This document shows, piece by piece, positions 1 through 64,000 of a DNA stretch of 64,000 bases. The translations under genes and the position numbers were made by a program. Source of the stretch: Candidatus Latescibacterota bacterium (GTDB taxonomy: Bacteria; Latescibacterota; UBA2968); assembly GCA_022821275.1 (NCBI GenBank), contig JAJEDY010000033.1:18780-82779 (forward strand). The letters run 5' to 3'. Within the stretch, counting starts at the first letter, position 1, and each line of letters opens with the position of its first letter. The notes below the pieces were generated by a model that saw nothing but the letters and a program-made list of their open reading frames with translations, was not told the origin of the DNA and made no database searches.

Positions 1-45
1 CGAAAAAAGGGTAACGCCTTGAGAAAATAAGTCTGGTATTTTGGC

Positions 46-74
46 TTGACAGAGGCGCAATAGGCTTTTATGTT
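46..74 (+). promoter_or_regulatory. Sigma70-like promoter
   Basis: A perfect TTGACA -35 box is followed after 17 bases by TATGTT, which matches 4 of 6 positions of the -10 consensus. It lies about 40 bases upstream of the ATG of the FtsX-type permease and would drive the two-gene ABC unit. Seen by eye only; there is no transcript evidence. Confidence 0.5.
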
Positions 75-116
75 GAGCATTGATTTGTGCAATTTCTTTT
101 GGAACTGGAGGCGTTT

Positions 117-788
117 ATGGCACAGCAGCACGAACTCAATACCCAGATATCTCTTCCGCTTTCCAAAGCGGTTGAGATCAGTTTTAATAGCGTTAAGATT
201 CGATTTGGTCGATCTTTGATTACGGTGAGTGGTATTGTGCTTGCTATCGCTTTTTTGATGTCGATTTGGGCTGGCAATTCCATTATTGACGGTTTGATGG
301 CTGCCAGCGATCCCAAGATCAACCTGATCTTGCAACAAAAGGGTGTTGAAATTGATCCCGACAGTGCCGCCGCAATGCAACAACGGTCGAAGGATGCATG
401 GCTGGTGGTGTTGTCACTGCTCGTGTGTTTGGTGGGGATTGCCAATGCTATGCTGATGTCTGTTACAGAGCGGTTCCGCGAGATTGGCACCATGAAGTGT
501 ATGGGGGCATTGGACGGGTTTATTATTAAGCTGTTTATTCTCGAATCGACGTTTATGGGTACAGCGGGCACGGTTATTGGCGTGATCATTGGGTTTTTGC
601 TGACTGCGCTGCTCAATATGTCGAGTTTTGGCACGGTGATTTTCGATCATCTTCCTATGGCTCAAATCCTTGAAGATGGTCTTAAAGCTGTTGTTATCGG
701 TTCTGTTTTGTCGCTGGTTGGCGGTATTTTGCCAGCCTATCGCGCTGCCAAGATGGAGCCCGTTGATGCGATGTCGTTGGAAGTTTAA
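117..788 (+). CDS. Short FtsX-type ABC transporter permease
   Basis: 223-aa membrane protein of the FtsX/MacB permease family, expected to pair with the ATPase encoded directly downstream. One N-terminal membrane segment (about residues 35-52) is followed by only about 45 extracellular residues and then the three-segment FtsX core (about 95-220). The FtsX core includes 'ERFREIGTMKCMGA', the coupling-helix motif of the family, and ends in the typical 'PAYRAAKMEPVDAM'. Usual MacB/LolC-type permeases have an extracellular domain of roughly 200 residues here, so this copy is compact. The tracked ORF begins at a GTG at 87, but ATG 117 has GGAGG 6-7 bases upstream and is preferred. Substrate cannot be inferred; lipoprotein release, peptide efflux or cell-wall regulation are all possible. 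Confidence 0.8.
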   Translation: MAQQHELNTQISLPLSKAVEISFNSVKIRFGRSLITVSGIVLAIAFLMSIWAGNSIIDGLMAASDPKINLILQQKGVEIDPDSAAAMQQRSKDAWLVVLSLLVCLVGIANAMLMSVTERFREIGTMKCMGALDGFIIKLFILESTFMGTAGTVIGVIIGFLLTALLNMSSFGTVIFDHLPMAQILEDGLKAVVIGSVLSLVGGILPAYRAAKMEPVDAMSLEV

Positions 789-808
789 ATCCGATTGTGA
801 GGTGTTTT

Positions 809-1579
809 ATGGCTGCCGAAGAAAAAACAGAAACAAATGCAGAGGCCGAAGAAGCGACAGTTGTACGCACGCAAGATGTGAAGAAGGTGTACATAATGGG
901 CGAAGAGCAGATTCACGCGCTCAAAGGTGTGGATCTGGAAGTGACACAGGGCGAATATCTGTCCATCATGGGGCCTTCTGGTTCGGGGAAGAGTACTCTT
1001 TTCAATATGGTAGGTGGATTGGACAAGCCGACCGAGGGCAAGGTTTATATCGACGATGTAGATGTCGCCCAACTCGACGCTTATGAACTCGCGTGGTTGC
1101 GCTGCCGAAAGATCGGTTATATTTTTCAATCTTATAATTTGATTCCGGTGATGACAGCGCTTGAGAATGTGACCCTGCCGATGGTGTTTGCCGGACTGAC
1201 GAGCGACGAGGCGCGCGACAAGGGCGTAGAATTGTTGACACAGGTCGGTCTGGGCGAGCGCGTGATGCACAAGCCTTTTGAGCTTTCAGGTGGACAGCAG
1301 CAGCGCGTGGCTGTTGCGCGGGCCTTTGCCAACGATCCAGCAATTATTCTGGCTGACGAGCCGACAGGGAATCTCGATTTGAATACGGGGCGGGAGATTA
1401 TTGAGTTGTTGCGCCAGATGAACGAGGAGTCGGGCGTGACTGTGATTTCAGCGACGCACGATCACAAGATGCTGTCGGTATCCGACCGCGTGGTGTGGGT
1501 GCGCGATGGTCGCGTAGATCGCATTATTGATCGCGATGAGTTGAAGATTGAGGTGGGCACAATTGACGGTCATGAATAA
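809..1579 (+). CDS. ABC transporter ATP-binding protein (LolD/MacB type)
   Basis: 256-aa ATPase that would power the adjacent FtsX-type permease at the inner membrane. It has Walker A 'GPSGSGKST', the Q-loop region 'IFQSYNLIPVMTALENV', signature 'LSGGQQQRVAVARA', Walker B 'ILADEPTGNLD' and the H-loop 'SATHD'. The residues after the Q-loop and the DEPTGNLD string are typical of the LolD/MacB/FtsE branch. The extra N-terminal about 20 residues are Glu/Ala rich. The tracked start is GTG 797; ATG 809, with GAGGTG just upstream, fits better. It lies 20 bases after the permease stop, so the two are cotranscribed. Confidence 0.9.
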   Translation: MAAEEKTETNAEAEEATVVRTQDVKKVYIMGEEQIHALKGVDLEVTQGEYLSIMGPSGSGKSTLFNMVGGLDKPTEGKVYIDDVDVAQLDAYELAWLRCRKIGYIFQSYNLIPVMTALENVTLPMVFAGLTSDEARDKGVELLTQVGLGERVMHKPFELSGGQQQRVAVARAFANDPAIILADEPTGNLDLNTGREIIELLRQMNEESGVTVISATHDHKMLSVSDRVVWVRDGRVDRIIDRDELKIEVGTIDGHE

Positions 1580-1587
1580 CTTCCTTC

Positions 1588-1615
1588 TTGACACTGTTTT
1601 AGAATTTGTTATCTT
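1588..1615 (+). promoter_or_regulatory. Probable promoter of the aromatic supraoperon
   Basis: A perfect TTGACA box, 16 bases of spacer and TATCTT (4/6 of the -10 consensus) lie just past the stop of the ABC ATPase and about 45 bases before the leader-peptide start. Transcription from here would carry the leader peptide, the attenuator and trpE onward. Read by eye. Confidence 0.5.
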
Positions 1616-1658
1616 TGGCGCGTCTAATATATAAATCTCGTTTAAGGAATTTGATGTG

Positions 1659-1763
1659 ATGAACGCTTTTGCAACCTACTTTTGGTATTTTTGGCGTCGA
1701 TTTGACGGCCGATATTATTATTATCGCCGCCCGTCCAAGAGTGTGGTTTGTCCTGCGTTTTAA
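1659..1763 (+). CDS. Aromatic-rich leader peptide of the trp/aro operon
   Basis: 34-codon ORF, too short for the ORF track. ATG is preceded by AAGGA with a 10-base gap. It has 13 aromatic residues out of 34: the run 'TYFWYFW' near the start, one more Phe at 15, 'YYYY' at 19-22 and a final Phe. That gives 2 Trp, 6 Tyr and 5 Phe. It sits between a promoter and a strong terminator directly ahead of trpE, as do TrpL and PheL leaders of enterobacteria. The inferred role is to make ribosome progress depend on charged tRNA-Trp, -Tyr and -Phe and so control read-through. The peptide itself probably has no other function. It resembles no leader I know in carrying all three aromatic amino acids at this density. 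Confidence 0.8.
   Translation: MNAFATYFWYFWRRFDGRYYYYRRPSKSVVCPAF
1704..1735 (+). promoter_or_regulatory. Hairpin over the Tyr-codon run (candidate attenuator 1:2 stem)
   Basis: GACGG/CCGTC (5 bp) and CGATA/TATCG (5 bp) can form a two-part stem with a small asymmetric internal loop; the 7-base loop and adjacent arm contain the four Tyr codons. A ribosome stalled on those codons would open it. Its right arm (GCCCGTCC, 1729-1736) can instead pair imperfectly with GGTCGTGGGC (1791-1800), the 5' arm of the terminator, giving a candidate antiterminator. The pairing was worked out by hand and has no energy calculation behind it. Confidence 0.5.
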
Positions 1764-1789
1764 GTGTGATGTAAGTGAATGAAAGTACG

Positions 1790-1830
1790 AGGTCGTGGGC
1801 AAACTGCTCACGACCTTTTTTATTTTTTTA
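1790..1830 (+). terminator. Attenuator: intrinsic terminator before trpE
   Basis: AGGTCGTGGGC pairs with GCTCACGACCT (11 bp, one G-U) around an AAACT loop and is followed by TTTTTTATTTTTT. It ends 14 bases before the trpE start codon and 26 bases after the leader-peptide stop. A terminator in this position can only serve to regulate read-through into trpE. Confidence 0.85.
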
Positions 1831-1843
1831 AAGGATTTTTTTA

Positions 1844-3319
1844 GTGATTCAACCCGATCTAAAAACTGTCGAGAAGTTGAGCGAAGGCTGTGGTCTCGTT
1901 CCCATTTCAAGAGAAATTCTCGCGGATACAGAGACACCCGTTTCGGCTTATTTGAAAATTCGCGCAAAGTCTTCTCATGCGTTTTTGTTTGAAAGCGTGG
2001 TGGGCGGCGAGCAGATTGGGCGGTATTCGTTTTTGGGCGTGGATCCGTTTTTGGTTTTTCGTTCGCGCGGAACAAAAATTTCGATTGAACATGCGACGAC
2101 GGGTGAGTTGCGAATATTTGAGGGGGAGCCTGTTGAGGTATTGCGTGGGTTGTTAAAAAAATACCATTCGCAACATGTGGAAGGGTTTCCTCGATTTACG
2201 GGCGGTGCTGTGGGCTATGTGAGTTACGATGCCGTGCGTTTGATTGAGCGCATTCCCGAGACGGTTGAAGACGATCTCGATCTGGACGATATATTTTTTT
2301 CATTTTACGATTCGGTACTGGCGTTTGACAATGTGACGCACAAAGTGCATGTGATGGCCAATGTGCATACAGAGGGAAATTTGGGGGCAAATTACGAGGA
2401 TGCAGTCAAACGGATCGATACACTGATTGAGGCACTGGCGCGACCGGCGGATACGCCTCTAATGCCGGGAACGAGTTCGTGTGAGGTGACTTCAAATACG
2501 AGCAAAGAAGCGTATATGGATGTGGTGGCGCGTTGCAGGGAGTACATCGTGGCAGGTGATATTTTTCAGGTGGTACCTTCGCAGCGCTTTGCAATGGATG
2601 TGACGGTAGATGCGCTGGATATTTATCGGGCGTTGCGGACGGTGAATCCGTCGCCATATATGTTTCACGTCGATTTAATAGATCATCAACTCGTGGGTGC
2701 GTCGCCAGAGTTGCTCGTCAGGGTAGAGGATGGGGTGGTGCAGGTGCGACCTATTGCGGGTACGCGGTGGCGCGGCAAAACAGAGGCAGAGGACCAGGTG
2801 CTGGCACAGGAGTTGTTAGCAGATGAAAAAGAATGCGCCGAGCATATTATGCTGGTGGACCTGGGGCGCAATGATGTGGGGCGCGTCTCCAGGTTTGATA
2901 CGGTGCGCGTGACCGAGCAGATGACGATTGAACGCTATTCACATGTGATGCATATCGTTTCGAATGTGCGCGGCGAATTGCACGAGGATGTCGATGCGCT
3001 GGACGCGCTTTTTGCATGTTATCCGGCCGGTACAGTGTCGGGTGCGCCAAAAATTCGAGCAATGGAGATTATCGACGAGATGGAGCCAACGCGCCGCGGG
3101 CCTTATGCCGGTGCGGTGGGTTATATCGATTTTGCGGGCAATATGGATACGTGTATTGCCATTCGCACGCTGGTGATTAAGGATGGCAAAGCGTATGTGC
3201 AGGCGGGGGGGGGCGTGGTGTTCGATTCCGATCCGGAATACGAATATCAGGAGACCGTGAACAAAGCGCGGGCACTGTTTCGGGCGGTAGAAATGGCTGA
3301 AGGAGGAGAGTTGTTGTGA
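1844..3319 (+). CDS. trpE: Anthranilate synthase component I
   Basis: 491-aa TrpE, which makes anthranilate from chorismate using ammonia supplied by TrpG, the first step of tryptophan synthesis. The N-terminal domain carries '[16 protein letters not shown]', containing the LLES-type tryptophan feedback region near residue 50. The C-terminal chorismate-binding domain has 'SPSPYMFH'-like '[11 protein letters not shown]', 'PIAGTRWRG', '[16 protein letters not shown]', '[17 protein letters not shown]' and '[12 protein letters not shown]'. Full length for the family. GTG start with AAGGA 8 bases upstream. It is the first structural gene after the attenuator and overlaps trpG by 4 bases, so the two subunits are translationally coupled. 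Confidence 0.96.
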
Positions 3320-3879
3320 TTCTCGTCATCGATAATTACGATTCCTTCACTTATAATCTCGTTCAATACCTCGGGGAACTGGGTGCGGATCTGGTGGTGT
3401 ATCGCAATGATCAAATCTCACTTGAAGAGATTGATGATATGGAACCTGAGAAGATCGTGATTTCTCCCGGTCCATGCACGCCAAACGAAGCGGGGATTTC
3501 CGTGGCTTTGGTGAAGCATTTTGCCGGGAAAATCCCAATTTTAGGGGTTTGTCTGGGGCACCAGTCCATTGGGCAGGCGTTTGGTGGGAGAATTGTGGGC
3601 GCGCCGACAATTATGCACGGGAAGGTATCGGAGATTCACCATAGTAGGCAGTCTATTTTTAAGGGCCTGCCCGAGCCGTTTATTGCCACGCGCTATCACT
3701 CTTTGATAGTGGAGAGAGACAGCTTTCCCGATTGTCTGGAAATTACGGCAGAGACCGATGGTGGTGTGATTATGGGCTTGCGCCATCGAGATATGGCTGT
3801 AGATGGCGTGCAGTTTCACCCCGAATCGATTTTGACGGGTGAAGGCAAGAATTTGCTGCAAAATTTTCTCGATGGGTGA
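3316..3879 (+). CDS. trpG: Anthranilate synthase component II (glutamine amidotransferase)
   Basis: 187-aa class I glutamine amidotransferase that feeds ammonia to TrpE. Seen: '[18 protein letters not shown]' at the N-terminus, oxyanion strand '[11 protein letters not shown]', nucleophile elbow '[15 protein letters not shown]' with Cys79, and the His/Glu pair in '[10 protein letters not shown]'. GTG start overlapping the trpE stop (GTGA). Typical length. Could also serve PabA in folate synthesis, as single amphibolic copies do in some bacteria, but the trpE overlap points first to tryptophan. Confidence 0.95.
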
Positions 3880-3917
3880 TTTGTTAGCTGAGAAGTTGTT
3901 TTAAAACCAAAAGCAAC

Positions 3918-3957
3918 CACCGATGAACACCGATGAACACCGATAAACACCGATAAA
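3918..3957 (+). repeat. Four tandem 10-nt units in the trpG-trpD gap
   Basis: CACCGATGAA twice then CACCGATAAA twice, head to tail. The 176-base gap between trpG and trpD otherwise shows only a weak GTTGTTTT/AAAAGCAAC inverted repeat just upstream and no clear promoter. The unit resembles the AACGCAGAT(G/A)A units of the repeats at 33.5 and 50.1 kb. Confidence 0.8.
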
Positions 3958-4055
3958 AGGCCCCTTCACACCCCAAATAAGCAACGTGGCAGGGCACGTA
4001 ACAACAGGAAACTATAAATCCCACGAATTTTAAAACAGCTTCTGAGGAGATGAGT

Positions 4056-5069
4056 ATGAACATACAAGAGGCGATTGCAAAAGTAATTGAAGGTGCAGAT
4101 TTGAGTCGGGATGAGATGGCGGATGCGATGAATCAGATTATGTCGGGCGAGGCGACGGACGCGCAGATCGGCGCGTTTTTGATTGCGTTGCGCGTGAAGG
4201 GCGAGTGTGTTGATGAGATTGCCGGGGCCGCTTCTGTGATGCGCGAGAAGGCGACGCCGATTGTGACAAAGCACGATGTGATTGTCGATACCTGTGGCAC
4301 GGGGGGCGATCATTCGGGCACGTTTAATATTTCGACGACAGCGGCATTTGTCGCGGCTGGGACGGGTTTATGTGTGGCAAAACACGGCAATCGCGCAGCG
4401 ACGAGTCAAAGCGGTAGCGCGGATGTGCTGAGTGCATTGGGTGTGAATATTGAGGCATCGCCCGAGACGGTGAGCAGGTGTCTGGACGATGTGGGTATCG
4501 GGTTTTTATTCGCTATTTCATTGCACGGGGCGATGAAATACGCGATTGGGCCGCGTCGGGAAATTGGTGCGCGGACCATTTTCAATGCGCTGGGACCTCT
4601 GAGCAATCCGGCGGGTGCAACGCGGCAGGTGGTCGGTGTGTACAGCGCGGCATTGACCGAGACACTTGCAGGTGTTTTGGGGACTCTGGGGGCGGAACGC
4701 GCGTTTGTTGTTCACGGTTCGGATGGTTTGGATGAGATGACGTTGACGGGGCCGACGAAGGTGAGCGAATTGAGGAATGGATCGGTTTCGACGTATGACG
4801 TATCACCTGGAGACTTTGGGCTGGCGCAGGCTACGGCCGATGCGTTAAAAGGTGGAGATGCCGATTATAATGCGGAGATTACGCGGTCGATTCTGAATGG
4901 CGAAGAAGGCCCTCGGCGCGATATCGTGTTGTTGAATGCGGCGGCGGCGATTGTGGCGGGCGGTAAAGCGGGTGATCTGAACGAAGGCGTGCAGGTCGCC
5001 GCTGAAGTGATTGATTCGGGTAAGGCGTTGGAGAAGTTGGAGGGGTTGGTCGCGGCGAGTCGGGAATGA
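4056..5069 (+). CDS. trpD: Anthranilate phosphoribosyltransferase
   Basis: 337-aa enzyme that transfers phosphoribose from PRPP to anthranilate. Seen: 'IGAFLIALRVKGE' in the helical N-domain, the PRPP/Mg loop 'DTCGTGGDHSGTFNIST', 'AKHGNRAATSQSGSADVL' and 'GPLSNPAGATRQVVGVY'; also 'VVHGSDGLDEMTLTGPTKV'. Typical length (about 340). The tracked ATG 4050 lies only one base after GAGGAG; ATG 4056, six bases from it, is the better start. Separated from trpG by a repeat-bearing gap but on the same strand. Confidence 0.95.
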   Translation: MNIQEAIAKVIEGADLSRDEMADAMNQIMSGEATDAQIGAFLIALRVKGECVDEIAGAASVMREKATPIVTKHDVIVDTCGTGGDHSGTFNISTTAAFVAAGTGLCVAKHGNRAATSQSGSADVLSALGVNIEASPETVSRCLDDVGIGFLFAISLHGAMKYAIGPRREIGARTIFNALGPLSNPAGATRQVVGVYSAALTETLAGVLGTLGAERAFVVHGSDGLDEMTLTGPTKVSELRNGSVSTYDVSPGDFGLAQATADALKGGDADYNAEITRSILNGEEGPRRDIVLLNAAAAIVAGGKAGDLNEGVQVAAEVIDSGKALEKLEGLVAASRE

Positions 5070-5084
5070 TTGGAGTGACGTAAA

Positions 5085-6149
5085 ATGTCTCTTTCGATAG
5101 GTGTTGCGGGTTTGCGATTTGGCATGTCATGGGCGCGGGTGTTTGATGCGTATGCCGAGACTGAGTTGGTAGCTATTTGTGACATCCAGCAGGAGAGACG
5201 GGACGAGGCAAAAGAGCAGTTGGGTGTCGATGCTTGTTATGCGGCTTTTGATGATCTGGTCGCTGATGAACGGATTGATGCGGTGGCTATTTTTACTCCC
5301 GCGCCGCTTCATGCAGAACATGTGATTCGAGCGATTCGGGCCGGGAAGCACGTTTTGTGTGCCGTGCCCGCTGCGCTGACAATGGATGAAGCAAAGGCAT
5401 TGGTCGAGGTCGTTTCAAATAGTGACCGCATTTATATGATGGCAGAGAATTGGGTCTATGAACCCAGTGTGGTGCGTGCGAGATCACTTTATGAAGCGCG
5501 GAAATTAGGGCGTATTTACTATGCCGAGGCCGAGTATATTCACGGTCTCAAAGCGTTGAGACGACATCCCGATGGACGATCTACCTGGCGGAATAGTTTA
5601 CAGCCTCTTCTTTATCCAACACATGGAACGTCGCCGTATTTAAATATGACGGGCGACCGTCTGGTTGAGGTCATGGCTGTTTCGGCTTCAGGGAGAGATG
5701 AATTTTTAGAGGGTTATGAAGCGGACTGGGTGCAGACGGCTTTGTTCCGAACAGAAGAAGGCGCGGTGTTCAGGTTGACCAATTCGTTTCAGAATGTGCA
5801 TGGAATGAGCCACTTTTTGAGCTTTTATGGCGATGAGGGTTCTTTTGAGACGGGGCGTTTTCGCGAAGCTCGAACGGTGTGTTATTATTCGGTGGGGAAT
5901 AAGGAGCAGGTGACGCGCGAAGAATGCCACCACCCCGAGTTATCCCAGTTTTCGGACGCACTCGGCGCAGGGCATGGCAAAACGAGTATGCTCATTGTTC
6001 TGGATTTTGTACAGGCGGTTGCGAATGGATCGCCATCGCCGATAGATTTGATGCAGGCGCTGGATATGACCCTGCCCGGTATTGCGGGGTTGCAGGCAGT
6101 GCGCGAAAATGGATGGGTGTCTGTTCCCGATCCGCGGTCGTGGCTTTAG
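5085..6149 (+). CDS. Gfo/Idh/MocA family oxidoreductase
   Basis: 354-aa NAD(P)-dependent dehydrogenase. The Rossmann domain begins 'IGVAGLRFGMSWARVFDAYAETELVAICDI'. The family 'EKP'-type position reads 'RAGKHVLCAVPAALTMDEAKALVE', with VPA in place of EKP, so the usual catalytic Lys is missing at this site. The C-terminal half has the family's open beta-sheet pattern ('YEADWVQTALFRTEEGAVFRLTNSF'). These enzymes normally oxidise or reduce sugars and inositols. It lies inside the trp operon between trpD and trpC with a 15-base gap to trpD, an unusual place. Substrate unknown. Confidence 0.85.
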   Translation: MSLSIGVAGLRFGMSWARVFDAYAETELVAICDIQQERRDEAKEQLGVDACYAAFDDLVADERIDAVAIFTPAPLHAEHVIRAIRAGKHVLCAVPAALTMDEAKALVEVVSNSDRIYMMAENWVYEPSVVRARSLYEARKLGRIYYAEAEYIHGLKALRRHPDGRSTWRNSLQPLLYPTHGTSPYLNMTGDRLVEVMAVSASGRDEFLEGYEADWVQTALFRTEEGAVFRLTNSFQNVHGMSHFLSFYGDEGSFETGRFREARTVCYYSVGNKEQVTREECHHPELSQFSDALGAGHGKTSMLIVLDFVQAVANGSPSPIDLMQALDMTLPGIAGLQAVRENGWVSVPDPRSWL

Positions 6150-6174
6150 TTCTGTCTGAGGATGGTGGAACTTT

Positions 6175-6969
6175 ATGGCCAGTAATATTCTCGACAAAAT
6201 TGTGGCGTATAAACGCGAGTTTCTCGCCAGGTGTATGGCGCAGACGCCGTTTGAGGAGATGGCGCAGTTGGCAGAAGATGCGCCGGAATCGCTTTCGTTT
6301 TTTGATGGACTGATAGATGTGGATGATATTGCTGTGATCGCGGAGGTTAAAAAGGCGTCGCCGTCTAAGGGCGTGATCCGCGAGGATTTTGACGCAGTGG
6401 ATATTGCGAAAATTTATGTAAAAAATGGGGCTTCGGCGCTTTCGGTTTTGACGGATGAGAAATTTTTTCAGGGTTCGGCAGATTATTTAACCCGGATTTC
6501 AACCGTTGTCGATCGGCCCATTTTGCGAAAGGATTTCACGATTGATCCCTATCAGATTTACGAAGCGCGCGCGATTGGGGCTTCGGCTGTGTTGTTGATT
6601 GTGTCGATTTTGACGCCTGGAGAATTGTCTTCATTTATAGCGACGAGCCGGGCATTGGGGCTGGATGCACTGGTGGAGGTGCATGAGAGAGAGGAACTGA
6701 TGGTCGCGCTCGATGCGGGCGCGGAGATCGTGGGGATTAACAATCGGAATTTGAAAACTTTTGATACGTCTCTGGATACGACTTATGGGTTGATTGGTCA
6801 TATTCCCGATGACGTGTTGACGGTGAGTGAGAGCGGTATTTATACGCGCGAGGATGTTGTCGCGCTTCGAGATGCGGGCGCAGATGCCGTGCTGGTGGGC
6901 GAAAGTTTGATGCGCGAATCGGATATTGCCGCCAAGTTGCAGGAGCTGATGGGATATGGTGCGAGCTAA
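6175..6969 (+). CDS. trpC: Indole-3-glycerol phosphate synthase
   Basis: 264-aa TIM-barrel enzyme that closes the indole ring from CdRP. Seen: 'VIAEVKKASPSKGVI' with the catalytic Lys, 'PILRKDFTIDPYQIYEARAIGA', 'LDALVEVHEREELM', 'IVGINNRNLKTF', 'LTVSESGIYTREDV' and 'AVLVGESLMRESD'. All known active-site motifs are present. ATG start with GGTGGAA upstream. The 3' end overlaps trpF by 14 bases, in the usual trpC-trpF order but as separate proteins. Confidence 0.96.
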   Translation: MASNILDKIVAYKREFLARCMAQTPFEEMAQLAEDAPESLSFFDGLIDVDDIAVIAEVKKASPSKGVIREDFDAVDIAKIYVKNGASALSVLTDEKFFQGSADYLTRISTVVDRPILRKDFTIDPYQIYEARAIGASAVLLIVSILTPGELSSFIATSRALGLDALVEVHEREELMVALDAGAEIVGINNRNLKTFDTSLDTTYGLIGHIPDDVLTVSESGIYTREDVVALRDAGADAVLVGESLMRESDIAAKLQELMGYGAS

Positions 6970-7564
6970 AATTTGCGGTGTTACAAATCGGGATGATGCG
7001 CTGTGCGCGATTGATCATGGCGCAGATGCTCTGGGGTTTAATTTTTACGAGAAGAGTCTTCGCTATATCGCACCCGAGAAAGCCGGAGAAATTGTTTTTG
7101 ATTTGCCGCCGTTTGTGACGCCCGTAGGGATATTCGTGAATGCATCGGAGCGAGAAATTGATATTGCCGTGAAGTTGGCGGGGTTGCGGGCGATTCAATT
7201 GCACGGGGATGAGCCTCCCGAAGCATGTCTGGGGCATGCGGTTCCGGTGATCCGCGCGCTTCGCGTGGGAAGAGGTTTTGATGTGCAGGCCCTGGGATCG
7301 TATCTGGTCAATACCTTCTTACTGGATACAGAGAAAGCGGGGGCTTACGGCGGTACGGGAGAGACATTTGACTGGACAAAGGCGATGGAAGCAAAAAGGT
7401 ATGGGCGCATTATTCTTGCCGGTGGTTTAAATCCGGATAATGTTCGGGAGGCGATTGAGCAAGTTGGCCCCTATGCGGTGGATACGAGTAGTGGTGTGGA
7501 AGCCGAGCCAGGGAAGAAGGATCAAAAAAAAGTACGAGATTTTTTGGCGCGCGTAAAGGCGTAA
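6956..7564 (+). CDS. trpF: Phosphoribosylanthranilate isomerase
   Basis: 202-aa TIM-barrel isomerase performing the Amadori rearrangement of PRA to CdRP. Seen: 'AKICGVTNRDDA' with the general-base Cys, 'ADALGFNFYEKSLRY', 'IQLHGDEPPE', a catalytic Asp in 'FLLDTEKAGAYGGTGETFDW', 'LAGGLNPDNVREAI' and 'AVDTSSGVEAEPGKKD'. ATG start lies inside the end of trpC, so translation is probably coupled. Normal length. Confidence 0.95.
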   Translation: MVRAKICGVTNRDDALCAIDHGADALGFNFYEKSLRYIAPEKAGEIVFDLPPFVTPVGIFVNASEREIDIAVKLAGLRAIQLHGDEPPEACLGHAVPVIRALRVGRGFDVQALGSYLVNTFLLDTEKAGAYGGTGETFDWTKAMEAKRYGRIILAGGLNPDNVREAIEQVGPYAVDTSSGVEAEPGKKDQKKVRDFLARVKA

Positions 7565-7580
7565 ATATGGAGATAAAAAC

Positions 7581-8843
7581 GTGGATGTGTTAGACGATTT
7601 GGCATTTCGTGGCTATATTTTTCAGATGACAGATGAGGATAAACTCCGCAGGCGTTTGGCAGAGGGACGGATGACATTGTATTGCGGATTTGATCCCACT
7701 GCCGATAGTCTGCATGCGGGCAGCCTGGTTCCCATTATGGGATTGCGTCGGTTTCAAGATGCGGGGCACAAGCCCATTGCACTTGTGGGCGGGGGCACGG
7801 GGTTGATTGGCGATCCGAGTGGGAAAGCAGAAGAACGACAGTTGAATTCACTGGCCGTGGTACAGGCATATACAGAGCGTCAGCGCGCGCAATTGGAAAA
7901 GTATCTGGATTTTGAGACCGGGCACAATCAGGCTCTGATGGTGAGCAATTATACCTGGCTTTCAGAGTTGCGTACGATTGAATTTTTGCGCGATGTGGGC
8001 AAACACTTTTCAATGGGGTATATGCTGGGCAAAGAGTCGGTGTCGTCGCGTCTTTCAACCGGGATTTCATTTACCGAATTTAGTTATATGGTTTTGCAGG
8101 CGTATGACTTTATGGAGTTGAACAGAAAGTATGGCTGTGAGCTTCAGATCGGGGGTAGCGATCAGTGGGGCAATATTACGGCGGGTATAGAATTGTGTCG
8201 GCGCGTGCTCAATAAGACTGTCTATGGGTTGACTTTTCCGTTGCTGGAAAAGTCTGATGGGACGAAGTTTGGCAAGACCGAGACGGGAACGTTATGGCTC
8301 GATCCCGAGAAGACTTCACCCTATCAATTTTATCAGTTTTGGGTGAATGCAGCAGATCGCGATGTGGTGAAATTTTTAAAGTTGTTCACTTTTTTGAGCC
8401 GCGAACGTATAGTGGAATTGGAACGAGAGGTGGAGGCGCGGCCCGAGAAGCGCGAGGCGCAGCGCGTGCTGGCCGAAGAGGTGACGACTTTTATCCACGG
8501 TGCAGCCGCAAAGGATCGCGCCGTGCATATTTCCGAGGCGCTGTTTTACGGCAATTTGCAGGATTTGAACGAGCAGGAGATTGCGGAGGGGTTTAGCGAT
8601 GTGCCGTCTTACGCGCTCAATGGTACCGATAAAATGGATTTGATCGATTTGCTCGTGGATGCGCAAATTTCATCGTCCAGGCGACAGGCGCGCGAAGATA
8701 TCATGAATGGAGCCATTTATATCAATGGGCAACGCTGTACAGATATGGGCCATATTTTAGAGCCTTCTGAAAGACTGGCTAGAAAATATCTGGTGATGCG
8801 CCGCGGCAAACGCCGCTACTTTCTGGTGCGGTGGTCGGTGTGA
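7581..8843 (+). CDS. tyrS: Tyrosyl-tRNA synthetase
   Basis: 420-aa class Ic synthetase that charges tRNA-Tyr. Seen: 'YCGFDPTADSLHAGSLVPIM' (HIGH-type), 'GGGTGLIGDPSGKAEER', 'LQIGGSDQWGNITAGIEL' and the KMSKS-type 'KSDGTKFGKTETG'. The C-terminal S4 RNA-binding domain is 'SSSRRQAREDIMNGAIYINGQR'. GTG start with GGAGAT upstream. Placing tyrS within a trp operon is uncommon. It fits with the upstream leader peptide containing six Tyr codons, since tyrosine shortage would then raise both tyrosine supply and its synthetase. Confidence 0.96.
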   Translation: MDVLDDLAFRGYIFQMTDEDKLRRRLAEGRMTLYCGFDPTADSLHAGSLVPIMGLRRFQDAGHKPIALVGGGTGLIGDPSGKAEERQLNSLAVVQAYTERQRAQLEKYLDFETGHNQALMVSNYTWLSELRTIEFLRDVGKHFSMGYMLGKESVSSRLSTGISFTEFSYMVLQAYDFMELNRKYGCELQIGGSDQWGNITAGIELCRRVLNKTVYGLTFPLLEKSDGTKFGKTETGTLWLDPEKTSPYQFYQFWVNAADRDVVKFLKLFTFLSRERIVELEREVEARPEKREAQRVLAEEVTTFIHGAAAKDRAVHISEALFYGNLQDLNEQEIAEGFSDVPSYALNGTDKMDLIDLLVDAQISSSRRQAREDIMNGAIYINGQRCTDMGHILEPSERLARKYLVMRRGKRRYFLVRWSV

Positions 8844-8902
8844 CTGGGCAGGCGCATGTAGATTTTTCACTAACTACTTAACCCTAAAGGAAGGATTTTT
8901 TT

Positions 8903-9880
8903 ATGAAAGCACCCTGGATTACCTACCGTCCGGAACTCAAGGTACTCGATTGTACGATCCGCGATGGTGGTTTGATGAATGACCATCATTTTGATGATGA
9001 TTTTGTAAAAGCCGTGTATGAAACATGTGTCGCGGCGGGTGTTGACTATATGGAAATTGGGTACCGAAACTCCAAGGAGATGTTTCCCAAAAGAGATTTT
9101 GGTGCGTTCCGCCACAGCGATGAGGAGGATATTCGCAAAATTACCGGGGATCACGATCCCGAAGAGACGGGGATGAAACTCGCAATTATGGCCGATGCAG
9201 GCAAGAGCGATTGGGCCGAAGATATTTTGCCAGCGAGCGAGAGCGTGGTCGATATGGTGCGCGTGGCGTGTTATGTCGAGCAGATTCCAGAGACTGTCGA
9301 AATGTTGCTCGATGCCCACGAGAAGGGGTATGAAACGAGTTGTAATATTATGGCGATTTCGACGGTGCAAGATGTCGAGATTGATCAGGCATTAGAAGTG
9401 TTGATGGAAACCCCCGTGGGCACGATTTGCGTTGTGGATAGTTTCGGTGCGCTGTATCGCGAGCAGGTCGATATGCTCGTGCGAAAATACATGGAGGTGA
9501 CCAAGGGTTCGGGCAAGGAGGTGGGTATTCACGCGCACAATAATCAGCAACTGGCATTTGCCAATACTATTGAGGCCATTATTCTGGGGGCCAATCGGGT
9601 CGATGCCACAGTGGATGGATTGGGGCGCGGTGCGGGCAATTGTCCCATGGAATTGTTGCTCGGTTTTTTGCGGAATCCCAAGTTTAAGATCCGTCCCGTC
9701 TATAAGTTGCTGGAAGAGCATTTTGTCAAGTTGCGCAGCGAAATGATGTGGGGACCTCTGGTACCCTATAACATCACGGGCCAGCACAACCAGCATCCCC
9801 GCGAGGCAATGGCATTGCTCGATGGTGATGACCGCGAGCAGTATCTGGCATTTTACGACAGCGTAGTTGGTGATATTTGA
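8903..9880 (+). CDS. DRE-TIM metallolyase-like aldolase (HMGL-like)
   Basis: 325-aa TIM-barrel protein of the HMG-CoA lyase / 4-hydroxy-2-oxovalerate aldolase superfamily. The strand-1 motif reads 'LDCTIRDGGLMNDHHF' (the D-R pair of DRE), and the metal-binding HxH motif reads 'VGIHAHNNQQLAFANT'. 'GANRVDATVDGLGRGAGNCPMELLLGFL' closes the barrel. No DmpG communication domain or LeuA-type regulatory domain follows. Such enzymes cleave or form C-C bonds with pyruvate or acetyl-CoA. It lies between tyrS and trpB in the operon; its substrate is unknown, perhaps a side branch from an aromatic intermediate. Confidence 0.8.
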   Translation: MKAPWITYRPELKVLDCTIRDGGLMNDHHFDDDFVKAVYETCVAAGVDYMEIGYRNSKEMFPKRDFGAFRHSDEEDIRKITGDHDPEETGMKLAIMADAGKSDWAEDILPASESVVDMVRVACYVEQIPETVEMLLDAHEKGYETSCNIMAISTVQDVEIDQALEVLMETPVGTICVVDSFGALYREQVDMLVRKYMEVTKGSGKEVGIHAHNNQQLAFANTIEAIILGANRVDATVDGLGRGAGNCPMELLLGFLRNPKFKIRPVYKLLEEHFVKLRSEMMWGPLVPYNITGQHNQHPREAMALLDGDDREQYLAFYDSVVGDI

Positions 9881-9893
9881 GAGGATATAAAAT

Positions 9894-11099
9894 ATGGCTA
9901 TGAACGCGATTGATTTGCCCGATGCGCGCGGGCATTTTGGGCCTTATGGCGGGCAGTATGTGCCCGAGACGCTTATGGCGCTGTTGGAAGATCTGGAGGC
10001 GGCTTATGGGAAGGCAAAGTGCGACCCAGAGTTCTGGGCTGAATTGGATCGATATTTGCGCGATTATGTCGGACGGCCCACGCCGCTTTATTTTGCCGAG
10101 CGGTTGACAGAAGAACTCGGCGGTCCTAAAATTTATCTCAAGCGCGAAGACCTCGCCCATACGGGGGCGCATAAAATCAATCATGCCATGGGACAGATTT
10201 TGCTCGCCAACCGGATGGGCAAGACGCGGATTATTGCCGAGACAGGTGCCGGACAACACGGCGTGGCAACGGCAACTGTGGCGGCGATGTTTGGTCTCAA
10301 GTGCGAAATTTACATGGGTGTTGAAGATATGGAACGGCAAGCGCTCAATGTGTTTCGCATGCGGCTTTTGGGTGCGAAAGTTACGGGTGTCCATTCGGGT
10401 AGCAAAACACTGAAGGATGCGATTAATGAGGCCATCCGCGACTGGGTGACCAATGTGGAGGATACGTTTTACATTTTTGGTTCGGTTTTGGGACCGCATC
10501 CGTATCCGATGATTGTGCGGGATTTTCAGCGGGTTATTGGCGTTGAAGCCCGTGCTCAAATTTTGGAGAGAGAGGGTCGATTGCCCGATGTGCTCGTCGC
10601 CTGTGTGGGTGGGGGAAGCAATTCTATCGGGTTGTTTCACGCTTTTTTGGATGATGCCGATGTGCAGATGATCGGTGTGGAGGCCGGTGGACACGGTATT
10701 GCGTCTGGCGAGCACGCCGCGCGGTTTAATGGCGGCGATTTGGGGGTTTTGCACGGTGCGCGCATTTATGTGTTGCAAAATGATGATGGACAGATCGCAT
10801 TGACGCATTCGGTATCGGCGGGTCTCGATTATTCGGGCGTGGGGCCAGAGCATTGTTATTTGCGAGATATGGCGCGTACGGCTTATACGTATGCGACGGA
10901 TGAGGAAGCTCTCAGTGCCTTTGAGTTGCTCAGTCATACCGAAGGGATTATTCCCGCTTTGGAGAGTTCACACGCTATTGCCCATGTTTGCAAGTTGGCA
11001 CCCGAGATGAGTCGAGATCAGATTGTGGTTGTCAATTTATCGGGACGGGGTGACAAAGATGTGCAACAGGCGGCGCGGTTTATAGAAGGAGTGAGATGA
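9894..11099 (+). CDS. trpB: Tryptophan synthase beta chain
   Basis: 401-aa PLP enzyme condensing indole with serine in the TrpAB complex. Seen: '[10 protein letters not shown]', '[12 protein letters not shown]', '[19 protein letters not shown]' with the PLP lysine, '[20 protein letters not shown]', the phosphate loop '[15 protein letters not shown]', 'GVEAGGHG', '[15 protein letters not shown]' and '[10 protein letters not shown]'. This is TrpB1 type by length and motifs. GAGAGGA precedes ATG 9894; a second ATG at 9900 is possible. Overlaps trpA by 4 bases. Confidence 0.97.
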
Positions 11100-11899
11100 C
11101 GCGGATTGGACGGCGGTTTGATGACTTGAGAAAAGCGGGTAGGGCGGGCTTTGTCGCCTATATTGCGGCGGGTGATCCGGACTTAAATACCACGTACCAG
11201 ATGGTGTTGGAATTGGATCGGCGAGGTGTGGATGTTCTGGAATTGGGTGTGCCTTTTTCAGATCCTCTGGCCGATGGTCCCGTGATTCAGGAGGCATCAC
11301 AACGCGCTTTGGCTGCTGGTGCCACGCTCGAGGGCGTGTTGTCTATGGTTGCAGATGTGCGGACTGAGACCGAAATCCCCATTGTGCTGTTTACGTATTA
11401 CAATCCGATTCATCGCTACGGTGTGGATTGCTTTGTAAAACGCGCTGCAGATGTGGGGGTCGATGGTGTTCTGATGCTGGATTTGCCTCCGGAAGAGGGC
11501 GGTGATTATATAGCGCAAATGAATGAGCACGGGCTGGATACGATTTTTCTGGTGACGCCTACTACGCGCGATGATCGGATGAAACTGATTGCGTCCCATA
11601 CCAGGGGATTTGTCTATTATGTGTCGCGCACCGGAGTGACGGGAGAGCGCGATTCTCTGGCAGATGAGATTCAAAGCAAGGTATCTGCGATATGCCAGTA
11701 CACAGATATGCCCATTGCCGTTGGGTTTGGTATTTCAACGCCCGAGCATGTGTCGGAAATTGCGCGATATGCCGATGCGGTTGTGGTTGGCAGCGCGATT
11801 GTGCGTCGCATTGGTGAGTTCCAATGCGATGCTGATCTGGTTGCAAAGGTGGGGGCTTTTGTCGGGTCTTTGATCGGCCCTTTGAGAGAGGGTGTGTAG
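11096..11899 (+). CDS. trpA: Tryptophan synthase alpha chain
   Basis: 267-aa TIM-barrel subunit that releases indole from indole-3-glycerol phosphate. Seen: '[12 protein letters not shown]', '[24 protein letters not shown]' with the catalytic Glu, '[13 protein letters not shown]', '[13 protein letters not shown]' with the catalytic Asp, '[13 protein letters not shown]', '[13 protein letters not shown]' and 'VVGSAIV'. ATGA overlap with trpB. Normal length. Confidence 0.97.
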
Positions 11900-11902
11900 G
11901 TT

Positions 11903-12184
11903 ATGGAGAAGGATCTGGATTTCTGGCGCGAGAAAATCGATGCTTTGGATGATCAGATTCTCGAGTTGCTCAATGAACGTGCCCGGTGTGCCTTGTCTGT
12001 GGGAAAAATTAAGAGCACCGAGGGTTTGCCCTTTCATGTCCCTGAACGAGAAACCCTGATTCTCAACCGCATTCGCGAATTGAATGGCGGGCCTTTGAGT
12101 CACGAAGCAGCGCAACGCATTTTTAGACAGATTATCGATGAGTCATTGCGGTTGGAAGAAGATCAAGCAGAGTCAGAGTCTTAA
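11903..12184 (+). CDS. Chorismate mutase (AroQ class)
   Basis: 93-aa all-helical protein that converts chorismate to prephenate, opening the Tyr/Phe branch. 'FWREKIDALDDQILELLNERARCALSVGKIK' is the AroQ helix-1 pattern with the active-site Arg and Lys; 'VPERETLILNRI' and 'AAQRIFRQIIDESLRLEED' make up the rest. A stand-alone domain, not fused to DAHP synthase or prephenate dehydratase. ATG 3 bases after the trpA stop. The adjacent DAHP synthase may form a complex with it, as free AroQ proteins do in several bacteria; that is inference. Confidence 0.92.
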   Translation: MEKDLDFWREKIDALDDQILELLNERARCALSVGKIKSTEGLPFHVPERETLILNRIRELNGGPLSHEAAQRIFRQIIDESLRLEEDQAESES

Positions 12185-12197
12185 AAAAGGTGTTATT

Positions 12198-13223
12198 ATG
12201 AGTTTCAAACGGATTCAGCCCATTCCCAGTGCAGAAGAAATCCAGGATGTTTTGCCACTGCCCGATGATTTGAAGGCTAAGAAGGAAGAACGCGATGCCG
12301 AGATTCGGGCTATTTTTGAGCGCAAGAGCGATAAGTTTTTGTTGGTTATTGGTCCTTGCTCGGCTCACAATGTCGATGCGGTGTGTGAATATGTGAATCG
12401 CCTATCGCGGCTTCAAGAGCAGGTGAAGGACAAGTTGGTGCTCGTGCCGCGGATTTATACCAATAAGCCGCGCACGACTGGCGAAGGGTATAAGGGCATG
12501 GCCCATCAGCCCGATCCCGAGGGTATGCCCGATATGGTTGTAGGGATTAAGACCATTCGACAGATGCAGATTCGCGCTTTTCGCGAGTCGCATTTGACGG
12601 CTGCCGATGAGATGCTCTATCCTTCGAATTTGCCTTATGTGGAGGATTTGCTGAGTTATATTGCCGTGGGGGCGCGGTCTGTTGAAAATCAGAATCATCG
12701 CCTGACTATTAGCGGTGTCGATGTGCCTGCGGGCATGAAAAACCCGACGGGTGGCGATCTGGATGTGATGTTCAATGCCATTTATGCAGCGCAAATGCCA
12801 CATGTGTTTTTTCACAATGGATGGGAAGTCAGTACGTCGGGTAATTCGTTGACGCATGCGGTGTTGCGCGGGATGTCGTATAATGGGCGGAGCGTACCCA
12901 ATTATCACTACGAAGATTTGATGCATGTTGCCGAGCAATATCAGGCGCGCAAGTTGAGCAATCCGACGATTATTGTGGATACCAATCACAATAATTCAGA
13001 TAAAATGTTTTCCGAACAGCCGCGCATTGGTCTGGAGGTGATGCGCAGCCGCCGCCATTCCCCGCTTCTTCACAATGTGGTGCGCGGGTTGATGGTGGAG
13101 AGCTATCTGGAGGAGGGCGCGCAAAAACCCGAAGAGGGGATATTTGGGAAGTCGATTACCGATCCGTGTCTGGGATGGGAAGATACGGAAGTGTTTGTGA
13201 AGGACCTGGCAGGTCTGGTTTAG
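12198..13223 (+). CDS. aroF: 3-deoxy-7-phosphoheptulonate (DAHP) synthase, class I
   Basis: 341-aa entry enzyme of the shikimate pathway (PEP + erythrose 4-phosphate). Seen: 'LLVIGPCSAHN', 'LVPRIYTNKPRTTGEGYKGMAHQPDPEG', 'GARSVENQNHR', 'GVDVPAGMKNPTGGD', 'PTIIVDTNHNNSDK' and 'GLMVESYLEEGAQ', the E. coli AroF/G/H type rather than the KDO8P-like short type. The tracked ORF starts at 12138 inside the chorismate mutase gene; ATG 12198 with AAAAGG upstream is the real start. Which effector inhibits it cannot be told from the sequence. Confidence 0.93.
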   Translation: MSFKRIQPIPSAEEIQDVLPLPDDLKAKKEERDAEIRAIFERKSDKFLLVIGPCSAHNVDAVCEYVNRLSRLQEQVKDKLVLVPRIYTNKPRTTGEGYKGMAHQPDPEGMPDMVVGIKTIRQMQIRAFRESHLTAADEMLYPSNLPYVEDLLSYIAVGARSVENQNHRLTISGVDVPAGMKNPTGGDLDVMFNAIYAAQMPHVFFHNGWEVSTSGNSLTHAVLRGMSYNGRSVPNYHYEDLMHVAEQYQARKLSNPTIIVDTNHNNSDKMFSEQPRIGLEVMRSRRHSPLLHNVVRGLMVESYLEEGAQKPEEGIFGKSITDPCLGWEDTEVFVKDLAGLV

Positions 13224-13229
13224 TATTTT

Positions 13230-14360
13230 ATGTCGTATCAGGTTATTTGTATGAACGATCCTCCATTTGCAGATGCCGCGATTGCCATTGTGGGTGTGGG
13301 GTTGATTGGTGGGTCGCTGGGGCTGGCGTTTAAGCGATTGGGTATTGGGCGCGAGATTATTGGTATTAGTCGCGCGGAGACCCTGCGAGAAGCCCGTGCG
13401 CTCGATGTGATCGATCGCGGTTATGAATACGACGCGATGGACAGTGGCGTAAAACGGTCAGATCTGGTATTTTTGTGTTCGCCCATTGTGCGTATTCTGG
13501 AGCAGTTGCCCGCGGTCGTGCAAGCGGCCTCGCCGGGTTGTGTTATTACAGATGTGGGCAGTACAAAGGGCGCGATTGTCGCATGTGCAGAACGGGTTGC
13601 GCGTGAAGGTGTGCATTTTGTGGGCGGGCACCCCATGGCGGGGTCGGAAAAGAGCGGCGTGGGGGCTGCCGATCCCTTTTTGTTTGAAAACGCGCTTTAT
13701 GTGCTTACGCCCGCAAGCGGTGTTCCCGATCAAATTGTGGATGTGCTCGCAGCACTGGTGCAATGCATTGGTGCGCGTTCTATGCGTATGGAAGCCGAGA
13801 CGCATGATCGGGTCGCTGCAACGGTGAGTCATTTGCCGCAGATGATGGCTACTACTCTCGTGGGATTGGTGGGCAGGCTCAATGAGGCCGATGGTCTTCC
13901 CCTGCAAATGGCAGCGGGAGGGTTCCGCGATTTGACGCGTATTGCCTCCAGTCCGTTTGCGATGTGGCGGGATATTTGTCAGACGAATGCCGGTCCTATT
14001 CGAGAGATGATCGATGCGTATCTCGACGCGCTTGTAGCGATACGAGATAAGGTGGATCGGGAAGCGTTATCAGAAGATTTTGACTATGCCAATCGCATTC
14101 GCGGGGAGATTCCCAGAGATTCCAAGGGTTTTTTGCATCCGCTTCACGAAATTTTGCTGGTGGTAGAAGACAAACCCGGTGTGATTGCCGATGTTGCTTC
14201 CCGGCTGTCTGCCGAAGGAATTAATATTGACGATATTGAAGTGCTGAAGGTGCGCGAAGGCGAAGGAGGGACGATTCGGATGGGGTTTGGACAGCAGGAG
14301 GAAGCCGATCGGTCTGTCGATATTTTGCGAGATGCGGGTTATCAAGTGCGGTTGCGTTAG
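13230..14360 (+). CDS. tyrA: Prephenate dehydrogenase with C-terminal ACT domain
   Basis: 376-aa NAD-dependent enzyme that makes 4-hydroxyphenylpyruvate from prephenate for tyrosine. Rossmann motif 'IAIVGVGLIGGSLGLAFKRLG'; 'VITDVGSTKGAIV', 'FVGGHPMAGSEKSGVGAADPFLFENA' and 'AATVSHLPQMMATTLV' carry the active site, with 'GGFRDLTRIASSPFAMWRDI' in the dimer domain. The last about 75 residues ('ILLVVEDKPGVIADVASRLSAEGINIDDIEV') form an ACT domain, the usual site for tyrosine feedback. Start uncertain: ATG 13230 lacks a clear Shine-Dalgarno, and ATG 13251 is an alternative that leaves the Rossmann fold intact. Confidence 0.94.
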   Translation: MSYQVICMNDPPFADAAIAIVGVGLIGGSLGLAFKRLGIGREIIGISRAETLREARALDVIDRGYEYDAMDSGVKRSDLVFLCSPIVRILEQLPAVVQAASPGCVITDVGSTKGAIVACAERVAREGVHFVGGHPMAGSEKSGVGAADPFLFENALYVLTPASGVPDQIVDVLAALVQCIGARSMRMEAETHDRVAATVSHLPQMMATTLVGLVGRLNEADGLPLQMAAGGFRDLTRIASSPFAMWRDICQTNAGPIREMIDAYLDALVAIRDKVDREALSEDFDYANRIRGEIPRDSKGFLHPLHEILLVVEDKPGVIADVASRLSAEGINIDDIEVLKVREGEGGTIRMGFGQQEEADRSVDILRDAGYQVRLR

Positions 14361-14370
14361 AGGGGTAAGT

Positions 14371-15030
14371 ATGTATGAGGTAAAAGAAGCACGTGGACTT
14401 ATTGGGGAATGCGATGTACCGGGGGATCCCGAGACCACACTGTATTTGCTCGGCGCTGCGGCGATGTTATCGCAGTCGGATTTGACCCTTCACTGCGTGG
14501 GCGACGATTGGAAGACCCGACGCGCGTTGGATTTGTTGCGGCGGTTGAATGCACAATTGGATATTCAGGTGACGCGATCAAAGTCTGAGGTGACGCGTAC
14601 GGTTAAAGTTCAGGGATCTGAATTGCGGCGTACGCGCATAGGGGGTGAGCAGACGGATCTTTTTATTCGTGAAGTGCCTTTTCTCGCTGTGATGGGTACA
14701 CAGGCTGCAGGCGAGATGGTTATTCGGGATGGAGAGGGTTTGCGTCAGGGAGAGGTTGACCGCCTATCATTGACGATTCAGAATTTGCGTCAAATGGGGG
14801 CCAAGGTAGGCGAAATGCCCGATGGTCTGGTGGTGCAGGGGCCTGTGCGCCTTGAAGGTATAGAGGTCGATGCCGGCGGCGATGCCCGCACGGGGTTGAC
14901 CTTTGCACTGGCGGGATTGATAGCCGAGGGCGAAACTCAGGTGTCGAATACAGGTGATATGTGCCGCGATTTCGCCGCGTTATTCGATTGTTTATCTACT
15001 GTTGTTCAACCAAAAGAGGTGAAAGTATGA
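14371..15030 (+). CDS. Half-length EPSP-synthase-like protein, probably catalytically inactive
   Basis: 219-aa protein that aligns by eye with only the second half (about residues 210-428) of AroA. 'CDVPGDPETTLYLLGAAAMLSQ' matches VPGDISSAAFFLAA; 'REVPFLAVMGTQAAGEMVIRDGEGLRQGEVDRLSLTIQNLRQMGAKVGE' matches the DEIP...LKVKETNR block. The catalytic Asp of 'DEIP' is Arg100, the Lys of 'KET(N/D)R' is Gly, and the His of 'DHR' is Ala172 (Arg173 retained). The first half of AroA is absent from the 80 bases upstream and from tyrA. ATG 14371 follows AGGGG. It sits exactly where aroA is expected in an aro operon. It may be a pseudoenzyme, a regulator, or a decayed remnant; the open frame and the coupled downstream start argue against simple decay. 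Confidence 0.75.
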   Translation: MYEVKEARGLIGECDVPGDPETTLYLLGAAAMLSQSDLTLHCVGDDWKTRRALDLLRRLNAQLDIQVTRSKSEVTRTVKVQGSELRRTRIGGEQTDLFIREVPFLAVMGTQAAGEMVIRDGEGLRQGEVDRLSLTIQNLRQMGAKVGEMPDGLVVQGPVRLEGIEVDAGGDARTGLTFALAGLIAEGETQVSNTGDMCRDFAALFDCLSTVVQPKEVKV

Positions 15031-15182
15031 AGATACTTTTTAAGCTCGCGTTATTTGCGATTTTGATGATTCTGGGCGGTGTGGCATTTATACGCTATAC
15101 ATACAACTGCTCGTGGAAGGAAAGTTTTGATATTGCCGATGAGTTTGTGAATGATTTGCTGGATGGCAATCGAAGGTCTTGA
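15027..15182 (+). CDS. 51-aa single-pass membrane protein
   Basis: Short ORF beginning 'MKILFKLALFAILMILGGVAFIRY', with one membrane helix (about residues 5-23) after a basic N-terminus, then a charged tail 'KESFDIADEFVNDLLDGNRRS'. The ATG overlaps the stop of the EPSP-synthase-like gene (ATGA) and its TGA overlaps the aroE ATG (TGATG), so it is translationally coupled on both sides. AGAGGTG precedes it. The tracked ORF (14961 start) extends into the upstream gene and is not the real start. No family recognised; function unknown. Confidence 0.7.
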   Translation: MKILFKLALFAILMILGGVAFIRYTYNCSWKESFDIADEFVNDLLDGNRRS

Positions 15183-16060
15183 TGAATATTCGCGCAACAA
15201 GCCAGGTGCTGGGCGTTATAGGCGACCCGGTGGCTCATTCGTTTTCTCCCGATATGCACAATGCCGCAATCGCCGCATTAGATGTAGATTATTGTTATGT
15301 GGCTTTTCACGTGTTGCCCGACCGCGTGGGCGAGGCGATGAAGGGGTTGCGCGGGCTGAATATTCGCGGGTTAAATGTGACGATTCCGCACAAGCTGGCG
15401 GTGATGGAACACATGGACCGCATTTCAGAAGAAGCACTGGCTGTGGGTGCGGTTAATACCATTTCGCGCGAAGGCGATGAGTTGGTCGGATATAATACAG
15501 ATGTCTATGGCGTCTTGACGGCATTGCGCGATATTGCGGGGATTGTGACATTTCCCGCGCATTGTGTGGTGCTCGGCGCAGGTGGGGCTGCTCGTGCTGT
15601 GACGTATGCGCTGGGAACGCAAGACGGGGTGCAGCGGGTGACGATTTTGAATCGCACGGTTGAACGCGCTGAGGATCTGGCGGTAGATATGGAAAATATA
15701 ACGGGTACCAAAATGGATGTGGGAGCACTGGATGCAGATACGCAATGCAGGGCGTTTGCCGATGCGGGCGTGGTTGTGAATACCACTTCGCTGGGGATGT
15801 ATCCAGAGGTGAATGTCTCGCCCCTTGCCGATGTGCGCGCTGTCCATCCGGATTTGGTGCTTTACGATACGGTGTTCAATCCGCTGGAAACGCAGTTGAT
15901 GCGCGCGTTTCAATCGGTTGGAGTGCCGGCTTTTGGAGGGCTGGATATGCTGGTCTTTCAAGGGGCGCGGTCTTTTGCGATCTGGACGGGTGTTGAGCCA
16001 CCGACTGATGTGATGAAAAATGTCGTTGTCAAACGGGTCGGCACAAAAAATGAGAGGTGA
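15182..16060 (+). CDS. aroE: Shikimate dehydrogenase
   Basis: 292-aa NADPH-dependent enzyme that reduces 3-dehydroshikimate. Seen: 'GVIGDPVAHSFSPDMHNAAI' (substrate Ser pair region), 'GLNVTIPHKLAVMEHMD' with the catalytic Lys, 'AVGAVNTIS', 'YNTDVYGVLTAL' with the catalytic Asp, 'VVLGAGGAARAVTYAL' (nucleotide loop), 'NTTSLGM', 'VLYDTVFNPLETQLM' and 'FGGLDMLVFQGARSF'. ATG 15182 overlaps the preceding stop; the track's TTG 15179 is one codon earlier. Normal length. Confidence 0.95.
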   Translation: MNIRATSQVLGVIGDPVAHSFSPDMHNAAIAALDVDYCYVAFHVLPDRVGEAMKGLRGLNIRGLNVTIPHKLAVMEHMDRISEEALAVGAVNTISREGDELVGYNTDVYGVLTALRDIAGIVTFPAHCVVLGAGGAARAVTYALGTQDGVQRVTILNRTVERAEDLAVDMENITGTKMDVGALDADTQCRAFADAGVVVNTTSLGMYPEVNVSPLADVRAVHPDLVLYDTVFNPLETQLMRAFQSVGVPAFGGLDMLVFQGARSFAIWTGVEPPTDVMKNVVVKRVGTKNER

Positions 16061-16811
16061 GGACAGGCATAGCCCTAAAACGCCTGAGGGTATCGCACGC
16101 GATGTGTTGCTCGAACCAGAAGCCAAGCGCGCTTTTGTGCGGCAGATGTTTGACGGGATTGCCCGCAGATACGATTTGCTCAACCACCTGTTGAGCCTTG
16201 GCATTGATATTTTGTGGCGAAAAAAGACTGTTGATCGATTGCAACCCGAGCCGCAGTGGCGAATTTTGGACCTGGCTACGGGCACGGGCGATTTGGGATT
16301 TGAATGCGGCAAGCGCGCTGGCGATATTCAGGTGATCGGTGTCGATCCTTCAATGCCGATGTTGCGCGAGGGCGCGAAAAAAAATGCATCGCGAGCAAAT
16401 CCGGTCGCGTTTCTGTGTGGCGATGGGGAGTGTCTTCCCTTTGGTGAGGGGACATTTGACGGCGTGACAATCGGATTTGGCATTCGCAATGTGGCCGAGT
16501 TGGAAGCGGCCCTGAGCGAGATGTGCCGCGTGCTCAAGGTGGGTGGGCGCGTGGCAGTGCTGGAGTTTTCAAGGCCGCAAACCCCTGTGTTTCGCGGCCT
16601 TTACAATTTTTATTTTCAGCGTATTTTGCCTCGTATTGGACACATGGTCTCTCGGGATCCGAATGCCTACCACTATTTGTACGAATCTGTGATGCGTTTT
16701 CCCGAAGGTGCCGATTTTTGCAGGCGGTTGACCGACGCGGGGTTTGTCGATATACAAGTGGTTCGGTTGAGCTTTGGGATTGCGACCATTTATCAGGCGT
16801 CGAAATCGTAA
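16050..16811 (+). CDS. ubiE: Demethylmenaquinone/ubiquinone C-methyltransferase
   Basis: 253-aa SAM-dependent methyltransferase of the UbiE/MenG family. Seen: 'VRQMFDGIARRYDLLNHLLSLGIDILWRKKTV', 'ILDLATGTGDLGFE' (SAM motif I), 'GVDPSMPMLREG', 'CLPFGEGTFDGVTIGFGIRNV' and 'VLKVGGRVAVLEFSRPQ'; it ends in 'FGIATIYQASKS', the family C-terminus. It makes menaquinone from its demethyl precursor, which ultimately derives from chorismate and so links to the operon. ATG 16050 lies within the end of aroE (11-base overlap); the track's upstream start would run further into aroE. Confidence 0.93.
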   Translation: MRGEDRHSPKTPEGIARDVLLEPEAKRAFVRQMFDGIARRYDLLNHLLSLGIDILWRKKTVDRLQPEPQWRILDLATGTGDLGFECGKRAGDIQVIGVDPSMPMLREGAKKNASRANPVAFLCGDGECLPFGEGTFDGVTIGFGIRNVAELEAALSEMCRVLKVGGRVAVLEFSRPQTPVFRGLYNFYFQRILPRIGHMVSRDPNAYHYLYESVMRFPEGADFCRRLTDAGFVDIQVVRLSFGIATIYQASKS

Positions 16812-16813
16812 CC

Positions 16814-17278
16814 ATGTCTTTGACACTTATACAAATCGTGTTAATTCTCGCTCCCATTTTACTGGGCGCGTCTATTGTGGCGTATTGGCGGCTGCGGCGC
16901 CATGTGTCCAATGCACAGGAGCCTGTGGTGGTTTTTTTGCAGAAGCGATGGGATGTGTTTTTGATTGTGACGGGGGGCATTGTGCTGTTTCGGGGGGCTG
17001 CGATCTCAGATGGTGTGGGATTTGTGCCGCAATTGTTCGGTTTTTTACTTTCTCTCGAATTTTTTTATATCGCGTATGCTACCATTCGCGTAACTATGAG
17101 TGCGCGCGGATTGCTGATGGGCATGCGCTACATGCCCTGGCAGCGTTTTTCGAGATATGTGTGGCGCACAGAGCGCGATTTGGAACTTATTTCTCAACGA
17201 AAAAGCTATCGGTTTCGCGTGCCCGCGCAGGTGAAGGCCGATGTACAGAAAATTTTGGATTTGGATATTTTGAAATAG
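16814..17278 (+). CDS. Small membrane protein, DUF5673-like
   Basis: 154-aa protein with three hydrophobic segments (about residues 4-22, 50-65 and 72-90) followed by a soluble C-terminal module 'ARGLLMGMRYMPWQRFSRYVWRTERDLELIS...YRFRVP'. The C-terminal pattern (Trp near 'MPW', then a strand-turn-strand) recalls DUF5673/bacterial PH-like modules; that is a resemblance by eye only. ATG 2 bases after the ubiE stop; the tracked ORF start (16523) is a shadow of ubiE. Function unknown. Confidence 0.65.
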   Translation: MSLTLIQIVLILAPILLGASIVAYWRLRRHVSNAQEPVVVFLQKRWDVFLIVTGGIVLFRGAAISDGVGFVPQLFGFLLSLEFFYIAYATIRVTMSARGLLMGMRYMPWQRFSRYVWRTERDLELISQRKSYRFRVPAQVKADVQKILDLDILK

Positions 17279-17320
17279 GGAGAGTTGGGATAGAGGTCCT
17301 TGAGATAGTGGAGGTATTTT

Positions 17321-19027
17321 GTGGTCAATCCTTTTGTCGAAGAAATTGTATTGCAGGTGTCAAAAGCAACTGATATGTCGTGTGGCGATGTGAGGGCGCT
17401 GATCGAAACGCCGCCAAAACCCGAGATGGGCGATTATGCTTTGCCGTGTTTTACGTTGGCCAAAATTTTTCGCAAAGCTCCCCATCTGATTGCCGAAGAA
17501 TTATCTGCACAAATTGTGACGGGTGAGCGAATTTCCGAGGTGCGTCCCACAGGCCCCTATCTCAATTTTTTTGTGCCAAAGACCAATTTGGTTGGCGAAA
17601 CACTCTCGGCGATTCTCGAGCAGGGTGTGGATTACGGGCGTGGAGATCGCGGTGCTGGAAAGACGGTTGTGATCGATTTTTCGCATCCCAATATTGCCAA
17701 GCCATTTGGCATTCACCATCTGCGGTCAACGGTGATAGGCAATGCCCTGCGAAATATTTATCGCGCATTGGGCTACGAAGTGGTTGGGGTAAATCACCTG
17801 GGCGACTGGGGGTCTCAGTTTGCGAAATTGATTCTGGCGTGGAATTACTGGGGTGAGGGCGAATTGACGGTGGATATTACCATTCAGAAGTTGCTGGAAC
17901 TCTATGTTCGCATTAACGAGGAGATTGAAGACAATCCCGAACTCGAACAAGAAGCCCGCGATTGGTTTCGCCGCCTCGAAGAAGGCGATGAAGAGGCCGT
18001 GCGGATGTGGCAGGTGTGCGTGGATGTAAGTTTTAAGGAGTTTGATCGCGTTTACGATATGCTGGGCATTGGGTTTGAGTCGATTGCCGGCGAGAGTTTT
18101 TATCAGGATAAGATGCCCGCGACTCTGGATCGATTGGGGTCGAAGGGGTTGCTGACCGAGAGTGAAGGCGCGACCATTGTGGATTTGGAAAAATGGGATA
18201 TGCCGCCTTTTATCGCATTGCGAAGCGACGATGCGACATTGTATGGTACGCGCGATTTGGCCGCGCTGGAGTATCGGTGGGAAACATATCGCTTTGAAAA
18301 ATTGCTCTATGTAGTGGATGTGGCGCAGTCGCTGTATTTTCGCCAGTTGTTTCAGGTGTTGGAATTGATGGAATACGACTGGCGAGAAAAATGCGCGCAT
18401 GTGCAATTCGGACGGCTGCGATTCAAAGATGGCAGTGGGGCTTCAACGCGCAGGGGCAATGTGGTTTTTTTAGAGGATGTTTTGAATCGCGCGATTGAAT
18501 TGACGCGAAAGATTATTGCCGATAAGAATCCCGATTTGCCCAATGGTGATCAGATTGCACGAGATGTGGGCATTGGCGCGATTATTTTTGCGGATCTGGA
18601 TTCCAAACGCACGCGCGATATTGTGTTTGATTGGGACGAGGTTTTAAATTTCAACGGCGAAACTGGTCCCTATCTGCAATATACGCACGCGCGATATTGC
18701 AGTGTGTTGCGGCGTTATGACGGCACTTTGCCGCCGCGGGATATCGACTTCGCGTTGTTAAATGAACCAGAAGCCATTGAGGTCGTCAAATGTCTTGCGC
18801 GATTTCCAGGGCAACTTCAAAAGGCTGCGGATGAATATGAACCCTCTATCGTGACAACGCTTATGATTGAGTTGTGTACGGTTGCCAATCGGTTTTACAA
18901 TGCCCATCAGGTTGTTTCTGAACAAGCGGATTTGACGGCTGCCCGCGTTGCGCTGGTCTATGCGATTAAGACGGTGCTGGCATCGGGCCTGATTTTGCTG
19001 GGGATGAAAGCGCCAGAACAGATGTGA
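17321..19027 (+). CDS. argS: Arginyl-tRNA synthetase
   Basis: 568-aa class I synthetase. Seen: N-terminal Add1 domain with 'PPKPEMGDYALPCFTLAK'; HIGH region 'DFSHPNIAKPFGIHHLRSTVIGNAL'; 'NHLGDWGSQFAKLILAW'; KMSKS-equivalent 'GASTRRGNVVFLEDVL', as often in ArgRS; the C-terminal anticodon-binding DALR domain from 'GETGPYLQYTHARYCSVL'. GTG start with GAGGTA upstream. Its presence inside the aro supraoperon has no obvious metabolic reason. Confidence 0.95.
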   Translation: MVNPFVEEIVLQVSKATDMSCGDVRALIETPPKPEMGDYALPCFTLAKIFRKAPHLIAEELSAQIVTGERISEVRPTGPYLNFFVPKTNLVGETLSAILEQGVDYGRGDRGAGKTVVIDFSHPNIAKPFGIHHLRSTVIGNALRNIYRALGYEVVGVNHLGDWGSQFAKLILAWNYWGEGELTVDITIQKLLELYVRINEEIEDNPELEQEARDWFRRLEEGDEEAVRMWQVCVDVSFKEFDRVYDMLGIGFESIAGESFYQDKMPATLDRLGSKGLLTESEGATIVDLEKWDMPPFIALRSDDATLYGTRDLAALEYRWETYRFEKLLYVVDVAQSLYFRQLFQVLELMEYDWREKCAHVQFGRLRFKDGSGASTRRGNVVFLEDVLNRAIELTRKIIADKNPDLPNGDQIARDVGIGAIIFADLDSKRTRDIVFDWDEVLNFNGETGPYLQYTHARYCSVLRRYDGTLPPRDIDFALLNEPEAIEVVKCLARFPGQLQKAADEYEPSIVTTLMIELCTVANRFYNAHQVVSEQADLTAARVALVYAIKTVLASGLILLGMKAPEQM

Positions 19028-19049
19028 TACCGTATCGTGGAAGAACACT

Positions 19050-19598
19050 GTGTTTGATCTACCTGATAAACCCATATTTCTCACCGGTTTTATGGCTACT
19101 GGGAAGACCAGAGTTGGGCGCATTTTGGCCGGGTGGTTGAAGCGGACCTTTGTCGATACGGATGAATTGCTGGTCGATGCTGCTGGGAAAACAATTCCCG
19201 AGATTTTTGAACAAGACGGTGAAACCGCGTTTCGCCAGTTGGAACACCAGGCGGTTGTCGTGGCTTCGAAGATGGACAATGTGATCGTTTCTCTCGGCGG
19301 TGGTGCTATTACTCAGGAGCGGAATTGGGAAGTTATTCGCAAGACCGGCGTGTGTCTGTGTTTCCGCGCTTCTGTCGATACGATTTTTGAACGGGTCAGT
19401 CGCAAGCGCGATGAAAGGCCCTTGCTGGCCGGGCTGGATGATGAGGATTTGAAGAACAAAATTGAGGTGATGATGGCAGAACGAGAGCGTTTTTATGCGC
19501 GTGCAGATGCGTTTGCGACTTCGACAAATGATTGCGCGCCCGAAGATACGGCAGAGACAGCGCTGATTGAATTACAGCGCGTTCTGGATCGGGATTGA
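19050..19598 (+). CDS. aroK: Shikimate kinase
   Basis: 182-aa P-loop kinase phosphorylating shikimate. Seen: 'LTGFMATGKTRVGRILAGWL' (Walker A), 'FVDTDELLVDAAGKTIPEIFEQDGETAFRQLE' (shikimate-binding Asp and Arg), 'VSLGGGAIT' and the lid 'SRKRDERPLLAG'. GTG start, GGAAGAA upstream. TGA overlaps the region just before the aroB ATG. Normal length. Confidence 0.94.
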   Translation: MFDLPDKPIFLTGFMATGKTRVGRILAGWLKRTFVDTDELLVDAAGKTIPEIFEQDGETAFRQLEHQAVVVASKMDNVIVSLGGGAITQERNWEVIRKTGVCLCFRASVDTIFERVSRKRDERPLLAGLDDEDLKNKIEVMMAERERFYARADAFATSTNDCAPEDTAETALIELQRVLDRD

Positions 19599-19600
19599 TA

Positions 19601-20704
19601 ATGGAAACGGTGACGGTTGATTTAGGTGATCGAAGTTACGATATTTTAATCGGTCGCGATTGTTTGCGCGATTTGGGAGATCTGTATGTAGAGCGAGGGT
19701 TGGGAGAAACAGCGGCGATTGTGACCAATCCGACAGTTGCCGCGCGCTATCTCGATACGGTTCAGCAGAGTCTCGCGCGCGCTGGTGTGAAGGTTGTGGT
19801 CGTGACTGTGCCCGATGGCGAGCAATACAAGACGTTTGAGACGGCTGGGCAGATCTACGGCGATTTGATCGCGGCGGGATTGGATCGCAAATCCTGTGTT
19901 GTGACATTGGGCGGCGGTGTGGTAGGCGATATGGCTGGTTTTGTCGCTGCGACGTATTTGAGAGGTGTTGATTTTGTGCAGGTGCCCACGACGCTGGAAG
20001 CGCAGGTCGATGCCAGTGTGGGGGGCAAAACAGCTGTGGATCACGTTTTGGGAAAGAACATGATCGGTGCTTTTCACCAGCCAAAGTTGGTGTTGATCGA
20101 TACGGCTACACTCGATACCTTACCCAAACGCGAAGTGCGGGCGGGTATGGCCGAGGTGATCAAGCACGGTATTATACGCGATTCCGGTCTGGTGGTGTTT
20201 TTGGAAGATTGTATTGAGGCCGCGGCAAATTTAAGCCTGCCTGCGGATCAGATCAATTGGCTCATCGCCCAGCAGTGTCGCATCAAGGCGGAGGTTGTGG
20301 CTGCCGATGAAACCGAGAAGGGCTTGCGCGAAATTTTGAATTACGGCCATACGGTAGGACACGCGCTGGAGGTGGTGACGCATTACGATTATTACAAACA
20401 CGGCGAGGCGGTGTGTTTGGGGATGTTGGCCGCAGGGTATATCGCAGTGCAAAAGGGGATGTGGTCGCGGGATGCGTTTGAGCGGCAAAATGCACTTATT
20501 GCCCGTCTGGGCATTCCCAAAGGCGTGCCCGATTTGAAGGTCGATGAGGTGTTGGCGCGAATGGCAAGTGATAAGAAAGCGCGGGACGGTGTCATCCGCT
20601 TTGTATTGCCCGAGCGGATTGGAAAAATTGTGCCGCGAGATGATGTGACGCACGAAGAAATCGTTGCGGGAATTCAATATATGCAGAATCAGGCATTGGG
20701 ATAG
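19601..20704 (+). CDS. aroB: 3-dehydroquinate synthase
   Basis: 367-aa NAD- and metal-dependent enzyme cyclising DAHP. Seen: 'VPDGEQYKTFETAGQIYGDLIAAGLDRKS', 'VVTLGGGVVGDMAGFVAATYLRGVDFVQVPTTLEAQVDASVGGKTAVDH', 'KNMIGAFHQPKLVLIDTATLDTLP', 'GMAEVIKHGII' and the metal ligands in 'ILNYGHTVGHALE' and 'YKHGEAVCLGMLAA'. The track begins at a TTG at 19595; ATG 19601 is preferred, 2 bases after the aroK stop. Last recognised shikimate-pathway gene of the operon; aroC, aroD/aroQ (DHQ dehydratase), a full aroA and pheA were not seen in this window. Confidence 0.95.
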   Translation: METVTVDLGDRSYDILIGRDCLRDLGDLYVERGLGETAAIVTNPTVAARYLDTVQQSLARAGVKVVVVTVPDGEQYKTFETAGQIYGDLIAAGLDRKSCVVTLGGGVVGDMAGFVAATYLRGVDFVQVPTTLEAQVDASVGGKTAVDHVLGKNMIGAFHQPKLVLIDTATLDTLPKREVRAGMAEVIKHGIIRDSGLVVFLEDCIEAAANLSLPADQINWLIAQQCRIKAEVVAADETEKGLREILNYGHTVGHALEVVTHYDYYKHGEAVCLGMLAAGYIAVQKGMWSRDAFERQNALIARLGIPKGVPDLKVDEVLARMASDKKARDGVIRFVLPERIGKIVPRDDVTHEEIVAGIQYMQNQALG

Positions 20705-20713
20705 GAGTTTTTT

Positions 20714-22255
20714 ATGAGCGAAGATATTGGCCACGAATGCGGCGTGGCAGCCCTCTACTGGCTCGGGGAAAACGGCGATGCCGATGATTTTGAAAATGTC
20801 GCAGCACTTATGCCGAGTATGTTGCTCGACCTCCAAAACAGGGGACAACTCGCCGCGGGGTATTGCTCCTATCACCCCAACCGCGATCACCTTTTGCGCA
20901 CGTTTAGAGACCTGGGCGGCGTTACCGAAGCCTTTCGCATGTCGCATCCCGGCAAATTCCAGTCCATTATCAACCAATATGCAGGGATAGCTGCGATTGG
21001 CCATACGCGCTATGCCACGAGTGGCGAAGATGATGTGCGCTATGCACAGCCTTTTGAACGACAGCACGGGCGTATTTGGAAATGGTTTAGCCTGGCTTTT
21101 AATGGCAATCTGGCCAATTACACGCATTTGCGCGAACGCCTGTTGTCCAAGCAGGGGTATCACTTTACCCTCAATATCGATACCGAAATCATCATGCATA
21201 CTCTGGCGTATCGGTTGAAGGGTGAAAATGCGCCCGATCTGGCCGATGTGATGCGCACGCTTTCCCGCGATTTTGACGGTGCTTATAATATCGCATTTCT
21301 CGATGCCTCGGGGCGCATGTTCGTCTCGCGCGATCCGCTCGGTTTGCATCCTATGTGCTGGGGGGTCAAGGGCCGTCTCTTTGCCGCTGCCAATGAATCA
21401 ACAGCTCTTTCCAATCTCGGTTTTAGCGATATCAAATGGCTCAAACCTGGAGAAATGGTGATTATCGAAAATGGCGATTTGCGCGTTGCGCACTATACGG
21501 AACCGAAAAAAACAGCGCGTTGCTTTTTTGAATGGGTTTATTTTTCCAATGTTGCCAGTGAAATTGACGGCCTCAGTGTTTATACTTCTCGCGCTGAGGC
21601 CGGTCGTATTTTGGCCGAGAAAGAAAACCAGAAAATCGACGGTTCATGTGTGGTTGTGCCCGTTCCCGATACGGCCAAAGCAGCAGCCGATGCCTATGCC
21701 CACCACCTGAATATGCCCTGTATGGAAGGTGTGATCCGCAATCGCTATGTGGGGCGCACTTTTATCCAGCCCAAAACCACCCGCTCACAGAGTGCCAAGA
21801 GCAAGTACACGTCATTGGCTTCTGTTTTATCTGGCAAGCGCGTTTTTCTGGTAGAAGATTCTATTGTGCGCTCCCTTACGCTTCGCACCCTTGCCCATCA
21901 GGTGCGCGACAGCGGCGCGACCGAGGTGCATGTGCGCGTGGCCTGTCCGCCTATTGTTGCGCCGTGTTTTTACGGGATTGATATGACGACCCTGGACGAA
22001 CTCTTTGCCCCCGAACACGTCCCGGTGCGATACCGCGGTTTGCCCAGCCCACAGACGCTAAAAAAAATGGCTATCGATCTCGATGTCGATAGCCTGAAAT
22101 ACCTCGATGTTCCCGATCTGGGTTCCAGCATTGGGTGTGAAACAGATACTCTGTGTCTGGGGTGTGTCACGGGCAGATATCCCACAACGTGGGGCAATCG
22201 CCTCATGCGCGAGGCTCGCAAACACCCCGAGACTGTTGGTCGCCTCTACGGGTGA
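20714..22255 (+). CDS. purF: Amidophosphoribosyltransferase
   Basis: 513-aa enzyme for the first step of purine synthesis (PRPP + Gln to phosphoribosylamine). The catalytic Cys is Cys9 in 'MSEDIGHECGVAALY', implying removal of an 8-residue propeptide as in the Bacillus type. Seen: 'IGHTRYATSG', 'AFNGNLANY', PRPP loop 'VFLVEDSIVRSLTLRTL' and four cysteines in positions expected for the Bacillus-type Fe-S cluster ('TARCFFEWVYF', 'RVACPP', 'LCLGCVTG'). ATG with AGGAG upstream, 9 bases after aroB. It may be read from the same transcript. Overlaps the convergent permease gene by 10 bases. Confidence 0.94.
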   Translation: MSEDIGHECGVAALYWLGENGDADDFENVAALMPSMLLDLQNRGQLAAGYCSYHPNRDHLLRTFRDLGGVTEAFRMSHPGKFQSIINQYAGIAAIGHTRYATSGEDDVRYAQPFERQHGRIWKWFSLAFNGNLANYTHLRERLLSKQGYHFTLNIDTEIIMHTLAYRLKGENAPDLADVMRTLSRDFDGAYNIAFLDASGRMFVSRDPLGLHPMCWGVKGRLFAAANESTALSNLGFSDIKWLKPGEMVIIENGDLRVAHYTEPKKTARCFFEWVYFSNVASEIDGLSVYTSRAEAGRILAEKENQKIDGSCVVVPVPDTAKAAADAYAHHLNMPCMEGVIRNRYVGRTFIQPKTTRSQSAKSKYTSLASVLSGKRVFLVEDSIVRSLTLRTLAHQVRDSGATEVHVRVACPPIVAPCFYGIDMTTLDELFAPEHVPVRYRGLPSPQTLKKMAIDLDVDSLKYLDVPDLGSSIGCETDTLCLGCVTGRYPTTWGNRLMREARKHPETVGRLYG

Positions 22256-24333
22256 TCGTCTATTCGTCTATATCGCGTTTCGAGGTCGCGCAATCCACTG
22301 CTGTTTCCCAAAATTGTCAATCGGTCATTTTCTCGCAGTACGGTATCGCCGCGGGGAATCACCATGCGCCCGCCGCGGCGCAACATTGCCACGAGACAGC
22401 CTTCTGGAAAATCCGTTTCGCGTAGTGCTCGGCCAATGAGGTCGGCGGTCGCGTGGTCGCGGCGCAATGTTAATAACAAAAAGGCTTCGTCGCGCAACAG
22501 GGCTTCTTTTAACTCGACTTCATCGCTGGCGGAGTGCCATTCGCGCAAGAAGTTTTCATCGTCTGCACGCCGCGCAATTTGTGCCAGAATACGCAGGTGC
22601 TGTGAGGGGTCGTGCTCTGGGCTGAATAAGAAAAAGAGCGCGGTTAGCTGCGTTTCTACCTCGTGCCCGGTCAGTGAATCTGTAAACTGGATGTGAATGC
22701 CCGGCAGTGATCGCACGAGGACCATTTCGCAGTGTTCAATTCCATCAATCCTCAGATGTGGCAATCCCACGCCGTGCGTCACAGGTGTCGCGCCAATATG
22801 CGTGCGGTCCAGCAATTGTTTTTCGATTTCATCGATGGTATGCGGCACCCGACCCGCGAGCCAGTCCGCTACCTGCCGCACGACCTCCTCGAACTCAGCG
22901 GGGCGGTCCAGATCGATGACCAGACTTCGCGCCGCGATCTCTTCAAAGGGGTCTTCATCGCGCAATCCCTTTTCCTTCAGGATGCCCCGCAGTTCGGCAT
23001 CCAGCTCGGTGTATCGATTTTGCCCCCAGCGTTCAAACATGTGGTAAATCGCACCATCGCGGGTGACTTTGTCCCTGGCAAATTTAAAGTACCAGATTGT
23101 TCCTATCAGGATCAACGCGACAGAAAATAGGGATGGCAACCAGCCCATCTGGACAATTAACACACACGAAGATACTATGCCGAATAACTGCATATAGGGG
23201 TACAGCGGCGAATGATATCCCGAGTCGTAGGAATCCAATCCGCTCTCGCGCATGACAATTACAGCCAGGCACAACAGCGCGAACATCAACAATTGAAACG
23301 CACTGGCCAATTTGGCAATTTTGGTTGGGTCGAGAAAGATGAGGATTAAAACAATTACGCCCATTGTCACCAATACCCCTTGAACGGGTGCGCCTTTTGT
23401 ATTCAAATGTTGAAAAAATCCCGGCATCATGTGGTCGCGGCTCATTGCCAAGGGGTAGCGAGAGGACGAAAGCATTCCCGCATTGGCGACCGATGTAAAG
23501 GCGAGGAGGGCTGCCAGAGAGATGATTAACGCGCCCCAATCGCCAAATACGGCTTTGGCCGCTGAGGCGGCGGGCGTTAAATCTCCCACCAGTTGATCGA
23601 GTGGCAATACACCGACCATGACGCCTGTGCCGAGGGCATAGACCAGAACTGCTGTGATCAATGATAAGATGACGCCCAGAGGCAAATTGCGCTCGGGATG
23701 TTTTATTTCTTCAGATAAACTCGCGACTTTTGTCACGCCGATATAACTGATATAGACCAGCCCTGCTGTGGATAAAATCGTCTGGACATCTGATTCGAAT
23801 ATCGCGGGCAATCGCGCGCGTTCAATAGCAGGTACGCCTCCGCCGATAAATATCCCCAGAATCATCAACAAACCCAGCACCAATGCGATCTGAAATCCAC
23901 CGCTTTTCTCTGCGCCCAATAAATTCAGTATGCCCAGTCCAATCGCAATGGCGACTGCTACGGGAGTTATTGGCAACTCGGGTACATAAAGCGCAATGTA
24001 AGCTCCCATGCCCACGAGTGCGAAAGATACTTTTAATACGAGTGCCAGCCAGGTGCCAATGCCTCCAAGCGTGCCCATCCACGGTCCGAGTGATCGGTCT
24101 AAAAAATAGTACACGCCACCCGCGCGGGGCATGGCAGTTGCCAGTTCAATAGTGCTGAACATCGCTGGTACGAGTGGAATAGCGGCGACAATATAGGCCA
24201 GCACAATGGCCGCACCGGCCTGTTCAGCAGCCAGTCCTGGCAATAAAAAGAATCCCGCGCTCAGAGTAGCACCCGTTGAGATTGCATAAACACCGAGTAA
24301 ACCGATTTCTTTTTTTAGTTTTGCGTTTGCCAT
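22246..24333 (-). CDS. APC-family permease fused to PTS EIIA-like and RCK_C-like domains
   Basis: 695-aa fusion. Residues 1-425 form a 12-segment APC amino acid permease: 'GLLGVYAISTGATLSAGFFLLPG' in helix 1 and 'GVTKVASLSEEIKHPERNLPLG' in the helix 6-7 loop. Residues about 465-615 resemble a PTS IIA type-2 (IIA-Ntr/fructose) domain with the phosphorylatable His in 'HGVGLPHLRIDGIEH' (His526). Residues about 620-690 resemble a TrkA/RCK C-terminal domain ('ALRETDFPEGCLVAMLRRGGRMVIPRGDTVLRENDRLTILG'). Transport would thus be controlled by PTS phosphorylation and by a small ligand. Convergent with purF; cotranscribed with the gene at 24347-25585. Confidence 0.85.
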   Translation of the reverse strand: MANAKLKKEIGLLGVYAISTGATLSAGFFLLPGLAAEQAGAAIVLAYIVAAIPLVPAMFSTIELATAMPRAGGVYYFLDRSLGPWMGTLGGIGTWLALVLKVSFALVGMGAYIALYVPELPITPVAVAIAIGLGILNLLGAEKSGGFQIALVLGLLMILGIFIGGGVPAIERARLPAIFESDVQTILSTAGLVYISYIGVTKVASLSEEIKHPERNLPLGVILSLITAVLVYALGTGVMVGVLPLDQLVGDLTPAASAAKAVFGDWGALIISLAALLAFTSVANAGMLSSSRYPLAMSRDHMMPGFFQHLNTKGAPVQGVLVTMGVIVLILIFLDPTKIAKLASAFQLLMFALLCLAVIVMRESGLDSYDSGYHSPLYPYMQLFGIVSSCVLIVQMGWLPSLFSVALILIGTIWYFKFARDKVTRDGAIYHMFERWGQNRYTELDAELRGILKEKGLRDEDPFEEIAARSLVIDLDRPAEFEEVVRQVADWLAGRVPHTIDEIEKQLLDRTHIGATPVTHGVGLPHLRIDGIEHCEMVLVRSLPGIHIQFTDSLTGHEVETQLTALFFLFSPEHDPSQHLRILAQIARRADDENFLREWHSASDEVELKEALLRDEAFLLLTLRRDHATADLIGRALRETDFPEGCLVAMLRRGGRMVIPRGDTVLRENDRLTILGNSSGLRDLETRYRRIDDHP

Positions 24334-24346
24334 TTTTGTTTTCCCG

Positions 24347-25585
24347 TTATTCTATTTCAACTCTAACATTTTGTTCTTCAGGCGTAAAAGCTACCAGTGT
24401 TATATCGCCATCTCGATAATATGTGCCATCTCGAAAGGCCGCTTTTGTCAGCGCGGGTGTCAGGGGTTTGCCGTTTATTTTTACGCCTGCAACTGTTATT
24501 TCGCGCAATCGCAATGTGAATTCGGGCACTTGTACGGGTAGATCGAGTGTTATTATTTGTTCTTCTACTGTGACATCGGCCATTTCGCGCGCGATTGCAT
24601 AATTGGTAATTTCACTGCATTTGCGCCACTGCGATTTTTCGCCATTGGGATCGCGTTCTTTGAGCCGCCGCACAATGGTCTGAAATGCCCGAAATCCGCG
24701 GCGGTCCTCATTGTGTATTCCGTAAAATCCCTGCCAATGGCTGATCATCACGGCCGGATCGTTCGCGTCTATGACTTCGGGTAAACGCCCACCTTGAAGG
24801 TCCGACGTGATATAATAATCTACATCTACCTCGCCATATCCGGTCCACGATCCCGTGCGGTCACCCGTCGCTGCGATCACTTCACCCATTGCTTCACCCC
24901 GCTCGGGTTTGGGATACCACACCGGGCAATCTACCGGACCGCTGGACGATACGCGTTTAAATAGATACGGTGTTGGATTGCCCGTTACCCTGCGCACGGC
25001 GTTTTCCGCACATTTTGCATAAAAGTCTATTGGATTGCCAAATCCCCCTGGGCTGGTCACGCCAGCCGGTGTCAGGCCTACGTTGTGCAGTATTTCACAC
25101 GCCAGCGCGATATAATTTGTTACCCGCTCTTCTTCGTCGGTTGGCAAATTGTTCCATCCCCATTGTTCCCACAAGTTTGGATCGATGGGTTGCAATGTTT
25201 CCAGATCTACCACGAAGGTGTGTGTGATCATTTCCGGCGTGATGTCGTAATTGGGCATAATGAGTTCCCTGCACATCGCCAACCAGCTTTCCTGTTGCGC
25301 TTTGGAGAACAAGGGGAGCCCGTGATCTACTCGCCCAAGCGCGGCGGGACACGGTACCACGCTGAATTTCCCCTTTACGTCGTTTTCCAGACAGAATTCG
25401 GCAAATTCGCGCGTGAACGATTCTGGATGTACTACGGGCACATCTTCCCAGCGATAATCCGTTCCATCTACGGCCTGGCGGTCTCGCATAAAAAAATAAT
25501 TTAAATTTACCAGTACAGTCGAGTCATCAAAAATTATCGATATCGGTACGCGGTCTAAGGCGTGTTTGTTGATTTCGACTTGCAT
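24347..25585 (-). CDS. Polysaccharide-deacetylase-like (NodB-fold?) protein
   Basis: 412-aa cytoplasmic protein. 'VPISIIFDDSTVLVNLNYFF' near the N-terminus, 'FTREFAEFCLENDVKGKFSVVPCPAALG', 'NYDITPEMITHTFVVD' and 'GVTSPGGFGNP' fit the strand order of a NodB-type barrel, with the DD pair as a possible metal site. The C-terminal 80 residues form a beta-rich tail. No signal peptide. The tracked ORF adds 25 residues; ATG 25585 with CAGGAG upstream is preferred. It lies just ahead of the APC-EIIA permease on the same strand (13-base gap), so it may act on the imported compound. Family call is tentative. Confidence 0.5.
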   Translation of the reverse strand: MQVEINKHALDRVPISIIFDDSTVLVNLNYFFMRDRQAVDGTDYRWEDVPVVHPESFTREFAEFCLENDVKGKFSVVPCPAALGRVDHGLPLFSKAQQESWLAMCRELIMPNYDITPEMITHTFVVDLETLQPIDPNLWEQWGWNNLPTDEEERVTNYIALACEILHNVGLTPAGVTSPGGFGNPIDFYAKCAENAVRRVTGNPTPYLFKRVSSSGPVDCPVWYPKPERGEAMGEVIAATGDRTGSWTGYGEVDVDYYITSDLQGGRLPEVIDANDPAVMISHWQGFYGIHNEDRRGFRAFQTIVRRLKERDPNGEKSQWRKCSEITNYAIAREMADVTVEEQIITLDLPVQVPEFTLRLREITVAGVKINGKPLTPALTKAAFRDGTYYRDGDITLVAFTPEEQNVRVEIE

Positions 25586-25716
25586 AAAACACTCCTGTTT
25601 ATAGGGGTGGACTTGAGGAGTGAGAAGATACAATAATTTCAGACCTCTCACAATCCCCAATCATGTTGCTATCCAGAAATTCTTGCATTATCATGAAAAA
25701 TTAGGAATTAGGAAGC

Positions 25717-25746
25717 GGTGTACAACTGGTCGCAGTCCAGACCAGT
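25717..25746 (+). repeat. 30-nt repeat, copy A (intergenic)
   Basis: Matches 29 of 30 bases with 47467-47496. Contains the inverted repeat AACTGGTC...GACCAGTT (8 bp, 8-base loop). Lies in the 188-base gap between divergent genes, 27 bases before the ATG of the UxuA-like gene, so it may be transcribed in the 5' leader. The rest of the gap shows no strong promoter to my eye. Confidence 0.85.
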
Positions 25747-25773
25747 TCATTAAAAAATACAGGAGATTTAACT

Positions 25774-26814
25774 ATGGCAGCCGAAATGTATGCAGGCGTA
25801 GAATGGGATTCGGAGAACCCGCGCATGCATATTGGTACACAGCGGTTTTCCACGTCGGATGAGCATCTCGAGTTTCTCGCGCGGTGTGGTGTTACGAATA
25901 TGGCGCTCAACGATGCCAGAGAGATTACGCCAGATCCAAGTAGTGGCTGGACAGTGGAAGAGATCGTGGAAAAGAAAGAGAAAGCAGCAAAACACGGTAT
26001 TACCGTGGAAATGGTGGCATTGCCGGTGCAACACCTCAATGTCGATGGTAGTTTTGTGCCCGAGTTTATGCGCGGCAATATGAAAGACGGCGAGAAAGAA
26101 GTTGAGATTGCGTGCGATATGGTGCGCGTTGCCGCAGATGCGGGTATTCCCGCGCTGAAGTATTTTCTTTGCGAAATGGAAAATCAACGCACGGAAGGCG
26201 TTCCACTCGGGCGCGGGGGTGTGCGCTATTCCACATGGGATTTGTCTGTGGCCGATGCTGATACGCCGCGGTATGAGGAACCGGTTACAGCGGAACAGAA
26301 CTGGGAATATGTCACTTTCTTTTTAGAGCGCGTTATTCCCGTTGCCACCGAATGCAAAGTGCGTATGGCCTGTCATCCGTGCGACCCCTGGTTGCCGCCA
26401 GGTTACAAAGGTGTTGATCGCGTGTTGGGTGGATACGATGGGTTCAAGAGTTTTATCGATATTTGTCCAAGTCCTTATCACGGCCTGAATCTTTGCCTCG
26501 GTTGCATGGCGGAGAGCGTTGTGGATCCGCGCAATGAGGTGGCCGATATTATTCGCTATTTTGGGGAGAGAAAGAAAATTCACCTCATCCACTTCCGCAA
26601 TATTACGGGTGGGCGCAACAAGTTTCAGGAGGTTTATCCCGATGAGGGCGATATGAATATGTTTGTCCTTATGAAAGCGCTCAAGGAAGTGGGCTATCCG
26701 CACATGATTGTTCCCGATCACGCGCCCGGCCATACGGCGCAAGGACATTTCGAGCAGGCTTTTGCCTTCCAGTTTGGTTTTATCAAAGCCCTGCTTCAGG
26801 CAGTGGAGATATAA
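25774..26814 (+). CDS. Mannonate dehydratase (UxuA)-family protein
   Basis: 346-aa TIM-barrel protein. Typical UxuA features: 'VRMACHPCDPWLPPGYKG' (HPDDPP-like), 'GLNLCLGCMAESV' with the metal-binding Cys, 'IHLIHFRNITGGRNKFQEVYPDEGDMNMFVLMKALKEVGY' with the metal His, and 'IVPDHAPGH'. UxuA makes 2-keto-3-deoxygluconate from mannonate in uronate catabolism; a related sugar acid is possible here. ATG with CAGGAG upstream. First gene of a plus-strand catabolic series. No uxaC, uxuB or kdgK in the window. Confidence 0.8.
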   Translation: MAAEMYAGVEWDSENPRMHIGTQRFSTSDEHLEFLARCGVTNMALNDAREITPDPSSGWTVEEIVEKKEKAAKHGITVEMVALPVQHLNVDGSFVPEFMRGNMKDGEKEVEIACDMVRVAADAGIPALKYFLCEMENQRTEGVPLGRGGVRYSTWDLSVADADTPRYEEPVTAEQNWEYVTFFLERVIPVATECKVRMACHPCDPWLPPGYKGVDRVLGGYDGFKSFIDICPSPYHGLNLCLGCMAESVVDPRNEVADIIRYFGERKKIHLIHFRNITGGRNKFQEVYPDEGDMNMFVLMKALKEVGYPHMIVPDHAPGHTAQGHFEQAFAFQFGFIKALLQAVEI

Positions 26815-26834
26815 ACAAAAGAGGAGTGATATCC

Positions 26835-27833
26835 TTGAGTTATTCGATTCGAGAGGTTCGAGAGGCGTTGGGGACGTGCAGCCGATTGTCGCTTGCCGAT
26901 TTGCCCACGCCGTTGATGGATTGCCCGAGGTTGGCAGAGAAGTTGGGCGGACCGCGCATTCTGGTCAAGCGCGAGGATCAGACGGGGTTGGCGTTTGGGG
27001 GAAATAAGGTGCGCGAGTTTGAATATTCCGTGGCACCCGCTGTGGATGAAGGGTATGATGTGTTGCTCCACGGCGCGGCATCGCAGTCGAATCAATCGCG
27101 GTTGACAGCAGCAGTTGCGGCGAGGTTGGGTCTGAAGGCGGTGATGGTGGGGCGTAAAGATGACCATGCAGATCCCGTGAATGGCAATTTGTTGCTTACG
27201 CATCTGTTTGGCGCAGAGGTGCATTTGATTGAGAATGAGCAGGAGAAGCAAGCGGTTATTGAAAAGTTAAAGGCCGATGGACACAGGGTCTATAACACGA
27301 GTTCGGATGGGTATTATTATCGCAGCGTGTCTTATGTGGATGGGTTTTTGGAATTGTGGGAGCAGATGCAGGCAATGGATGTGATACCCGATGCCATCTA
27401 TGTGTGTGCAGGCGTGCATACGCATACCGGGCTTGTCGTTGGGGCAAAAGCACTGGGTGTTGATGTGCGGATTATTGGCATAAGTCCAAGTCCACAGGAC
27501 GATGAAAAAAAGAATGTGCAACTCGCCGAGGTTGCAAATGAGGTGTGCAAAATTCTGAATTTGGATCTGAATTTTACGGCAGATGAATTTGAGAGTTATG
27601 GCAAATACGCGGGACCGGCTTATGGCGTCCTGACGCGCGGGGCGCGAGAGGCCGTGTTGTTGGCCGCGCAAACCGAAGGATTGTTGCTCGATCCCGTTTA
27701 TGCGGGCAAAACGTATGGCGCAATGATTGAGCATATCCGAGAGGGATGGTATCGCAGGGATCAGACGGTTGTGTTTGTGCATACGGGTGGAACACCTGCG
27801 CTATTTGCTTATGGCGATGAGTTGTTGGCATAA
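26835..27833 (+). CDS. D-cysteine desulfhydrase / ACC deaminase-family PLP enzyme
   Basis: 332-aa fold-type II PLP enzyme. Seen: 'LADLPTPLMDCPRLAEKLGGPRILVKREDQTGLAFGGNKVREFEY' with the PLP Lys, 'LLHGAASQSNQSRLTAAVAARLGLKAVMVG', 'YVCAGVHTHTGLVVGAKALG', 'LLDPVYAGKTYGAMIEHI' and 'VVFVHTGGTPALFAY'. Releases pyruvate, ammonia and sulfide from D-cysteine, or 2-oxobutyrate from ACC; which substrate cannot be decided. The track uses GTG 26826; TTG 26835 lies 8 bases after GAGGAG and is preferred. 20 bases after the UxuA-like gene. Confidence 0.85.
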   Translation: MSYSIREVREALGTCSRLSLADLPTPLMDCPRLAEKLGGPRILVKREDQTGLAFGGNKVREFEYSVAPAVDEGYDVLLHGAASQSNQSRLTAAVAARLGLKAVMVGRKDDHADPVNGNLLLTHLFGAEVHLIENEQEKQAVIEKLKADGHRVYNTSSDGYYYRSVSYVDGFLELWEQMQAMDVIPDAIYVCAGVHTHTGLVVGAKALGVDVRIIGISPSPQDDEKKNVQLAEVANEVCKILNLDLNFTADEFESYGKYAGPAYGVLTRGAREAVLLAAQTEGLLLDPVYAGKTYGAMIEHIREGWYRRDQTVVFVHTGGTPALFAYGDELLA

Positions 27834-27853
27834 ATATTGAAAGGATTTGAACG

Positions 27854-29626
27854 ATGCAATCTGAATCTGACCGCCGCGACCAGAGTGTGCTTTACGAACC
27901 CAATGAACGGCCTCCAAATACCATTGCTTTCGCACTCGGATTTCAGGCGGCCATGCTCTGTATTGCGGGCATTGTGATCACGCCGGTCATCGTGGTGAGG
28001 GCTGCGGGTGGGGGGGAGCCTTATCTGTCGTGGGCGGTTTTTGGTGCGCTTTTGGTCAGCGGGTTGACCACGGTGTTGCAGGCTGTGCGCGTTGGACGCA
28101 TTGGTGCTGGCTATGTTCTCCTCATGGGCACTTCTGGCGCGTTTATCGCGGTTTGTGTGACAGCACTTGCCAAGGGCGGTCCGGCGATGCTCGCAACTCT
28201 GGTCGTCATCTCGTCGTTGTTCCAATTCGCGCTCTCGACGCGGCTTTCGCTGTTGCGACGAATCATTACGCCAACTGTGGCTGGAACGGTGATCATGTTG
28301 ATCGCGGTGACCGTTATGCCGATCGTCTTTGATATGTTGGCCGATGTGCCCGAAGGTACGCCCTCGGCTGCCGCGCCCGCGTGTGCTATCGCAACCTTGT
28401 TCGTCATCGTGGTGCTCGCGTTGCGGGTTTCGGGTGTATGGCGCCTTTGGGTGCCAATCATCGGGATCGTTGTGGGATGCATTGTCGCTTCGTTTTTTGG
28501 GCTGTACGACATCCAGCGCGTTATCGAAGCTCCCTGGATTGGTTTTCCCGCAGGTGGCGGCTGGCCTGGTTTTGATCTCAGCTTTGGTCCGGTTTTCTGG
28601 TCGCTTCTTCCCGCTTTCATATTTGTGACCCTGGTCGGTGCGATCGAAACAATAGGCGATTCTATCGCCATCCAGAAAGTTTCGTGGCGCACGCCCCGCG
28701 CGCCCGATTTTCGAGCGGTGCAGGGCGCTGTCACCGCAGATGGTGTGGGCAACTTGCTTTCTGGTATTGCGGGGACAGTTCCAAACACGACCTACTCGTC
28801 AAGTGTTTCAATCACAGAACTCACCGGCGTTGCCGCGCGCGGCGTCGGTGTGTGTATTGGCATCGTATTTGTGACGGCGTCCTTTCTGCCCAAGGTGTCG
28901 GCACTACTGCTGGCGATTCCCAATCCCGTGGTCGGGGCTTATGTGACGGTGCTACTGGCACTTCTCTTTGTCGTGGGTATGCGGATCATCGTGCAGGATG
29001 GGGTAGATTATCGCAAGGCGATGATCGCGGGCATCGCATTCTGGATTGGTGTGGGATTTCAGGATCAGGCCATTTTTGCGGAATATCTCGGCGAGTGGTG
29101 GGGGGCACTGCTCGGCAATGGGATGACGGCTGGCGGCCTCACGGCGATTTTTTTGACGCTGTTTATGGAGTTGACAGCACCGCGCCGGCAGCGCGTGGAG
29201 ACCGCGCTCACTGTCGAGGCTTTACCGGAGATTATGGCTTTCCTCGAAAAATTCGCTTCGCGCAGGGGTTGGGATGCCGGGATGACGAATCGTCTCTGTC
29301 TATCTGCCGAAGAAACCCTCCTGATTCTCATTCAGCAAGGGGAGGACGAACAGGCGGAGAAACGCTTGCTTCTAATTGTGCGCAGCGATGGCGGTAATGG
29401 CGCGGAACTCGAGTTTATCGCTTCGACGGGTGAGGGGAATATTGAGGACCGCATGGCCTATCTTAGAGAACAGACAGAAGAGATGCCGATAGAGCATGAA
29501 ATCTCGCTGCGATTGCTTCAGCATTTCACGTCGTCTGTGCGCCACCAGCAATATCACGATGCGGATATTGTAACGGTTCGCGTTGAGTCTCCGGTGGGGG
29601 ATAAAAAACAAAAAGAAGACGAATAA
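27854..29626 (+). CDS. NCS2-type nucleobase permease with C-terminal ATPase-like domain
   Basis: 590-aa fusion. Residues 20-445 form a uracil/xanthine permease of the NCS2 family: 'FALGFQAAMLCIAGIVITP', 'LMGTSGAFIA', 'VGAIETIGDSIAIQKVSWRTPRAPDFRAVQGAVTADGVGNLLSGIAGTVPNTTYSSSVSITELTGVAARGVGV', the last two being its signature. Residues 450-580 resemble the GHKL ATPase fold of RsbW-type anti-sigma kinases: N-box-like 'TNRLCLSAEETLLILIQ', then 'LELEFIAST' and 'ISLRLLQHFTSSVRHQQYHDADIVTVRV'. The N-box Asn is not evident, so nucleotide binding is uncertain. 20 bases after the preceding gene. Confidence 0.85.
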   Translation: MQSESDRRDQSVLYEPNERPPNTIAFALGFQAAMLCIAGIVITPVIVVRAAGGGEPYLSWAVFGALLVSGLTTVLQAVRVGRIGAGYVLLMGTSGAFIAVCVTALAKGGPAMLATLVVISSLFQFALSTRLSLLRRIITPTVAGTVIMLIAVTVMPIVFDMLADVPEGTPSAAAPACAIATLFVIVVLALRVSGVWRLWVPIIGIVVGCIVASFFGLYDIQRVIEAPWIGFPAGGGWPGFDLSFGPVFWSLLPAFIFVTLVGAIETIGDSIAIQKVSWRTPRAPDFRAVQGAVTADGVGNLLSGIAGTVPNTTYSSSVSITELTGVAARGVGVCIGIVFVTASFLPKVSALLLAIPNPVVGAYVTVLLALLFVVGMRIIVQDGVDYRKAMIAGIAFWIGVGFQDQAIFAEYLGEWWGALLGNGMTAGGLTAIFLTLFMELTAPRRQRVETALTVEALPEIMAFLEKFASRRGWDAGMTNRLCLSAEETLLILIQQGEDEQAEKRLLLIVRSDGGNGAELEFIASTGEGNIEDRMAYLREQTEEMPIEHEISLRLLQHFTSSVRHQQYHDADIVTVRVESPVGDKKQKEDE

Positions 29627-29651
29627 TTACCTGAAAATTCAGAGGTCTAAT

Positions 29652-30140
29652 ATGGCGGATTTTAAGACAATGGCCGCAGATGTGGGTGCATTGCTAAAAG
29701 AAAAAGGGCAGACTGTGGCGGTGGCAGAGTCGTCGGCGGGTGGCATCATTTCTGCAGCACTTTTGGCTGTGCCGGGGGCTTCGGCTTATTTCAAGGGCGG
29801 TGGGGTGTGTTATACGGGTGATTCAAAGCAAATATTGATGGCTGTTTCAGATGCGGCAATGGGCGAGGCGAGGGCTGCGACAAAAACGCATGCACTGAAT
29901 CTGGCTCGCGCTGCGCGCGAACGTTTGGGGGCAGATTGGGGTATTGGCGAGACGGGCGCGGCTGGTCCGACGGGAAATCGGTACGGCGATCCGCCCGGCC
30001 ATACGTGTATCGGCGTTGTGGGACCAGATACCGAGCGTGCGATCGCGGCCGCGACGGGTAGCGAGAGCCGGGGTGAGAATATGGAGGTGTTTGCCCGCGA
30101 AGCATTGGACCTGCTGGCCGAATGTTTGCAGCGGGATTGA
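29652..30140 (+). CDS. CinA C-terminal domain protein (PncC-type nicotinamide-nucleotide amidase)
   Basis: 162-aa stand-alone CinA-C domain. 'TVAVAESSAGGIISAALLAVPGASAYFKGGGVCYTGDSKQ' carries the catalytic Ser of the SxxGG-type motif; 'GIGETGAAGPTGNRYGDPPGHTCIGVVG' is the conserved Gly-rich loop. PncC deamidates NMN in pyridine-nucleotide salvage. The motif has ESSAGG rather than ESCTGG, a variant often seen in divergent family members, so activity is not certain. ATG 29652 follows AGAGG; the tracked start lies in the previous gene. Confidence 0.85.
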   Translation: MADFKTMAADVGALLKEKGQTVAVAESSAGGIISAALLAVPGASAYFKGGGVCYTGDSKQILMAVSDAAMGEARAATKTHALNLARAARERLGADWGIGETGAAGPTGNRYGDPPGHTCIGVVGPDTERAIAAATGSESRGENMEVFAREALDLLAECLQRD

Positions 30141-30154
30141 CCAAGGAGGAGGGT

Positions 30155-31408
30155 ATGGCAGAGTTAGCGCTGTTGGGTGGCGAGCGTGAGGTTAAAGAAA
30201 AGGATGATATTTCATGGCCGATGTACGATGCGGCCGAAAGAGATGCGCTTATTGAGGTGCTGGAGAGCCGGGCTTGGTACAATTCCTCGAAGTGCCAGGA
30301 GTTTGAAGAGACGTTTGCGGCATTTCAAGATGCGAAATACGGGATCGCGTGTACGGGCGGCACTGTGGCTCTGGAGATGATTTGTCGCGGGGCGGGTATT
30401 GGTGTAGGCGATGAGGTGATTACGAGTGCATATACGTTTATCGGTACGTGTTCGGGGATTCTAAAAGCAGGTGCTACGGTTGTTTTTTGCGATATAGATC
30501 CAGATACCAATAATCTCGATGTGGCGGAGGTCGAGAGCCTTATTACAGATCGCACGAAGGGGATTATGCCGGTGCATTTTGGCGGGTTGGCGTGTGATCT
30601 CCAGCGGTTGTTGGATATTGCCGAGCGTCACAATCTGGTGGTTTTAGAAGATGCGGCGCACGGATGGGGATCGACTTATCGGGATCGCGGGCTGGGCAGT
30701 TGGGGACTGGCTTCGGGATTTTCTTTTCAGCAGAGCAAAAATATGACGGGTGGCGATGGGGGCATTGCCCTGACCAATGACGAGGCAGTTGCCGATGCGA
30801 TTGGTTGTGCGACCAATGTCGGGCGGTCGCGGTATGGTCGTACGGAGGAATCTCGACAATGGGGGGGGAACCATCGGATGACGGAGTTTGTCGCTGCGGT
30901 CCTATTGTGCCAGTTGAAGCGCATTCCCGAGCATACGGAGATCCGCGAGCAAAATGGGGCGATGTTGACGCGCACGTTGTCGGAAGTTGAGGGTATTGAG
31001 CCGATTCACCGGTTGGAAGATGCAACCCGCGTCAACTGGCATGTGTATGGTGCGAGGTATTTATCCGAGGCGTTTGAGGGGGTTTCCCGCGATGCATTTG
31101 TCAGGGCAATGCGCGCTGAAGGGGTACCGGTGAGTACGGGATACGAGGTGCCGGTTTACAAGCATCCGGTTTTTCAAGAGGATTGGAAAGCCCGCGATTA
31201 CACGCCTTTTGCGTGGACAGATGCGGCGCAGGATTATCGCTCGTTGCATTTGCCAAAGGTCGAGCAGTATTGCCAGGAACGGCTGTCGATAAGCCAGAGG
31301 GCTTTGCTGGCTTCTGAAACGCGGATGCGGGATATGTCGCGCGCATTTGTCAAGGTGCGCGAGAACGCAGATAAGCTTCGGGATTGGGAGAGAAGTAATC
31401 ACAGATAG
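30155..31408 (+). CDS. DegT/DnrJ/EryC1/StrS-family aminotransferase
   Basis: 417-aa PLP-dependent sugar aminotransferase or related enzyme. Seen: 'YNSSKCQEFEETFAAFQDAKYGIACTGGTVALEMICRGAGIGVGDEVITSAYTFIGTCSGIL', 'VVLEDAAHGWGSTYRDRGLGSWGLASGFSFQQSKNMTGGDGGI' with the PLP Lys, 'WGGNHRMTEFVAAVLLCQL' and 'VPVYKHPVF'. These enzymes act on keto sugars, or on a cyclic ketone as in StrS. ATG 30155 with AAGGAGGAGGG upstream. Overlaps no neighbour; likely cotranscribed with CinA-C and the aldolase. Confidence 0.88.
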   Translation: MAELALLGGEREVKEKDDISWPMYDAAERDALIEVLESRAWYNSSKCQEFEETFAAFQDAKYGIACTGGTVALEMICRGAGIGVGDEVITSAYTFIGTCSGILKAGATVVFCDIDPDTNNLDVAEVESLITDRTKGIMPVHFGGLACDLQRLLDIAERHNLVVLEDAAHGWGSTYRDRGLGSWGLASGFSFQQSKNMTGGDGGIALTNDEAVADAIGCATNVGRSRYGRTEESRQWGGNHRMTEFVAAVLLCQLKRIPEHTEIREQNGAMLTRTLSEVEGIEPIHRLEDATRVNWHVYGARYLSEAFEGVSRDAFVRAMRAEGVPVSTGYEVPVYKHPVFQEDWKARDYTPFAWTDAAQDYRSLHLPKVEQYCQERLSISQRALLASETRMRDMSRAFVKVRENADKLRDWERSNHR

Positions 31409-31419
31409 AGGAGAAGATC

Positions 31420-32139
31420 ATGTTTGAAAATGCAATTGGACTAAAACAGAAATACCGCAATGGTGAACGCATTCTTGGTGTGTCTATGGCACCGAATACG
31501 CCGCCGGATCGATTTGATCAGATTATGGATAAAGATGATTACGATTTCGTGTCTATTGACAGTCAGCATACGCCGTTGAGCGAAGAGCGCATTGCGGCGT
31601 TTTGCGATATGGCTGCCGAGCGAGATGTGTTTGTGCAGTTTCGAATTAAACACACGCGCAATGCCTATTTGATTGGCAATTATCTCGATTTGGGTCCGTG
31701 TGGGATCGAGATTCCGCAGACCGAGTTGGAAGAGACGGTTGATGATGCGTTGCACTATTTTTATTATCCGCCGGCTGGAGGGCGCAGTTTTGGCGGGGGA
31801 CATCGGCGAGGCGCGGAAGGTAAAGAGGCAGAGGAGTACGCGGATTGGTGGAATAGCTTTGGGGTTTTGTGGTTGCAGATTGAGTCGGTAGAGGCCGCGA
31901 CGTGCGGGCATTTGCTCGCGAAGGCGGGTGTGGATTGTTTGTCGATGGGTCCGACGGATTTGTCTATGAGCATTAAGGCACATCCGCAACACTGGTTGAA
32001 ATCTGTGGATGATACGATCGCGTATTTGTGCAGGTCTTTGGAAGGGACTGGCGTGGCGGTCTGTCATCGCAACCGCACACCGGATACGCGTGAGAAATAC
32101 GCCGATATGGGGGTGACGGTTTTTTTGGAGAGTGCTTAA
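31420..32139 (+). CDS. HpcH/HpaI-family aldolase
   Basis: 239-aa class II pyruvate aldolase-like TIM barrel. 'DDYDFVSIDSQHTPLSEERI' is the strand-2 motif with the catalytic His, 'VFVQFRIKHTRNAYLIGNYLDLGPCGIEIPQTE' carries a metal-binding Glu region, and 'VLWLQIESVEAA' holds a second metal Glu. 'VDCLSMGPTDLSMSI' is the closing motif. It would split a 4-hydroxy-2-oxo acid to pyruvate and an aldehyde, consistent with the sugar-acid setting of the cluster. ATG with GAGGAGAAG upstream, 11 bases after the aminotransferase. Confidence 0.85.
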   Translation: MFENAIGLKQKYRNGERILGVSMAPNTPPDRFDQIMDKDDYDFVSIDSQHTPLSEERIAAFCDMAAERDVFVQFRIKHTRNAYLIGNYLDLGPCGIEIPQTELEETVDDALHYFYYPPAGGRSFGGGHRRGAEGKEAEEYADWWNSFGVLWLQIESVEAATCGHLLAKAGVDCLSMGPTDLSMSIKAHPQHWLKSVDDTIAYLCRSLEGTGVAVCHRNRTPDTREKYADMGVTVFLESA

Positions 32140-32236
32140 AGAAGTGTGAAGTAGGAAGTGTGAAGGGTGAAGAAGCATCCGCCCTGAGGTAGTTGGATGG
32201 GGCCTTCTTACTTCTCACTTCTTACTTCTTACTTTT
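32138..32236. repeat. Degenerate GAAGTGTGAAG-type inverted repeat
   Basis: Left arm AAAGAAGTGTGAAGTAGGAAG and right arm CTTACTTCTCACTTCTTACTTC are imperfectly complementary and enclose about 50 bases. It fills the gap between the aldolase and the beta-helix gene and ends just before the AGGAGGG ribosome site. Low-complexity relatives occur at 45.75 kb (AGTGCAGAGTGCAAAGGG) and 47.40 kb. Confidence 0.7.
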
Positions 32237-32251
32237 TAGGAGGGTGATGTT

Positions 32252-33484
32252 ATGCCTGCTATGCCAGCGAGAGAGATTCCATTGCCCGATGCGCCGCGAG
32301 ATGAGGTGAATGCTGCGGATTTTTTTGATCGGGAATCTATGACCTGTGGGTTGGAAGAAGCGGTTGCATCGTTGCCAGAGAGCGGTGGTAGGGTACGTGT
32401 TCCTTCGGGTACGTATCTTTTGCGCAAGACGCTTTACGTGCCCAGTCGGGTGAGTCTGATCGGCGATGGGCCAGCGACGGTGTTGCGGATTCGGCCTTTG
32501 CAGGTGGCTTATCTGTCAAAAGATATTCGCAAAGGTGGTCGGGTGCTGACCTGTAAGACTGAGCTGCCTTTTCGCGTGGGTGAGGGGATTGGGGTTTGCG
32601 ACGATAAGCACAGGGGATGGTGGGGCACGCACGGGGAGGTCGAGCGGGTTGTGGGCAATCGCGTGTGGATGAGTGTGCCGTTTAATCGCCGATTGTTGGT
32701 GCGCGACAATGCCCGGGTAGTGAATCTGTTTCCCTGTATATGGTCAGAGGGTGAGACGGATATTGAGATACGAGATTTGACGATTAAGGGTCCCGACGAT
32801 TACGAGGGTGATTGGTGGGATTTTACGTATTCGGCGGTGCATATTGTGGGCTGTGAGCGCGTGCGCGTTCTGAATTGTTCGGTGTTTGGATGGCCCAGCG
32901 ATGGGTTTGGGATTCAGCGCGGTTGCGATGCCCAGGTGGCGCATTGTCAGGCTCACGGGTGTCGCGGGCATGGGTTTCATCCCGGAACGGGGTTGGGGCG
33001 CAGTGTGTGGTCGCACAATATCGGGAAGGGAAATGGGGGCGATGGGTATTATTTTTGCGCGCGGGTGCATCATTCGGTGTGCAGCGATAGCGTGTTTTCC
33101 GAAAATGGACAACACGGGATTGGCGGTGTGGCAAATGGCGGGGATCACCACAATATTGTGAGTAATAATGTGTGTTCGTACAATGGGATGTGCGGGATAG
33201 ATGCCAATAGAGGGGATGAGCAGGTGATTACGGGGAATTTGTTGCTGAGCAATTCCCGGGCGAAAAAGGGAGAATACCCCGGTATCCGCGTGCAGGATTT
33301 GACCCATTCGATTATGCAGGGCAATCGGTGTGCAGACGATCAGGAAAAGCCGACGCAGTTGAAGGGTATTGAGGAGAGTGGTGAGAGCGACTATAATTTG
33401 ATTAGCGGTAATTTGTGTGTGGGAATGGATAAGGCTGTTGCTGTTGTGGGGAGAAATAGCCGGGCAGAGGGGAATTTGGTTTGA
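32252..33484 (+). CDS. Right-handed parallel beta-helix repeat protein
   Basis: 410-aa pectate-lyase-like solenoid. It starts with the family N-cap 'GLEEAVASLPESGGRVRVPSGTYLLRKTLYVPSRVSLIGDGPATVLRI'. Coils follow with the rhythm of Asn/Gly turns: 'VLNCSVFGWPSDGFGIQRG', 'AQVAHCQAHGCRGHGFHPG', 'NIVSNNVCSYNGMCGIDANR', 'NLLLSNSRAKKGEYPGIRVQD' and 'NRCADD'. Probably a carbohydrate-active lyase or epimerase, but catalytic residues cannot be assigned. There is no signal peptide. Start ATG 7 bases after AGGAGGG. Confidence 0.85.
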   Translation: MPAMPAREIPLPDAPRDEVNAADFFDRESMTCGLEEAVASLPESGGRVRVPSGTYLLRKTLYVPSRVSLIGDGPATVLRIRPLQVAYLSKDIRKGGRVLTCKTELPFRVGEGIGVCDDKHRGWWGTHGEVERVVGNRVWMSVPFNRRLLVRDNARVVNLFPCIWSEGETDIEIRDLTIKGPDDYEGDWWDFTYSAVHIVGCERVRVLNCSVFGWPSDGFGIQRGCDAQVAHCQAHGCRGHGFHPGTGLGRSVWSHNIGKGNGGDGYYFCARVHHSVCSDSVFSENGQHGIGGVANGGDHHNIVSNNVCSYNGMCGIDANRGDEQVITGNLLLSNSRAKKGEYPGIRVQDLTHSIMQGNRCADDQEKPTQLKGIEESGESDYNLISGNLCVGMDKAVAVVGRNSRAEGNLV

Positions 33485-33539
33485 TCCGCAGATGAACGCA
33501 GATAAACGCAGATGTGTAGGGGCGAGGCATGCCTCGCCC
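33482..33539 (+). repeat. Palindrome-bearing intergenic repeat, copy 1
   Basis: Starts exactly at the TGA stop of the beta-helix gene. The first 33 bases are identical to those starting at the glnB stop (50087). They contain three AACGCAGAT-like units and are followed by GTAGGGGCGA and the perfect 20-bp palindrome GGGCGAGGCATGCCTCGCCC (33520-33539). Confidence 0.9.
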
Positions 33540-33586
33540 TGATCTGGAGAACGTCGTGTGATGGATGTTTTTTCAGGAGATGAATC

Positions 33587-34375
33587 ATGCTAACAGAAGA
33601 GCAGGTGGCGGAGTTTCACGAAAATGGGTTTTTGAATGGGGGGCATGTGCTGGACGACGCACAGGTCGAGGTGTTGCGCGAGGAATTGTACCGGGTGATT
33701 GAGAGTAAAGACCGCGATGATGTGTCGCAGCCGGTTTTGTTGCGCAATTTGGGCGGTAATGATTCGGCGCCGGTCTGGCAGATTGTGAATATCTGGGAGG
33801 CGAGCGAGGCGTTTAAGAATTTGATGTATTCAGAGAAGATTGTAGAGGAGATGGCGCAGTTGACCGGGGCGACGGAGTTGCGTATCTGGCACGATCAGAT
33901 TCAGTACAAGCCCGCTGAAATTGGGGGGACGACCGGATGGCATCAGGACGCGCCGCTGTGGCCGATTATTCGACCGATGACAGAGGTGAGCGCGTGGGTG
34001 GCATTGGACGATGTGGATGTGGAGAATGGGTGTATGAGTATGGTGCCGGGTTCGCACAAGTGGGGCAATCAGATTGCGTTTGTGCGGGCGGTAAAGGATT
34101 TTAACGCCATGCCGCCGGAGTTTGAAGGCCAACGCATATCGGTGGTGCGCCGACCGGTGAAAAAGGGCGAGGTGCATTATCACCACGCTCTGACCTGGCA
34201 CGGTTCGCACGACAATCGCAGCAAGCGACCCCGACGCGCGATTGCGATTCACTATATGACGCAGGATACGTATTACGATGCGAGTGGCAATCACGTGATG
34301 AAGGAATTTGTAACCGTGGAAGATGGCGAGATTTTGCGGGGGGAACACTTTCCAACGGTGTGGAGGTCTGAGTAG
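33587..34375 (+). CDS. Phytanoyl-CoA dioxygenase (PhyH)-family protein
   Basis: 262-aa Fe(II)/2-oxoglutarate oxygenase-like protein. N-terminus 'MLTEEQVAEFHENGFLNGGHVLDDAQVEVLREEL' is the family signature. Metal ligands are His and Asp in 'TGWHQDAPLWP' and the distal His in 'HYHHALTWHGSHDNRS', whose Arg would bind 2-oxoglutarate. 'VDVENGCMSMVPGSHKWG' is typical. Hydroxylates an unknown small molecule. ATG with CAGGAG upstream. A second PhyH gene lies at 37.9 kb on the other strand. Confidence 0.9.
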   Translation: MLTEEQVAEFHENGFLNGGHVLDDAQVEVLREELYRVIESKDRDDVSQPVLLRNLGGNDSAPVWQIVNIWEASEAFKNLMYSEKIVEEMAQLTGATELRIWHDQIQYKPAEIGGTTGWHQDAPLWPIIRPMTEVSAWVALDDVDVENGCMSMVPGSHKWGNQIAFVRAVKDFNAMPPEFEGQRISVVRRPVKKGEVHYHHALTWHGSHDNRSKRPRRAIAIHYMTQDTYYDASGNHVMKEFVTVEDGEILRGEHFPTVWRSE

Positions 34376-34379
34376 ATAA

Positions 34380-34859
34380 CTACACTTTGCGGTCTTTCAA
34401 CGGCATTGCGTAGTGGATTTGTCGAGCGACTGCGGTAAAGCCCGAGCGCGGATAAAAGTTCTGTCCAACGGGATTCTGGTCGAGGGTTTCGATTTTTGCC
34501 ACGGCCATTTCCTGTTCTTCAAAATAGTCAAAGGCGGCTGTCATCAATGCTTTGCCGATTCCCTGGCCCTGGTATTCGGGCAAGACGGCGAGGTTGGGTA
34601 TGCCGCCTATTTTGCTTTCATGGTCGATGCGCGTGGTGATGTAGGCCGCGACTTTGCCGTTGTCTTCCCAAACGAAGATGCCATCGGCATTGGCGGCGAC
34701 GTCCGCGTCTATGTGTTTGGCTTTGCGTGCTCTCCAATCTGTGTCGGCAAATTGACCGAAGTTTTTTTCGATATTCTGGTCAATCGATACCCCATCAAAG
34801 CAGATGACGGTGATTTTTTTGAGGGCGTCGAGGTCTTCGGGGCGGTATTTTCGGATCAT
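34380..34859 (-). CDS. GNAT-family N-acetyltransferase
   Basis: 159-aa acetyl-CoA-dependent transferase. 'IRKYRPEDLDALKKI' at the N-terminus, 'GIFVWEDNGKVAAYITTRIDHESKIGGIPNLAVLPEYQGQGIGKALMTAAFDYFEE' with the Q/RxxGxG/A acetyl-CoA loop, and 'NPVGQNFYPRSGFTAVARQIHYAMPL' at the end. Acceptor unknown. The track adds 7 codons; ATG 34859 is chosen because it fits the family N-terminus. Convergent with the PhyH gene; last gene of a minus-strand unit. Confidence 0.85.
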   Translation of the reverse strand: MIRKYRPEDLDALKKITVICFDGVSIDQNIEKNFGQFADTDWRARKAKHIDADVAANADGIFVWEDNGKVAAYITTRIDHESKIGGIPNLAVLPEYQGQGIGKALMTAAFDYFEEQEMAVAKIETLDQNPVGQNFYPRSGFTAVARQIHYAMPLKDRKV

Positions 34860-34872
34860 TGGGATAAGTCCT

Positions 34873-34992
34873 TTATGCACCTATGCGGACGAGGGCCAGT
34901 GTGAGAAAGATAATGCCGATCACACAGATCCATGTGACGATGAAGCCTATGACTGTTTCTTTGGATGGTTTTCGAATTTCAAGGCCAAACAC
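34873..34992 (-). CDS. 39-aa single-pass membrane peptide downstream of the sodium symporter
   Basis: Not in the ORF track. GTG start with GAGGAGG 5-6 bases upstream on the minus strand. It encodes MFGLEIRKPSKE followed by one hydrophobic helix 'TVIGFIVTWICVIGIIFLTLALV' and RIGA. It lies 114 bases downstream of the sodium:solute symporter stop and 13 bases before the acetyltransferase start, all in one direction. Small single-helix partners are known next to some symporters (MetS with MetP of the NSS family, and annotated symporter small accessory proteins), so a transporter subunit is a reasonable guess. The strong ribosome site is the main evidence that it is translated. Confidence 0.65.
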   Translation of the reverse strand: MFGLEIRKPSKETVIGFIVTWICVIGIIFLTLALVRIGA

Positions 34993-35106
34993 GATAGCCT
35001 CCTCGGGAATTAGTTGGGCGATAGTTCTAAGATGCCAAAACTGTTTTTGGGAATCAAGAGATTATTGCAGGCACCAGACCATTCGCGGATCGCGACTTTT
35101 TTGTTT

Positions 35107-36648
35107 TTACTCCATAACGACTTTTATGCCCGCTTCGCGCAATTTGTGCTCTTGTCCAACGGGTGTGTGGAGCAAGGTGTAAAAGCGGTCGAGTCGCTCT
35201 TTGTCTTGCGGTTTGGTGAGTTTGCTTACGATGATGAGTGCGGCAAAGCCACCGGCGATGTAGAGCACGTAGCGATAGGGCAATTCCCAGTTGAGACCGC
35301 CAATGTAGATGCCCAGGCTTTCCAAATTGATGATTGTTTGACCAGATATGGCGAATAAGAATGCCGAGACGATCAGGCCCGCCCAGGCACCGGGCGCATT
35401 GCACCTGCGCCAGAGTATTCCCCCCCAGAATGCAATTCCGAAGAATGCCACGAGCGACCAGGAGAGGCGAATGATTGCGACGACAGAGGTGAAATAGAGC
35501 GCGATGATGATGCCGAATACGACCAGTATGAGGGCGACGATGCGACCTGTGGTGAGGTAGTGTTTGTCGTCGGCTTCGGGTTTGAAGAGGGGTTTGTAAA
35601 AGTTTTCGACAAAGAGGGCGGCGCCATCGACCATGAATGAGTCGCAGGTGGACATGACCGCGGCGATCATCGAGGCGAGCATGATGCCGACGAGACCGAT
35701 GGGCAAGAGGTCGCGCGAGGCCAGCCCAAAGGCGTGTTCGGGGTCGTCGATGTTGGGATAAAGGGCAATGCAGGCTACGCCGGTAAATGCCCAGGCCACG
35801 GTGCAGAGGCGTTTGATCATGTTGCCGTAGGTGAATCCCACGCGGGCTTCGCGTTCGGTTTTGCCCGCACCGCCAATTTCCATGTGGTGGGGTTGGGCAA
35901 TGATGCCGACGAGGGCGTTGATGACGACCATGACGATGAAGAAGGGCGTGATGCGGTCGTATCCGGGCGGGGGATCGCCGGGGGCTTCGAGGCTAAATTT
36001 TTCAATAGGCACTTGCTGGTGAAGGCCGGTGAAGCCGCCGACGCCGTCGATGACAAAGGGTACGAGGAGAAAAGAGAGGACGATGATGAAGATGCCCTGG
36101 ATAAAGTCGGTGATGATGGCTGCGGGCAGGCCGCCTAATAGACCATAGGAGAGGAAGAGGACGGTCATGACACCGATGGCGATTTCGGGAGAGATCGCGC
36201 CGCCGGTCATGGCACTGGCTGTTTTGCCCGTGCCCAGGAGCATGATGCCTATTTGTATGGCAAAGTAGAGCAGGCCATAGAGGGCGTAGAAATAACCGAG
36301 CGAGTTGCTGAATCGGTCTTCAAAGAAGTCCGCTATGGTGAGGTAGCGCAGTCTCCGCCATATTGGCGCGATGAGCCAGTAGAAGGGGGTGGCAAATAAA
36401 TAGAGCCATTGATACCATATCCCCGCCATGCCCAATTTGTAGGAGGCGCCTGCTACGGTGACGGCCTGGTCGGTGTGGGTGCCGGTGCCAAAGGCGTGCA
36501 TGATCATAAATGTTTTGCCAAAGCTGCGCCCACCCATAAAATAGTCGCCCGTATTTTTGATTTTGCGGGCGACCCATAGGCCGGCAATCATGATGCCGAT
36601 TAAATAGATGGCGAGCGTGGCAAAGTCCAGCAGGTGTAGTCCAAGCAT
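35107..36648 (-). CDS. Sodium:solute symporter (SSS family)
   Basis: 513-aa integral membrane protein with about 13 helices. 'FATLAIYLIGIMIAGLWVARKIKNTGDYFMGGRSFGKTFMIMHAFGTGTHTDQAVTVAGASYKLGMAGIWYQW' matches the SSS N-terminus with a sodium-site helix. 'GLPAAIITDFIQGIFIIVLSF' and 'MIAAVMSTCDSFMVDGAALFVENFYKP' are further SSS motifs. Substrate unknown. Lies 12 bases after the sulfatase gene on the same transcript, so it may import a product of that enzyme or its substrate. Confidence 0.92.
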   Translation of the reverse strand: MLGLHLLDFATLAIYLIGIMIAGLWVARKIKNTGDYFMGGRSFGKTFMIMHAFGTGTHTDQAVTVAGASYKLGMAGIWYQWLYLFATPFYWLIAPIWRRLRYLTIADFFEDRFSNSLGYFYALYGLLYFAIQIGIMLLGTGKTASAMTGGAISPEIAIGVMTVLFLSYGLLGGLPAAIITDFIQGIFIIVLSFLLVPFVIDGVGGFTGLHQQVPIEKFSLEAPGDPPPGYDRITPFFIVMVVINALVGIIAQPHHMEIGGAGKTEREARVGFTYGNMIKRLCTVAWAFTGVACIALYPNIDDPEHAFGLASRDLLPIGLVGIMLASMIAAVMSTCDSFMVDGAALFVENFYKPLFKPEADDKHYLTTGRIVALILVVFGIIIALYFTSVVAIIRLSWSLVAFFGIAFWGGILWRRCNAPGAWAGLIVSAFLFAISGQTIINLESLGIYIGGLNWELPYRYVLYIAGGFAALIIVSKLTKPQDKERLDRFYTLLHTPVGQEHKLREAGIKVVME

Positions 36649-36660
36649 AAATCTCCTTTT

Positions 36661-37905
36661 TCAGAACGTATCTTTTTGCGGTGTTGCACCGTCGGCTACG
36701 TCGCGTTTCCAGGCATCAATGGCATGGCACATTTGTTGGACGCGGTCGGGTTGTTGCGATGCGAGGTCGTTGCTTTCCGATATGTCCTGGGATAGGTCAA
36801 ATAGATGCGGCGTGTCTTTGTCGATTACGAGTTTGTAGTTGTCGTCGCGCATGGCAAGGCCATTCCAGAACAATTGCCGGGCACCGGGTTCGCCCACGCT
36901 TAGGAGGGTGGATGTGAGGCTGATGCCGTCAAAGTGATTGTCGGGCGCAGATGCTCCTGCAAGGTCGCACATGGTGGGAAAGAGGTCGAGGCTGATGGCG
37001 AGTTGGTCGGTGACGCTGTTGGGGGCAATTGTTCCGGGCCACCATGCAATGGCGGGGACGCGGTGGCCGCCTTCCCATACGGTGCCTTTGTTCCCGCGCA
37101 GAGGGGCGTTGGATTCGGGGTTTTGACGGGTGCCGCCGTTGTCGGAAAAGAAGAAGACGAGGGTGTTTTTCTCAAGGCCGAGTTCTCGCACTGTGCCCAT
37201 AATTTCGGCCAGGCTGTCGTCCATGGCTTTCATCATCTGGCAATAGGTTTCTTTCGGATCGTCGGGATGAAAGTTCGCTTTTTCCGGGCCGCGAATGGCG
37301 GGGTCATCAGGTCCCTGCAATGGGGTGTGTACGGCTTCGTGTGCAACGTAGAGGCAAAAGGGCGTGTCTTTGTGATCTTTGATGAATTGCACCGAATGCT
37401 GGGTGATGAGATGCGTGGTATAGCCTTCTTCTTCGATGTGTTCGAGGCCCTCCCACCAGTCGTACACTTCCATGCGGTCGTAGTGCGAGATGTAGTCGAT
37501 GTTGCCGCTTACATATCCGCGAAAGCGATCAAACTCGTGGTGCAGGGGATTAAATTTTTTGTCGTACCCGAGGTGCCATTTGCCAAAGATGGCAGAGGTG
37601 TAGCCGGCTTTTTTGAGCAGTTTGGGAAAGGTGATTTCAGAGGGGTACAATCCCACATAGTGGTCGGCGCTTTGGGGATTGGCACCGATTACTTTGGGCA
37701 CGCCTGCGCGCTGTTGATAGCGTCCGGTGAGGAGTCCGGCGCGCGTGGGGCTGCAAACGGCACCGCTGGAGTGGAAGTCGGTGAATTTAAGCCCTTCGCG
37801 GGCCATTTGTTCCATTGCGGGCGTGTCGATCCAGCCCCCGTACGCACTGGAATCCCCATAGCCCATGTCGTCGGCGAGTACGATGATGATGTTGGGTTTG
37901 TTCAT
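36661..37905 (-). CDS. Sulfatase (arylsulfatase A-like)
   Basis: 414-aa sulfatase. 'IIIVLADDMGYGDSSAYGG' holds the metal-binding Asp pair. 'SGAVCSPTRAGLLTGRYQQRAG' is the CxPxR signature whose Cys51 would be converted to formylglycine. 'FGKWHLGYD' and 'VFFFSDNGGTRQNP' supply further active-site residues. There is no signal peptide ('MNKPNIIIVL' begins at the first strand), unlike most bacterial sulfatases of this type, so a cytoplasmic site is suggested. No sulfatase-maturating enzyme is in the window. Between PhyH (4-base gap) and the symporter. Confidence 0.93.
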   Translation of the reverse strand: MNKPNIIIVLADDMGYGDSSAYGGWIDTPAMEQMAREGLKFTDFHSSGAVCSPTRAGLLTGRYQQRAGVPKVIGANPQSADHYVGLYPSEITFPKLLKKAGYTSAIFGKWHLGYDKKFNPLHHEFDRFRGYVSGNIDYISHYDRMEVYDWWEGLEHIEEEGYTTHLITQHSVQFIKDHKDTPFCLYVAHEAVHTPLQGPDDPAIRGPEKANFHPDDPKETYCQMMKAMDDSLAEIMGTVRELGLEKNTLVFFFSDNGGTRQNPESNAPLRGNKGTVWEGGHRVPAIAWWPGTIAPNSVTDQLAISLDLFPTMCDLAGASAPDNHFDGISLTSTLLSVGEPGARQLFWNGLAMRDDNYKLVIDKDTPHLFDLSQDISESNDLASQQPDRVQQMCHAIDAWKRDVADGATPQKDTF

Positions 37906-37909
37906 ACGT

Positions 37910-38710
37910 CTAATTCACTTCATTTATTCTAAAGCCGGATACAATGGTGCTGTCTTTGCGTTCCAATATGTTGTTGGGGTCGATGCGGTAGGGGTCGTCT
38001 TCTGCGCGGCCCACGGGTTGCATCTGGGTGCTGTGGTAGCCGAAGCGCACGGATTTGCGCCATTCGTCGGTGCGGTTGCAATCGGACCAGTGAATGATCT
38101 GGTAGCTAAAGAAGATGACGTCCCCGGCTTTTGCCGGGATTAAGATGGAGTCGATTTTGTCGGGGTGGTATTCGTCTGGCGGCAGATGAGGGGAGGTGTC
38201 TGGACCTAAGACGTGAACGAGCGGACCCTTTTTGTGGCTGCCGGGTACCACGCGCAAGCACCCGCTTTCTATTGGGGTGTCGTCCAGGTGGAGCAGGCAA
38301 TCGACAAAGTCGGGGCCGTCGTGCGGATAAAAGGGATAGTCCTGATGCATGGGGAAGGGCGTGCCGAGTTCTGGTGGTTTGGCATGGAGCACGGTGTGGT
38401 GCCACTGTACTGTGTCGCGGATCAGGTCTTCCACACAGCCGACGAGTCGTTCGTTGAAGATGGCGCGTCCCCAGGTTGCGGAGTAGAATTGGGGATTGTG
38501 CATAAAGACCGCTTTGGTGTTGAGGCGTTCGTCTTCGGGCAGGTATCGATCGCGCCAGGGTCCTCGCCAGCCAATGGTCTCATTGCCCCAGTTTTCGATG
38601 ATGCGCACCATTTCCGAGCCGAGTTCGGCGGTTTCTTCAGGGGTAAAGAGCGCTTCGCATTTGAGATACCCATTTTTGTGGTAGAAGTCGATTTGTTCCT
38701 GTGTCAGCAT
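37910..38710 (-). CDS. Phytanoyl-CoA dioxygenase (PhyH)-family protein
   Basis: 266-aa Fe(II)/2-oxoglutarate oxygenase-like protein: 'MLTQEQIDFYHKNGYLKCEALFTPEETAEL' N-terminus, 'MHQDYPFYPHDGPDFVDCLLHLDDTPIESGCLRVVPGSHKKGPL' with the His-x-Asp pair, and 'GDVIFFSYQIIHWSDCNRTDEWRKSVRFGYHS' with the distal His and 2-oxoglutarate Arg. The track begins 102 codons upstream; ATG 38710 with GGAGGA upstream is right and matches the family start. First gene of the PhyH-sulfatase-symporter unit. Confidence 0.92.
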   Translation of the reverse strand: MLTQEQIDFYHKNGYLKCEALFTPEETAELGSEMVRIIENWGNETIGWRGPWRDRYLPEDERLNTKAVFMHNPQFYSATWGRAIFNERLVGCVEDLIRDTVQWHHTVLHAKPPELGTPFPMHQDYPFYPHDGPDFVDCLLHLDDTPIESGCLRVVPGSHKKGPLVHVLGPDTSPHLPPDEYHPDKIDSILIPAKAGDVIFFSYQIIHWSDCNRTDEWRKSVRFGYHSTQMQPVGRAEDDPYRIDPNNILERKDSTIVSGFRINEVN

Positions 38711-38730
38711 GGCGTCCTCCAAATATAATA

Positions 38731-38795
38731 ACGCAAGAGAACAAGGGATTTGCAAGGATCTCCCCCAGTCCCTACGCCTCCCCGTTCTCTTGCGT
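38731..38795. repeat. 12-bp perfect inverted repeat with 41-base spacer
   Basis: ACGCAAGAGAAC and GTTCTCTTGCGT, exact complements, lie in the 163-base gap between the LarA-like gene and the PhyH gene (both minus strand). On the plus strand it is followed by GATTTTTT. It could end transcription, or be an operator or protein-binding pair; the long spacer makes it a weak terminator. Confidence 0.6.
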
Positions 38796-38873
38796 GATTT
38801 TTTCTTAATTGCATCGGCCCAATATAGCATGGTAGGCGCGTGAGTGAAAGTAAAATTCCGCTTTTTTTGACCT

Positions 38874-40118
38874 TTATTTTGCAGAAATTTGGATGGCTGC
38901 ATTTGGAAAAACGGCAACGCGGGCATTATCGGGCAATTTTTCGATGAGTTGGTTGAAGAGTGTGTCCCAATCGCGGAAGAGAATGCCGTCGGGATTGCGT
39001 TTGTAAAATTCGTCAATCGGAAAGTTTTCAGACCACATCAAGGTCTGGTGCGGCCCTTCGATTTTGGGTTCGGGGAGTTCTTGCTGGGGTTGTTCGACTT
39101 GCTGTTTGCAAAACCGCGCGTAGTCTATTTCGTCGTATAGTCCGTGGTGACATATGCCATCGGTGGCGGGATTGATGGCGACTTTGTAGGCATTTTTGAA
39201 TAGCCGCAGCGGCCAGAGTGCTTTGGCGGTTTGTACGGGGTCGTAGTCGAGCGGATAGGCGTTGGCTATGACGAGGTCAGGCTCTGTTTCGGGTGCCTGG
39301 GTTGCGTAGGTTTTTAGTGCGAACCGGGCGCCGGTGCGCTGCGCCTGGATGAAGTCGCCCACAAATACACCGGTGATCTGGCGTTTGCGGTTGAGTGTTA
39401 CATTGACGACGGCATCGAGGCCCAGGACTTTTGCGACGGCTTCGGCGGCGTCTCGATGGTCGGGTTCATCGCCCTGTCGTTCAATATTGGCGTGTCCTCG
39501 GCTTGCGTAAAAGGTGTGGAAGTAGAACATGGTGGCAAAGCCGGAGACGCCCGGTAAGATGAGCTTGGCACCGCCGCCAAATCCCACGTTGCCGTGGGGA
39601 TAGATGCCGCCTACGCAGAGCTTGAGGTCGGCTTCTGCGACAACTTTGTCGATGTAAATGGGGAGGCCGCTGTCCAGGCTGCCCAGTGCGCGGAGGTCGC
39701 CGCTCATGAAGTTGTGGTTCGTGACTTGATATGCGCGAGCTATATCAGCCCCTACTTTTTTGTCGATTTCCTCTGCGTCGATTGGACGGTGAGAGCCTCC
39801 ACCTACGACAATGCGGATTTGATTTTTGGGTATGCCTGCTGTGTCGAGTTCTTTGAGGACATAGGGGATGAGTTCGGCAGCGGGTGTGGGGCGGCTCAGG
39901 TCATCTACGATGATTGCGACGCTGTTTTTCCCTTTGGCGAGTTCTGATATTCGCGGTGTGCCGATGGGGTTGTCAAAGGCGGTTTGGATCTGTTCTGCGG
40001 TTACTTGAGGACATTCCTCTGGACCAAAGGTTTCGACTGTCCAGCCTTCGGGAAAGGTGAGGGTGAGGGCTTCATCACCCGCCCAGGCACGGGTGTGTAT
40101 TGTGGCGGTGTTGTTCAT
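38874..40118 (-). CDS. LarA-like nickel-pincer racemase/epimerase family protein
   Basis: 414-aa protein of the lactate racemase LarA (DUF2088) family. 'AIIVDDLSRPTPAAELIPYVLKEL', 'IRIVVGGGSHRPIDAEEIDKKVG' (substrate-site His), 'QVTNHNFMSGDLRALG' and 'GIYPHGNVGFGGGAKLILPGVSG' (His and Lys near the NPN cofactor) are visible. LarA relatives racemise or epimerise 2-hydroxy acids using a nickel-pincer nucleotide made by LarB/C/E; none of those is in the window. The track adds 27 residues; ATG 40118 after GAGGAAACG is preferred. Substrate unknown. Confidence 0.82.
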   Translation of the reverse strand: MNNTATIHTRAWAGDEALTLTFPEGWTVETFGPEECPQVTAEQIQTAFDNPIGTPRISELAKGKNSVAIIVDDLSRPTPAAELIPYVLKELDTAGIPKNQIRIVVGGGSHRPIDAEEIDKKVGADIARAYQVTNHNFMSGDLRALGSLDSGLPIYIDKVVAEADLKLCVGGIYPHGNVGFGGGAKLILPGVSGFATMFYFHTFYASRGHANIERQGDEPDHRDAAEAVAKVLGLDAVVNVTLNRKRQITGVFVGDFIQAQRTGARFALKTYATQAPETEPDLVIANAYPLDYDPVQTAKALWPLRLFKNAYKVAINPATDGICHHGLYDEIDYARFCKQQVEQPQQELPEPKIEGPHQTLMWSENFPIDEFYKRNPDGILFRDWDTLFNQLIEKLPDNARVAVFPNAAIQISAK

Positions 40119-40336
40119 CGTTTCCTCTTTTGTTTTTGTGCGGTTGGATTGGGGTCTCGTTTGATGAAGCACATTATAAAACACAGCCGTTGAGTACACA
40201 AGGACTTTGCGGTAAAAAAAGTTGGATATGCTGCCCGAGATTGGTCTGGATGTGAAGATTTTTTAGAAACCTTAGAAAAAACATTTTGTCTAAAGCTATG
40301 TTGAGGAGGCTGATTCCATTTAAAAAAGGGGAGGCC

Positions 40337-42763
40337 ATGTTAAGAAATTATCTGACAGTCGCTTTTCGCAATCTGTTTCGGCAAAAGGTGTATTCGTTTG
40401 TCAATATAGCGGGACTGGCGATTGGCATAGCGACTTGTGTCTTGATTTTGAGTTTTGTTCGCTTTGAACTCAGTTATGATACGTATCACGAAAAAGCAGA
40501 TCGGATTTACAGGGTTGCACATGACCGTATAGCTGTAGATGGACAGGTTGTGCCAACGGCGACTTCTCCACCGCCATTGGCTCCTGCCTTACGAGCCGAA
40601 TTTCCCGAGGTTGTCCAGGCCGCCAGATTCGTGCGCGGGTCATCTGTGATCTTTCATGAGAATAACCGCTTTCAAGAGTCTATCCTTTTTGGGGATGCAT
40701 CGGCTTTGGAGGTTTTTGATTTTCCCATGATTGAGGGAGACCGACATACGGCGCTTCAGGCACCCTATTCTGTCGTGCTTACCGAGAAGGCAGCACGCAA
40801 GTATTTCGGTACAAAAGATCCTTTGGGCGAGGTTCTCACATTTGTAACGCCTGTCTTGCAAAACCATTACACAGTGACGGGGATTATACGGGAAGTTCCG
40901 CGCAATTCTCATTTTAGATTCGATATTTTGGCTTCGTATGCGAGTTTACATGAGAGAGGCGCGACAAGTGCTATTCTGAAGAATTGGCTGTCAAATCCGT
41001 TACTTTATACCTATGTGGTTCTTCCGAAGGGATATTCGCCCGATGAGCTTGAGGATAAATTTCCCGCGTTTGTGAAAAAATACATGGGGGAGGCGCTGGC
41101 AGAGCGTGGAATGGGTGTGAGATTTTTCTTGCAGCCCCTTACGAGAATCCACCTCTACTCGCATTTAAGTCACGAGATCGAGCCGAATAGCGATATTGTC
41201 CACGTCTATGTCTTCACCGCTCTCGCCTGTTTTGTGCTTTTGATTGCCTGTATCAATTTTATGAATCTTTCGACGGCGCGCTCTGCTGCACGTGCGAAGG
41301 AGGTGGGTATAAGAAAGGTTGTAGGAGCTTATCGCCTGCAATTGATCCGGCAATTTGTGGGTGAATCTGCACTGCTGGCATTTATTGCGCTTTTGTTTGC
41401 GGTCTCCCTTGTCGAACTTTCACTGCCCCTTTTTAATAGTCTGATCGGTCAACAATTGGTCGTTGAATACAGCAGTATCTCTGCGATATTGGGTTTGGCT
41501 GGTGTCGCGCTTGTTACGGGTATTGTCGCGGGAAGTTATCCGGCGTTTTTTCTTTCGGCATTTCAACCTGTGACGGTGTTAAAGGGAGCGCGGCATGCAG
41601 GTTTTCAAACTTCGCGCATCAGACAATGGCTCGTGGTTGTCCAATTTGCCATTTCAATCGCGCTGATTACAGGTACGAGCGTTATTTACTCGCAAATGGC
41701 GTATGTGAAAGACAAGGATCTGGGGTTTGAAAGGGCGAACGTTATTTCTTTGCCGCTTTTCAGACAGCGGGATCTCCGCGCAAAATACGAATCAATCAAG
41801 GCAGACTTTTTACAGAGTCCCGATCTCCTGAGTTGCGCGCTTTCATCTCGTGTACCTGTGCCGACTCAATCAACGGACTTTCCACTTATCAGACGGCCGG
41901 TGCAGCCGGAAGGCGTGCAGGGTGAAATGCAAGTGCCGGGCTATGCGGTCGATCACGATTTTATAAAAACGCTTGGAATCGAGATCATTGAGGGAAGGGA
42001 TTTTTCTAAAGCTTTCACGACCGACGAATCCGAGGCTGTTATTGTAAACGAAACAGCGGTCGAGCATTTTGGCTGGGGTTCGCCCAAAGAAGCTCTTGGT
42101 AAGGAATTGGTTTTGGTATTTCGGGATAGCCGACCTCGTACTGTCATAGGCGTGGTGAAGGATTTTCACGTTCAATCTCTCTATCAGCAGATTGAACCGA
42201 TGTTTTTTCATATTTCACCGAGTGGCGGTCATTATCTTTTGGTCAGGATTCGTCCCAATCGGAGTTCGGATGCGCTGAATTTTTTGAAGGAGAAGTGGGC
42301 GTCCTATGTTCCCTATTCTCCATTTGAATACGCATTTTTGGACGATTATTTCGAACGCCAATATCGCGCAGATGAACAGCGCGGCAAGATGCTCGGCGGT
42401 CTGACAGCGCTGGCTATTTGCATCGCGTGCCTTGGTTTGTTTGGCCTGGCTTCTTATATAGCGGAACAGCGCACGAAAGAGGTCGGGATTCGGAAGGTGT
42501 TGGGGGCATCAGTCGCGAATATCGTGCTGCTGTTTACAAAGGATTTTGTAAAGCCCGTTATCCTGGCAAATCTCCTCGCCTGGCCCGTCGCCTATTACGC
42601 GATGAGTGGCTGGCTCCACAATTTCGCCTATCGCATTGACCTGAGTATCGGGTTTTTCATTTTGAGCGGGGTGCTGACGCTGATGATTGCTCTGATGACG
42701 GTGGGCTGGCAGGCTGTCAGAACTGCGGGAGCCAATCCTGTGGATTCCCTGCGGAGTGAGTAA
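40337..42763 (+). CDS. Double-FtsX ABC transporter permease (MacB_PCD type)
   Basis: 808-aa membrane protein. Helix 1 at about 20-40 ('VYSFVNIAGLAIGIATCVLILSFV'), then a MacB_PCD-type periplasmic domain ('DTYHEKADRIYRVAH') and an FtsX core ('FTALACFVLLIACINFMNLSTARSAARAKEVGIRKVVGAYRLQLIRQF'). A second helix, periplasmic domain and FtsX core follow ('AICIACLGLFGLASYIAEQRTKEVGIRKVLGASVANIV'). This two-cassette layout is common in Bacteroidetes-like and Acidobacteria-like permeases. No ATPase is adjacent, so it must recruit one encoded elsewhere. ATG 40337 follows GGGGAGG; an in-frame ATG at 40298 is possible. The 218-base divergent gap upstream shows no strong promoter by eye. Confidence 0.9.
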   Translation: MLRNYLTVAFRNLFRQKVYSFVNIAGLAIGIATCVLILSFVRFELSYDTYHEKADRIYRVAHDRIAVDGQVVPTATSPPPLAPALRAEFPEVVQAARFVRGSSVIFHENNRFQESILFGDASALEVFDFPMIEGDRHTALQAPYSVVLTEKAARKYFGTKDPLGEVLTFVTPVLQNHYTVTGIIREVPRNSHFRFDILASYASLHERGATSAILKNWLSNPLLYTYVVLPKGYSPDELEDKFPAFVKKYMGEALAERGMGVRFFLQPLTRIHLYSHLSHEIEPNSDIVHVYVFTALACFVLLIACINFMNLSTARSAARAKEVGIRKVVGAYRLQLIRQFVGESALLAFIALLFAVSLVELSLPLFNSLIGQQLVVEYSSISAILGLAGVALVTGIVAGSYPAFFLSAFQPVTVLKGARHAGFQTSRIRQWLVVVQFAISIALITGTSVIYSQMAYVKDKDLGFERANVISLPLFRQRDLRAKYESIKADFLQSPDLLSCALSSRVPVPTQSTDFPLIRRPVQPEGVQGEMQVPGYAVDHDFIKTLGIEIIEGRDFSKAFTTDESEAVIVNETAVEHFGWGSPKEALGKELVLVFRDSRPRTVIGVVKDFHVQSLYQQIEPMFFHISPSGGHYLLVRIRPNRSSDALNFLKEKWASYVPYSPFEYAFLDDYFERQYRADEQRGKMLGGLTALAICIACLGLFGLASYIAEQRTKEVGIRKVLGASVANIVLLFTKDFVKPVILANLLAWPVAYYAMSGWLHNFAYRIDLSIGFFILSGVLTLMIALMTVGWQAVRTAGANPVDSLRSE

Positions 42764-42784
42764 AAACAGGGCGATATAAAACGT

Positions 42785-42822
42785 TTGGGACTTGATCTTT
42801 GAAGGTCAAGTCCCAATTTTTT
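42785..42822 (+). terminator. Intrinsic terminator after the ABC permease
   Basis: TTGGGACTTGA and TCAAGTCCCAA form a perfect 11-bp stem with a 10-base loop, followed by six T. It lies 22 bases after the permease stop and 6 bases before the glgB stop codon on the other strand, so it separates the convergent genes. Confidence 0.9.
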
Positions 42823-42827
42823 GCAAT

Positions 42828-44708
42828 TTACTCGGGTTTAAACATGACAGCAGCGAGGGGGGGAAGGGTGATTTGCAGGGATTGCGGGTGACCGTGACTT
42901 GCGATGGGTTCGGTATGGACGGTGCCGAGGTTGCCCATGTTGCTGCCGCCATAGCGTTCGGAGTCGCTGTTGATGAGTTCGCGATAGGTGCCGGGCGTGG
43001 GTACGCCGATGCGGTAGTTTTCTCTTGGGATGGGGGTAAAGTTGCAGGCAAAGATCAAAGGGGCATCGTGTGATCGCGCGCGGCGCAGGAAGGATAGGAC
43101 GCTGTTTGAGGCGTCGTGGAGCGAGATCCATTCAAAGCCTTCGGAATCAAAGTCCTGTTCGTAGAGTGCAGGTTCTCCCCGATAGAGGGTGTTGAGGTCT
43201 CTTACGAGGCGCTTCAGGCCCGCGTGGTCGGGTTCTGTGAGCAGGTGCCAGTGTATGCTTTCCTGTGAGTTCCATTCTTGCCACTGGCCGAGTTCGCCGC
43301 CCATAAAGAGCAACTTTTTGCCGGGATGGGCGTATTGAAAAGCATAAAAGGCGCGCAGATTCGCAAATTTTTGCCAGCGGTCCCCGGGCATTTTGTCGAT
43401 GAGGGCGCGTTTGCCGTGGACGACTTCGTCGTGGGAGAGTACGAGGATGAAGTTTTCGTGAAAGGCATAGACGAGGCCAAAGGTGAGGTTGTCGTGGTGG
43501 TATTTGCGGTGGATCGGTTCTTTGGAGATGTAGGACAGGGTGTCGTTCATCCAGCCCATGTTCCATTTGAATCCAAAGCCGAGGCCGCCCAGATAGACGG
43601 GGCGGGAGACGCCGGGCCACGAGGTGGATTCTTCGGCGATTATTAAGACGCCCGGAAATTTTTCGTGGATCAGGGTGTTGAGCTGATGCATAAAGGCGAT
43701 GGCGTCTAAATTTTCTCTGCCACCATACTGGTTGGGGATCCATTCGCCTTCTTTGCGCGAGTAATCGAGGTAGAGCATGGATGCAACCGCATCGACGCGC
43801 AAGCCATCGATGTGATATTTTTCGATCCAGAAGAGGGCATTGGCGATTAGAAAGTTGCGTACTTCATTGCGTCCGTAATTGAAAATTAGAGTGCCCCAAT
43901 CGGGGTGGGTACCTTGCTGCGGATCGGCGTGTTCGTACAGGGCAGAGCCGTCGAATTGCGCGAGTCCATGCGCGTCTGTTGGGAAGTGTGCGGGTACCCA
44001 ATCGAGGATGACGCCGATGCCGTGGATGTGGCAGTGGTTGACGAGATATTTGAAATCATCTGGCGTGCCAAATCGGCTGGTTGGCGCGTAATAGCCCGTG
44101 ACCTGATAGCCCCAGGATTCGTCTAAGGGGTGTTCCATGATGGGGAGGAGTTCGATGTGGGTGTAGCCCATTTCGAGGACGTATTCGACGAGTTCATGCG
44201 CGAGTTCGCGATAGGTAAGCGATCGGTTGTCTTCATCCGGGTTGCGCCGCCAGGATCCGAGGTGGACTTCGTATATGGCGATGGGTTCGGTGTAGGGGTC
44301 TCTTTTCTGGCGGGTTTGCAGCCAGTCAGTATCGGACCACAGGGCGTCGTCGGGCTGGTACACGACAGAGGCTGTGCGCGGGCGGTGTTCCATGCAGAAG
44401 GCGTAGGGGTCGCTTTTGGTGAAGATATCGCCGTTTTGGGTTTTGATTTCGTATTTGTAGAGGGTGCCCGGCGTCTGGTCGGGGATGAATAGTTCCCATA
44501 CACCCGTGCTGCCCCTGTTTTGCATGGGGTGCTGGCACCCGTTCCAGGCGTTGAAGTCGCCAACCACGCTTACGCGCTGGGCGTTGGGTGCCCATACGGC
44601 AAAACGCACGCCTCTTTCTGTGGGATGTGCACCGAGGCAGTCGTAGATGTGATGGTGATTGCCTTCGCTGTGCAGGTGCAGATCAAAATCGCTTAGAATA
44701 GGGGGCAT
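42828..44708 (-). CDS. glgB: 1,4-alpha-glucan branching enzyme
   Basis: 626-aa GH13 enzyme that adds alpha-1,6 branches to glycogen. The CBM48 domain covers about residues 15-110 ('[30 protein letters not shown]'). The catalytic barrel shows '[29 protein letters not shown]', '[13 protein letters not shown]' (nucleophile Asp), '[16 protein letters not shown]' (acid Glu) and '[13 protein letters not shown]'. The C-terminal beta domain is '[21 protein letters not shown]'. Short N-terminus (single CBM48), as in many non-enteric GlgBs. No other glg genes are nearby. Confidence 0.95.
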
Positions 44709-44723
44709 CTATCCCTCAGGGAT

Positions 44724-45707
44724 TTATTGGGCGCAGGAGAGTGGGGGGATGTCGATCATGGTGCGCAGTCCGGGCGCGGTAGAAGCGACTATTGGGATGG
44801 CATTGGCGATGACCGCACAGGTGGCGATGTCGCCGTTGATGCCGCCGGGTATGATGAGGTCATAAGCGGGCGTGCCATTGATCTGGATGCGCTCCTGGGA
44901 TTCGATTGAGTCGCCGTTGTGTATCAACTGTCCGACGGCGGCTTTGAAGATGAGGGTGAGGACTTCTCGTCCGTTGTGGTATCCCCGGCCCGTTTGTAGT
45001 ACGCCTGCACAATGTCCCGGTTCTGCGAGAACGGGTTCTATGATGTCTTCGGTGTGGTCGAGTTGCCATCCCAATCGCGCGGCGATCATGTGCATGGATT
45101 CGGTGAGGCCGACGTGGCGGATTTTTTGTTGGGCGACGAGGCTCTGGAATTCTTCAACGGTGAGGCCGGCACCTATTTTTTGCTGAAAGGGGAGACGGCG
45201 CGCGGAGGCGTCCTGGATGCGTTCTATACGAATGGATTGCACTGTGTGGCATACGCCCGTGGCCGCTGTGGGCAAGAAGTCCATGAGAAAACCGGGGTTG
45301 ATGCCGGTTCCGAGAACTGAGACTTCACGTTCTTTTGCCCAGGTGTCGATGGTTGCGGATAATTCGGGTTGTGTTGTCCAGGGATAAGACAGTTCTTCAC
45401 AGGTTGAGACGATGTTGACGCCCCGGTCGATAATTGCTTTTAATGTGGGGGCGATGCGTTGGAGTTCTGATACGGTTGTCACCACGGCGAGGTCTGCGTC
45501 GGTCAATCCCCTGTCGAGATCATCGGTGATGGCTATGCCGAGGGGTTGGTCGCATTGGCTTACTTCGCCCAGGTCACGACCTGTTTTGGATGGGTCAATG
45601 TCAACGGCACTGACGATTTCAATGCCCGATCGTTTTACCAGATAGGGGGTGAGCATCTGGCCGAGTGGACCAAGGCCGATTTGTGCGATGCGTATTGGAG
45701 CGTGCAT
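44724..45707 (-). CDS. NAD(P)-dependent dehydrogenase resembling 2,4-diaminopentanoate dehydrogenase
   Basis: 327-aa DapB-N-type Rossmann protein: 'IRIAQIGLGPLGQMLTPYLVKRSGIEIVSAVDIDPSKTGRDLGEV' with the nucleotide loop and acidic strand end; 'VNIVSTCEELSYPWTTQPELSATIDTWAKEREVSVLGTGINPGFLMDFLPTAATGV' is the family's central motif. Ord-type enzymes work in ornithine fermentation; a related amino-acid step is possible. The track adds 38 codons rich in Ser/Pro; ATG 45707 gives the family N-terminus. Upstream of glgB on the same strand (15-base gap). Confidence 0.75.
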   Translation of the reverse strand: MHAPIRIAQIGLGPLGQMLTPYLVKRSGIEIVSAVDIDPSKTGRDLGEVSQCDQPLGIAITDDLDRGLTDADLAVVTTVSELQRIAPTLKAIIDRGVNIVSTCEELSYPWTTQPELSATIDTWAKEREVSVLGTGINPGFLMDFLPTAATGVCHTVQSIRIERIQDASARRLPFQQKIGAGLTVEEFQSLVAQQKIRHVGLTESMHMIAARLGWQLDHTEDIIEPVLAEPGHCAGVLQTGRGYHNGREVLTLIFKAAVGQLIHNGDSIESQERIQINGTPAYDLIIPGGINGDIATCAVIANAIPIVASTAPGLRTMIDIPPLSCAQ

Positions 45708-45875
45708 GATAGTTTCCAGTGAACAATGGATAGTGCGTGTGGAATGGGGATAAGATAAAGTGCAGAGTGCAAAGGGTAAAGGGTAAAGTAGCGGTGTACT
45801 CCGTATGTGTACTTGCGTCAAAAGGTATTTCGCGTTAATTTGAATGTCTTTTAAACTTCAATTGATAGGTGGATT

Positions 45876-46439
45876 ATGAGTGATGAATTGATCGATGCTT
45901 TTGTCGAAAAGTACGCGTCATTGTCCGGTGTCGCACATGTGGCTGAGAATGCTGATGCAGTTGCGCCTATTGTGGTCGATGTGCTCAGGGAGGTCGGTTG
46001 TAAGCGGGCTGTGTTTGCCGAGTTGCCCGATGGGTTGGACGATGCTATTGAACGCGCGTGTGTAGATGCGGGGATTGATGTGCATCTGCCACCCTTTGAC
46101 AGTTCCGAATTGCCCCACGCGATTGATGCTGCCGAGGTGGGGGTGTCCTGGGCGGTTTTTGCCGTGGCAGAGTCGGGAAGTCTCGTGGAGTTTGCCCTGG
46201 ATGATGCCGTGCGTCTTGTTTCGACATTGCCCCGGGTACATATCGGTATTTTTAAGGCGAGTACGTTGCTGGAGAACTTGAGGGATGCGGCTGAGCCGTT
46301 GCGCCAGTTTTATCTGGACCATCCCGAGAATGCAACGGCAACTTTTATTTCTGGGCCGAGCCGTACCGCAGATATTGAAATGCGGCTGACGCTGGGGGTA
46401 CACGGTCCCGAAGTTGCACACGCAATTGTTATTAAATAG
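45876..46439 (+). CDS. LUD-domain protein (LutC-like)
   Basis: 187-aa LUD (DUF162) domain: 'VDVLREVGCKRAVFAELPDGLDDAI', 'GVSWAVFAVAESGSLVEFALDDAVRLVSTLPRVHIGIFKASTLLENLRDA' and 'ATFISGPSRTADIEMRLTLGVHGPE', the last being the family signature. LutC is part of the lactate-oxidising LutABC complex; LutA and LutB are not present here, so a different partner is likely. ATG with GGTGGA upstream. The 168-base divergent gap before it holds AGTGCAAAGGG-type low-complexity repeats (about 45757-45788). Confidence 0.88.
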   Translation: MSDELIDAFVEKYASLSGVAHVAENADAVAPIVVDVLREVGCKRAVFAELPDGLDDAIERACVDAGIDVHLPPFDSSELPHAIDAAEVGVSWAVFAVAESGSLVEFALDDAVRLVSTLPRVHIGIFKASTLLENLRDAAEPLRQFYLDHPENATATFISGPSRTADIEMRLTLGVHGPEVAHAIVIK

Positions 46440-46469
46440 GCGGTCAGCATTTAGCGGTGAAACCTTTGT

Positions 46470-46499
46470 CTGAATCAGGATTTTCAGGATGAAAGGATG
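46470..46499 (+). repeat. TCAGGATT-type degenerate tandem repeat
   Basis: CTGAATCAGGATTTTCAGGATGAAAGGATG consists of three overlapping imperfect CAGGAT/AAGGAT units and lies just before the toxin-antitoxin-like pair. Similar short tandem strings recur between genes of many uncultivated bacteria. It also supplies the likely AAAGG ribosome site of the next gene. Confidence 0.5.
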
Positions 46500-46505
46500 A
46501 TCAAG

Positions 46506-47063
46506 ATGACTCAACAAGTCTCTGGATTTAGCGGTGAAGCGGTGCGCGATGTCACCGGCGCATTAGTCTGGGGAGCGCAACCTTTGGAACAACCAGAAGT
46601 TCTACGCGAAAATACACTGGTAAATCTGCACAAAAATCTAAATAAAAGGGTGATACAGGCATTAACCGATAGCTTTCGGGAACGGTGCAATGCTCAGGCT
46701 GCTATCATTGCCACCTTTCCTGATCGGCTTTTGAAAGCCGCTAAAGATTTTCCGCCGGGCCAGGAAATGGATCCCGATGATATTGGGGTGCCTGCTCTGG
46801 AAAAAGGAGAAACATACTTCATCAATGAGAGAAAAGTGTTGCGCGATATCCGGGACATCTTGCAGCGGAGTGGTGGGGCAAAAGTACACGGCACCGAGGT
46901 TTTTTCAGAATTAAAACGCCTGGACGAGCTATTCAAATCTCTCGTTACATTTTTCCAGGAAATTCGTTGGCTCATTCTAATTAACGACGGGGCAGTCCCT
47001 CCGAGCAAGGAAGGAATATACGCGAGTGGAGCGGAATTTATGGCTTCTTTGAAAGACCGATAG
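46506..47063 (+). CDS. Hypothetical protein paired with a RelE/ParE-like toxin
   Basis: 185-aa, mostly helical, charged protein with no membrane segment. No family recognised. The central part 'RVIQALTDSFRERCNAQAAIIATFPDRLLKAAKDFPPGQEMDPDDIGVPALEKGETYFINERKVL' and the coiled stretch 'VFSELKRLDELFKSLVTFFQEIRWLILIN' are the main features. It ends 3 bases before a RelE/ParE-like ORF, the spacing of a toxin-antitoxin operon, so it might be an unusually long antitoxin. ATG 46506 is preferred to the tracked 46497 because AAAGG is 10 bases away. No DNA-binding motif is obvious. Confidence 0.6.
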   Translation: MTQQVSGFSGEAVRDVTGALVWGAQPLEQPEVLRENTLVNLHKNLNKRVIQALTDSFRERCNAQAAIIATFPDRLLKAAKDFPPGQEMDPDDIGVPALEKGETYFINERKVLRDIRDILQRSGGAKVHGTEVFSELKRLDELFKSLVTFFQEIRWLILINDGAVPPSKEGIYASGAEFMASLKDR

Positions 47064-47066
47064 GCC

Positions 47067-47372
47067 ATGCCCCCAAGACCGTTACAAATTACTGCGTTCA
47101 CAAGGCCGAATAGCAAGTTCGCCAAAATGGTCAGGCGTCTTCCCCCTCGGATGCAGAGAGAATTGGAGCGAGTGATTGACGAACTATGTGCTGGAGAGCT
47201 GGCGCCCGGGCGAAATTTGGAGCGGTTGCGGATCGGCGATAATTTTTACTCAGTGCGTTTAAATCGCAATTTTCGCTTTGTCTTCTCAATTCTGGACGAC
47301 GGCATAGGTTGGGCAATAGCTGTGGGACCTCACGACACAGCTTACGAGGCAGCGGAACGATCACAACAGTAG
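47067..47372 (+). CDS. RelE/ParE-like toxin-family protein
   Basis: 101-aa basic protein. 'NSKFAKMVRRLPPRMQRELERVIDELCAGELAPGRNLERLRIGDNFYSVRLNRNFRFVFSILDDGIGWAIAVGPHDTAYEAAERSQ' follows the helix-helix-strand-strand-strand order of RelE/ParE toxins, with the typical 'YSVRLNRNFRFVF' and a final His-Asp ('VGPHDTAYE'). This ending is seen in YafQ/HigB-like mRNA interferases, which makes mRNA cleavage more likely than gyrase poisoning, but this is inference. Encoded after the 185-aa partner, opposite in order only to HigBA-type systems. Confidence 0.65.
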   Translation: MPPRPLQITAFTRPNSKFAKMVRRLPPRMQRELERVIDELCAGELAPGRNLERLRIGDNFYSVRLNRNFRFVFSILDDGIGWAIAVGPHDTAYEAAERSQQ

Positions 47373-47451
47373 AAAACGAGATGATATGGATATTTTTTGA
47401 AGAATCCTTACGTCTCACGTCTTATATCTTACCGATTTTAAGGATTTTATG

Positions 47452-48678
47452 ATGAATATTGTGGAAGGTGTACAACTGGGCGCAGTCCAGACCAGTCATC
47501 GCATGTCGCTTTTGGGTACGGAGTCTGCTTTTGAGGTGCTGGTAAAGGCGCGCGCGCTGGAGGCGCTTGGTCACGATGTGGTGCATCTGGAGATTGGTGA
47601 GCCAGATTTTGATACGCCCTCGCATATTGTCGAGGCGGGACAACGAGCACTGGCAGATGGGTTTACGCATTACGGTCCGCCCGTGGGATTGCCCGAGTTG
47701 CGCGAGGCAATAGCGGAAGAGATTTCGACGACGCGGCAGATTGACGTGCATCCCGATCAGGTGGTGGTGACGCCCGGTGCCAAGCCGATTATGTTTTATT
47801 CCATTCTCGCATTGGCAGAGCATGGTGATGAGGTGATTTATCCGAATCCGGGTTTTCCGATTTACGAGTCGGTGATTCGCTTTGCGGGTGCCAAACCCGT
47901 GCCCGTGCCCCTGACGGAGGATCGCGGGTTTAGCCTGGATGCGGATCAATTGCGCGATCTGGTGACGGAACGCACAAAGCTGATTATTCTAAATTCGCCG
48001 CAAAATCCCACGGGCGGTGTGATTCCAGAAGGCGATTTGAAGGCGATTGCCGAGGTGGCAGTCGAGCACCGGATTCCCGTGTTGTCCGATGAGATTTATT
48101 CTCGAATGGTCTATGGCGATGCGTTTTGCAGCATTTCGGCGTGTGAGGGTATGGCCGATTTATTGATTATTCTCGATGGGTTTTCCAAGACGTATGCGAT
48201 GACGGGCTGGCGCATTGGCTATGGTGTGATGCCGATGGATCTCGTGCCGCATTTTGACCGGCTGATGGTCAATAGCAATTCATGTACGGCTGCGTTTACG
48301 CAAATGGCGGCTGTAGCGGCGTTGAAGGGTCCGCAGGATGCAGTTGCGGACATGATGGCTGCGTTTCGCAAACGGCGTGCGATTATTGTAGAGGGTTTGA
48401 ATGAGATTGAGGGGATTACATGCCCAATGCCCGAGGGGGCTTTTTACGCATTTCCAAATATTATGGGATTGGGCAAGTCGTCTGCGGAAGTCGCGGATGT
48501 GATTTTGAATGAGGGGCATGTCGCGTGTCTGGCGGGGTCGGGCTTTGGGGAATACGGCGAGGGGTATCTGCGGTTTTCTTACGCGAATTCTGTGGAAAAT
48601 ATCGAAAAGGCTCTGGCGCGCATCCGAATGTGCGCAGAAAAATTGGCGTCTTTCAGAGGCGGTTCAGGAGCGGTATGA
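47452..48678 (+). CDS. Class I/II aminotransferase (aspartate aminotransferase-like)
   Basis: 408-aa fold-type I PLP aminotransferase of the AspB/AAT-Ib group. Seen: 'VVHLEIGEPDFDTPSHIVEAGQRALADGFTHYGPPVGLPELREAIAEE', 'VVVTPGAKPIMFYSIL', 'PNPGFPIYESVIRFAGAKPVP', 'LNSPQNPTGGVIPE', 'VLSDEIYSRMVYGDAF' and 'ILDGFSKTYAMTGWRIGYGV' with the PLP Lys. Two adjacent ATGs (47449, 47452) follow AAGGA. The first 17 codons derive from a repeat also found between genes at 25.7 kb; ATG 47503 ('MSLLGTESAFEV') could be the ancestral start. Could supply the transamination steps for aromatic amino acids. Overlaps the convergent HAD gene by 26 bases. Confidence 0.88.
   Translation: MNIVEGVQLGAVQTSHRMSLLGTESAFEVLVKARALEALGHDVVHLEIGEPDFDTPSHIVEAGQRALADGFTHYGPPVGLPELREAIAEEISTTRQIDVHPDQVVVTPGAKPIMFYSILALAEHGDEVIYPNPGFPIYESVIRFAGAKPVPVPLTEDRGFSLDADQLRDLVTERTKLIILNSPQNPTGGVIPEGDLKAIAEVAVEHRIPVLSDEIYSRMVYGDAFCSISACEGMADLLIILDGFSKTYAMTGWRIGYGVMPMDLVPHFDRLMVNSNSCTAAFTQMAAVAALKGPQDAVADMMAAFRKRRAIIVEGLNEIEGITCPMPEGAFYAFPNIMGLGKSSAEVADVILNEGHVACLAGSGFGEYGEGYLRFSYANSVENIEKALARIRMCAEKLASFRGGSGAV
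47467..47496 (+). repeat. 30-nt repeat, copy B (inside aminotransferase N-terminus)
   Basis: 29 of 30 bases match 25717-25746; the single difference (G for T) breaks one pair of the inverted repeat seen in copy A. It is read in frame here as 'GVQLGAVQTS', ahead of where homologous aminotransferases usually begin. Confidence 0.85.
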
Positions 48679-49222
48679 TCGCGTATAGTGACGCGACCTG
48701 GAGATCGTGCGCGAGGTCGGATGCGCCACCGGTGAAGTGAATACAGCGCACGCGGGCGGCAGTACAGGCCATGAGGTCGTAGCGACTATCGCCGATGCTT
48801 ATGGCTTCGTTTGGGGAGGTGTCGAGGGCCTGGAGTGTTTTGTGGATGAGGTAGGGGCTGGGTTTTATGGGACCGTCGTCGCGGCTGAAGGCGACGTCAA
48901 AGGCGCGGTTGAGTCGGTTGATTACGCAGTGCATGGCGGCGCCGTGGTTGTTGGTGACCAGGCCGAGTTTGTAGTTGCGCGCTCGTAGTGCGTCGATGAG
49001 TTCTGTTGCACCAGCGCGAATGGCGGCGTGTTGTGCTGCCTCCCATTCTTTTTTGAGCAGGATGTCATTGGCCTGTTTGCGTTGTTTTGCGGGTAAGTTG
49101 TCGATGTGTTCGATGATGGTTTTTTCGGGCGGACAATTGATTTTTGATCGCAACTCCGGCCAGTTGATGTACGATTCTGTGAGTGTACCGTCCATGTCGA
49201 AGATGATGGCTCGAATAGTCAT
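48653..49222 (-). CDS. HAD-superfamily phosphatase
   Basis: 189-aa HAD-IA hydrolase. 'AIIFDMDGTLTES' holds the nucleophile Asp pair, 'KLGLVTNNHGAAMHCVINRL' the motif II Thr/Asn, 'DDGPIKPSPYLIHKTLQAL' the motif III Lys, and 'AISIGDSRYDLMACTAARV' the motif IV Asp. A phosphoglycolate phosphatase-like enzyme with a small helical cap; substrate unknown. ATG 49222 chosen; the track adds 24 residues that run into the cupin gene. 7 bases downstream of the cupin gene. Confidence 0.88.
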   Translation of the reverse strand: MTIRAIIFDMDGTLTESYINWPELRSKINCPPEKTIIEHIDNLPAKQRKQANDILLKKEWEAAQHAAIRAGATELIDALRARNYKLGLVTNNHGAAMHCVINRLNRAFDVAFSRDDGPIKPSPYLIHKTLQALDTSPNEAISIGDSRYDLMACTAARVRCIHFTGGASDLAHDLQVASLYAIIPLLNRL

Positions 49223-49229
49223 TGTTTGC

Positions 49230-49583
49230 CTATTCGAGAAATACGGTTTGACGGTCGCCCGATGAAAAGGAGATGATGGCGCGCAGCGGTTCATCGCCGT
49301 TGTTGATCGCGTGGTGGATTACGCCAGCGGGAACCCGAATGCTATCGCCCGGTTTGAGTTGATAGCTGTCGTCGCCGTACGTGTGTTCGCAGGTTCCGGA
49401 GACGACGTAGAGGATTTCTTCACAATTGGGGTGGTAATGCGGTGGATTCTGCTGGCCGGGTTGAATGACGGCCATGCCAAAAGTCTGTTTGGCATCGGGA
49501 TCAATGGCCTGGCCCATGAGCCAGTTGAGGGTGCCCCAGGGAAATTCTTCGGCTGCGGTTTCCGATAGTCTGGTAACAGGCAT
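49230..49583 (-). CDS. Cupin-2 domain protein
   Basis: 117-aa single cupin. 'QQNPPHYHPNCEEILYVVSGTCEHTYGDDSYQLKPGDSIRVPAGVIHHAINNG' contains the two cupin motifs with metal ligands His, His, Glu and a later His. No signal peptide. May bind or isomerise a small metabolite. Cotranscribed with the HAD phosphatase. Confidence 0.88.
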   Translation of the reverse strand: MPVTRLSETAAEEFPWGTLNWLMGQAIDPDAKQTFGMAVIQPGQQNPPHYHPNCEEILYVVSGTCEHTYGDDSYQLKPGDSIRVPAGVIHHAINNGDEPLRAIISFSSGDRQTVFLE

Positions 49584-49698
49584 AGCGTTTCCTTTTTTGC
49601 GTATTGGTGATGGTTTTGAATGGGCACAGGATAGAGATTTTTTTCTTTGGTGTCAACAACGCATTTGAACAGATGTGATTGTCGGAATATATTGTATT

Positions 49699-50086
<388 letters not shown>

Positions 50087-50089
<3 letters not shown>

Positions 50090-50163
50090 TCCGCAGATGA
50101 ACGCAGATAAACGCAGATGAGCGTTTTACGCAGATGATTGTAGGGGCGAAAGATCTTTCGCCC
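50087..50163 (+). repeat. Palindrome-bearing intergenic repeat, copy 2
   Basis: Begins at the TGA stop of glnB with 33 bases identical to copy 1, then a 19-base extra piece with another ACGCAGATGA unit, then TGTAGGGGCGA and the perfect 20-bp palindrome GGGCGAAAGATCTTTCGCCC (50144-50163), which ends 19 bases before the glnE ATG. The outer six bases of each palindrome arm match copy 1; the inner four differ but stay complementary. Confidence 0.9.
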
Positions 50164-50182
50164 GTCGTATTGGATATCCATC

Positions 50183-53100
50183 ATGAACATTTTTGATTTT
50201 GACACATCCGACACACAAGACGCGCTTGTACAGGCGGGATTTCGAGATGTTGAACGCGCGTTGCACAATCTCGAAGCGTTGGCTGGTTCAGAGGCTGAGG
50301 ATCAGCTTCCCGATGATTTTTCTTCTGCGTTGATCGATGCGCCCGACCCCGATATGGCGCTGCATAATTTTGTGCGCATTGTGCAGGCAAGTCATGTGTC
50401 GTTTTTGCACACGTTCAAAACGCATCCCGAGTTGTGTCGCATGTTGTTGTGCGTTTTGGGTGGTAGCCCTTTTATGGCCGATATGATGGTGCGCGATCCC
50501 GATATTTTTGACTGGTTGACAGGTGCCCCCAACCACTTCGCGCAGTCGTGTGATAAAGAACAATTGCTGGCGTCTTTTGATCGGGCTGTCGAGGCTGTGG
50601 ATACGCGCGAAGACAAGCTCAATGCTGTTCGGCGGGTCGCGCGACGCGAGTTATTGCGTATTGGCGTGGGCGATCTGGCTGGTGGGCGCGCCATTCAATA
50701 TGTTGCGGCTGATTTGTCGATTTTGGCGGATGTGTGTTTGCAAAAGATGATTGATATTTTGCTGCCCGATCTGCAAGCGCGTTATGGCATGCCGCAAAAT
50801 GGCGATGGACAGCCCGTGGATTTTGCGATTTTTGGGCTGGGGAAGTTGGGCGGTATGGAGCTTAATTTTAGTTCGGATATCGATTTGATGTTTGTCTATA
50901 GCGCCGAGGGCAATACGGATGGTGAACGGTCTGTGACCAATCAGGAGTTTTTCTCCCGATTGTGTGAGCAAATTGTGCGTGCGGCAACAGAGGTGACGCC
51001 AGAGGGGTTTTTGTATCGCATGGATATGCGCCTGCGTCCCGATGGCGCGGCTGGCGCGCTCGTGATGCCTCTTGCCGGATATGAGGGCTACTATATGCGG
51101 CGGGGCGAATTGTGGGAGCGGCAGATGCTGATTAAAGCCCGTTGTTGTGCCGGGTCTGAACACCTGGGACAGCGTTTTTTGAAGATGGTAGAACCCTTTG
51201 TTTATCCGCGCTATTTTGATACCAGCCCGGCTATGGAGATCAACCGCATTAAGGCGCGCATTGAAGATCAGATTGGAAGTAAGGGGCAGCGCGAAACGCA
51301 TTTGAAGTTGCGCTCCGGTGGCATCCGGGATATCGAGTTTATTGTGCAGTGTTTGCAATTGCTGGTGGGGCGCATACACGAGAATGCGCGGTCAGATAAC
51401 ACGCTCGAGGCTATCCGGCAGTTGCAACGGGTATCTGCGCTGTCGGGTAAGGAGGCTGATCAGCTAAGGGATGCTTATGTATTTTTCAGGCGTTTGGAAC
51501 ACCGCTTGCAGATGATGCACAACCGCAGTGATTATTCGCTGCCCGAAGGGGAGGATGAACAGGGCGTATTGGCACGCACGATGGATATGGGATCTGCTGA
51601 GGCGTATCGCAAAATGCTGAATGCCCATTTGAAGGCTGTGCAGGAGGTGTATGCCCTGGTCTTTACTGAGGCGCGAGAAAGCGAGGGGCGTTCCATAGGC
51701 GCGCTGGTAAATATGGAAATAGGCGATGCGGAGGCCAGCGGATTGTTAGAAGATATTGGGTTTGATCGACCGGGCGAGGCACATCGCAATCTCGTTTATC
51801 TGGCTTTTGGGCATGTGCCGCGGATCCGGGGCACACGGGCGCGTCAGAGTTTTACAGAACTGGCACCGGCATTGATGCAAGCACTTCAGGAGTCCGCCGA
51901 TCCCGATCAGGGGTTGAGCAATCTGGAGAGTCTGGTGTCTGCTTATGGCGCGGGCGATATGTTTTTCCGAATTTTGGCTTCCAATCAGGGGTTTCGCCAA
52001 TTGATGTTGTCGCTGTGTGTTGGCAGCCAATTTCTGGTGCAGGTGATAAGGCGTAACCCCGGATTGCTCGATTGGCTGGTTCGCCCAGAGGTTTTGTATC
52101 TGGATCCTGAAGCAGAGGTTTTGCATCTCAGTCCGGGTATGGACGCTTTGCGTGAACAGTTTCGTGCACAGGTTGAGCGGTATGGCGATACGCCCGAATT
52201 GGCGGGAGGGATAAATGCTGTAAAAAATCGCGAGTTGCTGCGCTTTGGCACGCGCAATCTCGTGGGTTTGACCGATACGTTTGAAACATTTGAGGCGCTG
52301 ACGATGTTGGCCGATGCGGTTGTGCAGGGGGTTTATGAGGTGGTTTATGCGCGGTTGGTTGATAAGCGCGGGGTGCCGCGCAATAGCAGCGGCGAGGAGG
52401 TCGGGTTTGTGGTGCTGGGTCTGGGCAAGATGGGTGGGGGCGAATTGAGCTTTGGTTCGGATCTGGATATCGTATTTGTATATGGCGAAGATGGCGAAAC
52501 AGATGGCGCAAGGCCACAGGGGAATTTGCAATTTTTCATCGATCTGGCACAGCAGATGATCGCGATGCTGGAGCAGAATACGCCGCAGGGAAAACTCTAT
52601 CCAGTGGATCCGCGGTTGCGTCCCGAGGGGGCGAGCGGACTTTTGGCACTGTCTTTGGAATCTTATGGTCGCTATTTGGAGACGCGCGCGTCAACGTGGG
52701 AGCGCATGGCACTGTCTCGTAGCCGGGTCGTTGCTGGCGATCCCGTTTTGGGAGAAAAGCTGCTGAATTTGTTTGAGCCTTTTATTGTGGGTAGCGGGTT
52801 TTCGGATGAAGAGGTAGCTACAATGCTGGATATTCGCAAGAAGATGGAGCGCAAAGATGGGCAAAGATCCCGTAAGGTATTGAGTATCAAAACAGATGCG
52901 GGAGGGATTGTGGATATTGAGTTTATTGCACAAATTTTGCAGTTGAAGTTCGCCAAAGATCATCCAGAGTTGCGCAGTGCCAATACGCTTGAGGCACTGA
53001 GAAGATTGGTCGAAGGCGGGTTTTTGGAGGCTGAAGACGCACAACGGCTTCAGCAAGCGTATGTGTTTTTGCGTACTGTTGAAAAAGTGATCAGACGCCA

Positions 53101-53260
53101 GGACGAGCAGGCACGCACCCACTTGCCCACCGAAGACCGCGCGTTGACAGCAGTGGCCCGGGCGATGGGGTTTGATACAGCTGAGGTGTTTGAGAATGTT
53201 TTGCAGAACGATATGGCACAGACGCGGGCGATTTTTGAGCGGGTGGTAAATATCGCGTAG
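50183..53260 (+). CDS. glnE: Bifunctional glutamine synthetase adenylyltransferase/deadenylase
   Basis: 1025-aa enzyme that adds AMP to and removes it from glutamine synthetase under PII control. Two nucleotidyltransferase domains: '[22 protein letters not shown]' (about residue 220, deadenylylase) and '[22 protein letters not shown]' (about residue 750, adenylyltransferase), each followed by a GlnD-PII-uridylyltransferase-like helical domain ('[16 protein letters not shown]', '[16 protein letters not shown]'). Slightly longer than the E. coli enzyme (946 aa). ATG 50183; the strong palindrome just before it may affect translation. Confidence 0.95.
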   Translation: [1025 protein letters not shown]

Positions 53261-53288
53261 ATGCAGGGCATGTTGTATCGGATAGGAA

Positions 53289-53323
53289 AGGCGGTCCAGG
53301 AAATGGGATCGCCTTTATTTTTT
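53289..53323 (+). terminator. Intrinsic terminator after glnE
   Basis: AGGCGGTCC pairs with GGATCGCCT (9 bp, one G-U) and is followed by TTATTTTTT. It is 29 bases after the glnE stop and overlaps the end of the convergent phosphotransferase gene. Confidence 0.8.
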
Positions 53324-54298
53324 AAAATACGCGCGGAATTTGTTTGTCAAGGGGTGGTCGGAGAGGGGCTGAGATATATGGTTTTTATGTTGTGTCAGGC
53401 GGGTTTTGGTATTTTGCCAGTGTGGCGTTGTCAGGCATATATGGGCTGCGGATATGTGATAAATGAGGTGGTGCGCATCGAGGCGGAAGAGGATGGTTTC
53501 GGCTGGAGTTGAGTACAATTTTGATGCAAAGTGGGCATAGTGTTGGGCAAGCGATGGTGTGAGGAGACCTATGATGCGGCTGCGGGGATTGTGCGCGCCG
53601 AGTGATGTGGTGTATTGTATCAGGCGACGTTCGGGCCAATCATAGCCAATTTTGGCGAGTTCGAGAACGGTTGCTGTTTCTGGGTTTGGGCAAGCGATGT
53701 TGCGGGCGTTGTAGTCGGTTGGGCCGAGTACTGGCGGTGCCTGGATAAGTTCGTTTATGAGGGTTTCCCAGGTCGATAGAAGGTCTGGGGTATTGGGATT
53801 GCGTACGAGTGTGGGAAGCGTTTCTGTGAGTGATTGGGTGGTGTTGTGCCACTGTTCTCGCAAGTCATCTGCGCTACATCCGGGCGCGACGTGTGGGATG
53901 AATTTGGATCTGTGTTTGTAAAACGCTTTTTCAAGTGTGCAAAGGGTATTGATGACGGTGTGTGCAAATGGTCTGGGATCAGCGGTCTGGCAGATGTCGT
54001 CGAGGGTGTGATTGCCGCACCATTCGTAGATGACCATGTCGTGGTCGGTTGCGATGATGCGGGGGACCGGGACGCCGCTGGCGAGAAGATAGTCTGTAAC
54101 TTTTTGTTCAACGGAGAGCAAGTGGTATGGTTTGTCGCGCGTGAGCGGCGCAAAGATGTGGTGTTTTACCGCAAATACCGAGCGGTCAGTCGTGACTTTC
54201 CAGACTGCATGCGCCCGAGTTTCGGAGAGCGATTCGATTTTTGCAATGCGCTGTTCCGGTAGCTTATTGCGGAATAAGCGGTCAATGTTTTCGGTCAT
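53315..54298 (-). CDS. Aminoglycoside-phosphotransferase-fold kinase-like protein
   Basis: 327-aa protein with APH-type traits: 'RAHAVWKVTTDRSVFAVKHHIF' (ATP-binding Lys strand), 'KVTDYLLASGVPVPRIIATDHDMVIYEWCGNHTLDDI', and a divergent catalytic region 'VLGPTDYNARNIACPNPETATVLELAKIGYDWPERRLIQYTT' where HGD.H..N reads 'PTDYNARNI' and the DFG-like Asp is 'KIGYDWP'. A homoserine/choline kinase-like small-molecule kinase is possible; drug resistance is not implied. Track adds 46 residues; ATG 54298 is chosen. Overlaps the DUF362 gene by 17 bases, so translation is coupled. Confidence 0.72.
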   Translation of the reverse strand: MTENIDRLFRNKLPEQRIAKIESLSETRAHAVWKVTTDRSVFAVKHHIFAPLTRDKPYHLLSVEQKVTDYLLASGVPVPRIIATDHDMVIYEWCGNHTLDDICQTADPRPFAHTVINTLCTLEKAFYKHRSKFIPHVAPGCSADDLREQWHNTTQSLTETLPTLVRNPNTPDLLSTWETLINELIQAPPVLGPTDYNARNIACPNPETATVLELAKIGYDWPERRLIQYTTSLGAHNPRSRIIGLLTPSLAQHYAHFASKLYSTPAETILFRLDAHHLIYHISAAHICLTTPHWQNTKTRLTQHKNHISQPLSDHPLTNKFRAYFKK

Positions 54299-55571
54299 GG
54301 GCGTGCAGGGTGTTTTCCCTTTTTCGGGACTGAATGAACTCGGGTGCTTCGACAATGCAGTCGCGTAAGATGCCGAGCGAATCCCATAAGGCTTGCAGAT
54401 TCGTTTTTTTGAGTTTGGTAGAGGTGTCGCCCACATCGGGAAAGCCCTGTGCGTCGGGGGTGAGGTGTTCCCAGTTGCGGAAGAGGCGACCCCAGTCGCT
54501 ATTTAGCACATCTTGCATTTTGTTTTTCGCGTGGAAAGGATACCAGAAGCTGTCGTGGTAGAGCACTGAAGCCATATAAGCCCAGGGTGCGAGGATGGTT
54601 TTGAGTGACCATTCGATGGGTTTTTTGAGGCCCCCCCAGTAGATCTTGTGCTGCATTTTAGAGGCAAAGGTCATTTTTTTGTACGGGCCGACAAAGTCCC
54701 AATTTTCTTCTGCGGCGTCCACATCACCCGCAATTTCGATTTGGGAGGGGTCTCCGCATCCCAGGCCCAGATCGTGTGCCATGCGGATGTATTTGATTGA
54801 AAGTGGATCAAAGCCCATCATTTTGGCGGCGACTGCGTCAATGGCGACCTGGTCGGCACTGGCGAGGATGACGTTTTTGGTGTGGGGGATCATACAACGC
54901 GGGCCGGGGCCATCGCCTGCAAAGGTGCCGTCCATAACTGCGAAGACACCGCGGTGGATGTTCTTTTGTATCATGAGCAGATCGACGAGGGTTTCGTGTA
55001 TGACGGGATGCGTCCAGTGGCGACGTTCGTTGAGCAGACCGCCAAAGGCATTTTTCATGGCGCCTGTGGTGGTGGTAAAGACGTGGGTTTTGACGGTGGG
55101 GAAATGGATGATGTTTTCATCGATAAAGCGTTTGGGAATGTGAAAACCTTTGGGATAGACTTCGTTCAGGCAGAGAAATTTTGTGGTGAGGTCGCCGACT
55201 GCGTCGCGTACGTTGATCCATTCTTCACCTTCGTAGAGATGTATATTTTTTAAGCCGTGCGCTTCGATGACGGGGAGGTGTTTGTTTTCTTTTTCGCCCA
55301 AACGCGCGTCGATGACCACGGTTCGGTTGTGGCAGCCGTAAATGAGGTCGGGATCGTAGCCATCCCGTTTCATGGCGCGGATAACACCATCGAGTTGCCA
55401 CGGTGTTGTGGAACATCCGGGGAAAAAAAAGTGCCATGAAATGTTGATCTTGAGCGCGGTTTCCACCTCTTTGGCAATTATATTCTGGTAATCCGCCAGA
55501 TTGAGCAGGCGGTGGTAGTCTTCAAAAACTGTACGCGGCGATGTGCGGAGGACAGCGACTTTGCTTTGCAT
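54282..55571 (-). CDS. DUF362-domain protein
   Basis: 429-aa protein of the DUF362 family: 'SWHFFFPGCSTTPWQLDGVIRAMKRDGYDPDLIYG', 'ENIIHFPTVKTHVFTTTTGAMKNAFGGLLNERRHWTH', 'FAVMDGTFAGDGPGPRCMIPHTKNVILASADQVAIDAVAAKMMGFDP' are its conserved blocks. No ferredoxin-type CxxCxxC cluster follows, unlike some family members. Function of the family is unclear (possible cluster or cofactor related). Transcribed after the hydrolase gene (16-base gap). Track adds 33 residues; ATG 55571 is chosen. Confidence 0.85.
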   Translation of the reverse strand: MQSKVAVLRTSPRTVFEDYHRLLNLADYQNIIAKEVETALKINISWHFFFPGCSTTPWQLDGVIRAMKRDGYDPDLIYGCHNRTVVIDARLGEKENKHLPVIEAHGLKNIHLYEGEEWINVRDAVGDLTTKFLCLNEVYPKGFHIPKRFIDENIIHFPTVKTHVFTTTTGAMKNAFGGLLNERRHWTHPVIHETLVDLLMIQKNIHRGVFAVMDGTFAGDGPGPRCMIPHTKNVILASADQVAIDAVAAKMMGFDPLSIKYIRMAHDLGLGCGDPSQIEIAGDVDAAEENWDFVGPYKKMTFASKMQHKIYWGGLKKPIEWSLKTILAPWAYMASVLYHDSFWYPFHAKNKMQDVLNSDWGRLFRNWEHLTPDAQGFPDVGDTSTKLKKTNLQALWDSLGILRDCIVEAPEFIQSRKRENTLHAHDRKH

Positions 55572-55587
55572 GGGGTCTCTCGAGTCA

Positions 55588-56559
55588 TCAGAGGTGTTTT
55601 TCAAATAATTGATACGCCTGTTCGCGCATGGTGTTGGGAAAATCGTGTTCGCAATCGGGGTGTTCGACAATCAGATTTTTTGTTGCATCGTAAAGGGCGT
55701 ACACGCGCGAGGCGGCGTTGACAACGGCATCTACACTTTGCCATTTGAAATTGCTATCGCGCAGTGGCGCGGCAATAAAACAGGGTCGGGGTGCCAGAGC
55801 CGCGATCAGGTCGTGAAAATCAAAGGGTATATCCCAGAGTCGATGGACGTAATTTTTCAATTTGGGCATGTACCGATCCTGCGTCCATCCCGCGAGATTT
55901 CCGTCTTTGTAGTCTATGTAGGAATCCAATCCACAACTCGATACCACAACGCCAATGCGCGGCTCAAAGACGGCAGTATAGACCGAATTGTGCCCGCCCA
56001 GTGAGTGCCCGATTGCCCCGACGGGTCCCCGTTTTACATACGGCAGTGTTTCCAGTAAATCAATTGCCCGGATATTGTCCCAGATCGCCTTCATGGTTCC
56101 ACTTTCATAGCCCAGGCCAAATATATCGGGCCAATATTCCGCCAGCATGGGATAGGATGGTGCGATGGTGACAAAGCCGCGCTCGGCCAATTCGCTGGCA
56201 TAAGCCCGATTGGGGCGGTCGCCCAATCCCACGACGGTTTTGTATCCCAATGTCGCATGCGTTGGGTGCGGACACAAGACGGCTGGACACGCTCGTCCTT
56301 CTAAAGCCTGTTTGGGAATTAGCAAATACGCCTGCGCGCTGTCGCCGGGTTCTGCCGCGTAAGTGATCATACGTCTCATATAAGTTCCGCAATCCACTTC
56401 CTCTACCAGATCTATAGCGAGAGGACATCGCTTTTCGTCTCCCGGCAAGAGACCCATGATTTCCTGCGCTGCGTCTATAATTTTCGCGCGCTTTTCTTCC
56501 CACTCTGTTAGTGAAGTGAGCGGAATAATTTGACCGTTTTGATCAACGAGTTGATTCAT
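55588..56559 (-). CDS. Alpha/beta hydrolase (acetyl xylan esterase/dienelactone-hydrolase type)
   Basis: 323-aa hydrolase with no signal peptide. 'PAVLCPHPTHATLGYKTVVG' (oxyanion loop), 'ELAERGFVTIAPSYPM', 'GPVGAIGHSLGGHNSVYTAVFEPRIGVVVSSCG' with the GxSxG nucleophile Ser, and 'EHPDCEHDFPNTM' with the catalytic His. Starts at the middle of three in-frame ATGs; GGAAG precedes it. Divergent from the antitoxin-like gene across a 148-base gap with no clear promoter by eye. Substrate unknown. Confidence 0.85.
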   Translation of the reverse strand: MNQLVDQNGQIIPLTSLTEWEEKRAKIIDAAQEIMGLLPGDEKRCPLAIDLVEEVDCGTYMRRMITYAAEPGDSAQAYLLIPKQALEGRACPAVLCPHPTHATLGYKTVVGLGDRPNRAYASELAERGFVTIAPSYPMLAEYWPDIFGLGYESGTMKAIWDNIRAIDLLETLPYVKRGPVGAIGHSLGGHNSVYTAVFEPRIGVVVSSCGLDSYIDYKDGNLAGWTQDRYMPKLKNYVHRLWDIPFDFHDLIAALAPRPCFIAAPLRDSNFKWQSVDAVVNAASRVYALYDATKNLIVEHPDCEHDFPNTMREQAYQLFEKHL

Positions 56560-56707
56560 TTGGCTTCCCATTTTAACGAATATAGGCACAGTGTCACAGA
56601 TTGACATTCAAGATAGAGTTGTATATTTTTGGGAAAAGATATTATGCTCTGTATTTTTTGCAAAGGACAATCACTCGAGGTTCAGGCCTATCAAAAGGAT
56701 CATTTCT

Positions 56708-56959
56708 ATGGAAGCGATAAAAATTAAAGCAATGTATCGGAACGGTGTGTTGGAACCAGAAGAACCTCTTGTTTTGTCTGAAGGTGAAAACGTTACGGTG
56801 ATTATAGAATCGCGCTCTGATTTTTCAGAAGAAAAAAAAATGCGATGTTTCCAAGCTGCTGCTGGTAGTTGGAAAGAGATTACAGATAAACATCTCGAAG
56901 AAGACATCTACAAGTTGCGCCGCTTGAGAACCCGCCCAGAGATAGAATCGTGGCAATAG
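56708..56959 (+). CDS. DUF104/AF2212-like antitoxin-family protein, orphan
   Basis: 83-aa protein. 'IKIKAMYRNGVLEPEEPLVLSEGENVTVIIESRSD' is the beta-barrel signature of the DUF104 family, normally paired with a PIN-domain VapC toxin. The C-terminal half is charged ('KHLEEDIYKLRRLRTRPEIESW'). No PIN gene follows; a terminator comes next. ATG 56708 chosen; the ORF-track start at 56591 lies in the divergent gap. Confidence 0.7.
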   Translation: MEAIKIKAMYRNGVLEPEEPLVLSEGENVTVIIESRSDFSEEKKMRCFQAAAGSWKEITDKHLEEDIYKLRRLRTRPEIESWQ

Positions 56960-56995
56960 CATATCTATTTGAATAGATTTTCAGTGCTAAAGTAA

Positions 56996-57038
56996 AATAG
57001 GCGGATGATCTTTGCGGTTATCCGCCTATTATTTTTTT
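56996..57038 (+). terminator. Intrinsic terminator after the DUF104 gene
   Basis: AATAGGCGGAT and ATCCGCCTATT form a perfect 11-bp stem with a 13-base loop and are followed by ATTTTTTT. It is 36 bases downstream of the DUF104 stop. Confidence 0.9.
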
Positions 57039-57362
57039 CTGAATGAACTCGGGAGCAATGTAAGTACGCGAGATTGGAAAAAAATACCAGAAATAAGACA
57101 TACACGGGTCATACAAGATATAAGTGGAATCTTTTTCAATTGCAGTGATAGAGGAACAGATGTTATCTTTCATTATGAAAAAGCCGCCGACAAGACTCGG
57201 TCAAGTCAACTGTCAGCGGCAGGTAAATATCTCAAGCTGGGAACTTGAGAAGGATATCAAAAAATAACAATCCAAAGTGCGATTGTCAATGATTTAGACT
57301 GTACTATGTACTTGTGCAGACAGACAGGAGAAAATCTCGCACACACGAAGTCTAATTGGGGT
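57039..57362. other. Gap with no supported gene; hairpin near 57183-57222
   Basis: About 320 bases before the regulator gene. GCCGCCGACA and TGTCAGCGGC (9 of 10 pairs) form a stem with a roughly 20-base loop, with no T-run after it. The tracked ORF 57012-57248 starts inside the terminator, has no ribosome site and is not credible. AT-rich; marks the edge of the compositionally distinct region. An RNA element or transcription-factor site is possible. Confidence 0.4.
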
Positions 57363-58109
57363 ATGGAAAAGCAAAAAATTCTGATTATAGATCACGACCC
57401 CCGCGTTCTATCGACTCTTGCAGGATTTCTGAGCGATGAACCTTATGGCGTATTCACGGCGAGAAATGGAATAGAAGGCCTTGAAATTTTGAGACGAGAG
57501 CATATCCATCTCGTTTTTGCTGACAGAGGAGCAGATGGGCACAATGGGATAACCCTTTTGAAGGGGATGAAGGCAGAGAATATTCAGACCCCTATCCTGA
57601 TCATGGGGGAAGTTGCACCGATGGAATTAACCGAAAAAATAATCCGAGCAGGGGCGGTCAGCGTGGTCAATAAGCCCATTGAGAAGAACAGGTTTTTGGC
57701 TGAGGTCAAAACCCATATCCCGTCAGATTCGAGTTGGAAAATCGCGTTTGAAGCCTTTTTGGAGGCGCATTACAGCAATCCGGACCTCAAATTTAATGAT
57801 CTCAGAGACCATTTCAAACTTTCCAGAACGCACTTGAGTGCCTTATTCAAAAAGCATTGTGGCATGCCTTTCCGAGAAAAATTAAGAGAGATCAGAATTG
57901 CCCACGCAAAGCACTTAATAAGAGAACAATCCCTGTTGACCTATGAAGTTGCAAGTGTGTGTGGATTTCATTCCTCAAAGTATTTTTGTGAGGTTTTTAT
58001 GAAGGTAAATGATATGTCTCTTACCGCTTACCGCGCAAAAGTGAGATGCGAGAACCCTCTTCAAAAAAATTCATCGCGCGTAGATTTAGAGACTGAACGT
58101 GGCTCTTAG
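57363..58109 (+). CDS. Response regulator with receiver and AraC-type DNA-binding domains
   Basis: 248-aa protein. Receiver domain at about 1-120: 'ILIIDHDPRVLSTLAGFL' (acidic pocket), 'HLVFADRGADGHNGITLL' (phosphoacceptor Asp), 'PILIMGEVAPMELTEKIIRAGAVSVVNKPIEK' (conserved Lys). AraC HTH at about 130-230: 'LKFNDLRDHFKLSRTHLSALFKKHCGMPFREKLREIRIAHAKHLIREQSLLTYEVASVCGFHSSKYFCEVFMKVNDMSLTAYRA'. No sensor kinase is adjacent. It heads the export-type locus and probably controls it. ATG 57363; the track's start adds 19 residues with no ribosome site. Confidence 0.85.
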   Translation: MEKQKILIIDHDPRVLSTLAGFLSDEPYGVFTARNGIEGLEILRREHIHLVFADRGADGHNGITLLKGMKAENIQTPILIMGEVAPMELTEKIIRAGAVSVVNKPIEKNRFLAEVKTHIPSDSSWKIAFEAFLEAHYSNPDLKFNDLRDHFKLSRTHLSALFKKHCGMPFREKLREIRIAHAKHLIREQSLLTYEVASVCGFHSSKYFCEVFMKVNDMSLTAYRAKVRCENPLQKNSSRVDLETERGS

Positions 58110-58138
58110 ATCAAATTATAGGTCTTAGAAGTATCGTG

Positions 58139-59413
58139 ATGAAAAAAAAACGTATCGTTTTCTTCAGCCAACACTTTGTAGGTGTCGGTCATCACTTTAG
58201 AAACCTCCAGATCGTGCGTGCATTGGCGAAAAGCCATGACGTCTATTTTGTAGATGGTGGACGCGAAATCCACCGTATTGATATACCATCTGTTACAACC
58301 ATTCGTTTACCAGCCCTTTTTAAGGATTCAGAGTCCCAGCGTTTGGTGTGTGAAGATCCCAAATTCAGTCTGCGACAAGCTCAGGAAAAGCGCAAGCAAA
58401 TTCTCCTTGAAAAAATTGCACAGATACAGCCAGACATTTTCGTAATTGAGCTTTTTCCATTTGCCAGATCCATACTGTACAAAGAGTTAATTCCTGCTAT
58501 TCAAAGAGCGAGGACTATAAACCCAGAAGCAAAAGTGATTTGTTCCGTGCGTGAAATTATAAGAAAGACTCCTGAAAGAGAACTTTCTACAAAGAAACCA
58601 CCACATCCGGAAGCTTTGTTCTTCGTACCCAGAATGATTTGGTATGCAGTTTCTTTTTGGCGTAAGGGCGAGAGAAACAAAAGGTTGGCCCGATTGTATT
58701 ATGAGCGCGTTGTCCCTGTGTTGAATAATTATTTTGATTACGTCCTCATTCACGGCGATCCGAGATTTTTTCAATTGGAATCATTTTTTCCCTGGATAGA
58801 GAATATCGAGATTCCAATTGAATATACAGGTTATGTCTCAGAAAAATTAGAAATCTCTGATTCCGATACCCAAAAAGCGATAGACGAACAAGGGCCTTAT
58901 GTTTTGGTCAGTGTTGGTGGCGGTATCCTCGGATGGGATATGATTACAACAGCAGTGACTGCCTGGAAGATACTTTGCGAGCATGGTTACGTTCAGAATA
59001 TGAAGATGGTGATATTTGTAGGAGTTTTTATGAAGGACGATGAGTATGATGCGATAAAAGAAATGTGTACAGAAGATTCCTTTTATCTGTCGAGGTTCAC
59101 TAACAACTTTCTTCAGTGGATGCAGAGTGCGGAATTGTCTATCAGTCAGGCAGGTTATAATACGTGTATGAATGTCCTGGAGACAGGTGTGAAAGCTATT
59201 TTAGTACCGATTCCAGCAGAGAGAGACCTTGATCAAGCACCGCGAGCAAAGAAATTTTCAGAGTTAGGTATAGCGGATATGATACGCTCTGAAGGACTGA
59301 CATTAGAGCGAATGGCAAACGCGATTTTGGAGCGTTTAGAAAGCCCCCCGGTGAAACACAACATTGTGCTAAACGGAGCCGAGCGTACAGAGCAATTGTT
59401 GTCGAGCCTATAG
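58139..59413 (+). CDS. Glycosyltransferase of the MurG/MGT-like GT-B fold
   Basis: 424-aa protein. 'RIVFFSQHFVGVGHHFRNLQIVRALAKSHDVYFVDGG' is the N-terminal Rossmann half with the Gly-His loop of GT28/COG4671 predicted transferases; 'YVLVSVGGGILGWDMITTAV' and 'FYLSRFTNNFLQWMQSAELSISQAGYNTCMNVLETGVKAILVPIPAERDLDQAPRAKKF' form the donor-binding half with the Gly-Tyr-Asn-Thr loop. No membrane segment. Lies between the regulator and the HlyD-like gene; might glycosylate the exported product. GTG 58136 and ATG 58139 are adjacent; ATG chosen. Confidence 0.78.
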   Translation: MKKKRIVFFSQHFVGVGHHFRNLQIVRALAKSHDVYFVDGGREIHRIDIPSVTTIRLPALFKDSESQRLVCEDPKFSLRQAQEKRKQILLEKIAQIQPDIFVIELFPFARSILYKELIPAIQRARTINPEAKVICSVREIIRKTPERELSTKKPPHPEALFFVPRMIWYAVSFWRKGERNKRLARLYYERVVPVLNNYFDYVLIHGDPRFFQLESFFPWIENIEIPIEYTGYVSEKLEISDSDTQKAIDEQGPYVLVSVGGGILGWDMITTAVTAWKILCEHGYVQNMKMVIFVGVFMKDDEYDAIKEMCTEDSFYLSRFTNNFLQWMQSAELSISQAGYNTCMNVLETGVKAILVPIPAERDLDQAPRAKKFSELGIADMIRSEGLTLERMANAILERLESPPVKHNIVLNGAERTEQLLSSL

Positions 59414-59472
59414 AGGCAACGCTTGGAGTGGTGTAAAACCTTGCCACTGATAAAAGAATAAAGTCTCCTGCT

Positions 59473-60666
59473 ATGCAAAACGGCCATACAACTGCTCCTA
59501 TAGATATTATAGATGATTTTAAGGGAACAGGTTTTGGATTTGTCAAACGATTTCTCCTGTTCATCTTGCTATCCGTTACTGCGTTGATTGCTGGTATCCT
59601 CTTTGTGGTGTGGAATGTCGGGATGAATGTAAATGTGGAAGGGACAGGTGTTGTGGAGCCTTCAGGCCGCTTTGAAGTGAAGACAAAGCTTTCGGAAATA
59701 ATAAGTGAAGTCTATGTCGATAGATGGGACAAAGTTGCAAAAGGAGATCGGCTCTTTAAGTTGGAAAGCAAAGATTGGAAAGCCGAATTGGAGAAAGTCA
59801 CCAAAGAGCAGGAAATTAACAGAAGCAGGATGGCAGAAATAGAAGAACAGATGAGATCAGAAAAAAAAGTTCTACAAAGTGAGATTCATCAAACGCAGTC
59901 CGAGATAGAGACCTTGCGTTTGCAACTGGAGCAAGTAGAACGGGAGTATCAACTCGGTCAAAAATACAATCTTGTGAATAGTAAGTCAGAAATTGATCAG
60001 TTGATACCTATCAGGCTGAAAAGATCCATGTTAAAACAGGCTCAAGCGAAATTACAAACAGACCGAGAAAGATTGGAAATGGTTGATCGCAGATACCAGG
60101 AAATTGAAACACTCCAAAAGATGAATCAAAAGCTGCGAGAAGACCAGCACATCTTGCTGCGTCGAATAGAAAATACAGTGGTTTACGCACCTCTATCTGG
60201 CACTGTGCTGACGGGCGATTTAGAACGGCGAGTTGGCGACCATCTCCAGATTGGAGAGACTGTGATAGAGCTTGCACGGCTGGATGATTGGCAGGCAAAA
60301 GTGATGATCAAAGAGACAGAGATTCACAAAGTAAAAGTTGGGCAACCCGTGAATCTTTTTGTAAACGCGTTTCCCCACATGGAATACAAAATTTTTGAGG
60401 GCGTCGTCACAGAAATTGCTGCACAACCCGTATCGACTAACCCCTCTCAGGAGGCGCAAGTTTATCCTACAAAAATAACGATTCAGAACCCCGAAATTTC
60501 TGTAAATCACAAGACCTACTCGCTTGCTTACGGCATGAGCGTTGAAGCGAAGATAGCCGTGGAAAAGGGAAGAATCCTCGATCTGATATGGAACCGGTTT
60601 CTTCGTACAGCGGGAAAAATTCCCGAACACGATTTCTATATTTTCGATCCCAAAAAGGCGAATTAA
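59473..60666 (+). CDS. HlyD-type membrane fusion protein
   Basis: 397-aa periplasmic adaptor. One membrane helix at about 27-48 ('FLLFILLSVTALIAGILFVVWNVG'), then a split biotinyl-lipoyl half 'GTGVVEPSGRFEVKTKLSEIISEVYVDRWDKVAKGDRLFKLESKDW', a long coiled coil (about 110-225, Lys/Glu/Gln rich, 'ELEKVTKEQEINRSRMAEIEEQM'), and the second half 'TVVYAPLSGTVLTGDLERRVGDHLQIGETVIELARL'. A beta-barrel domain follows. Works with an ABC exporter, here the one starting at 63819. ATG 59473. The 168-base gap after it holds an AAGGAGG site just before the next gene. Confidence 0.9.
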   Translation: MQNGHTTAPIDIIDDFKGTGFGFVKRFLLFILLSVTALIAGILFVVWNVGMNVNVEGTGVVEPSGRFEVKTKLSEIISEVYVDRWDKVAKGDRLFKLESKDWKAELEKVTKEQEINRSRMAEIEEQMRSEKKVLQSEIHQTQSEIETLRLQLEQVEREYQLGQKYNLVNSKSEIDQLIPIRLKRSMLKQAQAKLQTDRERLEMVDRRYQEIETLQKMNQKLREDQHILLRRIENTVVYAPLSGTVLTGDLERRVGDHLQIGETVIELARLDDWQAKVMIKETEIHKVKVGQPVNLFVNAFPHMEYKIFEGVVTEIAAQPVSTNPSQEAQVYPTKITIQNPEISVNHKTYSLAYGMSVEAKIAVEKGRILDLIWNRFLRTAGKIPEHDFYIFDPKKAN

Positions 60667-60834
60667 AAAAGAAAGGAGGAAATTCTGGGAGCACTTTTCT
60701 GTTGCCTCCCGCCTCGCCTTTAGGAATTGAAATAACCACAAGGAGAAGAGGAAAGACCGTCAATTTTTGAACATACTCTTTCAAAACTCAGGCAAAAAGA
60801 AAGAGCGTGTTTTTATTCTTTCAAGGAGGATATT

Positions 60835-61158
60835 ATGAAAACGCTTGTGAAACGCCTGCTGAGACCTTATCATCTGGAATTGGGATGGGTTGAAGCTTAT
60901 GGAGATGATGAAAAAACCATAGTTTATCAGACGACTGAGCCTACTACCTTCGTTAAAACTCCTGGTGATACCATTAAGGTTACGGGAACGGTCAAGCAAG
61001 GTAGAGTTGAGGCACCGGGAGATACAACTTGGTCAGAGCCAAAAAAGATTGAAATTACCGCGACCAAGGAGGATGTGAAGAAAGAAGCACCGTTCGGTAC
61101 AAAAGGTATAGTTGGTCGAATCTGGGATTGGGTAATGGATCAGATTGATGACACTTAA
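60835..61158 (+). CDS. Small soluble protein of the export locus
   Basis: 107-aa acidic protein without a signal peptide or membrane helix. A middle beta-rich stretch 'TPGDTIKVTGTVKQGRVEAPGDTTW' and a helical end 'GIVGRIWDWVMDQIDDT' align by eye with the lipoprotein at 63387-63770 ('VDSIRVSGTVIRGKITNDGRDTTY' ... 'VGKIWEELLTYLVWDMAHRYMDT'). Strong AAGGAGG ribosome site 6 bases before the ATG. No double-glycine leader seen. Candidate exported cargo or immunity/partner protein. The 138-base gap after it shows only a weak ATCGGG/CCCGAT pair. No family recognised. Confidence 0.7.
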   Translation: MKTLVKRLLRPYHLELGWVEAYGDDEKTIVYQTTEPTTFVKTPGDTIKVTGTVKQGRVEAPGDTTWSEPKKIEITATKEDVKKEAPFGTKGIVGRIWDWVMDQIDDT

Positions 61159-61296
61159 ATCGGTCTTGACCTCATTCCAATAATGCTGTCTTTTCGCTTT
61201 TTCTTGTGGCTTAAAATCCATTATCGGGATCTATATTAATTTGATACCTACCCTACCTCAAATATAGGCCCCGATTTTTCAGTGGAGTTACAAGTG

Positions 61297-63372
61297 ATGG
61301 TTTTAAGCATGTGGAAACGAGTATCTATTCTATGCATTATCGCAGGTTTGATTCTGCTTTCTGCCTGTTCAAATAAGCTGGACAGCAAAATAGAAAGAGG
61401 CTTCGAATTATATGAGCAAGAAAATTATCCACAGGCTATTGAATTATTCCAAGAAGTTTTAAAAAATAATCCAGAAGATATTGATGTATTGGTGCTTCTG
61501 CAAGCTGCCTTTATTGGAATGGAAGACTATGATCAGTCCGTTGCATATGGAAAGGCTATATTAAGAACTAATCCTAATAATCAGACTACATACCATCAAC
61601 TGATCTATGCGTATAAAAGATTGGAGCGATATGAAGATGCGATTAGCTGTTACGAAAGTCTGCTCGCGCTCTCACCGGAGGATGTGGAAGTAAATGGACA
61701 TCTTGGCTTACTTTTGGCAGGACAAGGCCGATATGAAAAGGCAATTCAATATTTAAAAGAAACACTGCGTTTGAAAGGAGAAGATACCTTCATTCTACGG
61801 GTACTTGCGATATGTCTTATGAGATTGCAGCGATATGAGCAGGCGGTAGATGCGTTTAATCGGATTATCAAAACGGAAAAAACGCCTGAACTGTTGGCTA
61901 AAGCAAGGCTCAAGATCGGTGATGTGTATTACGCAATGGGAAAACATGGCAAAGCCATTGAGAATTATTCTATGATTGAGTTGGAACATGATCAAGCCAC
62001 TTATCAACAAGCGCAACACTACATAAGATCGCTAAATAATGTGCCTGATGATGCAAAAAGAAAAATCATCGATGGTGTTCCCTTTCCCCCTCGAGGCTAC
62101 ATCGTGCAGACACTGGGTGCGTGCGGTTCTGCAACCCTCAAAGTGGCATTAAATTTTCTCAACGATTCGGTCTCCCAGAAATCAATCGCAGAGAAAATAG
62201 GAGATGATGATGGCACTACTCCTTATGCCCTGTGGAATTTTGCTGTTGAAAGAGGATTTCAAGCCTATCTGGGCGTAGCAGACCTTCCAAAAATTAAATA
62301 TTGGGTCAATCGAGGCTACCCAGTTCTTGTACTCATTCTTGAACCCGAATACGGTTATGGGCATTTCACATTGGTTGTGGGGTATGACGAACTTAAAGAC
62401 ATCATCATTTCTTATGATGTACTTCACTGGATTTATAACCGAGAAATTCCCACTGCTGATTTTCAACATGCCTGGAATTATTATGACCGATCTTCGCTAT
62501 TCATCTTTCCCAGAGGTGTTGATTTGCCTCATAACTTCGAAACAAATATTTATGCACAAAATTGTTTGCAAACTGACAGAGGTGGATTTCTATACGACCA
62601 GGGAAATAAAGAAGATGCTTTCATGGAACTTGAGGCGGCAGTATTGAATCAGCCGCCTTTGCCAAGCACTTATGTCTTACTTGCCAAACTTTATGCAAAT
62701 GAAAATGATCCAATAAAAAATGCAAAAGCAGATCAATACCTTTCAACTGCTCTTTCAATGAGTCCCACAAATGGTGCTACTTTGTTACAAGCAGGAATAT
62801 TTTATCGCATCCGCAATGAAAACGCAAAAGCAACTTCTATATTCAAAAAGGGATTGGAACTTTATCCAAACGCTTATGAACTGCGTAAAGAATTGGCCTC
62901 GCACTATCTCAAAATACGAGATTATACCAATGCAATAATTGAGTTGGAAAAGCAAAAGACACATTGTAAACGAACAACTTACTGTCGCGATCAAAAGCAA
63001 ATCAATAACGGTCTTTTCGTAAGCAATATATTTTTAAGTGACTATGGAAAAGCCATTGAGGCAAATCAAGAGCTTATAGAACTATCATCCACATTAGAGG
63101 AAAAATTTCAAGCCCTTAAAAAACACACAGCTTTAGGCATCTTGCACAAACAGCCTGAAGTAGCAAAAGAATCTCTGCATCAAATTTTGGCTCTTTTGCC
63201 CCAAGATGATCCAAGAAGACAGGATAGTAACGACTTGCTTCAGGCTATGGATGAAGTGGGAACTGTTGTGGATGTGGAATTTGAGAAGAATTTGGAGCGT
63301 GGAGAAGCTAATTTTAGCATTCTCATCCTAAAATCCAAGGCGGTTGCAGACTCTATTGTCCACGCGAATTGA
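61297..63372 (+). CDS. TPR lipoprotein with an internal C39-like peptidase domain
   Basis: 691-aa lipoprotein. Signal 'MWKRVSILCIIAGLILLSAC' with lipobox LSAC, Cys24. Residues about 35-245 are TPR repeats ('AFIGMEDYDQSVAYGKAILRTNPNNQTTYHQLIYAYKRLERYEDAISCYESLLALSPED'). Residues about 255-405 look like a C39-family cysteine peptidase: 'VQTLGACGSATLKVALNFL' (Cys276), 'GYGHFTLVVGYDE' (His356), 'SYDVLH' (Asp374). A second TPR block follows (about 430-640). ATG 61297 lies 9 bases after GGAG; ATG 61309 matches the paralogous lipoprotein start and is an alternative. Ends 4 bases past the start of the next ORF frame. Periplasmic processing of an exported substrate is inferred. Confidence 0.78.
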   Translation: MVLSMWKRVSILCIIAGLILLSACSNKLDSKIERGFELYEQENYPQAIELFQEVLKNNPEDIDVLVLLQAAFIGMEDYDQSVAYGKAILRTNPNNQTTYHQLIYAYKRLERYEDAISCYESLLALSPEDVEVNGHLGLLLAGQGRYEKAIQYLKETLRLKGEDTFILRVLAICLMRLQRYEQAVDAFNRIIKTEKTPELLAKARLKIGDVYYAMGKHGKAIENYSMIELEHDQATYQQAQHYIRSLNNVPDDAKRKIIDGVPFPPRGYIVQTLGACGSATLKVALNFLNDSVSQKSIAEKIGDDDGTTPYALWNFAVERGFQAYLGVADLPKIKYWVNRGYPVLVLILEPEYGYGHFTLVVGYDELKDIIISYDVLHWIYNREIPTADFQHAWNYYDRSSLFIFPRGVDLPHNFETNIYAQNCLQTDRGGFLYDQGNKEDAFMELEAAVLNQPPLPSTYVLLAKLYANENDPIKNAKADQYLSTALSMSPTNGATLLQAGIFYRIRNENAKATSIFKKGLELYPNAYELRKELASHYLKIRDYTNAIIELEKQKTHCKRTTYCRDQKQINNGLFVSNIFLSDYGKAIEANQELIELSSTLEEKFQALKKHTALGILHKQPEVAKESLHQILALLPQDDPRRQDSNDLLQAMDEVGTVVDVEFEKNLERGEANFSILILKSKAVADSIVHAN

Positions 63373-63386
63373 GAGGAGATTTACAC

Positions 63387-63770
63387 ATGCGGAAACGACT
63401 ATCTATTCTATGCATGATCGCGGGTTTCGTTCTGTTTGCCAGTTGCGATGAGCCTGATTCATCGGGCGTCCTGGTGGTAAAGCTTGAGAATATGACTATA
63501 GCACATCATGTAGATTCGATCAGAGTCAGTGGCACTGTAATTCGGGGTAAAATTACAAACGATGGTCGAGATACAACCTATACAGATACCACGCTTGTTC
63601 ATAATTTGGTTATTACCCAGAGTGAAATTCAGAGTGAAATCCATAAGGAGGAAGTGGGTAAAATTTGGGAAGAGTTGCTGACATATCTCGTATGGGATAT
63701 GGCTCATAGATACATGGATACCCTTGAAACTAAGACTGAAACTGATACGAAGGATGAAAAAATTAAGTGA
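63387..63770 (+). CDS. Small lipoprotein homologous to the 107-aa protein
   Basis: 127-aa lipoprotein: signal 'MRKRLSILCMIAGFVLFASC' with lipobox FASC, Cys20, nearly the same as the signal of the TPR lipoprotein. Mature part contains 'DSIRVSGTVIRGKI' and 'RDTTYTD', then a helical 'VGKIWEELLTYLVWDMAHRYMDTLE' and a charged tail. Clear resemblance to the soluble 107-aa protein. ATG 63387 follows GAGAGGAG; the track starts at TTG 63369. Possibly the membrane-anchored partner of that protein. Confidence 0.72.
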   Translation: MRKRLSILCMIAGFVLFASCDEPDSSGVLVVKLENMTIAHHVDSIRVSGTVIRGKITNDGRDTTYTDTTLVHNLVITQSEIQSEIHKEEVGKIWEELLTYLVWDMAHRYMDTLETKTETDTKDEKIK

Positions 63771-63818
63771 AATTTTTCAGGTTAGGATAGAACTTTTTGG
63801 CAGTGTCTGGAGGGTATC

Positions 63819-64000
63819 TTGCAGAAGATTGCACATATCTTATCATTGCTGCGTGGACATCGAAAGATGATCATACAGACCTTGTGTGTCAGTGCCTTTC
63901 TGATTCTCTTCTCCCTTCTCCCACCCTACTTTACAAAAGTTCTCATCGATAATGTATATCACACTAAAGACGCGAATTTACTTTATGTCGTCCTTGTTTC
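63819..64000 (+). CDS. ABC exporter, N-terminal part (runs off the window)
   Basis: Not in the ORF track. TTG start with GGAGGG 5 bases upstream. Encodes 'QKIAHILSLLRGHRKMIIQT', then membrane helix 'LCVSAFLILFSLLPPYFTKVLIDNVYHTKDANLLYVVLV', the first helix-loop of type I ABC exporters ('L.PP...K.LID.VL' pattern). No C39 peptidase domain precedes the membrane domain, unlike PCAT bacteriocin exporters. Truncated by the window edge; the ATPase domain is expected downstream. Likely partner of the HlyD-like protein. Confidence 0.75.
   Translation, partial: MQKIAHILSLLRGHRKMIIQTLCVSAFLILFSLLPPYFTKVLIDNVYHTKDANLLYVVLV

Follow-up and report, generated by a model that had tools for sequence, protein, structure and literature searches.

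The aromatic gene cluster of a Candidatus Latescibacterota genome harbours a catalytically dead, one-domain homolog of EPSP synthase (EPSPS, AroA), here termed psAroA-half, which on balance is probably a pseudoenzyme derived from a class II AroA and now serving the aromatic pathway as a protein-binding subunit without catalytic function. It is encoded on the forward strand at positions 14371..15030 of the window, the stretch of 64,000 nucleotides of contig JAJEDY010000033.1 that was analysed, and it belongs to what is, judged from sequence comparison, an ancient pseudoenzyme clade (psAroA) of this deep-branching bacterial group. EPSP synthase is the target of glyphosate and among the most studied enzymes. 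In the full-text literature searched, EPSP synthase was not found in combination with the term pseudoenzyme, nor was a description found of a catalytically inactive EPSPS paralog or of a dead, domain-deleted EPSPS kept by selection, and novelty is claimed provisionally.

The ORF is real, opening with ATG and encoding 219 aa in an intact frame. Its product matches positions 219-399 of 415 of the TIGR01356 aroA model (E 6e-29) and positions 225-411 of 417 of the Pfam EPSP_synthase model (E 2e-26), and the 101 bits it reaches against TIGR01356 lie far under the curated cutoff of 287 bits. The initial annotation had described catalytic residues replaced amid conserved neighbours, and this description holds: in an alignment with intact AroA, D313 is replaced by R, K340 by G and H385 by A, while the equivalents of E341, R344, D384 and R386 are kept. 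The change at K340 alone is weak evidence of inactivity, since H or Q occupies this position in many otherwise intact AroA of Latescibacterota (L001 and its orthologs). The domain II residues of the substrate and catalytic set are missing altogether. A member of the AroA family would be expected to comprise two domains of together about 430 aa, to carry K22, R27, R124, S169-Q171, D313, K340, E341, R344, H385 and R386, and to exceed the curated score cutoff; psAroA-half consists of domain I only and falls short in residues and in score, and what it shares with AroA is the homologous EPSPS domain fold, as seen in the Pfam match and in a Foldseek probability of 1.00.

The claim that the protein aligns with the second half of AroA only stands for its larger part, EPSPS domain I (the C-terminal domain), which spans 14428..15027 according to profile matches and structure prediction and includes the lost catalytic positions, but not for residues 1-19 (14371..14427), which in the alignment correspond to the N-terminal strand of full-length psAroA. 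These residues score 57-64 against the N-terminus of three relatives (G011, G013, G014) and 20-31 against the middle of the same proteins, the values for G013 being 64 and 31, respectively. Since residues 1-19 match the N-terminus and the remainder matches domain I, the middle of the protein, domain II, has been excised; the junction coincides with a PGD motif (residues 17-19), and the alignment suggests that the internal block was removed at this repeated motif, which opens both EPSPS halves. In EPSPS the N-terminal strand is woven into domain I, so that psAroA-half would represent a complete domain. Structure prediction, which had been proposed at the outset, agrees: the AlphaFold model (pLDDT 94.8, pTM 0.91) predicts a complete EPSPS domain I, and its best Foldseek matches are class II EPSPS (TM 0.80, to the B. 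halodurans enzyme 3rmt). For a full-length sister protein the two-domain fold is predicted to be kept (pLDDT 93.9). Compared with class II EPSPS (besides 3rmt, the S. pneumoniae and C. burnetii enzymes 1rf4 and 3roi and the TyrA-AroA type of NCBIfam PRK14806), psAroA-half thus has the same domain I fold, approximately 30% sequence identity and a like neighbourhood beside tyrA and aroE, and differs in the absence of domain II, the three replaced residues and the low score. MurA, the UDP-GlcNAc enolpyruvyl transferase, has the same superfamily fold and is a weaker match (51 vs 101 bits).

With the Pfam model, three genes of the EPSPS family are found in the window genome (G000): psAroA-half (C20), a separate MurA (C62) and an intact AroA (C54), the full-length gene that the initial annotation had suggested looking for. 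This intact AroA is unlinked to the aromatic cluster and is class I-like, with approximately 335-350 bits to the V. cholerae, plant and E. coli enzymes. A split functional enzyme, in which a gene elsewhere would supply the missing domain and the two parts would assemble into a working AroA, has next to no probability: no supporting point was found for it, no detached psAroA N-domain was detected when the genome was searched with that domain from a full-length relative, domain I itself is without the catalytic residues, and an intact AroA exists alongside. Decay into a pseudogene is ruled out as well, since psAroA-half is present, stop-free and of the same length, in 10 of 10 congeners (77-96% identity) and evolves under purifying selection, with a median pairwise dN/dS of 0.143 among congeners, about equal to that of aroE (0.146); tyrA (0.096) and the small ORF downstream (0.108) were measured in the same way. 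The branch lengths of psAroA are similar to those of active enzymes. An assembly error was rejected because the same arrangement recurs in many assemblies, including the single-contig ones G007, G008, G037 and G061. The split and decay scenarios, which the initial annotation had named as capable of overturning its proposal, both failed, and the proposed pseudoenzyme is supported at the level of sequence by the intact AroA elsewhere, the congeneric orthologs and the selection acting on them.

The protein is part of a wider group. Searches with TIGR01356 found psAroA in 44 of the 47 genomes of the class and in three of the four genomes of family f7 (families are numbered here), without a match in G023, G032 and G033, genomes that are 73-86% complete; in G038 and G039 the gene is cut by contig ends. 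Most members are full length (407-447 aa), equally devoid of catalytic residues, and reach 119-175 bits, compared with the TIGR01356 cutoff of 287. In these full-length forms the equivalents of K22, R27, R124 and Q171 are almost all lost, and across the relatives K340 is mostly G, the H385 position is A, V, P, S, T or G, the D313 position is R, C, Q, S, N or D (mostly D in f4, and N or D in the majority of the other full-length forms), and the equivalents of R344 and R386 are missing in many. The loss of catalytic residues is therefore conserved across orthologs, half-length and full-length and including family f7, while frames are intact, no stop was found in any genome examined, and purifying selection acts in several species, which is what would be expected of a pseudoenzyme. 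All psAroA genes checked lie between tyrA and aroE, and nearly all genomes with a full-length psAroA carry a separate intact AroA. A scan of genome contigs with a genus-level query matched near relatives only.

In a tree of domain I, a single clade (UFBoot 99) unites the dead proteins of families f1-f4 and f7; its sister (UFBoot 91) consists of the class II AroA of f6, f8 and f9 (e.g. L172), whose catalytic residues, unlike those of psAroA, are largely intact. The f8 protein scores 501 bits against the TyrA-AroA model PRK14806, which places it in class II, and no class I AroA was found in the f6, f8 and f9 genomes with an intact class II AroA. Within this sister group, the f6 proteins (L156-L158, 455-457 aa in the alignment) carry T at the Q171 position, reading S-A-T where S-S-Q or S-A-Q is expected. 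In f8 and f9 the gene for the intact class II AroA immediately precedes aroE, which bears out the earlier remark that psAroA-half sits where aroA should be. psAroA probably descends from the class II AroA native to the phylum, and it stayed beside tyrA and aroE after the loss of its catalytic residues. On the simplest reading, catalysis passed to another AroA, either incoming or a second copy, and the resident class II enzyme was retained for another role, although the direction and timing of this takeover are inferred. The f4 genomes contain two distantly related types of intact AroA, approximately 33% and 53% identical to that of the window genome (L097-L106 vs L091-L096), which suggests that the working AroA has been exchanged repeatedly while the dead protein persisted. 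A third EPSPS-like paralog in f4 genomes turned out to be MurA.

These data also bear on whether, as the initial annotation had proposed, psAroA regulates AroA, here the active class I enzyme, its domain I pairing with that enzyme or competing for its domain interface. We regard this as unlikely: the two proteins share a fold and their genes co-occur in nearly all psAroA genomes, but the active AroA is unlinked and of the other class, its type varies between lineages while the pseudoenzyme stays, and the two show no rate covariation (-0.07).

The loss of domain II appears to have happened more than once. A genome of family f3, G021, also encodes a half-length psAroA (227 aa), which branches outside f1 and f2 together (UFBoot 96), while the window genus nests among full-length forms; because the two halves are separate in the tree, domain II was lost twice unless the full length was regained, the second loss being represented by this single genome. 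A detached N-domain was considered for G021 and rejected, since the region between tyrA and psAroA (L025:198-1359) holds unrelated ORFs instead. Two of these were named by eye, a short HicB-like ORF at 198-407 and an ORF resembling kinases of the aminoglycoside-phosphotransferase type at 397-1359. In full-length psAroA, conservation is higher in domain I than in domain II, both between f1 and f2 (0.49 vs 0.38) and within f1 (0.54 vs 0.37), whereas in active AroA the contrast is small (0.65/0.60 and 0.65/0.64), which indicates that selection on the dead forms acts mainly on domain I.

The genes around psAroA-half form an aromatic supercluster on the forward strand. It begins with trpB and trpA (9894..11899, named by sequence and by gene order in relatives) and continues with a type II chorismate mutase (11903..12184, from a profile match and the loci of relatives), a DAHP synthase (12195..13223, with an unsettled start codon, the automatic ORF beginning at 12138) and tyrA, a prephenate dehydrogenase with an ACT domain (13230..14360). 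There follow psAroA-half, a protein of 51 aa (15027..15182) and the shikimate dehydrogenase gene aroE (15182..16060), and downstream of aroE lie ubiE, an unnamed ORF, argS and, at the end, aroK and aroB (19050..20704, again named by sequence and by the order in relatives). Ten bases separate the end of tyrA from the start of psAroA-half, whose stop overlaps the next start in an ATGA at 15027-15030, so that the frame is indeed coupled to its neighbours as first described. The ATGA overlap and the tight spacing recur in locus L110; a scan for promoters and terminators gave no usable signal. Such an arrangement might lead one to consider psAroA-half a relic kept only to preserve translational coupling to the small ORF and aroE. 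However, a spacer would leave the amino acid sequence unconstrained, and the dN/dS equal to that of aroE, the strong class-wide conservation, the well-folded predicted domain and the lack of stops in every genome make this very improbable.

The 51-aa protein that overlaps psAroA by the ATGA and aroE by one base belongs to an unannotated family of small membrane proteins (46-51 aa), conserved in relatives and present in 50 of the 64 genomes of the phylum. One likely membrane stretch was judged by eye, and the alignment reveals the invariant core GG...I...Y..SW.E...IA..F..D. NCBIfam yields no match to the protein and Pfam none above cutoff, and a plasmid search returned none either. It follows psAroA in the loci compared from f1-f4 and f7, while in f6 it occurs away from the aromatic genes and in genomes without psAroA. 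The f6 loci L133, L134 and L135 have it beside fmt (methionyl-tRNA formyltransferase) and deformylase genes. The idea that it is an obligate partner of psAroA is weakened by these f6 loci, from which it follows that the small protein has some role of its own.

Concerning function, the loss of domain II on two occasions under strong selection suggests a non-enzymatic helper role. As a protein-binding subunit, psAroA would act as a scaffold or allosteric modulator of enzymes encoded in the same aromatic cluster, with TyrA or AroE the likelier partners on the basis of their flanking position alone; domain I would carry the interaction, and domain II would have become dispensable once substrate binding ceased to matter. 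Proximity in the operon is no proof that the proteins physically associate. Rate covariation calculated from branch lengths in 13 genomes gave no signal for any neighbour or for class I AroA, and a pairwise version in nine genomes, in which TyrA ranked first (0.63), is unreliable and disagrees with the former. A comparison of the strongly conserved residues, few of which are newly fixed in psAroA, pointed to no interaction site. A precedent by analogy may be HisZ, a non-catalytic paralog that acts with HisG as a regulatory subunit in amino acid biosynthesis; it would resemble psAroA as a dead enzyme paralog retained in a biosynthetic cluster and differs in fold and pathway.

Two further explanations were considered. 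Other catalysis by domain I alone is possible, and R50, R57, R119/D120, R140 and a VGE(M/F/Y)P(D/E)GLV strand are strictly conserved, which could be taken to reflect an active site rebuilt on domain I for a new activity. However, active class II AroA already has almost all of the strongly conserved residues of psAroA, these mostly included; few are newly fixed, and no new active site is seen on that account. Since the former active-site positions D313 and H385 vary freely and a new cluster of invariant polar residues is not seen, a catalyst of this kind appears distinctly unlikely. The initial annotation had also raised binding of shikimate 3-phosphate (S3P). E. coli EPSPS contacts S3P mainly through domain II; this domain is missing here, and in the full-length relatives the S3P residues are mutated. 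psAroA-half, as far as its sequence tells, lacks the contact residues and is thus unlikely to bind S3P. A broader version, in which the protein senses a pathway ligand such as PEP, chorismate or an aromatic amino acid and signals to the neighbouring enzymes, would accord with its position inside the aromatic cluster and with the survival of the E341, R344, D384 and R386 equivalents in the window protein. The disappearance of R344 and R386 from many relatives, together with the same state of the S3P residues, leaves such a sensor as something of an outside chance. A protein-binding helper therefore remains the preferred reading.

Taken together, living genomes preserve successive stages from an intact class II enzyme through a dead full-length protein to a dead single domain, the last step having been taken twice, and they are well suited to the question of how an unrelated copy comes to supplant an essential enzyme and why the displaced one is kept. 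They also make it possible to test readily, in a phylum that is uncultured, whether the shikimate pathway is controlled or assembled by non-catalytic means. More speculatively, and with a probability that we consider low, the clade-wide EPSPS pseudoenzyme and the coupled membrane protein of 46-51 aa might organise the aromatic pathway at the membrane as an anchored shikimate metabolon; if this were true, the independent losses of domain II would show that one EPSPS domain is enough as a scaffold.
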